Below are positions 1 through 40,288 of a DNA stretch of 40,288 nt, piece after piece (the stretch's first letter is position 1; each line of letters starts with the position of its first letter). The stretch is from Achromobacter dolens (GTDB lineage: Bacteria > Pseudomonadota > Gammaproteobacteria > Burkholderiales > Burkholderiaceae_B): positions 1 through 40,288 of the forward strand of contig NZ_CADIJW010000049.1 in the NCBI RefSeq assembly GCF_902859745.1, read 5' to 3'. A model generated the notes under the pieces. The model had not been told where the DNA came from. It made no database searches and saw only the letters and a program-made list of their open reading frames with translations. The translations under genes and the position numbers were made by a program.

Positions 1-1254
1 GCCCATGCGCCTGCCGCGCCAGCCGCCACCGCCGCGCCCGCCGCGCCCGCCGCGACCGCCACCCCCGCCGCGCCCACGGTCATCATCCCGACCGAGCTCG
101 ACACCAAGGCGTGTATCGCCAAGCTGCGCAAGGGCGCCACCGCCAACGGCCTGACCCTGGCCGACTGGGATAAGTACACCGCCAAGGCCAAGCTGCTGCC
201 CACCACCGTGGCGTCCGCCCAGGGCCAGCCCGAGGGCCGCGAAAGCTGGTGGGACTACATCGCCAAGACGGTTGACGACGAGCGCGTGGCCGATGGCCGC
301 GCGGTGCTCGCCAAGTACGGCAAGCAACTGGGCGACATCAGCCAGCAGTACCAGGTGGATCCGGCCACGCTGGTCGCCATTTTCGGCATCGAGACCAACT
401 ACGGCCGCCAGGTCGGCAAGACCGACGTGCTCAACGCCTGGCTGACGCGCGCCTGCACCGAGAACAAGACGCTGTGGGAAAAGAACGCCTACGCCTCCGT
501 GCGCCTGCTGCGCGACGGCGTGGTGCCGGCCGACAACTTCGTCGGCTCCTGGAGCGGCGCCTTCGGCATGACGCAGTTCATCCCCACCTCGTTCTACGAG
601 CTGGCGGCGGACGGCGATGGCGACGGCAAGATCGATCTGTACAACTCGCTGCCCGACGCCCTGGCCTCGACCGCCAACCACCTGCGCAAGCGCCGCGCCA
701 AGTGGACCCACGGCCTGCCGGCGGTGGTGGAGGTGCGCGTGCCGGCCGACGTGGCCGCCGCCATTCCGCCCGCGCCCGACGCCGAATACGTCGGCTCGCA
801 GGACCGCCGCAGCATCGCGCAGTGGGCCCAGGCGGGCCTCAAGCAGGGCGACGGTTCCGCGCTCAAGCTGGCCAGCGGCAACGACCAGCAGGCCTACCTG
901 TTCGCGCCCACCGGCGCCAAGGGCCCGGTGTTCCTGGCCACCGTCAATTTCGATGCGATCCTGCACTACAACCAGTCGCGCCGTTACGGGCTGGCGGTGG
1001 CGTTGCTGCTGAACCGCCTGCAGGGCGGCCCGGCGCTGGCCACGGCCTGGCCGACGGACGACCCCGGCCTGTCGCGCGCGCAGATCAAGGAAGTGCAGGA
1101 GATGCTCAACGCCCGCGGCTATGACGTCGGCACCGCCGATGGCATCCCCGGCGCCAAGACCCGCGACGCGGTGCGCGCCGAACAGGAAAAGCGCAACCTG
1201 CCGCAGGACGGCCGCGTCGGCAAGCGCATCTACGACGCGCTCAAGGCCAAATGA
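1..1254 (+). CDS. Lytic murein transglycosylase, MltB-like (5' partial)
   Basis: The reading frame is open from the first base, so the N-terminus lies outside the window. It begins in an Ala/Pro/Thr-rich linker (bases 1-80), followed by a soluble catalytic domain. The segment VAIFGIETNYG carries the expected catalytic Glu (codon 391-393), and GAFGMTQFIPTSF is the usual second motif of SLT_2/MltB enzymes. The C-terminus (about 60 residues, from LSRAQIKEVQEMLNARGYDVG) is a PG_binding_1 peptidoglycan-binding domain. The family cleaves the MurNAc-GlcNAc bond to 1,6-anhydro products in the periplasm. The linker probably separates a signal or lipoprotein sequence from the enzyme, but that part is not visible. 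The stop codon overlaps the next start as ATGA, so the methyltransferase is probably translationally coupled. The family is certain; the paralogue is not. Confidence 0.9.
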   Translation, partial: AHAPAAPAATAAPAAPAATATPAAPTVIIPTELDTKACIAKLRKGATANGLTLADWDKYTAKAKLLPTTVASAQGQPEGRESWWDYIAKTVDDERVADGRAVLAKYGKQLGDISQQYQVDPATLVAIFGIETNYGRQVGKTDVLNAWLTRACTENKTLWEKNAYASVRLLRDGVVPADNFVGSWSGAFGMTQFIPTSFYELAADGDGDGKIDLYNSLPDALASTANHLRKRRAKWTHGLPAVVEVRVPADVAAAIPPAPDAEYVGSQDRRSIAQWAQAGLKQGDGSALKLASGNDQQAYLFAPTGAKGPVFLATVNFDAILHYNQSRRYGLAVALLLNRLQGGPALATAWPTDDPGLSRAQIKEVQEMLNARGYDVGTADGIPGAKTRDAVRAEQEKRNLPQDGRVGKRIYDALKAK

Positions 1255-1886
1255 GCGCCGCCGATCCCGCGCAAACCGTCGACGGCAGCGGGGCCGTGGT
1301 CTCGGGCACCCAGGGTTACGGCGAAAACGCCGCGGCCCTGGCCGAGCAGTACGAGAGCATCGCTTTCGCGGATGTGCATCGCGACGTGGCGCACCTGATC
1401 CCGGCAACGCCGTCTCGCATCGCCGACATCGGCGCCGGTTCGGGCCGCGACGCCGCCGCGCTGGCCCGCATGGGCCACCAGGTGGTGGCGGCCGAGCCCA
1501 CGCCCGAGCTGCGGCGCGAGGGCCAGCGGCGCCACGCGCTGCCCAACCTGGAATGGGTCGATGACGCCTTGCCCGAACTTGCAGGCCTGCAAGGGCGCGA
1601 ATTCGACGTCATCATGCTGACCGCCGTCTGGATGCACCTGGACGCGGACGAGCGCGCCCGTGGCATGGCGGCGCTGGCGGCATTGCTGGCGCCCGGCGGC
1701 CAGATCCTGATGTCGCTGCGCCACGGCCCGGTGCCGCCCGGCCGCCGCATGTTCGACGTGTCGGCCGAGGAGACCATCGCGCTGGCGGCCGGGCATGGCC
1801 TGTCGGCGCATCACCTCGTCAGGCGCGAAGACATGCTGGACCGCGCCGACGTGCACTGGAGCTTCCTGGGCCTGCGGCGCGGCTAG
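1251..1886 (+). CDS. Class I SAM-dependent methyltransferase
   Basis: This 211-residue protein has a clear Rossmann methyltransferase motif I, IADIGAGSGRDAAAL (about residues 56-70), followed by an acidic residue at the end of strand 2 (VVAAEPTPEL) that would hold the SAM ribose. FDVIMLTAVWMHLD is the motif IV region and LLAPGGQILMSLRHG the post-motif strand. It resembles Methyltransf_11/25 small-molecule methyltransferases, but nothing in the sequence fixes the substrate. It starts at ATG 1251, inside the stop codon of the transglycosylase gene. No membrane segment or signal peptide is seen, so it should be cytosolic. A functional link to cell-wall turnover is possible only by position. Confidence 0.85.
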   Translation: MSAADPAQTVDGSGAVVSGTQGYGENAAALAEQYESIAFADVHRDVAHLIPATPSRIADIGAGSGRDAAALARMGHQVVAAEPTPELRREGQRRHALPNLEWVDDALPELAGLQGREFDVIMLTAVWMHLDADERARGMAALAALLAPGGQILMSLRHGPVPPGRRMFDVSAEETIALAAGHGLSAHHLVRREDMLDRADVHWSFLGLRRG

Positions 1887-1977
1887 CAGGGTGTGTCCAC
1901 GGTGCGAGAGTGCGATGGCATGCAGGGGCGGGCATGGATATGATGCAAGGCACCGTGTGTGTCCATGCTTCGATATC

Positions 1978-2553
1978 ATGCCGTCCGCCCTGCTGCCCGA
2001 ATCCTTCGTCACCCAGCGCTTGCGCGCCGAGCGCATGTCGTCGACTCATCTGCCCTTCATCGCGGCCATGCACGCCGACGCCGCCCTGATGGCAACCATG
2101 GGCGGCACCCGAGACGCCACGGCCAGCCGGCGCTACGTCGAGCACAACATGCTGCATTGGGCCGAACATGGCTACGGCATGTACGTGCTGAGCGAGCGCG
2201 ACAGCGGCGCGCTGGCCGGCCGAGCCGGCCTCAAGCTGGCGCTGTCGGGCAAGATCGAGCGGGTCGAGATCGCCTACGCGTTCATGCCCACCTGTTGGGG
2301 CCGGGGCCACGCCTCGGAAATCACCCGCGCCTTGCTGGCGCTGGGATTCGAACGCCTGCCGGTGGACGCGCTGAGCGCCGTGGCGATACAGGCCAACGCC
2401 GCGTCGCTGCGCGTGATGGAAAAATGCGGGATGCGCTGGATCGAGACCACCGGCGAAGGCGAGGCGCGCAAGCTGCGCTACGAGATCCGGCGCCAGCAAT
2501 GGCGGGCGCTGGCGGACGAAGCGGCGCCGATCGGCGCTAACATGCGGTCATGA
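1978..2553 (+). CDS. GNAT-family N-acetyltransferase (RimJ/RimL type)
   Basis: This 191-residue protein begins MPSALLPESFVTQRLRAERM, a typical RimJ/RimL-like N-terminus. The acetyl-CoA pyrophosphate-binding segment is YAFMPTCWGRGHASEITRAL (motif A, xxRGxA), followed by the usual AIQANAASLRVMEKCGMR segment in which Asn and a neighbouring helix shape the active site. ATG 1978 is chosen because homology-like sequence begins there; the frame is open further upstream, but that stretch reads as non-coding. The acceptor could be a protein N-terminus, an amino-glycoside-like amine or a small metabolite. The stop overlaps the next start (ATGA, 2550-2553). Confidence 0.82.
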   Translation: MPSALLPESFVTQRLRAERMSSTHLPFIAAMHADAALMATMGGTRDATASRRYVEHNMLHWAEHGYGMYVLSERDSGALAGRAGLKLALSGKIERVEIAYAFMPTCWGRGHASEITRALLALGFERLPVDALSAVAIQANAASLRVMEKCGMRWIETTGEGEARKLRYEIRRQQWRALADEAAPIGANMRS

Positions 2554-2756
2554 GTCCCGCGAATACCCCCGATACCCCGAATACCACTTCGCCCGCCGAC
2601 GACGATCCGCCGCCCGTGCCGCCCGAGGCCCCCGCGCCCGAGGAGTGCTGCAACAGCGGCTGTATCCCCTGCGTCTACGACACCTACAACGAAGCCATGG
2701 ACGAATACCGCGCCGCGCTCAAGGCGTGGCGGGCTCGGCATGGCGTGGCGGGGTAG
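2550..2756 (+). CDS. Small oxidoreductase-like domain protein (CCxxGCxxC motif)
   Basis: This is a 68-residue protein. A Pro/Asp-rich N-terminal half is followed by PEECCNSGCIPCVYDTYNEA and a short helix EYRAALKAWRARHG. The CC-N-SGC-xx-CVxDxY pattern is that of the oxidoreductase-like N-terminal domain family (PF09791), found as a stand-alone small protein in beta-proteobacteria and at the N-terminus of some eukaryotic mitochondrial proteins. The four cysteines suggest metal or redox chemistry, but no function is established from the sequence. It is translationally coupled to the upstream acetyltransferase by an ATGA overlap and ends the plus-strand run. Confidence 0.75.
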   Translation: MSPANTPDTPNTTSPADDDPPPVPPEAPAPEECCNSGCIPCVYDTYNEAMDEYRAALKAWRARHGVAG

Positions 2757-2803
2757 GGGGCGGGCAACCGCCGTTTGGGCGCGGCTTTGCCGTACCGCGA
2801 GAT

Positions 2804-3106
2804 TCAACGATTGCCCGGCGATGAATCCGGCGTTGGCCACTGCCGAGCCGCATGCAGCACACGCAGCATGCGCACCAGATCGTTCGTCACGTCGTAGATC
2901 AATAGATAGTTCGGGTGCGCCACCAGCTCCCGGGTGCCAGCGACACGGCCCGGGCGACCCAGGCCGGGATGATCGATCAGGCGTCCCGCCTGCTCTTCAA
3001 GCTGTTCATCAAGCGTCAGCGCCGCAACGGGGTTGTCCGCCTCGATGAAATCGTAGATCGCTTCCCGGTCCCGGATCGCTTCGGGCGTCCAGCGCAATGC
3101 CCTCAC
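2804..3106 (-). CDS. ParE/RelE-superfamily toxin
   Basis: This 100-residue protein has the ParE-like layout: MRALRWTPEAIRDREAIYDF (strand 1 plus helix 1), a helical hairpin ending in GLGRPGRVAGTREL, then YLLIYDVTNDLVRMLRVLHAARQWP. The C-terminal strand ending in ARQWP is typical of ParE and related type II toxins. ParE toxins target gyrase, while RelE-like members cleave mRNA; the sequence favours the ParE branch but does not prove the target. The GTG start lies in a GTGA overlap with the stop of the upstream antitoxin gene, the normal antitoxin-first order with coupling. Confidence 0.85.
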   Translation of the reverse strand: MRALRWTPEAIRDREAIYDFIEADNPVAALTLDEQLEEQAGRLIDHPGLGRPGRVAGTRELVAHPNYLLIYDVTNDLVRMLRVLHAARQWPTPDSSPGNR

Positions 3107-3390
3107 TTGGATGTTGCAATCCGGCGACGGGTCGCGGCGCGACGGGCCGCGAATTTGGTTTCGACCTCGGCGGCCGGCACCAGGCGGCCGGCGTTAGCGG
3201 AATCCAGGCCCGCTTGCACCTGGCGGCGGAACCAGGCGTCATGCTGGGCGGCTTCCTGTTGTTGCTGCACGTACTCCCGCATGAAGTCACGCAGAAGCTG
3301 TGCGCCGGTGCGGTCTCGGGCCTTGGCGGCCATGGCGAACTCGTTTTTCAAGGCTTCATCCACCCGAAAGGTAAAGGTAGCGTCGCTCAT
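3103..3390 (-). CDS. Ribbon-helix-helix antitoxin of the ParE-like toxin
   Basis: This 95-residue protein starts MSDATFTFRVDEALKNEFAM, a short beta strand and helix typical of ribbon-helix-helix (CopG/RelB-like) DNA-binding domains, followed by helix 2 RTGAQLLRDFMREYVQQQQ. The C-terminal part (DAWFRRQVQAGLDSANAGRL and onward) is the likely toxin-binding arm. ATG 3390 is chosen because the RHH domain begins there; further upstream the frame runs through the operator-like region. Such antitoxins neutralise the toxin and autorepress their own promoter, which fits the palindromic sequence at 3405-3432 just upstream. Confidence 0.83.
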   Translation of the reverse strand: MSDATFTFRVDEALKNEFAMAAKARDRTGAQLLRDFMREYVQQQQEAAQHDAWFRRQVQAGLDSANAGRLVPAAEVETKFAARRAATRRRIATSK

Positions 3391-3404
3391 GGTGCGGTTC
3401 TCAT

Positions 3405-3432
3405 GTGTTACACGATAAGTGCAGCGTAACAC
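3405..3432. promoter_or_regulatory. Inverted-repeat operator candidate of the toxin-antitoxin pair
   Basis: GTGTTAC (3405-3411) and GTAACAC (3426-3432) form perfect 7-bp inverted arms with a 14-bp spacer. The left copy is itself nearly self-symmetric (GTGTTACAC, 3405-3413). It lies 15 bp upstream of the antitoxin start. Position and symmetry fit autorepression by the RHH antitoxin. No convincing -35/-10 pair could be fixed around it. Confidence 0.5.
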
Positions 3433-3544
3433 GCCCGTCCCGTGGCGCTTGCTGCGATCATTCGCCACCCCGGCGGGGAAAGCAACAGGGGACGCCATCA
3501 ATTGGGTGATATATCGAGCACGCATATCGAACAGGCGCCCGTGC

Positions 3545-3561
3545 AGGCAGCGTAACTGCCT
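3545..3561 (-). terminator. Weak hairpin downstream of the GNAT gene
   Basis: AGGCAG and CTGCCT form a perfect 6-bp stem with a 5-nt loop, 14 bp beyond the stop of the minus-strand acetyltransferase gene. No T-run follows on the minus strand, so it may only stabilise or slow transcription at the end of the peptide-importer operon. Confidence 0.25.
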
Positions 3562-3574
3562 CCTCCCGTCCGCC

Positions 3575-4012
3575 TCAGCCCGCCAGCTTCATATGAATGA
3601 TCGGCCGCGGCCGCCCCGCGGCGTCGGTTTCCGAACGGCCCACGTCTTCAAAGCCATAGTGCTTGTAGAACCCATGCGCCTGCGGATTCTGTTCATTGAC
3701 GTCGACCCGCAGGCTGCCGTGCAGCGACAGCGCGAAATTCAGCAGGCGCCGCCCGGCGCCCTTGCCGCGCTTGTTGGCGTCGACGAACAGCATCTCGACC
3801 TTGTTGCCGTTCAGGCCCATGAAACCGGCGACCTCGCCGGCATCGTCCTCGCAGACCCAGACGCGCACCGACGGCAGGTAGGTGTTGAGCACCTGCGGGT
3901 ACATGGCCTGGATTTCCTTTTCGGACAGGAACGTATGGGTGGCGCGCACCGAACGAAGCCAGATGTCCACCAGGGCGAGGTCGTCGCCGTGGTTGCGTTC
4001 TCGGATGTTCAT
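3575..4012 (-). CDS. GNAT-family N-acetyltransferase (YjaB-like)
   Basis: This 145-residue protein has a complete GNAT core. MNIRERNHGDDLALVDIWLRS is the N-terminal strand and helix. VEMLFVDANKRGKGAGRRLL is strand 4 plus motif A (RGKGAGRRL), which binds the acetyl-CoA pyrophosphate. VDVNEQNPQAHGFYKHYGFE is the motif B segment with the conserved Asn and FY. Length and order resemble small YjaB/YiaC-type enzymes. It begins 14 bp after the stop of the M14 peptidase gene, so it is probably the last cistron of the peptide importer operon. It may acetylate a peptide or amino compound, but that rests on position only. Confidence 0.82.
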   Translation of the reverse strand: MNIRERNHGDDLALVDIWLRSVRATHTFLSEKEIQAMYPQVLNTYLPSVRVWVCEDDAGEVAGFMGLNGNKVEMLFVDANKRGKGAGRRLLNFALSLHGSLRVDVNEQNPQAHGFYKHYGFEDVGRSETDAAGRPRPIIHMKLAG

Positions 4013-4026
4013 GTCAGGAAGGGGCG

Positions 4027-5766
4027 TCAGTGTCCGGCGCGGTGGATGTCGGTCGCCGCCAGGACGGTTTCCATTTGCACAGTATGCGCGAAAACGAAGC
4101 GGTCCCCGTACACGGTTTCATCCGGAAACTCGGAGATCAGCGCCATCGGCAGCGCTTCCCGGTCGGTCTCCGTGACCTGCACGGGAATGCCGTTCAGCAC
4201 ATCGAATCCGGTTTCGAGCGCGTGGGCGTGGAATAGTTCAAGCTGGCGCGCGTTGAATTCCACCAGGCCGGGCACGTTGCGGGCCAGCCGCGCCGTCACG
4301 CCCTCGATCAGGCGGCGGGCGCGCTCGCGCCAGCCGGGGTGGTGGCGCAGCACCAGGAAGAAGCCCTTGGGAATGGTCCACAGCTCGAAATTGCGCGGCA
4401 GGTAGCCCGACAGGGGGCGGGTCCACTCATGGGCCGGGTAGCCGTGCAGGTTGATGTGCAACTGCGCGCCGCTGATGGCGTGGGCCTGGTGGCGCCCCTC
4501 GCGTTCGAAGAACGGCGCGTGTTCGCGGTAGGCGATGTCGTCGCCCAGCGCGCTGTAGCGCGAGGCGTGCAGCATGTGGCGCGGATGCTGTTCGCGCAGG
4601 CGGTTAAAGAGCGCGTAGCCGTCTGGATTCTCGGCGGCGATCAGCGCGAAGTGGGCGTCGCCGCGCGCCTTCAGCGCTTGCGCCGCGCGCAGCGCGCCGA
4701 CCACGCCGGAGGTCTCGTTGGCATGCTGCGCGCCCGAGATGAAGACCGCCGGGCCCGGGCCGCGCAGATAGGTGCCCAGCACCGGGCGGCCCTGGCGCGA
4801 CACGGCCTGGAAGGCGTCGCCGCCCAGCGCGGCCATGCAGCCGGCGATCTGCCCGGCCGCCAGCGGCTGGCGCAGCTCGGCCAGCGGCGCGTCCAGCGCC
4901 ACGGGCGCCACCGGCGCCGGCGGCGCGAAGGGTTCCAGCGTCACCAGCACGCGCGCCGCGCCGTCGTGGCGGCGGATGTCGGGAATGATCTGGCCGGGCT
5001 GCAGGCCGCGGTCGCCGGAGGGACGGCCGGAGTGGTGCTGGAAGTGTTCCAGCAGCGTGAAGTACAGGTCTTCGTGCAGCGCCTCGAAGGTGCTGACGAT
5101 TTCCTCGTCGACCGGCAGCGCGAAGTCCATGCCGGGCAGGTCGACGCGGATCTCCAGCCGGTCGAAATACGGCTCGTGCGCGCCCCAGGGATGGTTGCGC
5201 ACCGTGTCGACGATGCTGCGAAAGGCCTGCTGGTATTCGGTGGCCTGGGCCGCGTCGGTCTGCATGGCGCCGTCGGCGTCGCGCACGCGCAGCCAGCCGG
5301 TGGGCGACAGTTCGGGCGTGCCGTCCTGCGCCTGGCCAAGCTGGTTGGGCGCGAACACGCGATCTTCACGGCGTCGGCCGTCGGCGTAGACGAGCGTGAC
5401 GTCGTAGTGCAGGTCGGACGCGCCCGGCTTCATCGTCACGCGCACGCCTTGCAGCAGCGCCACCAGCGGATAGGCTTCGAGCGTGAAGCGCTTGGGCAGC
5501 GCGTGCTCATGCCGCGGATAGCGCAGGTCGACCGCCACCAGTCCGTCGCGCTCGACCTCTTCCAGGAAGTAGTGCAGCAGCGGCTTGTAGGCGCTGCGAA
5601 AGCGCGCCGTCACGCCGGCCTGCGCCAGCCGCGCCTCGGCCTCGCGGCGCGCATCGACGCCTTCGAACAGCCAGCCTTCCACCGCCGCGCCACGCCAGGC
5701 CGGGGCCTTGTAGGCATGGATCCAGGCGTCCAGCGTGCGGTCGAATGTCTTTTCCAGCAATGCCAT
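4027..5766 (-). CDS. M14-type zinc carboxypeptidase-like protein with long N-terminal region
   Basis: This is a 579-residue protein without signal peptide or membrane segment. The C-terminal half shows an M14 zinc site: HANE (His348, Glu351) and INLHGY (His441) supply ligands, and Glu546 in ISEFPDE fits the general-base Glu. ENPDGY (380-384) is the usual substrate-pocket loop. The first 330 residues are not recognisable as a known catalytic domain. M14 enzymes cleave C-terminal residues or amide-linked side groups. The gene follows two oligopeptide permease genes by 57 bp and so probably hydrolyses the imported peptide or amide in the cytoplasm. The zinc-peptidase assignment is firm; specificity is unknown. 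Confidence 0.78.
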   Translation of the reverse strand: MALLEKTFDRTLDAWIHAYKAPAWRGAAVEGWLFEGVDARREAEARLAQAGVTARFRSAYKPLLHYFLEEVERDGLVAVDLRYPRHEHALPKRFTLEAYPLVALLQGVRVTMKPGASDLHYDVTLVYADGRRREDRVFAPNQLGQAQDGTPELSPTGWLRVRDADGAMQTDAAQATEYQQAFRSIVDTVRNHPWGAHEPYFDRLEIRVDLPGMDFALPVDEEIVSTFEALHEDLYFTLLEHFQHHSGRPSGDRGLQPGQIIPDIRRHDGAARVLVTLEPFAPPAPVAPVALDAPLAELRQPLAAGQIAGCMAALGGDAFQAVSRQGRPVLGTYLRGPGPAVFISGAQHANETSGVVGALRAAQALKARGDAHFALIAAENPDGYALFNRLREQHPRHMLHASRYSALGDDIAYREHAPFFEREGRHQAHAISGAQLHINLHGYPAHEWTRPLSGYLPRNFELWTIPKGFFLVLRHHPGWRERARRLIEGVTARLARNVPGLVEFNARQLELFHAHALETGFDVLNGIPVQVTETDREALPMALISEFPDETVYGDRFVFAHTVQMETVLAATDIHRAGH

Positions 5767-5823
5767 CGTCAGTAGTCCTCAAGTGCCTGCCGGAGCAGGC
5801 CGCCCCAGGGCGGGGGCATACAT

Positions 5824-6699
5824 TTACACCTTGCCGGTGGGATCCAGGCGATCGCGCAGCCAGTCGCCCAGCAGGTTCAGGCCCAGCACGGTCAGCATGA
5901 TCGCCAGGCCGGGGAACACGCTCACCCACCACGCCGTCTGCATGTAGGTGCGGCCATCGGCCAGCATACCGCCCCAGCTCGGGATCATGGGATCCACGCC
6001 CAGGCCCAGGAAGGTCAGGCTGCTTTCCAGCAGGATGTTGTTGGCGACGTTCAGCGTCATCAGGATCACCAGCGGGCCCAGCAGGTTGGGCACGATGTGA
6101 TGGCGGATCATGGCCAGGTCGCGCACGCCGAAGGCGCGCGCCGCCAGCACGAACTCGCGCTCGCGCAGCGCCAGCACCTGGGCCCGCACCAGGCGCGCGT
6201 ACTGAACCCACTGCGAGATGATCATGAAGAAGATCACGTTGAACAGGCCGCCGCCGAGGATGGCGATGAAGGTGATGGCCACCAGGATGAACGGCAGCGC
6301 CAGTTGCACGTCGGCGAAGCGCATCACGATCATGTCCCAGAAGCCGCGGTAGTAGCCGGCGATCAGGCCCATGATGATGCCGAGCAGGGCGCCGCCCAGC
6401 ACCGACGCGAAGCCCACCAGCAGCGAGATCTTGCCGCCGACGATGACGCGCGCCAGCACGTCGCGGCCCAGCGGGTCGGTGCCGAACAGGTGGGCGGCGC
6501 TGGTGAAGGGCGCCATCAGGCGGGCGGTCAGGTCCATGGACTCGCCGCCATCGGGAAACAGCCAGCCCGAGGCCAGCACCAGGACGATCATGACGCCGGT
6601 CAGCGCGGCGCCCAGCACGAATTCCAGCGAGCGGTAGCGGCTGCGCGGCTTGGCGGCCTTGGGAGCGGCGGGGGAAGTAGTCGTCTGCATGGGGCTCAC
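5824..6699 (-). CDS. Peptide ABC transporter permease, DppC-like
   Basis: This 291-residue inner-membrane permease has a cytoplasmic N-terminus and a first membrane helix at about residues 28-48. A periplasmic segment with FGTDPLGRDVLARVI, the classical DppC/OppC signature, precedes the remaining five helices. The EAA loop is EFVLAARAFGVRDLAMIRHH, which contacts the ATPase. The start is GTG 6699 in a GTGA overlap with the dppB-like stop; an in-frame ATG at 6690 is an alternative. It pairs with the upstream permease gene. The substrate class (di/oligopeptide or related amide) is inferred from the family. Confidence 0.9.
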   Translation of the reverse strand: MSPMQTTTSPAAPKAAKPRSRYRSLEFVLGAALTGVMIVLVLASGWLFPDGGESMDLTARLMAPFTSAAHLFGTDPLGRDVLARVIVGGKISLLVGFASVLGGALLGIIMGLIAGYYRGFWDMIVMRFADVQLALPFILVAITFIAILGGGLFNVIFFMIISQWVQYARLVRAQVLALREREFVLAARAFGVRDLAMIRHHIVPNLLGPLVILMTLNVANNILLESSLTFLGLGVDPMIPSWGGMLADGRTYMQTAWWVSVFPGLAIMLTVLGLNLLGDWLRDRLDPTGKV

Positions 6700-7619
6700 C
6701 GCGTGCGGATACGGGGATCGACGATGCCGTAGGCGATGTCGACGATCAGGTTGACCAGGACGATGACGGCGGCCAGCACGGTGACCGTGCCTTGCAGCAC
6801 CGGGTAGTCGCGGCCGGAGATGGCGTCGAACGCCAGCGTGCCCAGGCCGGGCCAGTTGAACACCATCTCGATGACGACGATGCCGCCGATCAGGCCGCCG
6901 AACTGCAGCCCCAGGTAGGTGATGAGGGGAATGGCGCAGTTGCGCAGCGCGTGCTTGTACAGCACGATGCGCTCCTTCAGGCCCTTGCTGCGCGCCACCA
7001 TGATGTACTGGGCCGACAGCGTCTCCAGCATGGTGGTGCGCACCAGGCGGATGTTGGTGGCCGACAGGATGATGGCCATGGTCAGCGACGGCAGCACCAG
7101 GCTGGCCGGACCGCTCCAGCCCGACGGCGGCAGCAGCGGGAAGGTGATCGACAGCAGCAGCACCAGCATCAGCGCCAGCCAGAAGTTGGGGAACGACAGT
7201 CCCACCAGCGACAGGATGCGGATCGCCTGGTCGGTGGGCTTGCCGCGCTTGATGGCGGCCTGGATGCCCAGCGGCAGCGAAATCAGGATCGACGCGATCA
7301 GCGAGGTGAACGCCAGCATCAGCGTGGCCGGCAACGCGTCGCCGATCAGCTTGGCGACCGAGGTGCCGCCCATGAAGCTGCGGCCGAAGTCGCCGTGCAG
7401 CAGGCCCTGCATGTAGCTCAGGTATTGCTCGTGGAACGGCCGGTTCAGGCCCAGCGCCTGGCGGATGTTGGCCAGGTCCTGCTCGGTGACGCTGCCCGAG
7501 CCCTGGCTGAGCATCAGCGCGGGGTCGCCGGTCAGGCGCACGGCGTAGGAGACGAGCAGCGTCACGGCCACGATCACGAAGACCGCCTGCAACACGCGTT
7601 TAATCAGAAATCCGGTCAT
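6696..7619 (-). CDS. Peptide ABC transporter permease, DppB-like
   Basis: This 307-residue permease has the typical DppB N-terminus, MTGFLIKRVLQAVFVIVAVT, as its first membrane helix. A periplasmic loop follows with LGLNRPFHEQYLSYMQGLLH and GDFGRSF, hallmarks of DppB/OppB. Next come five more membrane helices and an EAA loop around YIMVARSKGLKERIVLYKHA. NWPGLGTLAFDAISGRDYPV near the C-terminus is also characteristic. It overlaps the DppC-like gene by 4 bp. A 182-bp gap carrying a palindromic repeat separates it from the upstream solute-binding protein gene. Confidence 0.9.
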   Translation of the reverse strand: MTGFLIKRVLQAVFVIVAVTLLVSYAVRLTGDPALMLSQGSGSVTEQDLANIRQALGLNRPFHEQYLSYMQGLLHGDFGRSFMGGTSVAKLIGDALPATLMLAFTSLIASILISLPLGIQAAIKRGKPTDQAIRILSLVGLSFPNFWLALMLVLLLSITFPLLPPSGWSGPASLVLPSLTMAIILSATNIRLVRTTMLETLSAQYIMVARSKGLKERIVLYKHALRNCAIPLITYLGLQFGGLIGGIVVIEMVFNWPGLGTLAFDAISGRDYPVLQGTVTVLAAVIVLVNLIVDIAYGIVDPRIRTR

Positions 7620-7710
7620 GAGGCTCCGCCAGGGCTTTCGCCCCGGCGAATCAGTAGGGTTAATGCGTCAAATGCTTCAAGTGCCACACAGACATCACGA
7701 CGCCCAATCA

Positions 7711-7800
7711 GGCATCGCCCCTAAGCGGGATGCCGCGGATCCGGCTCCGCCGGTCCGCAGGCATGCCCCTGGGGGAAGGCGCGCAGCGCCTCGGGGGGGC
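7711..7800. repeat. REP-like palindromic intergenic element
   Basis: The 182-bp gap between the solute-binding protein stop and the permease start holds several short palindromes. These are CCGGC-tcc-GCCGG (7741-7753), a CCCC-T-GGGG arm (7767-7775), AGGCGC-gca-GCGCCT (7777-7791) and a G7 run (7793-7799). This resembles extragenic palindromic repeats common in Bordetella/Achromobacter genomes, recalled from general knowledge and not searched. In other ABC importers REP elements at this place lower permease expression relative to binding protein. No second copy was seen in the window. Confidence 0.5.
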
Positions 7801-7801
7801 T

Positions 7802-9334
7802 CTACTCCACGGTCGTATCGACGAACCGGAAGCGGATGTCGCCCGGCACTTCCAGGTTCTTCACGCGCTTGTTCACGCCGACGATGGTGTTCAGGCTGTA
7901 CAGCGGCAGTTCCAGCGCCTGGTCGGCCACGTAGCCGGCGATCTCCTGCAGCATGGCTTCGCGCTTCTTCACGTCATAGACGGTGCGCTGCGCTTCCAGC
8001 ATGGCGTTCAGCTTGGGATCGTTGTCGTATGGATTCCACTTCTGGCCCGAGTGGTACATCAGGTAGGCCGTGTTGTCGTAGTCGTAGGTCCAGCCGCCCC
8101 ACTGGTTCTGCCACATCTCGCCGGTCTTGCCGCCGGGGATGATGTCGTTGAGCAGCACGCCGGTCTCATACGGCTTGATGGTGGCGCGCACGCCCACCGC
8201 CTGCAGATAGCCCGACACCGCCTGGGCCACTTCGCGGAAGTTCGAATCGCTGCCGCGCACGTCGATCTGCACCGTCGCGCCCGGCTTGATGCCGGCGCCG
8301 GCCAGCAGCTTCTTGGCTTCGGCGGGGTTGAAGGGCAGGGGCTTCTGCTCGGGGTTGTAGCCGAACGACTGCGGACCCTGGAAGCTGGCGATGGTCTTGG
8401 CCTGGCCCAGCAGCAGTTGCTTGACGATGGTGTCGCGGTCCACCGCCATGATCAGCGCGCGGCGCACGTCGCGGTTCTGGGTGATGCCGTTCTTGGTGTT
8501 GTAGCGCAGCGCGAAGGCCACCGGGCCGCCGGTCGAGATGACGTCGGCGTTGCCGGACTTCTTGACCGTCTCGATCAGGCCCAGCGGGATCAGCGTGGCG
8601 ATGTCCACGCGCCCGGCCTGCAGTTCGGCGACCTGGGTGCCGGGTTCGCTGATGAAGCGGTAGACCACCTTGTCCAGCTTGGGCTTGCCGCCCCAGTAGT
8701 CGTCATTGCGCGCCAGGGTCACGTTGACCTTGGGCTGGTAGCTCTCGAACTTGAACGGGCCGGTGCCGACCGGGTGGGTGTTGAAGTTCTCCTCGCCCTT
8801 TTCCTGGATGTACTTGGGCGGCACGATCATGGCGCCGTAGCCGGCCAGCTTGGTCAGCAGCACGGGGTCGGGCTGCTTGAGGATGAAGTCGACGGTGTAC
8901 TCGTCCACCACCTTGACCTCGCCGATCGAGTCGTAGTTCGACTTCTGCGGGCCCTTGGCGCCTTCCGCGCCCAGCAGGCGCTCGAACGTGAACTTGACGG
9001 CCTCGGCGTTGAACGGCTCGCCGTTGTGGAACTTGACGCCCTGGCGCAGCGTGAAGCGCAGGCGTTTGTTGTCGTCCAGGTATTCCCACTTGGTGGCCAG
9101 GCCCGGCTGCAGCTTCAGGTCGGCGCCGCGCATGGTCAGCCCGTCGTACAGGTTGCTGCCGACCGAACCCCAGAAGGTCACGAAGGTGTCGATCGGATCC
9201 CAACTGCCCGGATCCTGGTTGATGGCGACGTTGAGCGTGCCGGCGGCCTGGGCGGTCGACAGGACCGCGGGCAGCGCGCCGCCCAGCGCCAGGGCCAGGG
9301 CGGTGGCGGTGAAGGTTTTGCGTAGGGAGAGCAT
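7802..9334 (-). CDS. Peptide ABC transporter solute-binding protein, DppA/SBP_bac_5
   Basis: This 510-residue periplasmic protein has a clear signal peptide (MLSLRKTFTATALALALGGA, cleavage near AQA-AG). The mature protein begins TLNVAINQDPGSWDPIDTF, the SBP_bac_5 opening. WEYLDDNKRLRFTLRQGVKF, HNGEPFNAEAVKFTFERLL and NTHPVGTGPFKF are diagnostic family segments. ATG 9334 is chosen over the TTG two codons upstream because a GGAG sequence lies 6 nt before it. The family captures peptides, glutathione or opine-like ligands; the ligand is not readable. Gene order ATPase, binding protein, two permeases, peptidase supports one uptake operon. Confidence 0.9.
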   Translation of the reverse strand: MLSLRKTFTATALALALGGALPAVLSTAQAAGTLNVAINQDPGSWDPIDTFVTFWGSVGSNLYDGLTMRGADLKLQPGLATKWEYLDDNKRLRFTLRQGVKFHNGEPFNAEAVKFTFERLLGAEGAKGPQKSNYDSIGEVKVVDEYTVDFILKQPDPVLLTKLAGYGAMIVPPKYIQEKGEENFNTHPVGTGPFKFESYQPKVNVTLARNDDYWGGKPKLDKVVYRFISEPGTQVAELQAGRVDIATLIPLGLIETVKKSGNADVISTGGPVAFALRYNTKNGITQNRDVRRALIMAVDRDTIVKQLLLGQAKTIASFQGPQSFGYNPEQKPLPFNPAEAKKLLAGAGIKPGATVQIDVRGSDSNFREVAQAVSGYLQAVGVRATIKPYETGVLLNDIIPGGKTGEMWQNQWGGWTYDYDNTAYLMYHSGQKWNPYDNDPKLNAMLEAQRTVYDVKKREAMLQEIAGYVADQALELPLYSLNTIVGVNKRVKNLEVPGDIRFRFVDTTVE

Positions 9335-9388
9335 GTTCAACTCCAGGGACGGGAAATCGGCCGGGCCGACGTGTAGAAAACGGAAGGT

Positions 9389-11242
<1,854 letters not shown>

Positions 11243-11251
11243 CGTGGATTC

Positions 11252-11764
11252 TCACAGCGAGGTGGCGGCGCGGGCGGCCTGGTCGTACAGGCCCGACAGG
11301 GCGCGCAGGGTATTGGCCAACTGGTGGCTGGCATCGTCCGCGGCGGGGGAGTCGATGAAGGGTTTCACCAGGCATTGCTCGCGCACTTCGGCGTAGCGCT
11401 GGATCGCGGCGGCGCCGGCATCGGTAGTGGTGTAGATCACTTCCTTGCCGGTCTTGGCGCTTTGCACCACGCCCAGCCGCTCCAGCTTCTTGAGCGAATA
11501 GTTCACCAGGTGGGTGTCTTCGACATTGAGCGTGAAGCAGATGTCCGCCAGTTTCTTGCCGCGGCCGCGATGGAACACGTGGTTCAGCACCAGGATGTCC
11601 AGCGAGGTCAGCTCGGGCAGCCCGGCACAGGCCATGCAGCGGACCATCCAGCGATTGAAGGCGTGCGAGGCGATGATCAGGCCGAACTCCACCTCGGACA
11701 GCTCCGGGGCGGACGAGGCGAGATGGGAGGAGGAAACAATGGCGTCCCGGACGGAAACAGGCAT
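11252..11764 (-). CDS. MarR-like winged-helix transcriptional regulator
   Basis: This 170-residue protein has a central winged helix: LPELTSLDILVLNHVFHRGR, then KLADICFTLNVEDTHLVNYS as the recognition region, then KKLERLGVVQSAKTGKEVIY as the wing. Flanking helices provide dimerisation. It matches the COG5631-like MarR group often found beside ABC importers. ATG 11764 is preferred; a TTG at 11794 is in frame. It is the first gene of the minus-strand peptide-importer run, 9 bp before the ATPase gene, and probably autoregulates and controls the operon. Upstream, GTGGATAT occurs twice (11820-11827 and 11848-11855), a weak operator candidate. Confidence 0.8.
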   Translation of the reverse strand: MPVSVRDAIVSSSHLASSAPELSEVEFGLIIASHAFNRWMVRCMACAGLPELTSLDILVLNHVFHRGRGKKLADICFTLNVEDTHLVNYSLKKLERLGVVQSAKTGKEVIYTTTDAGAAAIQRYAEVREQCLVKPFIDSPAADDASHQLANTLRALSGLYDQAARAATSL

Positions 11765-11936
11765 GGGAGGCAGATGGGGACGGATCGACAACAAAACGTT
11801 GGCGAATTATTGACGATTTGTGGATATGCAGGCATCCGGGATAACCCGTGGATATAAGCGGTCCCCGGGGTTCATGACCACAAGTTATTCCCGCGGCGGC
11901 GTCGTGGCCGCCGTCGCGATCTGACGCGAAGCCTCG

Positions 11937-12425
11937 CTATGCCGCGCCCGCCGATTCCTGCAACAGCCCCAGGTCGGGCGGGCGGTTCTCGATGATGGCT
12001 TCCATGCTGAAAAAGCCCGTCACGGTGGACAGTTCGAAGTCGGTGATGAGCTTCTGGTAGAAGCGGTCGTACCCGGCGATGCCGCGGCAGACCACCTGGA
12101 TCAGGTAGTCCCAGTCGCCGCCGATGCGGTAGAAGCCGGTCACTTCGGGCAGGCGTTCCACGTGCTTGCGGAAGCCGTCGGCCCATTCCTTGGCGTGATG
12201 GCTGGTGCGGATCATGACGAACACCGTCAGGTCCAGCCCGAGTTCGGCCAGGTTCACCTCGGCGCGGGTGCCGCGGATGATGCCGCAGGCATTCAGCCGC
12301 TGCAGTCGGCGCCAGCAGGCGTTCTGCGACAGGCCGACCCGGTCGGCCAGCTCGCGCTGCGACAGCGAGCCTTCGCGTTGCAGGCAGGAAATGATATTCA
12401 GATCAAACTTGTCAATTTTTTCCAT
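11937..12425 (-). CDS. Lrp/AsnC-family transcriptional regulator
   Basis: This 162-residue protein has the canonical layout. The N-terminal HTH (MEKIDKFDLNIISCLQREGS, then LSQRELADRVGLSQNACWRR) is followed by LQRLNACGIIRGTRAEVN. A C-terminal RAM/AsnC effector domain includes VTGFYRIGGDWDYLIQVVCR. It lies head-to-head with the class V PLP enzyme across a 122-bp AT-rich region and is likely its local regulator, responding to an amino acid or related amine. A good sigma70-like promoter lies upstream (12455-12484). Confidence 0.9.
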   Translation of the reverse strand: MEKIDKFDLNIISCLQREGSLSQRELADRVGLSQNACWRRLQRLNACGIIRGTRAEVNLAELGLDLTVFVMIRTSHHAKEWADGFRKHVERLPEVTGFYRIGGDWDYLIQVVCRGIAGYDRFYQKLITDFELSTVTGFFSMEAIIENRPPDLGLLQESAGAA

Positions 12426-12547
12426 GAATTCGATCAGATGATCTATTTTCAGAGATTTTAAGGAAAATTTAGGTGAGGTTTCAAAATTCCTTCCATCGTA
12501 TGATATTCCGATAATTTTCCTGCCAGCCGTTTCATCGAATCCGCACC
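12426..12547. promoter_or_regulatory. AT-rich divergent regulatory region between lrp-like and class V PLP genes
   Basis: This 122-bp stretch is markedly richer in A/T than the rest of the window, with AAGGAAAATTT (12460-12470) and its imperfect inverse AAAATTCCTT (12483-12492). Such A/T-rich imperfect palindromes fit Lrp-family binding. On the plus strand TATGAT (12499-12504) and GATAAT (12510-12515) are -10-like without a clear -35, as expected for an Lrp-activated promoter. Confidence 0.5.
12455..12484 (-). promoter_or_regulatory. Sigma70-like promoter of the Lrp/AsnC gene
   Basis: Read on the minus strand, TTGAAA (12484-12479) and TAAAAT (12460-12455) each match the consensus at 5 of 6 positions and are 18 bp apart. 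The start codon is 30 bp downstream of the -10. The inverted A/T-rich arms overlap this promoter, which would allow autorepression. Confidence 0.55.
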
Positions 12548-14023
12548 ATGTCTACCCAAGCGACCCCGGCCGTCACAGGGCCGTTGCGCCAGTTCCAGCA
12601 ATCCCTGCAATCCCCCGACATCATCGCCAGCCTGGCCGACGGCCTGATCGGCAAGGACGCCGTCATCGAAGGCCCCTTTGGCCTCAAGCCGCTGGTCTAC
12701 GCCGACTACGTCGCCTCGGGCCGCGCGCTCATGCAGGTCGAGCGCTTCGTCCTGGAACACGTGCTGCCGTATTACGCCAATTCGCACACCGAGGCCTCGT
12801 TCTGCGGCGGCTTCATCACGCGCCTGCGGCGCGAGGCGCGCGCCGTGGTCGGCCGCTGCTGCGGCGCGGACGACGAACACGCCGTGATCTTCTCCGGCTC
12901 GGGCGCCACCATGGGCATCAACCGCCTGGTGCACCTGTTCGGCGTGCCGGCCGCGCTGGCGGCGGGGCGCAAGGTGCGGGTCGTCATCGGCCCCTACGAG
13001 CATCATTCCAACATCCTGCCGTGGCGCGAATGCGGCGCCGACATCGTCGTGCTGGCGGAAAGCCCGCAGGGCGGCCCGGATCTGGGCGAACTCGACGCCG
13101 CGCTGCGGGCCCCGGACGGCACGCTGGTCATCTGCGCGCTGTCGGCCGCCTCCAACGTCACCGGCATCGTCGCCGACGTCGAGGCGATCACCCGCCGCGT
13201 GAAGCGCGCCGGCGCCCGGATGATCTGGGACTACGCCGGCGGCGCGCCGTACCTGGACATCCGCATGACGCCCGCGGCCGATGCCCCGATCGACGCCATC
13301 GTGTTCTCGCCGCACAAGTTCATCGGCGGGCCCGGCGCGTCCGGCATCCTGATCGTGCGCCGCGACGCGGTCGTGCCGACCACGCCGACCTTCCCGGGCG
13401 GGGGCACCGTCAAGTTCGTATCGCCCAGCCACCACGACTACAGCGCCAGCCTGGAAGCGCGCGAAGAGGCCGGCACCCCCAACGTGGTCGGCGACATCCG
13501 CGCCGCGCTGGTGCTGCTGGTCAAGGAAGCGCTGGGCGCCGACCTGATGGCGCGGCGCAACGCCGCCTTCGTGCGGCGCGCGCTGGCGCGCTGGCAGGGC
13601 GATCCCCGCCTGGAACTGCTGGGGTCGCTGAGCGCGCCGAGACTGCCGATCTTCTCCTTCCGCGTGCGCAACGGCCAGGGCGGCTACGTGCACCAGCAAC
13701 TGGTCACGCGCATGCTGAGCGACCGCTTCGGCATCCAGGCCCGCGGCGGCTGCGCCTGCGCCGGGCCTTACGTGCACAACCTGCTGGAGATCGACGAGGC
13801 CGAATCGGCGCGCATGCGCCAGGCCATCCTCGATGGCCGCGAAATCGAAAAGCCGGGCTTTGTCCGCCTGAATTTCAGCGTGCTGCTGTCCGAGGCCAAG
13901 GCCGACTTCATCCTGGATTCGGTGCTGGCGCTGGCCGCCGACGCTACCGAGTTCGAAGACCGCTACGACTTCGATCCCGCTCGCGCCATCTTCTTCCCGC
14001 GGCCCGCCTCGGCGGTGGCCTGA
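12548..14023 (+). CDS. Class V PLP-dependent enzyme, cysteine desulfurase-like
   Basis: This 491-residue protein has a class V aminotransferase fold. VIFSGSGATMGINRLVHL binds the cofactor phosphate, EHHSN (151-155) stacks on PLP, IWDYAGGAPY holds Asp228, and FSPHKFIGG holds the Schiff-base Lys257. The stretch ARGGCACAGPYVH (about 398-410) has cysteines where desulfurases and related enzymes carry a flexible active-site loop. At about 490 residues it is longer than IscS/SufS and has a different N-terminus (GLIGKDAVIEGPFGLKPLVY). It could release sulfur or selenium, or act as a lyase on an amino acid; specificity is open. It is divergent from an Lrp-family regulator, which suggests an amino-acid inducer. 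Confidence 0.85.
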   Translation: MSTQATPAVTGPLRQFQQSLQSPDIIASLADGLIGKDAVIEGPFGLKPLVYADYVASGRALMQVERFVLEHVLPYYANSHTEASFCGGFITRLRREARAVVGRCCGADDEHAVIFSGSGATMGINRLVHLFGVPAALAAGRKVRVVIGPYEHHSNILPWRECGADIVVLAESPQGGPDLGELDAALRAPDGTLVICALSAASNVTGIVADVEAITRRVKRAGARMIWDYAGGAPYLDIRMTPAADAPIDAIVFSPHKFIGGPGASGILIVRRDAVVPTTPTFPGGGTVKFVSPSHHDYSASLEAREEAGTPNVVGDIRAALVLLVKEALGADLMARRNAAFVRRALARWQGDPRLELLGSLSAPRLPIFSFRVRNGQGGYVHQQLVTRMLSDRFGIQARGGCACAGPYVHNLLEIDEAESARMRQAILDGREIEKPGFVRLNFSVLLSEAKADFILDSVLALAADATEFEDRYDFDPARAIFFPRPASAVA

Positions 14024-14044
14024 CGCGGCTGGCGGCCACGCATC

Positions 14045-14062
14045 GCGGGGGCCTGGCCCCGC
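14045..14062. terminator. GC-rich hairpin between convergent genes
   Basis: GCGGGG and CCCCGC form a 6-bp stem with a 6-nt loop in the 54-bp gap between two converging genes. There is no T-run on either side, so termination there is only a suggestion. Confidence 0.3.
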
Positions 14063-14077
14063 TGCGCGGCCGTCCCT

Positions 14078-14443
14078 TCATTCCTTCATGTAGGGGCCGC
14101 AGGTATTGATCCACGCGGTCTTGAGCGCGGCCAGGTCGTCGGGCCGGTCCTTCATTGCGCGCACGGTCTTGTCGGGAAATTCCCCGCCGTCGCGCACGCA
14201 TTGCTCGTAGTCATCGACCAGCTCGAACTCCATGTCCAGCAGGTCCAGCCGACCCTGGCACAGCGGCGCGTTCAGCTCCTGCCAGTTGGCGGTCTCGCGT
14301 CCCTTCTGCACGTTCACCGCTTCCTGGTAGCGGGCGGCGCTGGCGTCGAACCGCGCCACGCATTCCTTGGCCGCGTGGGCGGCGCCCGGCGGCAGGACAC
14401 AGGCGAGCAGGAGCAGGATGGGCAGGGGGCGGATCGGGATCAT
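14078..14443 (-). CDS. Small secreted protein with four cysteines, unknown function
   Basis: This 121-residue protein is not recognised. The N-terminus MIPIRPLPILLLLACVLPPG with AHA-AK is a Sec signal peptide. The mature part (about 97 residues) has four Cys (KECVARF, APLCQGR, YEQCVRD, NTCGPY), suggesting two disulfides, and looks mainly helical and acidic. ATG 14443 is chosen because the signal peptide begins there. It stands alone on the minus strand between the class V enzyme and fmdA. A periplasmic location is likely. Confidence 0.6.
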   Translation of the reverse strand: MIPIRPLPILLLLACVLPPGAAHAAKECVARFDASAARYQEAVNVQKGRETANWQELNAPLCQGRLDLLDMEFELVDDYEQCVRDGGEFPDKTVRAMKDRPDDLAALKTAWINTCGPYMKE

Positions 14444-14762
14444 GGACGGGGCTTCCGGCGCGGCGGGGCCGCGCAATGCAATGGGCGGATCATAACTGCC
14501 GGACGAGTCGTCACTCGCGCCGTATTCTTTTTTCCTGTTTCCCGGTAGTGGGAAACGCGCGTGTCAGCGAGTTCGCCAGCGGCGGGCGCGCGCCCTGCGC
14601 GGCCGCATGCTGCATGGAAAACCAGTATGGCAATCAATGCAAACGCGTCTACCATCGTTCACACGTCAAGGAATCGAAGATCCAATCCCCACATGCGAAA
14701 TTGGACGCGCCTTCCAGCTTAAGTTCTGTTTTATCAACACGTTGCGTTGGAGATGAAAGAGA
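14444..14762. other. 319-bp intergenic region upstream of fmdA
   Basis: No gene is seen. It contains a perfect inverted repeat GTTTCCC-ggtagt-GGGAAAC (14537-14556) after a T6 run (14528-14533). The region nearest fmdA becomes less GC-rich (TTAAGTTCTGTTTTATCAAC, 14719-14738) and must carry the fmdA promoter, but no convincing -35/-10 pair can be named. A ribosome site GGAGATGAAAGAGA precedes the fmdA ATG. Confidence 0.4.
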
Positions 14763-15992
14763 ATGACCGATACCCTCATTCAGGTCGACCTGACCCAGTC
14801 CCCCTACGAGAACAAGCAGATCCACAACCGCTGGCATCCGGATATCCCGATGGCCGTCTGGGTCAAGCCCGGCGATGATTTCATCCTGGAGACCTACGAC
14901 TGGACCGGCGGCGCCATCAAGAACGACGACAGCGCCGACGATGTGCGCGACGTCGACCTGTCCACCGTGCATTTCCTGTCCGGCCCCGTCGGCGTCGAAG
15001 GCGCCGAGCCCGGCGACCTGCTGGTGGTGGACCTGCTGGATATCGGCGCCAAGCCCGACAGCCTGTGGGGCTTCAATGGCTTTTTCAGCAAGAACAACGG
15101 CGGCGGTTTTCTCACCGACCATTTCCCCCATGCGCAGAAATCCATCTGGGATTTCCACGGCATGTTCACCTCGTCGCGGCACATCCCGGGCGTCAGCTTC
15201 GCCGGCCTGATCCATCCCGGCCTGATCGGCTGCCTGCCCGACAAGAAGCTGCTGGACACCTGGAACCAGCGCGAGCAGGCGCTGATCGACACCAACCCGA
15301 ACCGCGTGCCGCCGCTGGCCAATCCGCCGGCGCCCAAGACGGCGCACATGGGCGCGCTGCAAGGGGCCGAGCGCGAGCGCGCGGCGGCAGAGGGCGCGCG
15401 CACCGTGCCCCCGCGCGAGCATGGCGGCAACTGCGACATCAAGGATCTGTCGCGCGGCGCGCGGGTGTTCTTCCCGGTCTACGTCAAGGGCGGCGGCCTG
15501 TCGGTGGGCGACCTGCATTTCTCGCAGGGCGACGGCGAGATCACCTTCTGCGGCGCCATCGAGATGGCCGGCTGGGTGCACATGCGCGTCACGCTGATCA
15601 AGGGCGGCATGGACAAGTACGCCATCCGCAACCCGATCTTCAAGCCCAGCCCGATCACGCCGGCCTACAAGGACTTCCTGATCTTCGAGGGCATCTCGGT
15701 GGACGAGGGCGGCAAGCAGCACTACCTGGACGTGAACGTGGCCTACCGCCAGGCCTGCCTGAACGCCATCGAATACCTGAAGAAGTTCGGCTATTCGGGC
15801 GCGCAGGCGTACTCGATCCTGGGCACGGCGCCGGTGCAGGGGCACATCAGCGGGGTGGTGGACATTCCCAACTCCTGCGCCACGCTGTGGCTGCCGACCG
15901 AGATCTTCGATTTCGACATCCAGCCCTCGGCCTCCGGGCCGATCAAGCACATCAAGGGCGGCGTCGACATGCCCTTGTCGCGCGACCGCTGA
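14763..15992 (+). CDS. fmdA: Formamidase
   Basis: This 409-residue protein is close to the formamidase/acetamidase family across its length. Diagnostic segments are HNRWHPDIPMAVWVKPGD, ETYDWTGGAIKNDD, VHFLSGPVGVEGAEPGDLL, HGMFTSSRHIPGVSFAGLIH, REHGGNCDIKDLSRGARVFF, GDLHFSQGDGEITFCGAIEM and YSILGTAPVQGHISGVVDIP. The enzyme hydrolyses formamide to formate and ammonia (some members also act on acetamide) in the cytosol, supplying nitrogen. Length matches characterised FmdA. fmdB follows 24 bp later, the standard pair. No amide transporter or regulator gene lies directly beside it. Confidence 0.93.
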   Translation: MTDTLIQVDLTQSPYENKQIHNRWHPDIPMAVWVKPGDDFILETYDWTGGAIKNDDSADDVRDVDLSTVHFLSGPVGVEGAEPGDLLVVDLLDIGAKPDSLWGFNGFFSKNNGGGFLTDHFPHAQKSIWDFHGMFTSSRHIPGVSFAGLIHPGLIGCLPDKKLLDTWNQREQALIDTNPNRVPPLANPPAPKTAHMGALQGAERERAAAEGARTVPPREHGGNCDIKDLSRGARVFFPVYVKGGGLSVGDLHFSQGDGEITFCGAIEMAGWVHMRVTLIKGGMDKYAIRNPIFKPSPITPAYKDFLIFEGISVDEGGKQHYLDVNVAYRQACLNAIEYLKKFGYSGAQAYSILGTAPVQGHISGVVDIPNSCATLWLPTEIFDFDIQPSASGPIKHIKGGVDMPLSRDR

Positions 15993-16016
15993 AGCGCCCG
16001 CGCCAAGGAGACCGAC

Positions 16017-16349
16017 ATGCCCATGTATGACTACGCTTGTGCCGACTGCGGCGAGTTCGCGGCGCTGCGGCCGCTGGCGCAATGGCGCGATCCAGCCGAT
16101 TGTCCGCGCTGCGGCGCGGCGTCGAACCGCATCGTTGGCGGCGCGCCCGCGATCTCGGCGCTGTCGTCGGCCGTCAACCGCGCCCATGCCGCCAACGAAC
16201 GCAGCGCCAACGAGCCGCGCAGCTCGCGTTCGGGACACGGCATGAATTGCGGTTGTTGCGCTGGCGGACGCAAGTCCGGCAGGACCCGCGCCACGGCCGA
16301 CGGCGCCAAGTCCTTCGCCGGTGCGCGGCCCTGGATGATCAGCCACTGA
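16017..16349 (+). CDS. fmdB: FmdB-family zinc-ribbon protein
   Basis: This 110-residue protein has an N-terminal zinc ribbon: MPMYDYACADCGEF and DCPRCGAASNRIV supply Cys8, Cys11, Cys29 and Cys32, the FmdB/putative regulatory domain pattern. The rest is low in structure and contains MNCGCCAGGRK near residues 76-85, a second cysteine cluster, and a C-terminal SFAGARPWMISH. FmdB was named as a putative regulator of formamidase in Methylophilus; a direct regulatory role is not proved. It lies 24 bp after fmdA and is followed by a strong terminator, so the two genes form one transcript. Confidence 0.88.
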   Translation: MPMYDYACADCGEFAALRPLAQWRDPADCPRCGAASNRIVGGAPAISALSSAVNRAHAANERSANEPRSSRSGHGMNCGCCAGGRKSGRTRATADGAKSFAGARPWMISH

Positions 16350-16367
16350 CGCCGGCTGCGCGCAATC

Positions 16368-16394
16368 AAGCGAGGCGGCCGCCTCGCTTTTTTT
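16368..16394 (+). terminator. Rho-independent terminator after fmdAB
   Basis: A perfect 22-bp palindrome (16368-16389, core GCGAGGCGGCCGCCTCGC) is followed by a T-run to 16394. It begins 18 bp after the fmdB stop and reaches to the stop of the converging minus-strand gene. The T-run marks plus-strand termination. Confidence 0.88.
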
Positions 16395-16395
16395 C

Positions 16396-17142
16396 TTACT
16401 GCGGCGCGGCTTCCAGCGGCGCCACGGCGGCGCCCTGGATCTTGTGGCGCGCCAGCGCCTCGGCCACGAAACCGCTTTTCTTCATGGCTTCGACAAAGGC
16501 GGCCAGGTAGGCGCTGGCCTTGGCGCCACGGCTTTTGGGCACGCCCATGGCCTGGCGGATCAGCATGAAGTGGCCGTCCAGCAGGCGCAGGCCGCCCAGG
16601 CGCTGCGCATCGGCTTGCAGTTGCTGTTTGACGCCGGCGGCCACTTCCATGTTTTCCTTGACGAAGGTGTCGACCACCGCGGGCGAGGTGGGCGCGCGGA
16701 ACAGCTCGGCGTGCTTGATTTCGCGCGTCAGGTACAGATCATAGGCGCTGCCCTTGCCGACCACCACGCGCTGGCCGGCGCGGTCCACCTCTTCCATGCG
16801 GGTGATGGGCGAATCGTCGCGCACCAGGTAAGCGCCCTCGATCACCACATAGGGCGCGGTGAAGGCGATCTGCTCGCCGCGCAGCGGATCGATCGCGAAA
16901 AAGCCCACGTCGGCCTGCTCGGCGGCGACCGCGTTGACCGATTCGCCGGCGGACTTGAACACCACCAGTTCCAGCTTCACGTCGAGCCGGCGGGCCAGTT
17001 CCGTGGCCAGGTCGACCGACACGCCGCCGGGCGCGCCGGTGTCGGGATGGGTGTTGGCCAGGATCGGGTTGCCCAGGTTGATGGAGGCGCGCAGCGTGCC
17101 CGTCGGGGCAAACGCGTCGAGCAGTTCGTGATCGGTCTTCAT
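16396..17142 (-). CDS. Amino-acid-type solute-binding domain protein lacking a signal peptide
   Basis: This 248-residue protein has the SBP_bac_3 fold: GTLRASINLGNPILANTHPD, GGVSVDLATELARRLDVKLE, then QADVGFFAIDPLRGEQIAFT and GQRVVVGKGSAYDLYL. The start at ATG 17142 has a strong GAAGGAAG ribosome site, and the protein begins MKTDHELLDAFAPTGTLRAS with no hydrophobic stretch. Thus no Sec signal is visible, although the family normally works in the periplasm. It may be a cytosolic ligand-binding protein or use another export path. No ABC permease or ATPase is adjacent. It converges on the fmdAB terminator. Confidence 0.8.
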   Translation of the reverse strand: MKTDHELLDAFAPTGTLRASINLGNPILANTHPDTGAPGGVSVDLATELARRLDVKLELVVFKSAGESVNAVAAEQADVGFFAIDPLRGEQIAFTAPYVVIEGAYLVRDDSPITRMEEVDRAGQRVVVGKGSAYDLYLTREIKHAELFRAPTSPAVVDTFVKENMEVAAGVKQQLQADAQRLGGLRLLDGHFMLIRQAMGVPKSRGAKASAYLAAFVEAMKKSGFVAEALARHKIQGAAVAPLEAAPQ

Positions 17143-17210
17143 GGATCTTCCTTCCTCGAGGGACGCCGCCGGTGTCGCGGCGGCGCGGCATGTGCAGCCC
17201 AGAGAATAGC

Positions 17211-17229
17211 CGCAAGCGAGGCGCTTGCG
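17211..17229. other. Perfect hairpin upstream of the SBP_bac_3 gene
   Basis: CGCAAGCG and CGCTTGCG form an 8-bp perfect stem with a 3-nt loop in the 152-bp gap between the lipoprotein stop and the binding-protein start (both minus strand). No T-run follows. It could end the lipoprotein transcript or act as an operator. Confidence 0.35.
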
Positions 17230-17294
17230 TGTCGCTGGCGGCGCCGACGGCAGGGCGCGGGGCCCGCCGCCGGCGCGCGGCCGGTGACGCCGCG

Positions 17295-17714
17295 CTATTG
17301 CGCGCGGCGCAGCACGTAGTGCGGCGCCAGCGGACCGGTGGGGCGGGTGCCGTCGCGGTACAGCATGATCACCTGGTTCTCGGCGACGAAGTAGCGCTGG
17401 CTGTCGCCGGAGGCGTCCAGCCGGATGGTGCTGCCGTCGGATTCCCAACTGAAGGTGCCGGCCACCGCTTCAGGCTGCGGCTGGCGATCCAGGTATTGCG
17501 TGGTGCGCTCGTAGCGGCCGTCCTTCATCAGCGTCAGCCGGGTGCGGATGCCGGGGCAGTCGGCGCAGGGCAGGGTGCCCTCGTAGCTGCCGGGCCAGTC
17601 CAGCGAGTCGCGCGCCGTGTGGTTGTCCACGGGCACGGCGGCCGTGTGTCGGGAAGGGGCGCAGCCGGCAAGCAGGGCGACTGTCAGGGTGCAGGTCAAG
17701 GTGGTTTTCATCAT
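17295..17714 (-). CDS. NlpE-like outer-membrane lipoprotein
   Basis: This 139-residue protein starts MMKTTLTCTLTVALLAGCAP: a lipoprotein signal with lipobox LAGC (Cys18). The mature domain has WPGSYEGTLPCADCPGIRTR, the NlpE N-terminal signature with its CxxC, followed by LTLMKDGRYERTTQYL and GTFSWESDGSTIRLD, a small beta-barrel pattern. NlpE proteins act in copper or envelope stress sensing at the outer membrane. Here only the N-terminal domain is present, as in many NlpE_N proteins. The first ATG (17714) is preferred because AGGAG lies 7 nt upstream. A perfect inverted repeat lies in its 5' region. Confidence 0.82.
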   Translation of the reverse strand: MMKTTLTCTLTVALLAGCAPSRHTAAVPVDNHTARDSLDWPGSYEGTLPCADCPGIRTRLTLMKDGRYERTTQYLDRQPQPEAVAGTFSWESDGSTIRLDASGDSQRYFVAENQVIMLYRDGTRPTGPLAPHYVLRRAQ

Positions 17715-17733
17715 GGCGAGCTCCTGTGTTGCG

Positions 17734-17756
17734 GTGCGTCCACGATACGGACGCAC
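17734..17756. promoter_or_regulatory. Inverted repeat upstream of the NlpE-like gene
   Basis: GTGCGTCC (17734-17741) and GGACGCAC (17749-17756) are perfect 8-bp arms around 7 bp that include a -10-like TATCGT on the minus strand. It lies 20 bp upstream of the lipoprotein start. It fits an operator or a 5'-leader hairpin; the cognate regulator is unknown. Confidence 0.4.
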
Positions 17757-17847
17757 GCCCATCCTTGCTGAAACGGGATGTAAAGGCAAGCGCGGCGGGC
17801 CCGTCGCGCAGGCGCGGGATCCCGCCGGGCCAGGAACCCGGAGCGCG

Positions 17848-18765
17848 TCAGCGCGGGGCCGCGGCCAGCAGGCCCGGATGGGGCGCGCGGGCGGTCAGGA
17901 TGGTGCCTGTCACCGACTCGGTGCAGAACAGCGTGCGGCCATCCTCGCCGCCAAAGGCGAGGTTGGTGGTCGACATGCCCTTGGGGCTGCGCCAGACGAT
18001 CAGCGGTTCGGCGCGATGGTTGAGCAGCCACACGTAGCCCAGCCCCGGATTGCAGACCAGCAGGTTGCCTTCGCGATCCACCGCCAGGCCATCCGGGCCG
18101 CTGGGGCCGTAAGAGGTGAAGAACTGGCTCACCTTGCTGACGCTGCCGTCCGCCATCAGCGGCACGCGCCAGACGCAGTTGCCGCGCGTCACCGCCAGGT
18201 ACAGCACCTTGCCATCCGGCGACAGCGCCACGCCATTGGGGCTGGGGATGTTGTCGAGCAGGCAGTCGAGCTGGCCGCCGGGACGCAAGCGGTACAGTCG
18301 GCCGCTGGGATCGTGCAGGCCGCTCTGGCCCTGGTCGGTGAAGTAGATATTGCCCTGCGCATCGAGGGTCAGGTCGTTCACGCCCTTGAAGCGCTCGCTG
18401 TTGCGCCGGGCCAGGTAGGGCGTGACCTGGCCGCTGGCCACGTCCAGGACCATCAGGCCATTCTTGTAGTCCGTGATCAGCAGTCGGCCGTCGTCCAGGA
18501 ACTTCATGCCGTTCGGTTCGCCGTCGTATTCGGTCACCAGGGTCCACTGGCGGTCGGACCCGATGCGGAACACCCGGCCCCAGGGGATGTCGGTGACGTA
18601 CAGATTGCCGTGGCGGTCGAACACCGGGCCTTCCAGGAACGAATCGACCGGCGCCCCGGCGCGGTTGGCGTCGGCCCAGTCGCTGCGCTGGAGGCGGCGG
18701 AAAGCGTCGGGCATGGCGCTCCATGCTTCGAAGGGCGCCACCTCGGGCGGTTGCAGGAAAAACAT
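17848..18765 (-). CDS. SMP-30/gluconolactonase-family lactonase
   Basis: This 305-residue protein has the six-bladed propeller signature. LEGPVFDRHGNLYVTDIPWG carries the metal-ligand Glu. EYDGEPNGMKFLDDGRLLIT, NDLTLDAQGNIYFTDQGQSG, IPSPNGVALSPDGKVLYLAV and GPDGLAVDREGNLLVCNPGL carry the expected Asn and Asp ligands. The family opens sugar or organic-acid lactones with Ca/Zn. No signal peptide is seen. It is the last gene of a nine-gene minus-strand run with four Bug receptors, an aldolase and a dehydrogenase. It probably acts on a lactone of that pathway. Confidence 0.87.
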   Translation of the reverse strand: MFFLQPPEVAPFEAWSAMPDAFRRLQRSDWADANRAGAPVDSFLEGPVFDRHGNLYVTDIPWGRVFRIGSDRQWTLVTEYDGEPNGMKFLDDGRLLITDYKNGLMVLDVASGQVTPYLARRNSERFKGVNDLTLDAQGNIYFTDQGQSGLHDPSGRLYRLRPGGQLDCLLDNIPSPNGVALSPDGKVLYLAVTRGNCVWRVPLMADGSVSKVSQFFTSYGPSGPDGLAVDREGNLLVCNPGLGYVWLLNHRAEPLIVWRSPKGMSTTNLAFGGEDGRTLFCTESVTGTILTARAPHPGLLAAAPR

Positions 18766-18781
18766 GGCGTCTCCTCGGTGT

Positions 18782-19780
18782 CTATTTGGCGTCGTAGCCG
18801 ATGCTGCGCGCGACGTTGCCCCACATCACGTTGCTGTCGGCCAGGATGCGGCCGAATTCCGCCGCGTCGGCGGCGCGCGGCTCGGCGCCCATCTTGGTGG
18901 CGAAGGTCTGCATTTCCTCCGACGCCATGGCCTTGGCGACCTCGCGTTGCAGGCGTTCGGTGACTTCCGGCGGCGTGCCTTTGGGCGCCCACAGGCCGGT
19001 CCAGTTGACCACGCCGAAATCCTTCACGCCAGCCTGCGCGAATGTCGGCACGTCGGGAAGCACCGCCAGCCGCTTGGCGCCGCTCACGGCCAGCAGGCGC
19101 AACTGTCCGCCCTGCGCCGGGCCCATCAGGCCGGTGGTCGAGGCGAACTGGAAGTCGATCACCTTGCCCAGCACCGCCTGCGTGGCTTCGGCGGCGCCCT
19201 TGAACGGCACGTGCATGAATTTCACGCCCGTCGCCCGCGCCAGCCCTTCGGCGGCGAAGTGCGGCGTGGTGCCGGCGCCGCCCGAGCCGTACGTCACCGA
19301 GTCGGGCTTGGCGCGCGCCCGCGCCACTAGGTCGTCGAGCGTGCGATACGGGCTGTCGGCCGCCACCGCCAGCGCCATGGGCGCGAAGATGAAGGCCGTG
19401 ACCGGCTGCAGGTCCGCCGCCGGATCGAAGGGCAGTTTCTTGAAGATGTGCGGCAGCAGCGAATAGGTGGTGTCGTTGGCCACCAGCGTGTAGCCATCGG
19501 CCGGCGCGCGGGCCACCTGGCTGACGCCGATGGTGCCGGTCGCGCCGGGCTTGTTCTCCACCACGAAACTCTGGCCGGTCTGCGTCGACAGCATCTGCGC
19601 GACCTTGCGCGTGGCCACGTCGACCGCGCCGCCCGGGCCGTAGGGCACCACGATCCGCACCGGGCGGCTGGGCCAGGCGTCCGCGGCATGGGCAACGCCG
19701 CCCGCCAGGAGTGTCGCGGCGGCCGCGACGAGCAGCGCGGTGCGCCGGGGGGAGAAGCGGGTGCGATTACGGTGATTCAT
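18782..19780 (-). CDS. Bug/TctC-family periplasmic solute receptor (1)
   Basis: This 332-residue protein has an N-terminal Sec signal (RRTALLVAAAATLLAGGVAH, cut near AHA-AD). The mature part has the Bug pattern: WPSRPVRIVVPYGPGGAVDV, FVVENKPGATGTIGVSQVAR and APADGYTLVANDTT, which form the ligand-binding loops. LRLLAVSGAKRLAVLPDVPT is the conserved C-lobe. The start at ATG 19780 has AGAGGA upstream. Bug proteins bind carboxylates such as citrate, aspartate, nicotinate or aromatic acids. They usually serve TctAB-type importers, which are absent here. It lies 16 bp upstream of the lactonase gene. Confidence 0.9.
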   Translation of the reverse strand: MNHRNRTRFSPRRTALLVAAAATLLAGGVAHAADAWPSRPVRIVVPYGPGGAVDVATRKVAQMLSTQTGQSFVVENKPGATGTIGVSQVARAPADGYTLVANDTTYSLLPHIFKKLPFDPAADLQPVTAFIFAPMALAVAADSPYRTLDDLVARARAKPDSVTYGSGGAGTTPHFAAEGLARATGVKFMHVPFKGAAEATQAVLGKVIDFQFASTTGLMGPAQGGQLRLLAVSGAKRLAVLPDVPTFAQAGVKDFGVVNWTGLWAPKGTPPEVTERLQREVAKAMASEEMQTFATKMGAEPRAADAAEFGRILADSNVMWGNVARSIGYDAK

Positions 19781-19839
19781 TTGTCGTCCTCTGTTTTTAT
19801 GCGGGAATGTCATTCGGCCTTGAGTCCTCGCAGGCCGCG

Positions 19840-20790
19840 TCACTCCTTGTGGATGCCGGCATCGGCCAGGATACGGGCCGAACGTTCCATCTGGTCGTCG
19901 ATGAAGGCGCGGAATTCGGTGGCGGTCGAGCCCACCGGCTGCGCGCCGAGGTCCTGCAGGCTGTGGCGCAGCGCCGGGTCCTGCAGCGTGGCGCGCAGCG
20001 CCTGCTCGATGCGCGCGGCCACCTCGGGCGGCACGCCGGCCGGCGCCAGCACGCCGTTCCACTCGTACACCGAATACTGCGGCACGCCGCTCTCCGCGAC
20101 GGTGGGCAGGTCGGGCAGCGCCGCGATGCGCTCGGGCGATGTGACCGCCAGCGCGCGCAGCTTGCCGCTCTTGACCAGCGGGTAGGACGCCGCCATGTTG
20201 CTGAACATCATATCGATCTGGCCGCCCATCAGGTCGGTCAGCGCCGGCGCGCCGCCCTTGTAGGGGACGTGGGTGAGTTCCAGCTTGTTGCCCTGCGCGT
20301 ACCAGGCGGCGGCGATGTGTTGCGCGGTGCCCTGGCCGGGCGTGCCGAACGTCAGGTGGCCCTTGCGCGCGGCGGCCGTGAGGTCCTCGATGCGCTGGTA
20401 GGGCGACTGCGCCGGCACCACCAGGAGGTTGGGCGTCAGGCTGATCAGCGAGATCGGCAGGAAATCCCGCCGGCTGTCGTAGCTGAGTTTCTTGTAGAGC
20501 GAGGGATTGATGGCGAACGCCGTGGCGTCGTAGAGCAGCGTGTAGCCATCGGCGGCGGCATGCGCCACGCTGGCCGCGCCGATGGTGCCGCTGGCGCCGG
20601 GCTTGTTCTCGACCACCACGGTCTGGCCCAGGCGCGCGCCCAGCTTCTGGGCCACCAGGCGGGCCTGGGCATCGGCGGCGCCGCCGGCGGAATAGGGCAC
20701 CACCAGCTTGAGCGCGCGGTCGGGGTAGTCGGCGGCGGCCACGCTGGCGCAGAACGCAAGCGCCAGGGGCAAAAGGCGGAACAGTTTCAC
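19840..20790 (-). CDS. Bug/TctC-family periplasmic solute receptor (2)
   Basis: This 316-residue protein has signal MKLFRLLPLALAFCASVAAA then DYPDRALKLVVPYSAGGAAD, VVVENKPGASGTIGAASVAH and AADGYTLLYDATAFAINPSL, all Bug hallmarks. The C-lobe has KLRALAVTSPERIAALPDLP. ATG 20790 begins the signal peptide directly. It lies between the cyclase-family gene and receptor 1 in the same minus-strand run. Its ligand loops differ from the other three receptors, so it is not a recent duplicate. Ligand unknown; a carboxylate is expected from the family. Confidence 0.9.
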   Translation of the reverse strand: MKLFRLLPLALAFCASVAAADYPDRALKLVVPYSAGGAADAQARLVAQKLGARLGQTVVVENKPGASGTIGAASVAHAAADGYTLLYDATAFAINPSLYKKLSYDSRRDFLPISLISLTPNLLVVPAQSPYQRIEDLTAAARKGHLTFGTPGQGTAQHIAAAWYAQGNKLELTHVPYKGGAPALTDLMGGQIDMMFSNMAASYPLVKSGKLRALAVTSPERIAALPDLPTVAESGVPQYSVYEWNGVLAPAGVPPEVAARIEQALRATLQDPALRHSLQDLGAQPVGSTATEFRAFIDDQMERSARILADAGIHKE

Positions 20791-20860
20791 GAGATTGTCT
20801 CCTTGTGGAAAGCGCGCCGCCTGTGCCGGCGGCTGCGCCTGGTTGGTTTTTTTCAGCGTT

Positions 20861-21931
20861 TCAGACCGTGGCGATGGGCGTGGCCGGTGAGCCGGCCGCG
20901 CCCGGCAGGCGCAGCGGGGGCGCGGTCAGCAGGAAGCGGTGGCGCCCGTTGGCGCGCAGCCAGCGCGCCAGCGGCGTCAGCCACCACAGTTCACCCAGGT
21001 GGATGCCGTTCTTGAACAGGCAGTGCTCGTGCAGCGGCAGGCGCGGGCGTCGCAGCGGCGTGGCCGCGCCCCCCAGGGCCACCGGCCGCACCAGCTCGAC
21101 GGCGGGGTTGTCGGCGATCAGGCAGGCCAGGCGCGCGTCGACGATCCAGCGCAGCAGGCGCGCGTCGTCGCCGTCCAGGCCGCTGCCGGTGGCGTGCAGG
21201 TGCGCGACATCGGGCTGGCGGTTCATCGACATCAGCGTGTCGCCGAAGCCGGTGTGCAGGCACACCATGTCGCCCGGCTCGATGGCCACGCCGTCGGCCT
21301 CCAGGATGCGCATCAGCGCGTCGTAGCCCACGGCGGCGCGCGTGCGGCCGACATGGGCCTCCAGGTCGATCAGCACGGCGCGGCCCTGCACGCCATGTTC
21401 GGCCAGTTGCTCGATGCCGAGCGCCCCGGCGCGGGGGCCGGGAAAGCGGGCCCAGTCGGCCACGGCCTGCGGATCCTCCGCGGCCGCGACGATTTCGGCG
21501 CCGGCCCGAAAGCCGTTGTAGAACACCGCCTCGGCCTGCCCGTCGCCATCGGCATCGAACCGGCTGCCCATGTGCGCCAGGCTGTCCCACTGCGTGGAAT
21601 ACTGCGTATTCATCAGCAGCACGTCGTCGCACACCACATCGGTGAGCAGCGGATCCTCCGACGCATAGGACCAGCAAAAGCCCTGGGCGCCCGCGCTCTT
21701 GCCATCGCGCAGCGTGGCGTAGCGTTGCGGCGGCAGGCGCCGCGGGTTCAGCGCCATGCCACCCGGCACGTCCAGCGGCAGCGACAGGCAGAACGTCAGG
21801 CCCTCGCGGACTTCCGCGATGCCCTGCAGCACCTTGGCGCGGTCCACCAGGTTCATGCGGCCGCGCTGGTCGTCGGGGCCGAATTCGCCCCAGTTGCTGT
21901 CCGGCGGCGCATGCTTCCATCGTTGCGGCAT
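20861..21931 (-). CDS. Cyclase-family metal-dependent hydrolase (kynurenine formamidase-like)
   Basis: This 356-residue protein has the PF04199 cyclase fold. The metal-site segment is STQWDSLAHMGSRFDADGDG, matching the QWDxxxH variant of this family. VCDDVLLMNTQYSTQWDSLA precedes it, RAVLIDLEAHVG is the central strand, and IEPGDMVCLHTGFGDTLMSM and PLHEHCLFKNGIHLGELWWL are the usual later blocks (the second with His/Glu). ATG 21931 is used; it lies 12 bp after the dehydrogenase stop. Members hydrolyse amides or lactones of aromatic acids. In this cluster a ring-opening or lactone/amide hydrolysis step is likely. Confidence 0.82.
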   Translation of the reverse strand: MPQRWKHAPPDSNWGEFGPDDQRGRMNLVDRAKVLQGIAEVREGLTFCLSLPLDVPGGMALNPRRLPPQRYATLRDGKSAGAQGFCWSYASEDPLLTDVVCDDVLLMNTQYSTQWDSLAHMGSRFDADGDGQAEAVFYNGFRAGAEIVAAAEDPQAVADWARFPGPRAGALGIEQLAEHGVQGRAVLIDLEAHVGRTRAAVGYDALMRILEADGVAIEPGDMVCLHTGFGDTLMSMNRQPDVAHLHATGSGLDGDDARLLRWIVDARLACLIADNPAVELVRPVALGGAATPLRRPRLPLHEHCLFKNGIHLGELWWLTPLARWLRANGRHRFLLTAPPLRLPGAAGSPATPIATV

Positions 21932-21942
21932 GGCGCGGCTCC

Positions 21943-22890
21943 TCAGGCGGGGGCGGCCGCGCGGGCCAGCACGTCCAGGGCATTGCGCGCGGCGGCCACG
22001 CCCATGTTGACGTAGGCGGCGCTGGTCACCCCGCCGACGTGCGGGCTCAGGAGAATGCGCGGCTCCTGCTGGAAGGGGTGGCCGGCCGCCATGGGCTCGA
22101 CGGCGAAGCTGTCCAGGCCGGCGGCGCGCACCTGGCCCGAGCGCACCGCCTGCAGCAACGCGTCTTCGTCGACCAGGCCGCCGCGCGCGGTGTTGACCAG
22201 GACTACGCCGGGCTTGCACTGCGCCAGCGTCGCCGCGTTGACCATGCCGCGGTTCTCGTCGGTCAGGGGGCAATGCAGCGACACCACGTCGGCCTCGCGC
22301 CAGATCGCGTCCAGCGGCACGCTGGCGATGTACTCGGGCAGATCGCGCGCGTAGGGATCGAAGCCGATCACGCGCATGTTCATGCCGTGCGCCATGGCGG
22401 CCATGCGCCGGCCGATGGCGCCCAGGCCCACCAGGCCGATGGTCTTGCCGTCCAGCTCCAGGCTCTTGTGCGTCGACTTGTCCCAGTGCCCGGCGCGCAT
22501 GCGCCCATCCAGGCCCACGACCGATTTGGCGCAGGCCAGCAGCAGCGCCAGGGCATGCTCGGCCACGGCGGCGGCGTTCACGCCCACGGCGGCCACGACC
22601 TGGATGCCGCGCTGGGCGGCGGCGGCCTTGTCGATGGTGTCGGTGCCGCTGCCGTGCTTGGAAATCACGCGCAACGCGGGCGCGGCGTCCATGGCGGCGG
22701 CGCCCACCTTGCTGTAGCGCACGATGATGGCGACCGGGTTGTGCTCGCGGCACAAGGCCACGATTTCCTCTTCGGCGGGCGTCTTGCCGGCAAACACCAG
22801 ATTGAAATCCTGCAGCAGCGCGATGGCTTCCGGGGCCAGGTCGGCCGCGGTCACGACGATGGCGGCCTTGCCTGTGGCGGTCTTGTTCAC
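21943..22890 (-). CDS. D-2-hydroxyacid dehydrogenase (NAD-dependent)
   Basis: This 315-residue protein has a two-domain fold. The substrate domain includes RVISKHGSGTDTIDKAAAAQ. The Rossmann domain has IGLVGLGAIGRRMAAMAHGM (GxGxxG) and the acidic cofactor residue in VIGFDPYARD. Catalytic residues are Arg in NTARGGLVDE, Glu in the AAGLDSFAVEP region and His in LLSPHVGGVT. It starts at GTG 22890 in a GTGA overlap with the aldolase stop, with AAGGAAGGGG upstream. It would interconvert a 2-keto acid and its D-hydroxyacid, a natural partner for the RraA-type aldolase. Confidence 0.88.
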   Translation of the reverse strand: MNKTATGKAAIVVTAADLAPEAIALLQDFNLVFAGKTPAEEEIVALCREHNPVAIIVRYSKVGAAAMDAAPALRVISKHGSGTDTIDKAAAAQRGIQVVAAVGVNAAAVAEHALALLLACAKSVVGLDGRMRAGHWDKSTHKSLELDGKTIGLVGLGAIGRRMAAMAHGMNMRVIGFDPYARDLPEYIASVPLDAIWREADVVSLHCPLTDENRGMVNAATLAQCKPGVVLVNTARGGLVDEDALLQAVRSGQVRAAGLDSFAVEPMAAGHPFQQEPRILLSPHVGGVTSAAYVNMGVAAARNALDVLARAAAPA

Positions 22891-23570
22891 AGCGATTCCC
22901 CTTCCTTGAGCACGCCGGCGGCGCGCAGCGCCGCCGACAGCCACTTGGCCTCGGTGTCGCCGGCCTGGATCGCGGCGATGCGCGCGGCCTCGTCGCGCAC
23001 CTTCTTTTCGGCGGCCGGCAGCAGGCCTTCGATTTTCTCGCGTTCGACCACCACCACGCCGTCGGCGTCGCCGATGACGAAGTCGCCGGGGTACACGGTC
23101 ACGCCGCCGACCGACACGGGATGGCCGATGCGGCCGGGCACGTTCTTGGTGGGGCCGTTCGGGTTGGTGCCGGCGGCGAACACCGGATAGTCCATTTCGA
23201 TGATCTCGACGCTGTCGCGCGCCGCGCCATCCATCACCACGCCGGCGATGCCCAGCTTGCGGCAGGCGTTCATCATGATGGTGCCCATCAACGCCGAGCT
23301 GAGGTCGCCCTTGCCGTCGATCACCAGCACGTCGCCCGGCTTGGCCAGGGAAATCGCGGCGTGGATCATGAGGTTGTCACCGGGGCGCACCTCCACCGTC
23401 AGCGCCGTGCCGGCCAGCTTCATGCCCGGATGCAGCGGGCGGATGCGGCCGCTGAGCGCGCCGCGGCGGCCGGCCACGTCGGCCAGGATGGCCGGTTGCA
23501 GTGCCGCCGCGCGGCGCACGATGTCGGCGCCGACGCGCGGGAAGTCCTTGATGATGTCCTGGTTTGCCAT
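22887..23570 (-). CDS. RraA-like protein, probable HMG/CHA-type aldolase
   Basis: This 227-residue protein belongs to the RraA/class II pyruvate aldolase family: AILADVAGRRGALSGRIRPL, GDVLVIDGKGDLSSALMGTI, then LGIAGVVMDGAARDSVEI, which holds the Arg/Asp of the active site (G-x-R-D). VGGVTVYPGDFVIGDADGVV is also conserved. Family members with this layout cleave 4-hydroxy-4-methyl-2-oxoglutarate or 4-carboxy-4-hydroxy-2-oxoadipate to pyruvate and a second 2-oxo acid; RraA itself inhibits RNase E. The catabolic neighbours favour the aldolase role. It overlaps the dehydrogenase gene by 4 bp. Confidence 0.85.
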   Translation of the reverse strand: MANQDIIKDFPRVGADIVRRAAALQPAILADVAGRRGALSGRIRPLHPGMKLAGTALTVEVRPGDNLMIHAAISLAKPGDVLVIDGKGDLSSALMGTIMMNACRKLGIAGVVMDGAARDSVEIIEMDYPVFAAGTNPNGPTKNVPGRIGHPVSVGGVTVYPGDFVIGDADGVVVVEREKIEGLLPAAEKKVRDEAARIAAIQAGDTEAKWLSAALRAAGVLKEGESL

Positions 23571-23609
23571 GAGTGTTCCTGTGAAGAAGGAGAAAGTCGG
23601 GAGGGCGGG

Positions 23610-24605
23610 TCAGGCCGGCTTGATGCCGGCATCGCGGATGACCTTGCCCCATTTGTCGAAGTCCGCCCTGCGGGTGGTGTCCAGGGCCTGCGGCGTGCCG
23701 CCGGCCAGCGTGATGCCGAGCTGCTCGGCCAGCGTCGTGAGCGCCGGGCTCTGCAAGGCGCGTCCGATCCCGGCGTTGAGTCGGGCGATGACGGGCGCGG
23801 GCGTGGCGGCGGGGGCGAACACGGCCTGCCATTGCTCCACCACGAAATCGCTGAAGCCGGCCTCGGCCATGGTTGGCACCCGCGGCAAGGCCGGCAGACG
23901 CTGCGCCGACGTGGCGGCGAGCGCGCGCAGCGCGCCGGTCTGCACGTGCGGCAACGCGGCCGCCGCGGGAATGAAGGCGAATTGCACCTGCCCGGCCAGC
24001 GTGTCCTGCAGCGCGGGCGTGTCGCCCTTGTAGGGCACGTGCAGGAACCGCGCGCCGCTCTTTTGCTGCAGCAGTTCGCCCTGCATGTGCAGGATCGTGC
24101 CCGTGCCGCCCGAGGCATACGCCAGGCTTTGCGGCGCCTTTTTCGCGGCCGAGATCAGGTCGGCGACCGTGTGGAACGGCTGGTCCTTGCCCACCACCAG
24201 AAGATGGGGAATGGTGCCGATCATGATGACGGGGGCGAAGTCCTCCACCGGGTCATAGGTCAGCTTGCCGAGCACGTGCGGCGCGATCGCCTGGGGCCCG
24301 ATCGAGGTGCCCAGCAGCGTCAGGCCGTCCGGCTCGGCGCGCGCCACGCGGGCCGCGCCAATGGTGCCGGTGGCGCCGGGACGGTTGTCGACGATCACGC
24401 GCGTGGCCAGCAGCGCATCCAGTTGCTGCGCGATGGCGCGGCCCAGCACGTCGGTGCTGCCGCCGGCCGGATAGGGCACCACCCAGGTGATGGTCTTGCC
24501 GGCGGGCCAATCCTGCGCGGCGCGCGCGCTGAAGGCCGCGCCCGCCGCCACGGCCGCGCCAAGCGCGAGGAAGCGCCGGCGCGAGAGCGAATAAGAGGTC
24601 TGCAT
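23610..24605 (-). CDS. Bug/TctC-family solute receptor (3), twin-arginine-type signal
   Basis: This 331-residue protein begins MQTSYSLSRRRFLALGAAVA, where SRRRFLALG fits the twin-arginine consensus (S/T-R-R-x-F-L) before AAGAAFSARA-AQ. This suggests Tat rather than Sec export. The mature part has the Bug pattern ITWVVPYPAGGSTDVLGRAI, VIVDNRPGATGTIGAARVAR and PDGLTLLGTSIGPQA, with ALRALAATSAQRLPALPRVP in the C-lobe. It lies between the amidohydrolase and aldolase genes. Tat export would imply folding in the cytoplasm before transport, unusual for this family. Confidence 0.88.
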   Translation of the reverse strand: MQTSYSLSRRRFLALGAAVAAGAAFSARAAQDWPAGKTITWVVPYPAGGSTDVLGRAIAQQLDALLATRVIVDNRPGATGTIGAARVARAEPDGLTLLGTSIGPQAIAPHVLGKLTYDPVEDFAPVIMIGTIPHLLVVGKDQPFHTVADLISAAKKAPQSLAYASGGTGTILHMQGELLQQKSGARFLHVPYKGDTPALQDTLAGQVQFAFIPAAAALPHVQTGALRALAATSAQRLPALPRVPTMAEAGFSDFVVEQWQAVFAPAATPAPVIARLNAGIGRALQSPALTTLAEQLGITLAGGTPQALDTTRRADFDKWGKVIRDAGIKPA

Positions 24606-24631
24606 GGGTTGTCTCCGTGTTGTTCTGGTAT

Positions 24632-25498
24632 TCATGCCGCAAAGCCGTACAGGGCCGCCGGGTTGTGCACCAGGACCTGGCGCAGCCGGGCGCTGCCGGC
24701 CCATTCGGCCAGCCGGTCGAGCTGGCGCGCGTCGTCGGGCATGGGCTGCATGCCGGCCGACGCCGAGGCGTGGGGCCAGTCGCTGCCCCAGACGATGCGT
24801 TCGGGATTGGCGTCGAGATAGCCGCGGGCCAGCGCGTCCAGCGCGGGATCCTCGACGCTGTGGCGCGGGCTGACGAGGTAGCCGCCCGACAGCTTGAGCC
24901 AGGCGCGGCCCTGGCCGAGCAGGCGCAGCACCAGGGCATGGGCCGGATGCGCGTCGGCCTGCGCCGGGCTGATGCGGGCCATGTGATCGAACACGACCGG
25001 CGCGGGCAGGGCCGACAGCAGATCCTCCAGTTGCGCCAGCCGCTCGGGCGGCATCAGCAACTGCACATGCCACCCGAGCGGGGCGACCCGCGCCGTCAGC
25101 GGCAGCACCTGGTCGATGGTGCTCGTCACCCCCAGCGAAAGGTTGAGCCGGATGCCGCGCACGCCGGCGTCATGCAAGGCTTGCAGTTGCGCATCGCTTT
25201 CGCTGCCGTCGATCACGGCCACGCCGCGCGCCTGCCCGCCCAGTTGGGCCAACGCATCGAGCATGGCGCGGTTGTCGGCGCCATAGGTCGATGGCGTGAC
25301 CAGCACCGCGCGCTGGGTGCCAAGGCGGGCCTGGATCGCGCGGTACTGTGCCATGGACGCGTCCGGCGGCAGCAGCCTTGCGCCCTTCACCGCCGGGTAG
25401 CGGGCGTCATACGCGTGGATGTGGCAGTCGCACGCCCCGGGCGGGGCGGCGGTGGCCGGCCTGGCGTCGCCGCTGGAGTAGGCGTAAAGGGCAGCCAC
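24632..25498 (-). CDS. Amidohydrolase-2 family hydrolase (2-pyrone-4,6-dicarboxylate lactonase-like)
   Basis: This 288-residue TIM-barrel protein has CDCHIHAYDARYPAVKGARL (HxH motif), VTPSTYGADNRAML, GVRGIRLNLS, HVQLLMPPERLAQLEDLLSA, PVVFDHMARI and RIVWGSDWPHAS, where Asp is the last active-site residue. This is the layout of LigI/PDC hydrolase and D-galactarolactone isomerase relatives, which act on lactones of dicarboxylic acids. GTG 25498 is the start, with GGAG inside the preceding Bug gene end. Together with the RraA-type aldolase it mirrors two steps of protocatechuate 4,5-cleavage, but no dioxygenase gene is present. Confidence 0.85.
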   Translation of the reverse strand: MAALYAYSSGDARPATAAPPGACDCHIHAYDARYPAVKGARLLPPDASMAQYRAIQARLGTQRAVLVTPSTYGADNRAMLDALAQLGGQARGVAVIDGSESDAQLQALHDAGVRGIRLNLSLGVTSTIDQVLPLTARVAPLGWHVQLLMPPERLAQLEDLLSALPAPVVFDHMARISPAQADAHPAHALVLRLLGQGRAWLKLSGGYLVSPRHSVEDPALDALARGYLDANPERIVWGSDWPHASASAGMQPMPDDARQLDRLAEWAGSARLRQVLVHNPAALYGFAA

Positions 25499-25505
25499 GG
25501 CCGGA

Positions 25506-26474
25506 TCACTCCACCTTCGCGCCCGAGTCCTTGACGATCTTGCCCCAGCGGATGCGGTCGTCGTGGATCAGCTTGGCGAACGCTTCCGGGGTGTCGGTAA
25601 GCACGCGCGCGCCCTGTTCCTGGTACTTGACGCGCAGCTCCGGCGTCTGGAGCGCCTTGTTGAACTCGGCATTCAGGCGCTGCACGATGTCCTTGGGCGT
25701 GCCGGCCGGCGCGGCCAGGCCGAACCAGGTCACGGCCTCGAAGCCGGGGAAACCGCGCTCGGCAATGGTGGGCACGTCGGGCATGTCGGGCACGCGCTGC
25801 GCCGAGGTCACCGCCAGCGCCCGCATCTTGCCGTTGCGCACGTGGCCGATGAGCGTCGGCACGGACGACAGGTACATGTCGATCTGTCCGCCGATGAGAT
25901 CGTTGGACGCCTGCGCCGCGCCCTTGTAGGGGATGTGCGTGAGCTGGATGCCCGCCGCGTTCTGCAATTGCACCGCCGCCAGGTGGGCCACCGTGCCGTT
26001 GCCGGAACTGGCGAAGTTCAAGGCCCCCGGCTTGGCCTTGGCCGCCGCGATCATGTCCTCGAAGGTCTTGAGCGGCGAGTTGGCCGGCACCACGATCACC
26101 AGCGGCGCGTCGGCCACCAGGCCGATGGCGGTGAGGTCCTTCTCGGGGTCGTAGGGCAGCTTGGCGTACAGCGTCGGGTTGATCGCCAGGTTGCTGGTCT
26201 GGCCCAGCACCAGGGAATACCCGTCCGGCGCCGACTTGGCGACGGCGTCCACGCCGATGTTGCCGCCCGAGCCGGGGCGGTTTTCGGTGACGATGTTCCA
26301 GCCGGTGTTGCCAGCCACCTTGATCGCCGCTTCGCGGGCCAGCACGTCGGTGCCGCCCCCGGGCGGGAACGGCACGATCAGCCGGATGGGTTTGTCAGGG
26401 TAGCCCTGGGCGGCGCCCAGGCTGGTCATGCACATCAGGGCCAGGCCCGACAGCAAGCGTGCGAACGGCTTCAT
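25506..26474 (-). CDS. Bug/TctC-family periplasmic solute receptor (4)
   Basis: This 322-residue protein has Sec signal MKPFARLLSGLALMCMTSLG, cut near AAQ-GYP. The Bug pattern follows: YPDKPIRLIVPFPPGGGTDV, IVTENRPGSGGNIGVDAVAK and APDGYSLVLGQTSNLAINPT. KMRALAVTSAQRVPDMPDVP marks the C-lobe. It starts at ATG 26474 with GGAG upstream and is the first gene of the nine-gene run. It is divergent from the IclR regulator with a 93-bp gap, so it is the promoter-proximal and probably most expressed receptor. Confidence 0.9.
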   Translation of the reverse strand: MKPFARLLSGLALMCMTSLGAAQGYPDKPIRLIVPFPPGGGTDVLAREAAIKVAGNTGWNIVTENRPGSGGNIGVDAVAKSAPDGYSLVLGQTSNLAINPTLYAKLPYDPEKDLTAIGLVADAPLVIVVPANSPLKTFEDMIAAAKAKPGALNFASSGNGTVAHLAAVQLQNAAGIQLTHIPYKGAAQASNDLIGGQIDMYLSSVPTLIGHVRNGKMRALAVTSAQRVPDMPDVPTIAERGFPGFEAVTWFGLAAPAGTPKDIVQRLNAEFNKALQTPELRVKYQEQGARVLTDTPEAFAKLIHDDRIRWGKIVKDSGAKVE

Positions 26475-26509
26475 GTTTTGTCTCCGATATTTGTTTTTGA
26501 TGGAAGGAA

Positions 26510-26538
26510 TTGTCGGAGGATGTTCCGTCCAATACAAT
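26510..26538 (+). promoter_or_regulatory. Sigma70-like promoter of the IclR-family gene
   Basis: TTGTCG (26510-26515, 4 of 6) and TACAAT (26533-26538, 5 of 6) are 17 bp apart. The predicted transcript would begin about 20-25 bp before the IclR start. The left arm of the inverted repeat at 26521-26559 lies between the two boxes. Confidence 0.55.
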
Positions 26539-26559
26539 ACGAGTTCATACAGCGGAACA
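26521..26559. promoter_or_regulatory. Inverted-repeat operator candidate for the IclR-family regulator
   Basis: TGTTCCG (26521-26527) and CGGAACA (26553-26559) are perfect 7-bp inverted arms spaced by 25 bp. They sit in the 93-bp divergent region, one arm between the iclR -35 and -10 and the other just downstream of its expected transcription start. GTTCCG/CGGAAC half-sites are common in IclR-family operators, though usually closer together. The wide spacing suggests two dimers or looping. Confidence 0.5.
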
Positions 26560-26567
26560 TGTTTCAT

Positions 26568-27308
26568 ATGACGAACGATGACCTGCCTCCGGAATCCACC
26601 GACGCGCCGAGCGAAGAGGGCGTCGTGGCCGTGCGCCGCGCGATGCGCATCCTTGAAGCCTTTGGCGTGGAGGATCCGCATCTGTCGCTGGCGGAACTGA
26701 GCCGGCGCACCGGCTGCCATCGCTCCACCGTGCTGCGGCTGGCGCGCACCCTGGCCATGGACGACTACCTGGCGCAGCGGCCCGACGGCACCTGGCGCCT
26801 GGCGCGCGCCGCCGGCTGGCTGGGCGCGTGTTACCAGGCCACCTTCAACATCGTCGAGGTGGTCCAGCCGATCCTGCGCGAGCTGTCGGCGGCAACCGGC
26901 GAAAGCGCGACGTTCTACGTGCGCGAAGGCAAGCAGCGCATCTGCATGGCGCGGGTCGAAGGCCCCAGGTCGATCCGGCACCACGTGCGCGTGGGCGCGG
27001 CCCTGCCGCTGGAGCTGGGCAGCCCCGGCCGCGTGCTGCTCGCCTTTTCCGGCGAACCGGGCGAACCCTATGAGTCGGTGCGCCGCGCCGGCTACATGGT
27101 GTCGCTGGGCGAACGCGATCCCGAGGTCTCCAGCATCTCCGCGCCGGTCTATGGCATCAATTGGGCGCTGCAGGGGGCGGTGTGCATCTCGGGGCCGATT
27201 TCGCGCCTGGGCGAAAGCGTGCTGCATGAACTGAAGGAGCCGATCCTCGCCGCGGCCAGTCGCCTGTCGCGCTCGCTGATGGGCGCGCGGCAAGGGCAGG
27301 GCGCCTGA
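26568..27308 (+). CDS. IclR-family transcriptional regulator
   Basis: This 246-residue protein has an N-terminal winged HTH: VVAVRRAMRILEAFGVEDPH, LSLAELSRRTGCHRSTVLRL, then ARTLAMDDYLAQRPDGTWRL. A C-terminal effector domain follows (ILRELSAATGESATFYVREG, RVGAALPLELGSPGRVLLAF, and APVYGINWALQGAVCISGPI). ATG 26568 is preferred since AGCGGA lies 11 nt upstream; ATG 26559 is also in frame but too close to it. IclR proteins control carboxylate and aromatic catabolic operons, activating or repressing with pathway ligands. It is divergent from the four-Bug cluster and probably controls it. Confidence 0.9.
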   Translation: MTNDDLPPESTDAPSEEGVVAVRRAMRILEAFGVEDPHLSLAELSRRTGCHRSTVLRLARTLAMDDYLAQRPDGTWRLARAAGWLGACYQATFNIVEVVQPILRELSAATGESATFYVREGKQRICMARVEGPRSIRHHVRVGAALPLELGSPGRVLLAFSGEPGEPYESVRRAGYMVSLGERDPEVSSISAPVYGINWALQGAVCISGPISRLGESVLHELKEPILAAASRLSRSLMGARQGQGA

Positions 27309-27425
27309 CGCGGCTGCGGCGGCCGGCCAGGCCTTGCGCCGTGGCCGCGCATGTCCGCCGCCGCCCGCCATCCTGGCCGTATCGGCGTGGCGCGCCAATC
27401 AGGCCCGCGCTACGCTCATCGGTGG

Positions 27426-27448
27426 GCCCGCGGCATCGTGCCGCGGGC
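27426..27448. other. Strong hairpin upstream of the GFA gene
   Basis: GCCCGCGGCA and TGCCGCGGGC are perfect 10-bp arms with a 3-nt TCG loop. The hairpin ends 16 bp before the GFA start and just upstream of its AAGGAG site. No T-run follows, so a 5'-leader or mRNA-stability role is more likely than termination. Confidence 0.5.
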
Positions 27449-27464
27449 GCGAAGGAGCCTCATC

Positions 27465-27860
27465 ATGCAAGGAAGCTGTCTGTGCGGCGCCGTGGCCTAC
27501 CAGGCGGACCGCCTGGCCGGGCCCATCGTCCATTGCCATTGCGTCACCTGCCGCAAGGCGCACGCGGCCGCGTTCGCCTCGACCGCCCGGGTGGCGCGCG
27601 CGGATTTCCGCTGGACCCGTGGCGTGGACGCGCTGGGCGCCTATGAATCGTCGCCCGGCAAGATCCGCCACTTCTGCACCCGCTGCGGCGCGCACCTGAT
27701 GGCGCACTGGGTGGCGCAGCCGCAGGTCATCCTGCGCGTGGCGACGCTGGACGACGATCCCGGCGCGCGGCCGCTCGCGCACATCCACACCGCGCACGAC
27801 GTGCCGTGGCTCGATCATGGGCCGGGCGTTCCGTCCTATCCGGACACCATGCCGGGATAG
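27465..27860 (+). CDS. GFA-family protein (glutathione-dependent formaldehyde-activating fold)
   Basis: This 131-residue protein has a zinc-binding GFA fold: MQGSCLCGAVAYQA (CxC), IVHCHCVTCRKAHAAAFAST (CxCxxC) and IRHFCTRCGAHLMAHW (CxxC). This is the complete cysteine set of the Mss4-like/GFA superfamily. ATG 27465 has AAGGAG 8 nt upstream. The family name comes from Gfa of Paracoccus, which was proposed to bind S-hydroxymethylglutathione; most homologues are of unknown substrate. It stands before OsmC and GST genes, in keeping with thiol chemistry or detoxification. Confidence 0.88.
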   Translation: MQGSCLCGAVAYQADRLAGPIVHCHCVTCRKAHAAAFASTARVARADFRWTRGVDALGAYESSPGKIRHFCTRCGAHLMAHWVAQPQVILRVATLDDDPGARPLAHIHTAHDVPWLDHGPGVPSYPDTMPG

Positions 27861-27896
27861 CGCGCGCCGCCGTCCCGTTTCCGGCGCGTGGCGCAT

Positions 27897-27910
27897 GCGC
27901 TACGCTAGCG
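27897..27910 (+). promoter_or_regulatory. GCGCTACGCT box upstream of the OsmC gene
   Basis: GCGCTACGCT occurs here (27897-27906) and upstream of the GFA gene (27407-27416), 44-48 bp before the respective start codons. A related GGCTACGAT (30539-30547) precedes the secreted-protein gene at 30609. TACGCT/TACGAT could be -10 elements. No -35 is evident. Here the box is also part of a small palindrome CGCTA-cgc-TAGCG (27898-27910). Confidence 0.35.
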
Positions 27911-27950
27911 ATCTTTGCGCGCCGGCGTGGCGCGCCGCGAGGAAGCCGCA

Positions 27951-28424
27951 ATGAAAGGCGAACACCATTACGACGTCGGCGTGACCTGGACCGGCAATAC
28001 CGGCAAGGGCACCGCCAGTTACACCGCATATGCCCGCGACCACGTGATCCAGTCGCCGGGCAAGCCCGATATCGCCGGCTCGGCCGATCCCGCGTTCCGC
28101 GGCGACCCGGCGCGCTGGAATCCCGAGGACCTGTTGGTGGCCTCGCTGTCGGCCTGCCACAAGCTCTGGTATCTGCATCTGTGCGCGGTCGAGAACATCA
28201 TCGTCACAGCCTACCGCGACGACGCCCACGGCGTCATGCGCGAAGACCCCGAGCGCGGCGGCGCCTTCGCCTCGGTCACGCTGCGGCCCGAGGTCACCAT
28301 CGCCGCGGGCGGCGATGCCGGACTGGCCGAAGCGCTGCACGCCCGCGCCCATCATTTCTGCTATATCGCCAATTCGGTGAACTTCCCGGTGCTGTGCGAG
28401 CCGCGCATCGTCGTGGCCGGCTGA
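27951..28424 (+). CDS. OsmC-family peroxiredoxin-like protein
   Basis: This 157-residue protein is of the OsmC/Ohr superfamily. It has VGVTWTGNTGKGTASYTAYA, ARWNPEDLLVASLSACHKLW with the first redox Cys in SACHKLWYLHLC, and ARAHHFCYIANSVNFPVLCE with the second Cys (YIANSVNFP is diagnostic). OsmC proteins reduce organic hydroperoxides in the cytosol. The ATG at 27951 has GAGGAAG upstream. It is followed 16 bp later by a glutathione transferase gene; the two are probably co-transcribed. Confidence 0.88.
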   Translation: MKGEHHYDVGVTWTGNTGKGTASYTAYARDHVIQSPGKPDIAGSADPAFRGDPARWNPEDLLVASLSACHKLWYLHLCAVENIIVTAYRDDAHGVMREDPERGGAFASVTLRPEVTIAAGGDAGLAEALHARAHHFCYIANSVNFPVLCEPRIVVAG

Positions 28425-28440
28425 CACGGGAGGACAGGCC

Positions 28441-29094
28441 ATGACCCTGCCGACGATCTGGGGCCGGCGCAGTTCGTTCAACGTGCAGAAAGTGCTTTGG
28501 CTGGCGGGCGAACTGGGCCTGGCCTACGAACACATTCCCGCCGGCGGACAATTCGGCCTGCTCGATACGCCGGATTTCCTGCGCATGAACCCGCATGGCC
28601 GGGTGCCGCTGCTGCGCGATGGCGACACGGTGGTGTGGGAGTCGCACGCGATCCTGCGTTACCTGGCCGCGCGCCATGGCGCCGAGGCCTTCTGGCCGGC
28701 CGATCCGGCGCGCCGCGCGCGCGCCGACGGCTGGATGGACTGGGCCCAGACGGCGTTGCAGCCGGCATTCCTGTCGGGCGTGTTCTGGGGCTACTACCGC
28801 ACCCCCGAGGCGCAGCGCGACCTGCCCGCCATCGCGCGCAGCCTGGCCGCCACCCATGCCTGCCTGCGCCAGCTCGACGCGGTGCTGGCCACGCAACCCT
28901 ATCTGGGCGGGCAGGCCCTGACGCTGGCCGACATTCCCGCCGCCACCGCGCTCTACCGCTACTACGAGCTGGACATCGCCCGCGAGCCCCTGGCGCACGT
29001 GCGGGCCTGGTACGACCGCCTGCGCGAGCGTCCCGCCTACCGCGAGCACATCATGGTGCCTTTCAGCGAATTGAAGGGGCGGCTGGATTTCTGA
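28441..29094 (+). CDS. Glutathione S-transferase family protein
   Basis: This 217-residue protein has an N-terminal thioredoxin-like domain, IWGRRSSFNVQKVLWLAGEL, with a Ser at the expected active-site position, and HGRVPLLRDGDTVVWESHAI with the cis-Pro and glutathione gamma-glutamyl-binding ES pair. The helical C-terminal domain contains QPYLGGQALTLADIPAATAL, which includes the N-capping/folding motif. GSTs conjugate or isomerise electrophiles in the cytosol. It starts 16 bp after osmC-like, with GGGAGGAC upstream. Confidence 0.9.
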   Translation: MTLPTIWGRRSSFNVQKVLWLAGELGLAYEHIPAGGQFGLLDTPDFLRMNPHGRVPLLRDGDTVVWESHAILRYLAARHGAEAFWPADPARRARADGWMDWAQTALQPAFLSGVFWGYYRTPEAQRDLPAIARSLAATHACLRQLDAVLATQPYLGGQALTLADIPAATALYRYYELDIAREPLAHVRAWYDRLRERPAYREHIMVPFSELKGRLDF

Positions 29095-29168
29095 CGGGCG
29101 CGGGCCTGTTAATCTGTTCCTGGCCGGCGCGAGCGCACCGGCCCATCCTTTGCCACGTAGCCCTCTTC

Positions 29169-29744
29169 ATGTTCCTGCCTCTTTCCGACTGGCCGCGGCG
29201 CGCGCCCGAACTGGGTATCGCCGGTCTGCGCCTGCGCCCGCTGCGCGACACCGACGCGGCCGATTGGCATGCCTACCTGCGCGACGACAACGTAACCCGC
29301 CACACCAGTTGGCAACTGGACGGTCCGGATGCGCTGGCGTCGCTGATCCAGGGCTATGCCGACCCCGCCGCCAGCCATTGCGTGCGGCTGGCCATCGTCG
29401 AGGCCGACGACCGCCTGATCGGCACCATCGGTTTGAACGAGATCGCGCCGGGCGCGCGCCGCGCCGAAATCGCCTATGACCTGGCGCCTTCGCACTGGCG
29501 CCGCGGCATCGCCACGCAGGCCTGCGAAGTCGTGTCCACGTGGGCCTTGCAGACGCTGGGGCTGGCGCGGGTGCAGGCCACCGTGCTGGATACCAATACG
29601 GCGTCGGCCGGCGTGCTGGAGCGCTGCCGCTTCCACCGCGAAGGGCTGCTGCATCATTACCGGCAGGTGCGCGGCGAGCCTCGCCATTTCTGGATGTACG
29701 CGCGCATCTGGCCGCCCCCGCTGGTGGGCGCCGAATGCGGCTAG
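29169..29744 (+). CDS. GNAT-family N-acetyltransferase (RimJ/RimL type)
   Basis: This 191-residue protein has LRLRPLRDTDAADWHAYLRD at the N-terminus, then GTIGLNEIAPGARRAEIAYD and LAPSHWRRGIATQACEVVST, which is motif A (RRGIAT). VLDTNTASAGVLERCRFHRE is motif B. The closing FWMYARIW is typical of RimL-like proteins. ATG 29169 begins MFLPLSDWPRRAPELGIAGL; no strong ribosome site is seen, so the start could be slightly off. Substrate unknown. Confidence 0.85.
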   Translation: MFLPLSDWPRRAPELGIAGLRLRPLRDTDAADWHAYLRDDNVTRHTSWQLDGPDALASLIQGYADPAASHCVRLAIVEADDRLIGTIGLNEIAPGARRAEIAYDLAPSHWRRGIATQACEVVSTWALQTLGLARVQATVLDTNTASAGVLERCRFHREGLLHHYRQVRGEPRHFWMYARIWPPPLVGAECG

Positions 29745-29805
29745 GCTTGCTTTCCCACGCCGCGCGCCCGGTGGGGCCGGGCCGCCATTTCCTTTCGCGA
29801 GAACC

Positions 29806-30231
29806 ATGACTTCCGCTTTGATTGTGATCGACGTGCAACGCGCGCTGTTCGAAACCACGCCCGAGCCGGCCGATGCCGGCGCCGTGCTGGCGCGCATCAA
29901 TGACCTGGCCGGGCGCGCCCGCGCCGCCGGCGCGCCGGTGATCTACGTGCAGCATGAAGCGCCCGGCGGCAAGCTGGCGCATGGCGAGCCCGGCTGGCAG
30001 CTCGACACGCGTTTGCGTCCCGCCGATGGCGATGTGCGGGTGCGCAAGACCACGCCAGATTCCTTCCTGCGCACCGGCCTGGACGATGCCTTGTCGCGGG
30101 CGGGCGCCACGCATCTGGTGGTGTGCGGCTACGCCAGCGAGTTCTGCGTCGATACCACCGTGCGCCGCGCCGCGGCGCTGGGCTATCCGGTGACGCTGGC
30201 GGCCGACATTGGCTTTGGCCAAGCGAGGTAG
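29806..30231 (+). CDS. Isochorismatase-fold cysteine hydrolase, C-terminally short
   Basis: This 141-residue protein carries the complete catalytic triad of cysteine hydrolases: Asp9 (ALIVIDVQRALF), Lys81 (VRKTTPDSFLRT) and Cys114 (VCGYASEFCVDTTVRRAAAL). The family normally continues after VTLAAD with a His/Thr motif and a last helix, about 35-45 more residues. Here the sequence ends LAADIGFGQAR and stops. The remaining sequence was not found in the other frames between 30190 and 30240. Family enzymes hydrolyse amides or vinyl ethers (nicotinamidase, biuret hydrolase-like). The short end may weaken the fold, so activity is uncertain. The next gene starts 6 bp later. Confidence 0.78.
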   Translation: MTSALIVIDVQRALFETTPEPADAGAVLARINDLAGRARAAGAPVIYVQHEAPGGKLAHGEPGWQLDTRLRPADGDVRVRKTTPDSFLRTGLDDALSRAGATHLVVCGYASEFCVDTTVRRAAALGYPVTLAADIGFGQAR

Positions 30232-30237
30232 CGGCCC

Positions 30238-30462
30238 ATGGATCCCGAACTGCTGCAGTTGCTGGTGACGCGCACCATGCCTTTCGGCAAGTACCAGGGG
30301 CGCCTCATCGCCGACCTGCCGGGGCCGTACCTGGCCTGGTTCGCGCGCAAGGGTTTTCCGCCGGGAGAACTGGGGCGCCTGCTGGCGCTCATGCACGAGC
30401 TGGACCACAACGGCCTGTCGTCCCTGCTGGCGCCCTTGCGCCAGCCGCCGGCGGCGCGCTGA
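30238..30462 (+). CDS. DUF3820 (putative quorum-sensing-regulated virulence factor) protein
   Basis: This 74-residue protein has the typical DUF3820 core: LVTRTMPFGKYQGRLIADLP, then GPYLAWFARKGFPPGELGRL and LALMHELDHNGLSSLLAPLR. It is complete in length for the family. The name derives from a Pseudomonas structural study; no activity is established. It starts 6 bp after the shortened hydrolase gene and is probably co-transcribed with it. Confidence 0.85.
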   Translation: MDPELLQLLVTRTMPFGKYQGRLIADLPGPYLAWFARKGFPPGELGRLLALMHELDHNGLSSLLAPLRQPPAAR

Positions 30463-30608
30463 ACGGCGCCGGGGAAACCGCAAGAAACAAATCTCGCGGC
30501 TGGCGTAGCGTCTTGGCACGCCCCGCGGGCGCGCGTGGGGCTACGATAGACCGGCGCGTCACCGGGCGGGGTATCTGGCCCGGGCGCGACCAACAAAGAG
30601 AGGTCGTC

Positions 30609-30941
30609 ATGAAGAAACTCCCGTTCACCGCCGTCCTGCTGGCCCTGGCCTGCCTGGGCGGCGCGGCCCAGGCGCAGAACGCGGCGCCGGTCACGCAGGA
30701 ATTCCAGTATCCCAGCCAGCGCTCCAAGGACGGCAGCCTGTCGCCGCCGTCCACCTTGCGCATGACCGTCACGCCCGACCCGAATGCGGCGCCGGCCGTG
30801 ATCCGCGACACGCCCGAGAGCCAGGCGCAATACGTGCGCTGCCGCGAGGTCTCGGACCGCGCCGCCGTCTCCAACGCCCAGATGCAGGCCGGCGTCGCCC
30901 AGTGCCTGCGCGAACTGGAGCAGCGTCGCCAGCAGCAGTAG
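30609..30941 (+). CDS. Small secreted protein, unknown function
   Basis: This 110-residue protein is not recognised. MKKLPFTAVLLALACLGGAA with AQA-QN is a clear Sec signal peptide. The mature 88 residues hold a Pro-rich part (QYPSQRSKDGSLSPPSTLRM) and a Gln-rich end (ELEQRRQQQ), with two Cys (VRCREVS, AQCLREL). AGAGAGG before ATG 30609 supports this start. A GGCTACGAT sequence (30539-30547) may be its -10. It lies alone before a converging transporter gene. Location is probably periplasmic. Confidence 0.65.
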   Translation: MKKLPFTAVLLALACLGGAAQAQNAAPVTQEFQYPSQRSKDGSLSPPSTLRMTVTPDPNAAPAVIRDTPESQAQYVRCREVSDRAAVSNAQMQAGVAQCLRELEQRRQQQ

Positions 30942-30978
30942 GCGCCGCGCCCGCCGGGCTTGATCCGGCAGGGCAGCG

Positions 30979-31033
30979 TCAGGTCGGGCTCGGTCAGGCC
31001 AACCCGCTTCAGGCAGGGCCTGGCCTGGTCAGG
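30979..31033. repeat. Imperfect short tandem TCAGG repeats in the convergent gap
   Basis: TCAGG occurs at 30979, 30994, 31009 and 31029, each followed by C/G-rich sequence, giving spacings of 15, 15 and 20 bp. It covers most of the 87-bp gap between the secreted-protein gene and the converging MFS gene and touches the latter's stop codon. No clear terminator hairpin with T-run is seen. Confidence 0.4.
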
Positions 31034-32255
31034 CCGGGCCGGCTGCCGTGGCGGCCCTGGCCGATCCGCGCGCCCAGTGCCGGGTCATCAGGCCGGCGGC
31101 AAGCACCACCGGCAGCATGGCGGCATTCAGCGCCTCCCAGCCAAACGCGTCCAGCGCCGGACCGGCCGCCAGCGTCGCCACCGCGGTGGCCGCGTAGCGC
31201 AGCATTTCGGCCGCGCCTTGGGCGCGGGCCCGCTCGGAGGGACGGTACGACTGCGCCAGCAGCGTGGTGCCGCCGACGAACATGAAATTCCATCCCACGC
31301 CCAGGCAGAACAGCGCCGCGTAGAACGCCGGCAGCGATGGCGAGGCCATCGCGATCAGCGCGCAGGCCACGTTCAGCAGCATGCCCGCGCCCAGCACCCT
31401 GGGCAGGCCGAAGCGCTGGATCAGCGCGCCGGCGAAGAAGGCGGGCGCATACATGCCGACCAGATGCCACTGCATGATGTTGGCGCCGTCGCCGATGCTG
31501 TGGCTGCACGCCACCGCCGCCAGCGGCGCGGCCGTCATGATGAACATCATCGACACCGATCCCACCACGTTGTTGGCCAGCGCGGCGATGAACACCGGCT
31601 GGCGCGCCACCGCCCGCAGCGGGCGCGCCGGCAGTCCGCCCTGGACTTCGCCCGCGGCCACGGGCGCCTCGGTATCGCGGTAGAAGCCGAACAACAGGGC
31701 GGCGGACAACAGCGCCAGCAGCGCCACCATCAGGTAGGCGCCGGCAAACGTCACCGGCGCGAACAGGTCGCGGCTCCAGGCCGCCAGCGCCGGCCCGGCG
31801 ATCGCGGCGATGACGCCGCCGGTCATCACCACCGAGATCGCGCGGCTCTTGGCGGCCGGCTCCACCGCGTCCGCCGCCGCCAGCCGGTAGTACTGCGCGA
31901 ACGCCTGGAACACGCCGACCAGCGCGGTGCCCGCGCAGAACGCCCAGAAATCGGCATGGAACACCGCCCACACCGAGATGCCGCCGCCCGCCGCGCCCGC
32001 CAGGGCGCCCAGCGCGAAACCGTTGCGGCGGCCGATGCGCTGCATCAGCAGCGAAGCGAACCAGGTGACCACGGCGCCGGCGACGGTGATCAGCGCGAAC
32101 GGCAGCGTGGACAGCGCCTTGTCCGGCGCCAGCATGTGGCCGGTCAGCGCGGTCAGGGTCAGGTCGATGGAGATGGCCGCGATGAACAGGCCCTGGCACA
32201 GGGCCAGGATGCGGGCGTTGCGGCGGCCCGTGGCGGGCGAGGGCGAGGAAGGCAT
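31029..32255 (-). CDS. MFS transporter (drug/efflux-type)
   Basis: This 408-residue protein has about 12 membrane segments, beginning ARILALCQGLFIAAISIDLT. The loop 2-3 motif A-like sequence LLMQRIGRRNGFALGALAGA is present, and YDT-like FGFYRDTEAPVAAGEVQG marks the central loop. The second half has GVGWNFMFVGGTTLLAQSYR and RARAQGAAEMLRYA. ATG 32255 is used here. An in-frame ATG at 32324 has a better ribosome site (GAGG, 5 nt) and would add 23 residues. It is divergent from the GlxA-type regulator, which probably controls it. Substrate unknown. Confidence 0.85.
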   Translation of the reverse strand: MPSSPSPATGRRNARILALCQGLFIAAISIDLTLTALTGHMLAPDKALSTLPFALITVAGAVVTWFASLLMQRIGRRNGFALGALAGAAGGGISVWAVFHADFWAFCAGTALVGVFQAFAQYYRLAAADAVEPAAKSRAISVVMTGGVIAAIAGPALAAWSRDLFAPVTFAGAYLMVALLALLSAALLFGFYRDTEAPVAAGEVQGGLPARPLRAVARQPVFIAALANNVVGSVSMMFIMTAAPLAAVACSHSIGDGANIMQWHLVGMYAPAFFAGALIQRFGLPRVLGAGMLLNVACALIAMASPSLPAFYAALFCLGVGWNFMFVGGTTLLAQSYRPSERARAQGAAEMLRYAATAVATLAAGPALDAFGWEALNAAMLPVVLAAGLMTRHWARGSARAATAAGPA

Positions 32256-32390
32256 GGGAAGAAAAAGAGAGCGGGGGTTTGACAGACCCCACTGTATCGA
32301 CGCAGACTTTGGCGTGAATGACATAATTACCTCAAAAAACGCCAAACCCGAGCGCCAACCCCCAGCCCCCACCCTGAACCCCAGTCCGTC
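32256..32390. promoter_or_regulatory. Divergent control region between MFS and GlxA-type genes
   Basis: The 135-bp gap holds CATAAT (32322-32327), a -10-like box for the plus strand. It also holds inverted arms GGCGT (32311-32315) and ACGCC (32339-32343) that bracket it. On the minus strand TTGAGGTAATT precedes the possible upstream ATG (32324) of the MFS gene. No -35 is certain. Confidence 0.4.
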
Positions 32391-33356
32391 ATGACCCACC
32401 ACGTCGCCTTCCTGCTGGTGCCCGATTTTCAGTTGCTGGACATGTCCGGCCCGGCCGCGGTGTTCCAGACCGCCGGCCGTTTCGCGCAGACCGCCGCCGG
32501 CCCCGCGTATGCGGTGCACGTCGTCTCCGAACACGGCGGCCCGGTGCGCAGCTCCTGTGGCATCGGCGTACAGACGGTGTCCTGGCACGGCACGCCCGCC
32601 GATACCCTGGTGGTGCCTGGCGGGGAGGGCGCGCGCGCCGCCGCCGTCACGCCCGCCCTGCGCGCCCGCCTGCTGGCGCAGCGGCAGGCGGGCCGGCGCC
32701 TGGCCAGTGTCTGCACCGGCGCCCTGGTGCTGGCGGGCGCGGGCCTGCTCGACGGCCGCCGCGCCACCACCCATTGGCGCCATGCCGCAATGCTGGCGCG
32801 CGAGCATCCGGGCGTGCGGGTCGAGCCCGACCGCATCCATGTCCGCGACGGCGATACCTGGACCTCGGCCGGCATCACCGCCGGCATCGACCTGGCGCTG
32901 GCGATGGTGGAGGCCGACCTGGGCGCCGAACTGGCGGCCACCACCGCGCGCGAAATGGTGGTGTATCACCGCCGCTCGGGCGGCCAGTCGCAGTTCTCGG
33001 CCCTGCAGGACCTGGCGCCCGACAGCGAGCGCATGCGCGCGGTGCTCGAACATATCCGCGCCAACCTGGGCGCGGCCCTGACGGTGGAGCATCTGGCCGA
33101 GGTGGCCTGCGTCAGTCCGCGCCAGTTTCTGCGCAGCTTCAAGGCCGATACCGGCGAAACCCCCGCCAAGGCGGTCGAGCGCATCCGCGCCGAGGCGGCG
33201 CGGGCCTGCATCGAGGCTGGCGACGACAGTATCGACAGCGTGGCGCGGCGCGTCGGTTTCATGGACAGCGAACGGATGCGGCGCGCCTTCCTGCGGGTCT
33301 ACGGCCAGCCGCCCCAGGCGCTGCGCCGCGCCGCGCGCAACGCCGCGTTGGCATGA
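32391..33356 (+). CDS. GlxA-family transcriptional regulator (DJ-1/PfpI plus AraC HTH)
   Basis: This 321-residue protein is a fusion. An N-terminal class I glutaminase-like DJ-1/PfpI domain (about residues 1-190) has Cys108 in LASVCTGALVLAGAGLLDGR, followed by ATTHWRH, the usual elbow and His region. The C-terminal AraC-type double HTH has ALTVEHLAEVACVSPRQFLR, SFKADTGETPAKAVERIRAE and SIDSVARRVGFMDSERMRRA. Such proteins (GlxA, ArgR, GbdR, FtrA type) sense amino compounds or quaternary amines in some species. It is divergent from an MFS transporter, which is the likely target. Confidence 0.88.
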   Translation: MTHHVAFLLVPDFQLLDMSGPAAVFQTAGRFAQTAAGPAYAVHVVSEHGGPVRSSCGIGVQTVSWHGTPADTLVVPGGEGARAAAVTPALRARLLAQRQAGRRLASVCTGALVLAGAGLLDGRRATTHWRHAAMLAREHPGVRVEPDRIHVRDGDTWTSAGITAGIDLALAMVEADLGAELAATTAREMVVYHRRSGGQSQFSALQDLAPDSERMRAVLEHIRANLGAALTVEHLAEVACVSPRQFLRSFKADTGETPAKAVERIRAEAARACIEAGDDSIDSVARRVGFMDSERMRRAFLRVYGQPPQALRRAARNAALA

Positions 33357-33372
33357 GCGGGGCGAAAACGGT

Positions 33373-33391
33373 AATAATAGTCACTCTCAAT
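33373..33391. promoter_or_regulatory. Weak Fur-like site upstream of the AraC regulator
   Basis: AATAATAGTCACTCTCAAT is A/T-rich in a GC-rich setting and matches about half of the 19-bp Fur consensus, with a good left half (AATAAT) and a poor right half. It lies 31 bp before the GTG start. By comparison the two receptor genes have full palindromes. A GGGCCC-cggac-GGGCCC hairpin (33400-33416) lies between this site and the start. Confidence 0.3.
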
Positions 33392-33422
33392 AAAGCATCG
33401 GGCCCCGGACGGGCCCGCGACC

Positions 33423-34301
33423 GTGACCGCTTCTCACCCCGAACTCGATTGGGCCGTTCCGGCCGCCACGCCCGCCATGTCGCTGGCCGGCGGCACGTTG
33501 CGCTTCGAGCGCGGCGAACGGGTGCTGGAAGACCTGGCGCCGGGCCTGAAGCTGGTGCTGGTGCTGGACGGCGAGCTGCGCTACCGCGTGTCGGGCGCGC
33601 CGGCCGCCCAGGTCAGCGGGCCGTTGCTGCACCTGAGCCTGTGCCGCGATCCGCTGCGCATGGAACACGAATTCGGCGCGCGCCGGTCGCTGCGCTTCGT
33701 GTCGCTGCGCACCTCGCTGGAACACCTGCGCGAGTCCTTATCCCTGGAGCCGGCCGACATCGCGGGCCTGTTGCGCGCGCCGCGCGACGGCGCACCCTAT
33801 GCCGACGCCAATTTGCGGCTGGCCGCGCCGCTGCAGGCCTTGGGCCGGCAGATGCTGGCCTGCCCCATGCAGGGCGCGCTCAAGCGCATGTACCTGTCCG
33901 CCAAGGCGCTGGAGCTGACCGCGCTGGCGCTGGGCGCGCTCCAACCGGCGCCGGCCGCATCGACCCCGGGCGGACGGTCACGCGCCGACGTTGAACGCCT
34001 GCACCACGCGCGCGATCTGCTGCTGGCCGATCTTCAGCATCCCCCCACGTTGCCCGAGCTGGCGCGCCGTGTCGGCGTCAACGTCAACAAGCTCACCACG
34101 GGCTTTCGCCAGTTGTTCGGATGCAGCGTCTATGCCTGCGTGCGCGAGCAGCGCATGGCGCAGGCGCACGCGCTGCTCGCCGCCGGCGAGATGAGCGTAT
34201 CGGAGGCCGCCTATGCCTGCGGTTATACGGATTCGCATTTCAGCAAGGCCTTCCAGAGGCGTTACGGCGTGCTGCCGCGCGCGCTGATCCGCGGCCGCTG
34301 A
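33423..34301 (+). CDS. AraC-family regulator of siderophore uptake (PchR/YbtA-like)
   Basis: This 292-residue protein has an N-terminal sensing part (LDWAVPAATPAMSLAGGTLR and RSLRFVSLRTSLEHLRESLS) and a C-terminal AraC double HTH: TLPELARRVGVNVNKLTTGF, RQLFGCSVYACVREQRMAQA and MSVSEAAYACGYTDSHFSKA. The N-K-L-T-x-G-F-R-x-L-F-G and CGYTDSHFSKAF stretches resemble PchR/YbtA-type activators that respond to ferric siderophores. GTG 33423 is the likely start, although the ribosome site is poor. It is followed by two TonB-dependent receptors and is the best candidate to bind the direct repeats at 36701-36738. Confidence 0.87.
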   Translation: MTASHPELDWAVPAATPAMSLAGGTLRFERGERVLEDLAPGLKLVLVLDGELRYRVSGAPAAQVSGPLLHLSLCRDPLRMEHEFGARRSLRFVSLRTSLEHLRESLSLEPADIAGLLRAPRDGAPYADANLRLAAPLQALGRQMLACPMQGALKRMYLSAKALELTALALGALQPAPAASTPGGRSRADVERLHHARDLLLADLQHPPTLPELARRVGVNVNKLTTGFRQLFGCSVYACVREQRMAQAHALLAAGEMSVSEAAYACGYTDSHFSKAFQRRYGVLPRALIRGR

Positions 34302-34417
34302 CCGCGCCGCCGGTTGTCGGCGTTCTGGCCCCACCCGTCGCGCGGGATCGCGCGCATGCCGATGCGCGTTCGCGCCCGCGCGGTTTCCATGGCAAGAGTC
34401 TTACAAACGCCTGCGCG

Positions 34418-34445
34418 TTGCGGTTTCTCCTCGAAATTGTATGAG
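34418..34445 (+). promoter_or_regulatory. Promoter of siderophore receptor 1
   Basis: TTGCGG (34418-34423) and TATGAG (34440-34445) are 16 bp apart. The -10 element overlaps the start of the Fur palindrome at 34442, so Fur binding would block RNA polymerase directly. Confidence 0.5.
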
Positions 34446-34456
34446 AATAATTCTCA
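34442..34456. promoter_or_regulatory. Fur box of siderophore receptor 1
   Basis: TGAGAATAATTCTCA is a perfect 7-1-7 palindrome matching the Fur core TGATAATNATTATCA at 12 of 14 defined positions. It ends 23 bp before the receptor start (ATG 34480) and overlaps the -10 element. Confidence 0.85.
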
Positions 34457-34479
34457 GTATTAACGAAGGAGAAGTACCC

Positions 34480-36627
34480 ATGCGCTCTAGGTTCGGGAAC
34501 AACGCGCGGCGCGCGCGGTTGGCGCGTCAATGGCCGCTCTGGCTGGCGGTGGCGACGGGGCCGGCGCTGGCCGAAGGCACCCAGGAGCCCACGGGCGCCG
34601 CCACCTTGCCCGCGGTCACCGTCAGCGGCGAGCGCGAGGCCGGCGCCGCGCAACAGCCGACGCTGGGCAAGCTGCCCTTGAGCGTGCGCGAGACGCCCCA
34701 ATCGATCTCCGTGATCGGCCAGGAACAGATCCGCCAGCAGAACCTGCACACCCTGGACGACGTCATGCGGCACGCCACCGGCATCACGGTGCAGCCGCAC
34801 CATCACCTCACCACCGGCTACTACGCGCGCGGCTTCCAGATCGAATCCTTCGAGCAGGACGGCGTGCCGGCCATGATGGGCAACCGCGCCGCCGCGCCGG
34901 AAGACATGGCCATCTACGAGCGCGTCGAGATCCTGCGCGGCGCCAACGGCCTGTTGCACGGCGCCGGCAATCCCTCTGCCACCGTCAACCTGGTGCGCAA
35001 GCGGGGGCAGCGGCAATTCGCCTTCGGCGGAGAACTCAGCGCCGGCAGTTGGGACAACTATCGCGCCGAAGTCGACCTGGGCGGACCGCTGAACGACAGC
35101 GGCCGCGTCCGCGGCCGCGTCGTCGGGGTCATGGCCGACCGCGGCTTCTTCTATGAAAGCGCGAACGAGAAGACCGGCCTGTTCTACGGCACTGCCGAGG
35201 TCGACCTGGGCCCGGACACCGTGCTGTCGGCGGGCCTGCTGCACAGCCGCGTGCGCTCGCATCCGCCGCCCAGCATGGGCGGACTGCCGCGCTACAAGGA
35301 CGGCGCGCCGATCGGGCTGCGGCGCTCGGTCAATCTGGAGTCCGCCGGCAGCCGTTCCGACTGGAACACGACGCGCGTGTTCGCGGACCTGGACCACCGC
35401 TTCAGCCAGGGCTGGCGTGCGCGGCTCAGCGTCGATCATCTTCGCTCCGATTCCGAGATGAAGTACCTCACCGTCAACGGCGGGATCGACCGCGCGACGG
35501 GCCTGGGCGCCAAGCTGTCGGGAGGAGGCATCAAGTACGACAACAGCCAGACCAGCATCGACGCCTACGTCAGCGGCCCGGTCGAACTGTTCGGGCGGCG
35601 CCACGAGCTGCTGTTCGGCGCCAATTCACTGCGGACTTCGTACGAGAACCTGAATGCCGATGTCACCAGCCCTCAGTTGAACATGCCGATGGACGTGTTC
35701 CACTGGCATCCGCGCGATGTGCCCGACTACGACATCGGCCCCTACAAGTCCGCGAGCATCAATCGCGACCGGGAGCAGGGCGTGTACGGCATGGGCCGCT
35801 TCTCGCTGGCCGATCCGCTGACGCTGGTGCTCGGCGCGCGCATGGACTGGAGCCGGCTGGAAACGCCCAAAGCGAGCCAGCGCACCAACGCCAGATTCAC
35901 GCCCTATGGCGGCCTGATCGTCGACCTGGACCGGCAGTGGTCGCTGTATGGCAGTTACGCGCAGGTATTCATGCCGCAAATCGACCAGCTCGATCGCGAC
36001 GGCCAGCCGCTCGATCCGGTCACGGGCACCAACACCGAGGCCGGCGTCAAGGGTGAACTGTCGGACGGCGCGCTCAACGTGTCGCTGGCGCTGTTCCAGA
36101 TCCAGCAAAAGAACCGCGCCCAGGCCGACCCGTCGGTGGTGTGCGCGGGCCGACGCTGCCCCTCGGTCGCCGGGGGCGAGGTCCGCAGCCGCGGCTTCGA
36201 GGCCGAGGCCGCCGGCGCCATCACGCCTTACTGGACGGTGGCGGCGGGCTACACCTTCAACACCACCAAGTACATGGTGGACACGCGCGCCAGCGGCCAA
36301 CCCTATGCCAGCTTCACGCCCAGGCACATCTTCCGCCTGTGGACCGAGTACGCCCTGCCGGCGCTGGAGCGGCGCCTGAGCATCGGCGGGGGCGTACAGG
36401 TGCAATCGGGCTTTTACAACGTGGCCAAGACCATCACGCTGCGCCAGGGCGGCTACGCGCTGGCCGACATGCGCGTGGCCTATCGCGTCGACAAGCACGT
36501 CACGGTGGCGCTCAACGCCAACAACCTGTTCGACCGCGTCTACTACCAGCGCCTGAACGATGCCAACTGGACCAACTACTACGGCGAGCCGCGCAATTTC
36601 ATGCTGACGGTGCGCGCCGAGTATTGA
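34480..36627 (+). CDS. TonB-dependent siderophore receptor 1 (FpvA/FptA-type)
   Basis: This 715-residue outer-membrane receptor starts at ATG 34480 with GAAGGAG upstream; the earlier in-frame ATG 34441 lies against the Fur box and is rejected. A signal peptide (WPLWLAVATGPALA) is cut before EGTQEP. A TonB box-like [11 protein letters not shown] follows, then the plug ([50 protein letters not shown]) and a 22-strand-type barrel ending VRAEY. There is no N-terminal signalling (STN) domain, so control by an anti-sigma/ECF pair is unlikely. A Cys pair (VVCAGRRCPS) lies in an outer loop. It is closely related to receptor 2. Confidence 0.92.
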   Translation: MRSRFGNNARRARLARQWPLWLAVATGPALAEGTQEPTGAATLPAVTVSGEREAGAAQQPTLGKLPLSVRETPQSISVIGQEQIRQQNLHTLDDVMRHATGITVQPHHHLTTGYYARGFQIESFEQDGVPAMMGNRAAAPEDMAIYERVEILRGANGLLHGAGNPSATVNLVRKRGQRQFAFGGELSAGSWDNYRAEVDLGGPLNDSGRVRGRVVGVMADRGFFYESANEKTGLFYGTAEVDLGPDTVLSAGLLHSRVRSHPPPSMGGLPRYKDGAPIGLRRSVNLESAGSRSDWNTTRVFADLDHRFSQGWRARLSVDHLRSDSEMKYLTVNGGIDRATGLGAKLSGGGIKYDNSQTSIDAYVSGPVELFGRRHELLFGANSLRTSYENLNADVTSPQLNMPMDVFHWHPRDVPDYDIGPYKSASINRDREQGVYGMGRFSLADPLTLVLGARMDWSRLETPKASQRTNARFTPYGGLIVDLDRQWSLYGSYAQVFMPQIDQLDRDGQPLDPVTGTNTEAGVKGELSDGALNVSLALFQIQQKNRAQADPSVVCAGRRCPSVAGGEVRSRGFEAEAAGAITPYWTVAAGYTFNTTKYMVDTRASGQPYASFTPRHIFRLWTEYALPALERRLSIGGGVQVQSGFYNVAKTITLRQGGYALADMRVAYRVDKHVTVALNANNLFDRVYYQRLNDANWTNYYGEPRNFMLTVRAEY

Positions 36628-36700
36628 CCGTCGTCATCGCATGAGACGGCCGCGCGCGTCGCATGGCGCGCGCCGGCCGCCTCGGCCCGCCCGGTAAAAA

Positions 36701-36738
36701 ACTTCCGCAATCGCCAGCGAGACTTCCGCAATCGCCAG
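36701..36738. promoter_or_regulatory. 17-bp direct repeats, AraC-type activator site upstream of receptor 2
   Basis: ACTTCCGCAATCGCCAG is present twice without mismatch (36701-36717 and 36722-36738), separated by 4 bp, a 21-bp period or two helical turns. The promoter-proximal copy reaches into the place where the -35 of TAGAAT (36759) would lie, and no -35 consensus is present there. This equals the known araI1-I2 arrangement of AraC activators. The PchR-like regulator at 33423 is the likely ligand; this is inference. Confidence 0.7.
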
Positions 36739-36758
36739 TGGCGCGCCACGTCGCTCTC

Positions 36759-36764
36759 TAGAAT
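36759..36764 (+). promoter_or_regulatory. -10 element of siderophore receptor 2
   Basis: TAGAAT matches TATAAT at 5 of 6. At 17 bp upstream the sequence is CAGTGG, not a -35, which fits an activator-dependent promoter. The Fur box follows 4 bp downstream. Confidence 0.5.
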
Positions 36765-36768
36765 GGTT

Positions 36769-36783
36769 TGAGAATAATTCTCA
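36769..36783. promoter_or_regulatory. Fur box of siderophore receptor 2
   Basis: TGAGAATAATTCTCA is identical to the box of receptor 1, and the spacing to the start codon (23 bp to GTG 36807) is identical too. The site would cover the region just after the -10, so iron-loaded Fur should repress. Confidence 0.85.
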
Positions 36784-36806
36784 GTAACCGGGAAAGAGGA
36801 ACGGCG

Positions 36807-38939
36807 GTGCGATCAAGGTTCAGGAACAGGGCGGCACGGCCGCGCAAGGGTGCGGCGCGCCATTGGCCGGTGTGGCTGGCATTGACGGCGGCGGGGCCGG
36901 TGGCGGCGCAAGCGTCCGACGATGCCGCGACCTTGCCGGCGGTCACCGTCAGCGGCGAACGCGACGCGACCGCGCCGGCGCCCACGATGGGCAAGCTGCC
37001 CTTGACGGTGCGCGAGACGCCGCAGTCGATCACCGTGATCGGCCAGGAACAGATGCGGCAGCAGAACCTGCAGAGCCTGGATGACGTCATGCTGCACGCC
37101 ACCGGCATCACGGTGCAGCCGTACCAGTTGCTGACCACGGCCTACTATTCCCGCGGCTTCAAGGTCGATTCGTACGAGCAGGATGGGGTGCCGGTGCTGA
37201 TGGGCAACATGGCCGCGTCGCCGCAGGACATGGCGGTGTACGAGCGCGTCGAGATCCTGCGCGGCGCCAACGGCCTGCTGCATGGCGCCGGCAATCCCGC
37301 CGCCACCGTCAACCTGGTGCGCAAGCGTCCGCAGCGCGAGTTCGCCTTCAGCGGCGCGGTCAGCGCTGGCAACTGGGACCGCTACCGCGCCGAGGCCGAC
37401 CTGGGCGGCCCGCTCAACGCCAGCGGCAGCGTGCGCGGCCGTCTCGTCACGGCCTTTGAAGACCGCGGCTATTTCTACGACGTGGCGGACCAGAAGTCGG
37501 CGCTGTTCTACGGCATCGGCGAGGTCGACCTGGGCCCGGACACGGTACTGTCGGCCGGGCTGCAATACCAGCGCATCCGCTCCACCACCAACATGGCGGG
37601 CGTGCCACGCTACAAGGATGGCGGCGACATCGGCCTGAAGCGCTCGACCTACCTGGACGCGGCCTGGGACCGCTTCAACTGGAACACGACGCGCGTGTTC
37701 GCCGACCTGGAACACCGCTTCGGCCAGGGCTGGAGCGCCAAGCTCAGCGCCAACTACCTCACCGCCGACAGCAACCTGAAGTACGCCGGCGCCTATGGCG
37801 CGATCGACCGCCAGACTGGCCTGGGCTCGGCGCTGATGGGCGGCGCCTACAAATTCGACAACACCCAGGCCAGCGTCGATGCCTACGTCAGCGGCCCGGT
37901 GGAGCTGTTCGGCCGGCGCCACGAGCTGCTGGTCGGCGGCAATGCGCAGCGCACCACGACCGAGCAGTACACCGGCCAGTTGACGCCGGCGCTGCGCGTG
38001 CCAGTGAACGTGTTCGACTGGGATCCGCACAGCGTGCCGGAGCCGGGCGTCGGCCCCTATACCTCGCCGGGCGAGACGCGCGCGCGCCAGCAGGGCGTCT
38101 ACGGCATGGGCCGCTTCTCCCTGGCCGATCCACTGACGCTGGTGCTGGGCGGCCGCATGAGCTGGTGGAACCAGGACGCGCCCGGTTCGCGACAGCGCAT
38201 CGACCCCGAATTCACGCCCTACGGCGGGCTGATCGTCGATCTGGACCGCCAGTGGTCGCTGTACGGCAGCTATGCCGAGGTGTTCCAGCCGCAGACCCAG
38301 CTCACGCGCGACGGCCAGGGGCTGGACCCGGTCACCGGCACCAACTACGAGGCCGGCATCAAGGGCGAACTGATGGACGGCGCGCTGAACGTATCGCTGG
38401 CCGCGTTCCAGATCCGCCAGAAGAACCGCGCGCAGCAGGATCCGGCCTGGCCCTGCGTCGGCCAGAACTGCTACTACGTGGCGGGCGGCGAGGTGCGCAG
38501 CCGCGGCTTCGAGGCCGAGGCCAGCGGCAGCATCACGCCGTACTGGACGGTGGCCGCGGGCTACACCTTCAACACCAGCAAGTACCTGACCGACACGCAG
38601 GCGGGCGGCCAGCCCTTCGCCAGCTTCACGCCCAGGCACATCTTCCGGCTGTGGACGAACTATGCGCTGCCGACGATGCAGCGGCGCCTGAGCGTGGGCG
38701 GCGGCCTGCAGGTGCAGTCCGGCTACTCGACCGTGTCGGGCCCGGTCACGCTGCGCCAGGGCGGCTATGCGCTGGTCGACCTGCGTCTGGCCTATCGCGT
38801 CGATAAGCACCTGACCGCGGCGCTGAACGTCAACAACGTGTTCGACCGCGGCTATTACCAGAGCCTGTCGGGCACGGCCTGGAACAACCGCTACGGCGAG
38901 CCGCGCAACGTCATGCTGACCCTGCGCGCCGAGTACTGA
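36807..38939 (+). CDS. TonB-dependent siderophore receptor 2 (FpvA/FptA-type)
   Basis: This is a 710-residue receptor starting at GTG 36807 with AAAGAGGA upstream, at the place equivalent to the receptor 1 ATG. A signal peptide ([17 protein letters not shown]) is followed by [11 protein letters not shown], the plug ([40 protein letters not shown]) and a barrel ending LRAEY. It shares long identical blocks with receptor 1 ([38 protein letters not shown]) but differs in outer loops, for example [20 protein letters not shown]. It also keeps an outer-loop Cys pair ([10 protein letters not shown]). A terminator lies 13 bp after its stop. Confidence 0.92.
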
Positions 38940-38952
38940 GCGGTGTGCGATC

Positions 38953-38988
38953 GATGGACGGCGCAGGCGCGCCGTCCATCCGTTTTTT
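38953..38988 (+). terminator. Rho-independent terminator between receptor 2 and the cupin gene
   Basis: GATGGACGGCGC (38953-38964) and GCGCCGTCCATC (38969-38980) form a perfect 12-bp stem with a 4-nt loop, followed by CG and T6 (38983-38988). It begins 13 bp after the receptor stop and ends directly before the AAGGAG of the cupin gene, so read-through or a conditional change decides expression of the next two genes. Confidence 0.88.
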
Positions 38989-39002
38989 CAAGGAGAGACA
39001 AC

Positions 39003-39410
39003 GTGGCTGCAATGACGCCCGTGCCAGTGTTCGACTGGCTCGATCATTTCATGGCGCTGGCTGGCGATGGCGGCATGCGCGACATCGGCAGGCTGCGGCG
39101 CCTGGCGCCGCACGAAGGCTGGCTGGTCGGCATCAAGGCCGCGGCCAGCGACGCCGACGTGCACGGCGATGTCTGGGAACGCCATCCCGCCGGCGAGGAA
39201 ATGCTCTGTGTGCTGGAAGGCAGCGTGGTGCTCACGCTGATGGACGAGGCCGGCGCCGAGACCGATGTGCTGTTGGACGCCCGGCGCGGCGCCGTGGTGC
39301 CGCGCGGCATCTGGCACCGCCTGCGCGTGGCCTGTCCGGCCCGCATCCTGTTCGTCACGCCCGGGCAGGGCAGTGAACACCGCCGCGTGGGCGCGGCAAC
39401 GCAAGCTTGA
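39003..39410 (+). CDS. Cupin-domain protein of the siderophore uptake cluster
   Basis: This 135-residue protein has a single cupin: VHGDVWERHPAGEEMLCVLE followed by GSVVLTLMDEAGAETDVLLD is motif 1, and GAVVPRGIWHRLRVACPARI is motif 2. The metal-site residues (His/Glu/His) are only partly evident. It starts at GTG 39003 with AAGGAG 8 nt upstream; an ATG three codons later is less well placed. The gene lies between the receptor and the inner-membrane importer, so it may bind, release or modify the ferric siderophore in the cytoplasm. That is inference only. Confidence 0.8.
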   Translation: MAAMTPVPVFDWLDHFMALAGDGGMRDIGRLRRLAPHEGWLVGIKAAASDADVHGDVWERHPAGEEMLCVLEGSVVLTLMDEAGAETDVLLDARRGAVVPRGIWHRLRVACPARILFVTPGQGSEHRRVGAATQA

Positions 39411-39421
39411 AGGAAATCGAC

Positions 39422-40288
39422 GTGAAGCAAACCGCGAATGCGCGCCTGTTCGTCATGATCGGCGCGCTGTATTTCTCCCAGGGCATTCCGCTGGGCGTGG
39501 CCATGGAGGCATTGCCCACGCTGCTGCGGCGCGACGGCGCGCCCCTGCACGCGCTGGCCTGGCTGCCGCTGGTGGGGCTGCCCTGGGTGCTGAAGTTCCT
39601 GTGGGCGCCGCAGGTCGACAACCGCTGGCGCGCCGCGCTCGGCCGGCGCCGTAGCTGGATTCTTCCGATGCAGGCCGTGGTGCTGGCCTGCCTGGTGGCG
39701 GTGGCCATGACCGGCATCGCCGCCGCCAGCGCGCCCTGGGTGGTGGGCCTGATGGCCCTGGCCTCGCTGGCCAGCGCCACCCAGGACATCGCCACCGACG
39801 GCCTGACCGCCGAGCGCTTCGATGGCCAGGCGCTGGCGCGCGCCAACGCCGTGCAGGTCGGCGGCACCATGGTCGGCTTTTTCGCCGGCGGGCCGGGCTG
39901 CCTGGTGCTGGCGGGGTGGCTGGGGCAGGGCGTTGCGCTGACGCTGCTGGCGGCGGTGGTGGCCTTCAGCCTGCTGATGGCGCTGGGGTGGCGTGAAGCC
40001 GCCTTGCCCGCGCCCGCCGCCGCGCCGCGGCGCGCCACCCTGGCGCGCTTCGCGCGCCGGCCCGGCGCCTGGGCGCTGGTGCTGGCGGCGTTCCTGGCGG
40101 CCATGACGGCGGTGGCGGGCTATGGGCTGTCCAAGCTGTTCCTGGTGGACGCGGGCTGGCCGGTGGAGGCGGTGGGGCGACTTGGCATGGCGGGGGGCGC
40201 GGTGACCGTCTTGCTCGGCTGCGGCGGCGGCGCCTGGCTGGTGGGCCGCATGGGCGCACGCGGCGCGCTGGCCCTGGGGCTGGCGGCG
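39422..40288 (+). CDS. RhtX/FptX-like MFS siderophore importer (3' partial)
   Basis: 289 codons are in the window, and the reading frame runs off the end. It starts at GTG 39422 with GAAGGAAATC upstream, 11 bp after the cupin stop. FVMIGALYFSQGIPLGVAME, LAWLPLVGLPWVLKFLWAPQ and VDNRWRAALGRRRSWILPMQ form the AmpG/RhtX/FptX-type N-terminus; ATQDIATDGLTAERF and NAVQVGGTMVGFFAGGPGCL follow. These single-subunit carriers move intact ferric siderophores across the inner membrane in Sinorhizobium (RhtX) and Pseudomonas (FptX). Position behind two receptors supports this role over AmpG muropeptide permease. Confidence 0.88.
   Translation, partial: MKQTANARLFVMIGALYFSQGIPLGVAMEALPTLLRRDGAPLHALAWLPLVGLPWVLKFLWAPQVDNRWRAALGRRRSWILPMQAVVLACLVAVAMTGIAAASAPWVVGLMALASLASATQDIATDGLTAERFDGQALARANAVQVGGTMVGFFAGGPGCLVLAGWLGQGVALTLLAAVVAFSLLMALGWREAALPAPAAAPRRATLARFARRPGAWALVLAAFLAAMTAVAGYGLSKLFLVDAGWPVEAVGRLGMAGGAVTVLLGCGGGAWLVGRMGARGALALGLAA

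Follow-up and report, generated by a model that had tools for sequence, protein, structure and literature searches.

A candidate AraC-type operator and an adjoining Fur-type box upstream of a TonB-dependent siderophore receptor gene of Achromobacter dolens

Genes and promoter elements of the locus

The window, by which we mean the whole analyzed stretch of 40,288 nucleotides of Achromobacter dolens (contig NZ_CADIJW010000049.1), contains a gene for an AraC-family regulator (araC in the following) together with two paralogous receptor genes and a siderophore permease gene. The genes are arranged as follows.

32391-33356, GlxA/FtrA-type AraC-family protein (Pfam HTH_18), upstream of araC
33423..34301, plus strand, AraC-family regulator and proposed activator, Pfam HTH_18/HTH_AraC at residues 213-289, followed through its orthologs, an HTH alignment and a tree
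34480..36627, plus strand, receptor 1, a paralog with 68% identity to receptor 2, lying between araC and its proposed target
36807..38939, plus strand, receptor 2, TonB-dependent siderophore receptor, FauA/FhuE-like, GTG start assigned by eye in a conserved context
39003..39410, plus strand, small cupin-like gene, probably in the same operon as receptor 2, start assigned by eye
39407..40288, plus strand, siderophore permease of the RhtX/FptX family (TIGR02718), cut by the end of the window

Both receptors score above the cut-off of the TonB-siderophor subfamily. For both of them the nearest named models are FauA and FhuE with scores under both cut-offs, and against the FauA model (cut-off 900) receptor 2 reaches 509 bits and receptor 1 464 bits, which leaves the two proteins outside FauA proper. 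BfrD/BfrE had been considered as the identity of the receptors and were dropped, the FauA and FhuE models being nearest. The start of receptor 2 in the list of open reading frames, TTG 36768, was rejected as it falls inside the Fur-type box described below; GTG 36807 is the most likely start, and a GAAAGAGG stretch between the palindrome and this codon is a candidate ribosome-binding stretch. The cupin-like gene matches a WbuC-type cupin model with 22 bits, below the cut-off of 42, and in the other 24 genus loci it is likewise the next gene after receptor 2. The permease, truncated as it is, obtains 354.9 bits with TIGR02718 and is thereby 1.3 bits short of the cut-off of 356.15, so that at the family level, judged from its sequence, it is the RhtX/FptX-type permease expected of a PchR-type system. 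None of the genes annotated here was recognized as one for siderophore biosynthesis. A comparison of the query with plasmids returned two relatives, each record covering 3%.

The regulator carries its HTH domain at the C-terminus and its gene is linked to that of a TonB-dependent receptor, as is the case for regulators of the PchR type. A search against NCBIfam returned no PchR among 18 hits, from a library that may not include a PchR model, and the best matches (AraC, AndR and QhpR) were all far below cut-off. Since no NCBIfam equivalog claims the protein, the label PchR-like comes from the genomic context. A preliminary description of this DNA had placed a PchR-like AraC gene 2.4 kb upstream of the promoter of receptor 2; the position is correct, the distance from the end of araC (34301) to the first repeat being 2.4 kb, while the PchR-like part of the statement is to be read as a matter of context. 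The distance itself is explained by receptor 1 lying between araC and the site.

The promoter region upstream of receptor 2 consists of the following elements.

36701..36717, plus strand, putative distal AraC-type half-site, ACTTCCGCAATCGCCAG, seen in the sequence, with 0 to 2 differences from the consensus across 25 orthologous promoters
36718..36721, plus strand, half-site spacer of 4 bp (CGAG in the window), constant in length and variable in its letters among the 25 loci
36722..36738, plus strand, putative proximal half-site, ACTTCCGCAATCGCCAG again, its last 3 bp entering the -35 position, seen in the sequence and in the comparison of the 25 loci
36759..36764, plus strand, -10 element TAGAAT, invariant in 25 of 25 loci
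36769..36783, no strand assigned, Fur-type palindrome TGAGAATAATTCTCA, a perfect 7-1-7 directly 3′ of the -10 element, seen in the sequence and in the comparison of the 25 loci

The two repeats are identical at all 17 positions, and the gap between the proximal half-site and TAGAAT amounts to exactly 20 bp. The -35 candidate located 17 bp before TAGAAT is CAGTGG (36736-36741), which agrees with TTGACA at one of six positions. A sigma-70 consensus scan of 36640-36830 returned no promoter, a result which carries little information because shuffled sequences also gave 0.0. Thus the repeats with their 4-bp spacer, the -10 element lacking a -35 element and the perfect palindrome are all present as the preliminary description had claimed. 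We take the palindrome to be a Fur box on the strength of the motif; it overlaps the start region of the receptor-2 gene.

Class II direct-repeat AraC operators have equally oriented half-sites of about 17 bp spaced by two helical turns, the proximal one being at the -35 position of a promoter without a good -35 element. The half-sites of araI are 17 bp long with a period of 21 bp. The arrangement upstream of receptor 2 has this layout, that is 17-4-17 with a period of 21 bp, a half-site at -35 and 20 bp from there to TAGAAT in a region where the scan detected no sigma-70 promoter.

Exact direct repeats of 17 bp with a start-to-start spacing of 8-60 occur twice in the window including the half-site pair. 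The other one has a period of 9, begins at position 29 (29-54) and thus lies near the contig start. None of 40 windows simulated with a Markov-1 model contained a direct repeat of 17 bp, the longest one at this spacing being 14 bp. In the genome to which the window belongs (6.29 Mb) the exact 17-mer has two occurrences, both of them in the pair.

Conservation of the repeat pair and its co-occurrence with the regulator gene

An ortholog of AraC with at least 66% identity is encoded in 25 of the 43 genomes of the genus Achromobacter, the genome of the window being counted. The protein is 72-90% identical in A. pulmonis, A. insuavis, A. deleyi, A. marplatensis and A. pestifer; named genomes contributed seven AraC loci, two of them distant with 36-42% identity. 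Receptor 2 is present with at least 80% identity in all 25 araC-bearing genomes, and the best match outside of these (70%) is receptor 1 of genome G015. In all 25 loci we find upstream of receptor 2 the 17-4-17 repeat, exactly 20 bp without any variation, TAGAAT and the Fur-type box. The palindrome is degenerate in some of the loci and most so in L059; its presence in every locus is what would be expected of a Fur-regulated promoter. Taking both half-sites together, 0 to 3 of 34 positions deviate from the consensus. The information content is 1.24-2.0 bits at each of these 34 positions and 0.19-0.84 bits per position in the upstream flank (-30 to -4, 27 positions). The lower score of this flank is partly due to its mixed origin, 20 loci having the end of araC there and 5 the end of receptor 1. 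The stretch from the repeat to the -10 element, which is homologous throughout, is below 1 bit at 14 of its 20 positions. Receptor 1 is absent from 20 of the 25 araC loci, where the site directly follows araC, and is located between araC and the site in the remaining five (the window and L039-L042).

The preliminary description had regarded the geometry as a hallmark of activation by an AraC-family protein and had proposed to look for the repeat upstream of orthologous receptors. All 25 loci of the genus turned out to keep the pair, and outside the genus 10 of 12 receptor loci keep the layout (see below), which supports the claim. These counts also bear on the possibility that the repeat arose by chance or by a recent duplication without function. 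The exact identity of the two halves in the window could indeed stem from a fresh tandem duplication, but a repeat retained in every ortholog, recurring with the same geometry in other genera and not reached at 17 bp in any simulation makes us regard this explanation as negligible.

The pair was then sought with up to 3 mismatches in the 43 genomes of the genus and in 268 genomes of the family. Within the genus it occurs in 25 genomes, exactly those with an AraC of at least 66% identity, and in one copy each, the backwards control of the search yielding 0. The remaining 18 genomes, two of which are incomplete (57% and 78%), have neither the pair nor araC nor receptor 2. In the family the pair is present in 28 of 268 genomes, and the three additional ones, which belong to one other genus, are exactly those with an AraC of 58-61% identity; in ten more family genomes with an AraC of 40-49% no pair was detected at up to 3 mismatches. 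Over the 268 genomes the pair hence tracks the AraC gene down to 58% identity, a co-occurrence which by itself does not separate the regulator from the locus because no genome of the genus has AraC or receptor 2 alone. As to other targets in the genome of the window, a single half-site with fewer than 2 mismatches is found nowhere else, the next-best place having 2 mismatches, and at up to 3 mismatches there are 61 places compared with 42 in the backwards control, which is near background. The regulon appears to be a single operon, that of receptor 2.

The promoters of receptor 1 and of araC have different features.

34442..34456, no strand assigned, Fur-type palindrome of receptor 1 without an adjoining AraC half-site
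33370..33391, no strand assigned, TAATAAT and a Fur-like stretch before araC, recognized by eye

A half-site search before receptor 1 and before araC in the window gave best scores of -16.5 and -19.4 bits, respectively, compared with 33.2 bits for the true sites, and in the receptor-1 promoters of four relatives the best half-site score was -7.5 bits. A block at 34381-34460 beside the palindrome of receptor 1 appears conserved by eye in six of six receptor-1 loci and is possibly the site of another activator. TAATAAT precedes araC in 15 of the 17 rows listed (the window and 16 of 37 araC loci), and the Fur-like stretch comes behind it. This suggests that araC itself may be iron-controlled; the Fur-like stretch would then give a feed-forward loop, with Fur acting on the sensor and on its target.

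Where the sequences around the locus align, genome G015 is 96-98% identical to the window, and it keeps the GlxA-type gene (99%) and receptor 1 (97.7%). In its locus L108 (G015:C21:30000-45000, at 6812-9300) receptor 1 has lost araC from one flank, and from the other flank receptor 2, the cupin-like gene and the permease gene are missing. After receptor 1 a relic of the repeat pair is left (L108 9263); it has 3 and 6 mismatches, and TAGAAT is lacking where it would be expected. Judged from this gene content araC is absent along with the receptor-2 operon and not along with receptor 1. The decay of the site shows that constraint was lost after loss of the operon, which is no proof of a dependence on AraC.

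The same genome is informative with respect to the identity of the binding protein, since the repeats could also be bound by another regulator, namely the GlxA/FtrA-type neighbor (32391-33356) or a global factor. The neighbor likewise belongs to the AraC family according to Pfam HTH_18 and is encoded close by in the window. However, G015 retains its gene even though the site decayed, and in 19 of 24 loci (L044-L062) no GlxA-type gene was found within about 3 kb upstream of araC while the pair is kept in all 19. We therefore rejected the neighbor as the binder, its gene being absent from the fetched stretches of these 19 pair-keeping loci. The single pair per genome speaks against a global factor, and altogether we consider binding by another regulator than AraC 33423-34301 very improbable.

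Joint change of half-sites and first HTH in other genera

Outside of the genus we compared all 13 loci of the family, in 12 of which a receptor gene is located beside the AraC gene, L136 having no receptor there. When periods from 15 to 31 bp were tested, the best direct-repeat period was 21 bp in 11 of the 12 receptor loci. The arrangement half-site, 4 bp, half-site, 20 bp and TA[GA]AAT is present in 10 of the 12 with the halves matching each other at 11 to 16 of 17 positions. L128 keeps the repeat period and has no TA[GA]AAT, and in L137, whose AraC is 37-41% identical, neither a clear repeat nor the TA[GA]AAT layout was found. In seven loci (L129-L135) the half-sites start with ATAC, and in five of these the proximal half-site reads ATACCGGCAATCGCCAA.

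The letters of the half-sites go together with residues of the regulator. All 29 regulators with a CTTCCG-type site have NK at residues 222-223; the set is made up of the 25 genus loci and L125-L128 and is defined by at least one half-site reading CTT. In seven of seven regulators with ATAC sites residues 222-223 are TT and residue 226 is R. L136 (TR) and L137 (RK) do not have a recognizable site and were left out of this comparison. All 36 regulators share Y[TS]DSHF in the second HTH, and toward its 3′ end the half-site departs little from ATCGCCA. A profile alignment matches residues 222, 223 and 226 to the E. coli AraC (2k9s) residues Ser, Arg and His, which presumably lie on the recognition helix of its first HTH; Ser208 and His212 of E. 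coli AraC reportedly contact bases. The tree places L128 (NK, CTT) and L136 together with the TT clade at a support of 0.87. Therefore, the change between NK and TT sits inside this group, and on the tree it is one event and not seven. This joint change of half-site and first-HTH residues points to the first HTH as the reader of the distal box in each half-site and to the second HTH as the reader of the box closer to the promoter.

Taken together the co-occurrence and the joint change of residues and site lead us to infer that the protein encoded at 33423-34301 binds the pair, and the repeats very probably constitute its AraC-type operator. If the pairing of residues and sites holds, TT-type regulators are expected to prefer ATACCGGC and NK-type regulators ACTTCCGC sites.

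Proposed regulation of the receptor-2 operon and related systems

We propose that AraC 33423-34301 is a cytoplasmic, PchR-like sensor of a ferri-siderophore and that a dimer of it binds both 17-bp repeats as the half-sites of an activator operator. The sensed siderophore would be imported by receptor 2 and the RhtX/FptX-type permease. Under iron shortage Fur would come off the palindrome that overlaps the start region and, probably, off the one before araC as well. With the siderophore inside the cell AraC would occupy both half-sites, which have the same orientation and, 21 bp or two turns apart, lie on one face of the helix, and its second HTH at the -35 position would recruit the polymerase to a promoter having only a -10 element. 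The receptor-2 operon would thus be switched on only when low iron and the matching siderophore coincide, that is by an AND gate. We consider this complete model of a PchR-type sensor with Fur, including effector and activation, to be well favored.

Alternatively AraC could bind the pair and mainly repress, or it could activate without a siderophore ligand, in both cases without an AND gate. E. coli AraC does repress in the absence of arabinose (PMC4760080). Yet the half-site at the -35 position of a promoter without a -35 element is the layout of an activated promoter, repression is already supplied by the Fur-type box, a looping partner was not seen (there is no further genomic half-site with fewer than 2 mismatches) and the receptor and permease context is that of PchR, so that we regard this alternative as rather unlikely compared with the AND gate.

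The closest parallel to the proposed AND gate is PchR with fptABCX of Pseudomonas aeruginosa. According to a review (PMC9774294), pyochelin-Fe that has entered the cytoplasm by way of its receptor and FptX activates PchR there, and the pyochelin operons are repressed by Fur and activated by PchR. The locus described here would share the AraC-type cytoplasmic ferri-siderophore sensor as well as repression by Fur combined with activation by AraC, and it has the operon of receptor and FptX-type permease (PMC9774294); the analogy gains from the presence of this permease in the operon. In contrast to the pyochelin system the receptor is FauA/FhuE-like and no biosynthesis gene was recognized among the annotated genes. 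The repeat pair resembles araI1-araI2 of E. coli araBAD, two adjacent AraC operators next to the promoter to which liganded AraC binds together and recruits polymerase (PMC4760080). Unlike in araBAD, no distal looping half-site was found in the genome of the window and a Fur-type box takes the place of CRP control.

A third comparable system is AlcR-FauA (alcaligin) of Bordetella, a genus related to that of the window, AlcR being reportedly an AraC-type regulator of a hydroxamate siderophore system. The likeness consists in the type of regulator and in the 509 bits of receptor 2 on the FauA model, the difference in this score being below the cut-off of 900. Alcaligin has been reported for the genus (PMC10913535). 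As receptor 2 remains below the FauA cut-off, a hydroxamate from other microbes is in our judgment as likely to be the siderophore as alcaligin. The excerpt of a paper on hydroxamate xenosiderophore uptake in Burkholderia (PMC10866019) does not mention AraC.

In the open-licence literature no title among the matches listed names the regulator or its site. The kind of switch is already known and the locus looks like a well-preserved new example of it. The model would assign a regulator, a site and a regulon of one operon to an uncharacterized siderophore uptake system in 25 of 43 genomes of a genus with clinical strains, and it predicts that receptor 2 depends on the sensed siderophore and that receptor 1 does not.

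With regard to evolution we see roughly even odds for the following reading. NK with CTTCCG would have changed jointly to TT with ATACCGG on one branch while the geometry remained fixed, receptor 1 would have escaped the switch and use Fur and another conserved element, and a sibling system would have its own letters at the same 21-bp period, so that regulators and sites form private pairs. If true, the locus is a natural experiment on the evolution of AraC-type siderophore switches. The aligned regulators and sites provide a clean starting set for recognition rules of the AraC family.

The sibling AraC-receptor pairs occur in the same genus (L063-L065, L109-L117). Their AraC proteins are 33-46% identical to the regulator studied here, the higher values covering part of the protein, and their receptors 48-50%. 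In 12 of the 15 sibling loci scanned CGAAAG-N15-CGAAAG, which has a 21-bp period, precedes a Fur-like TGATTATCA box.
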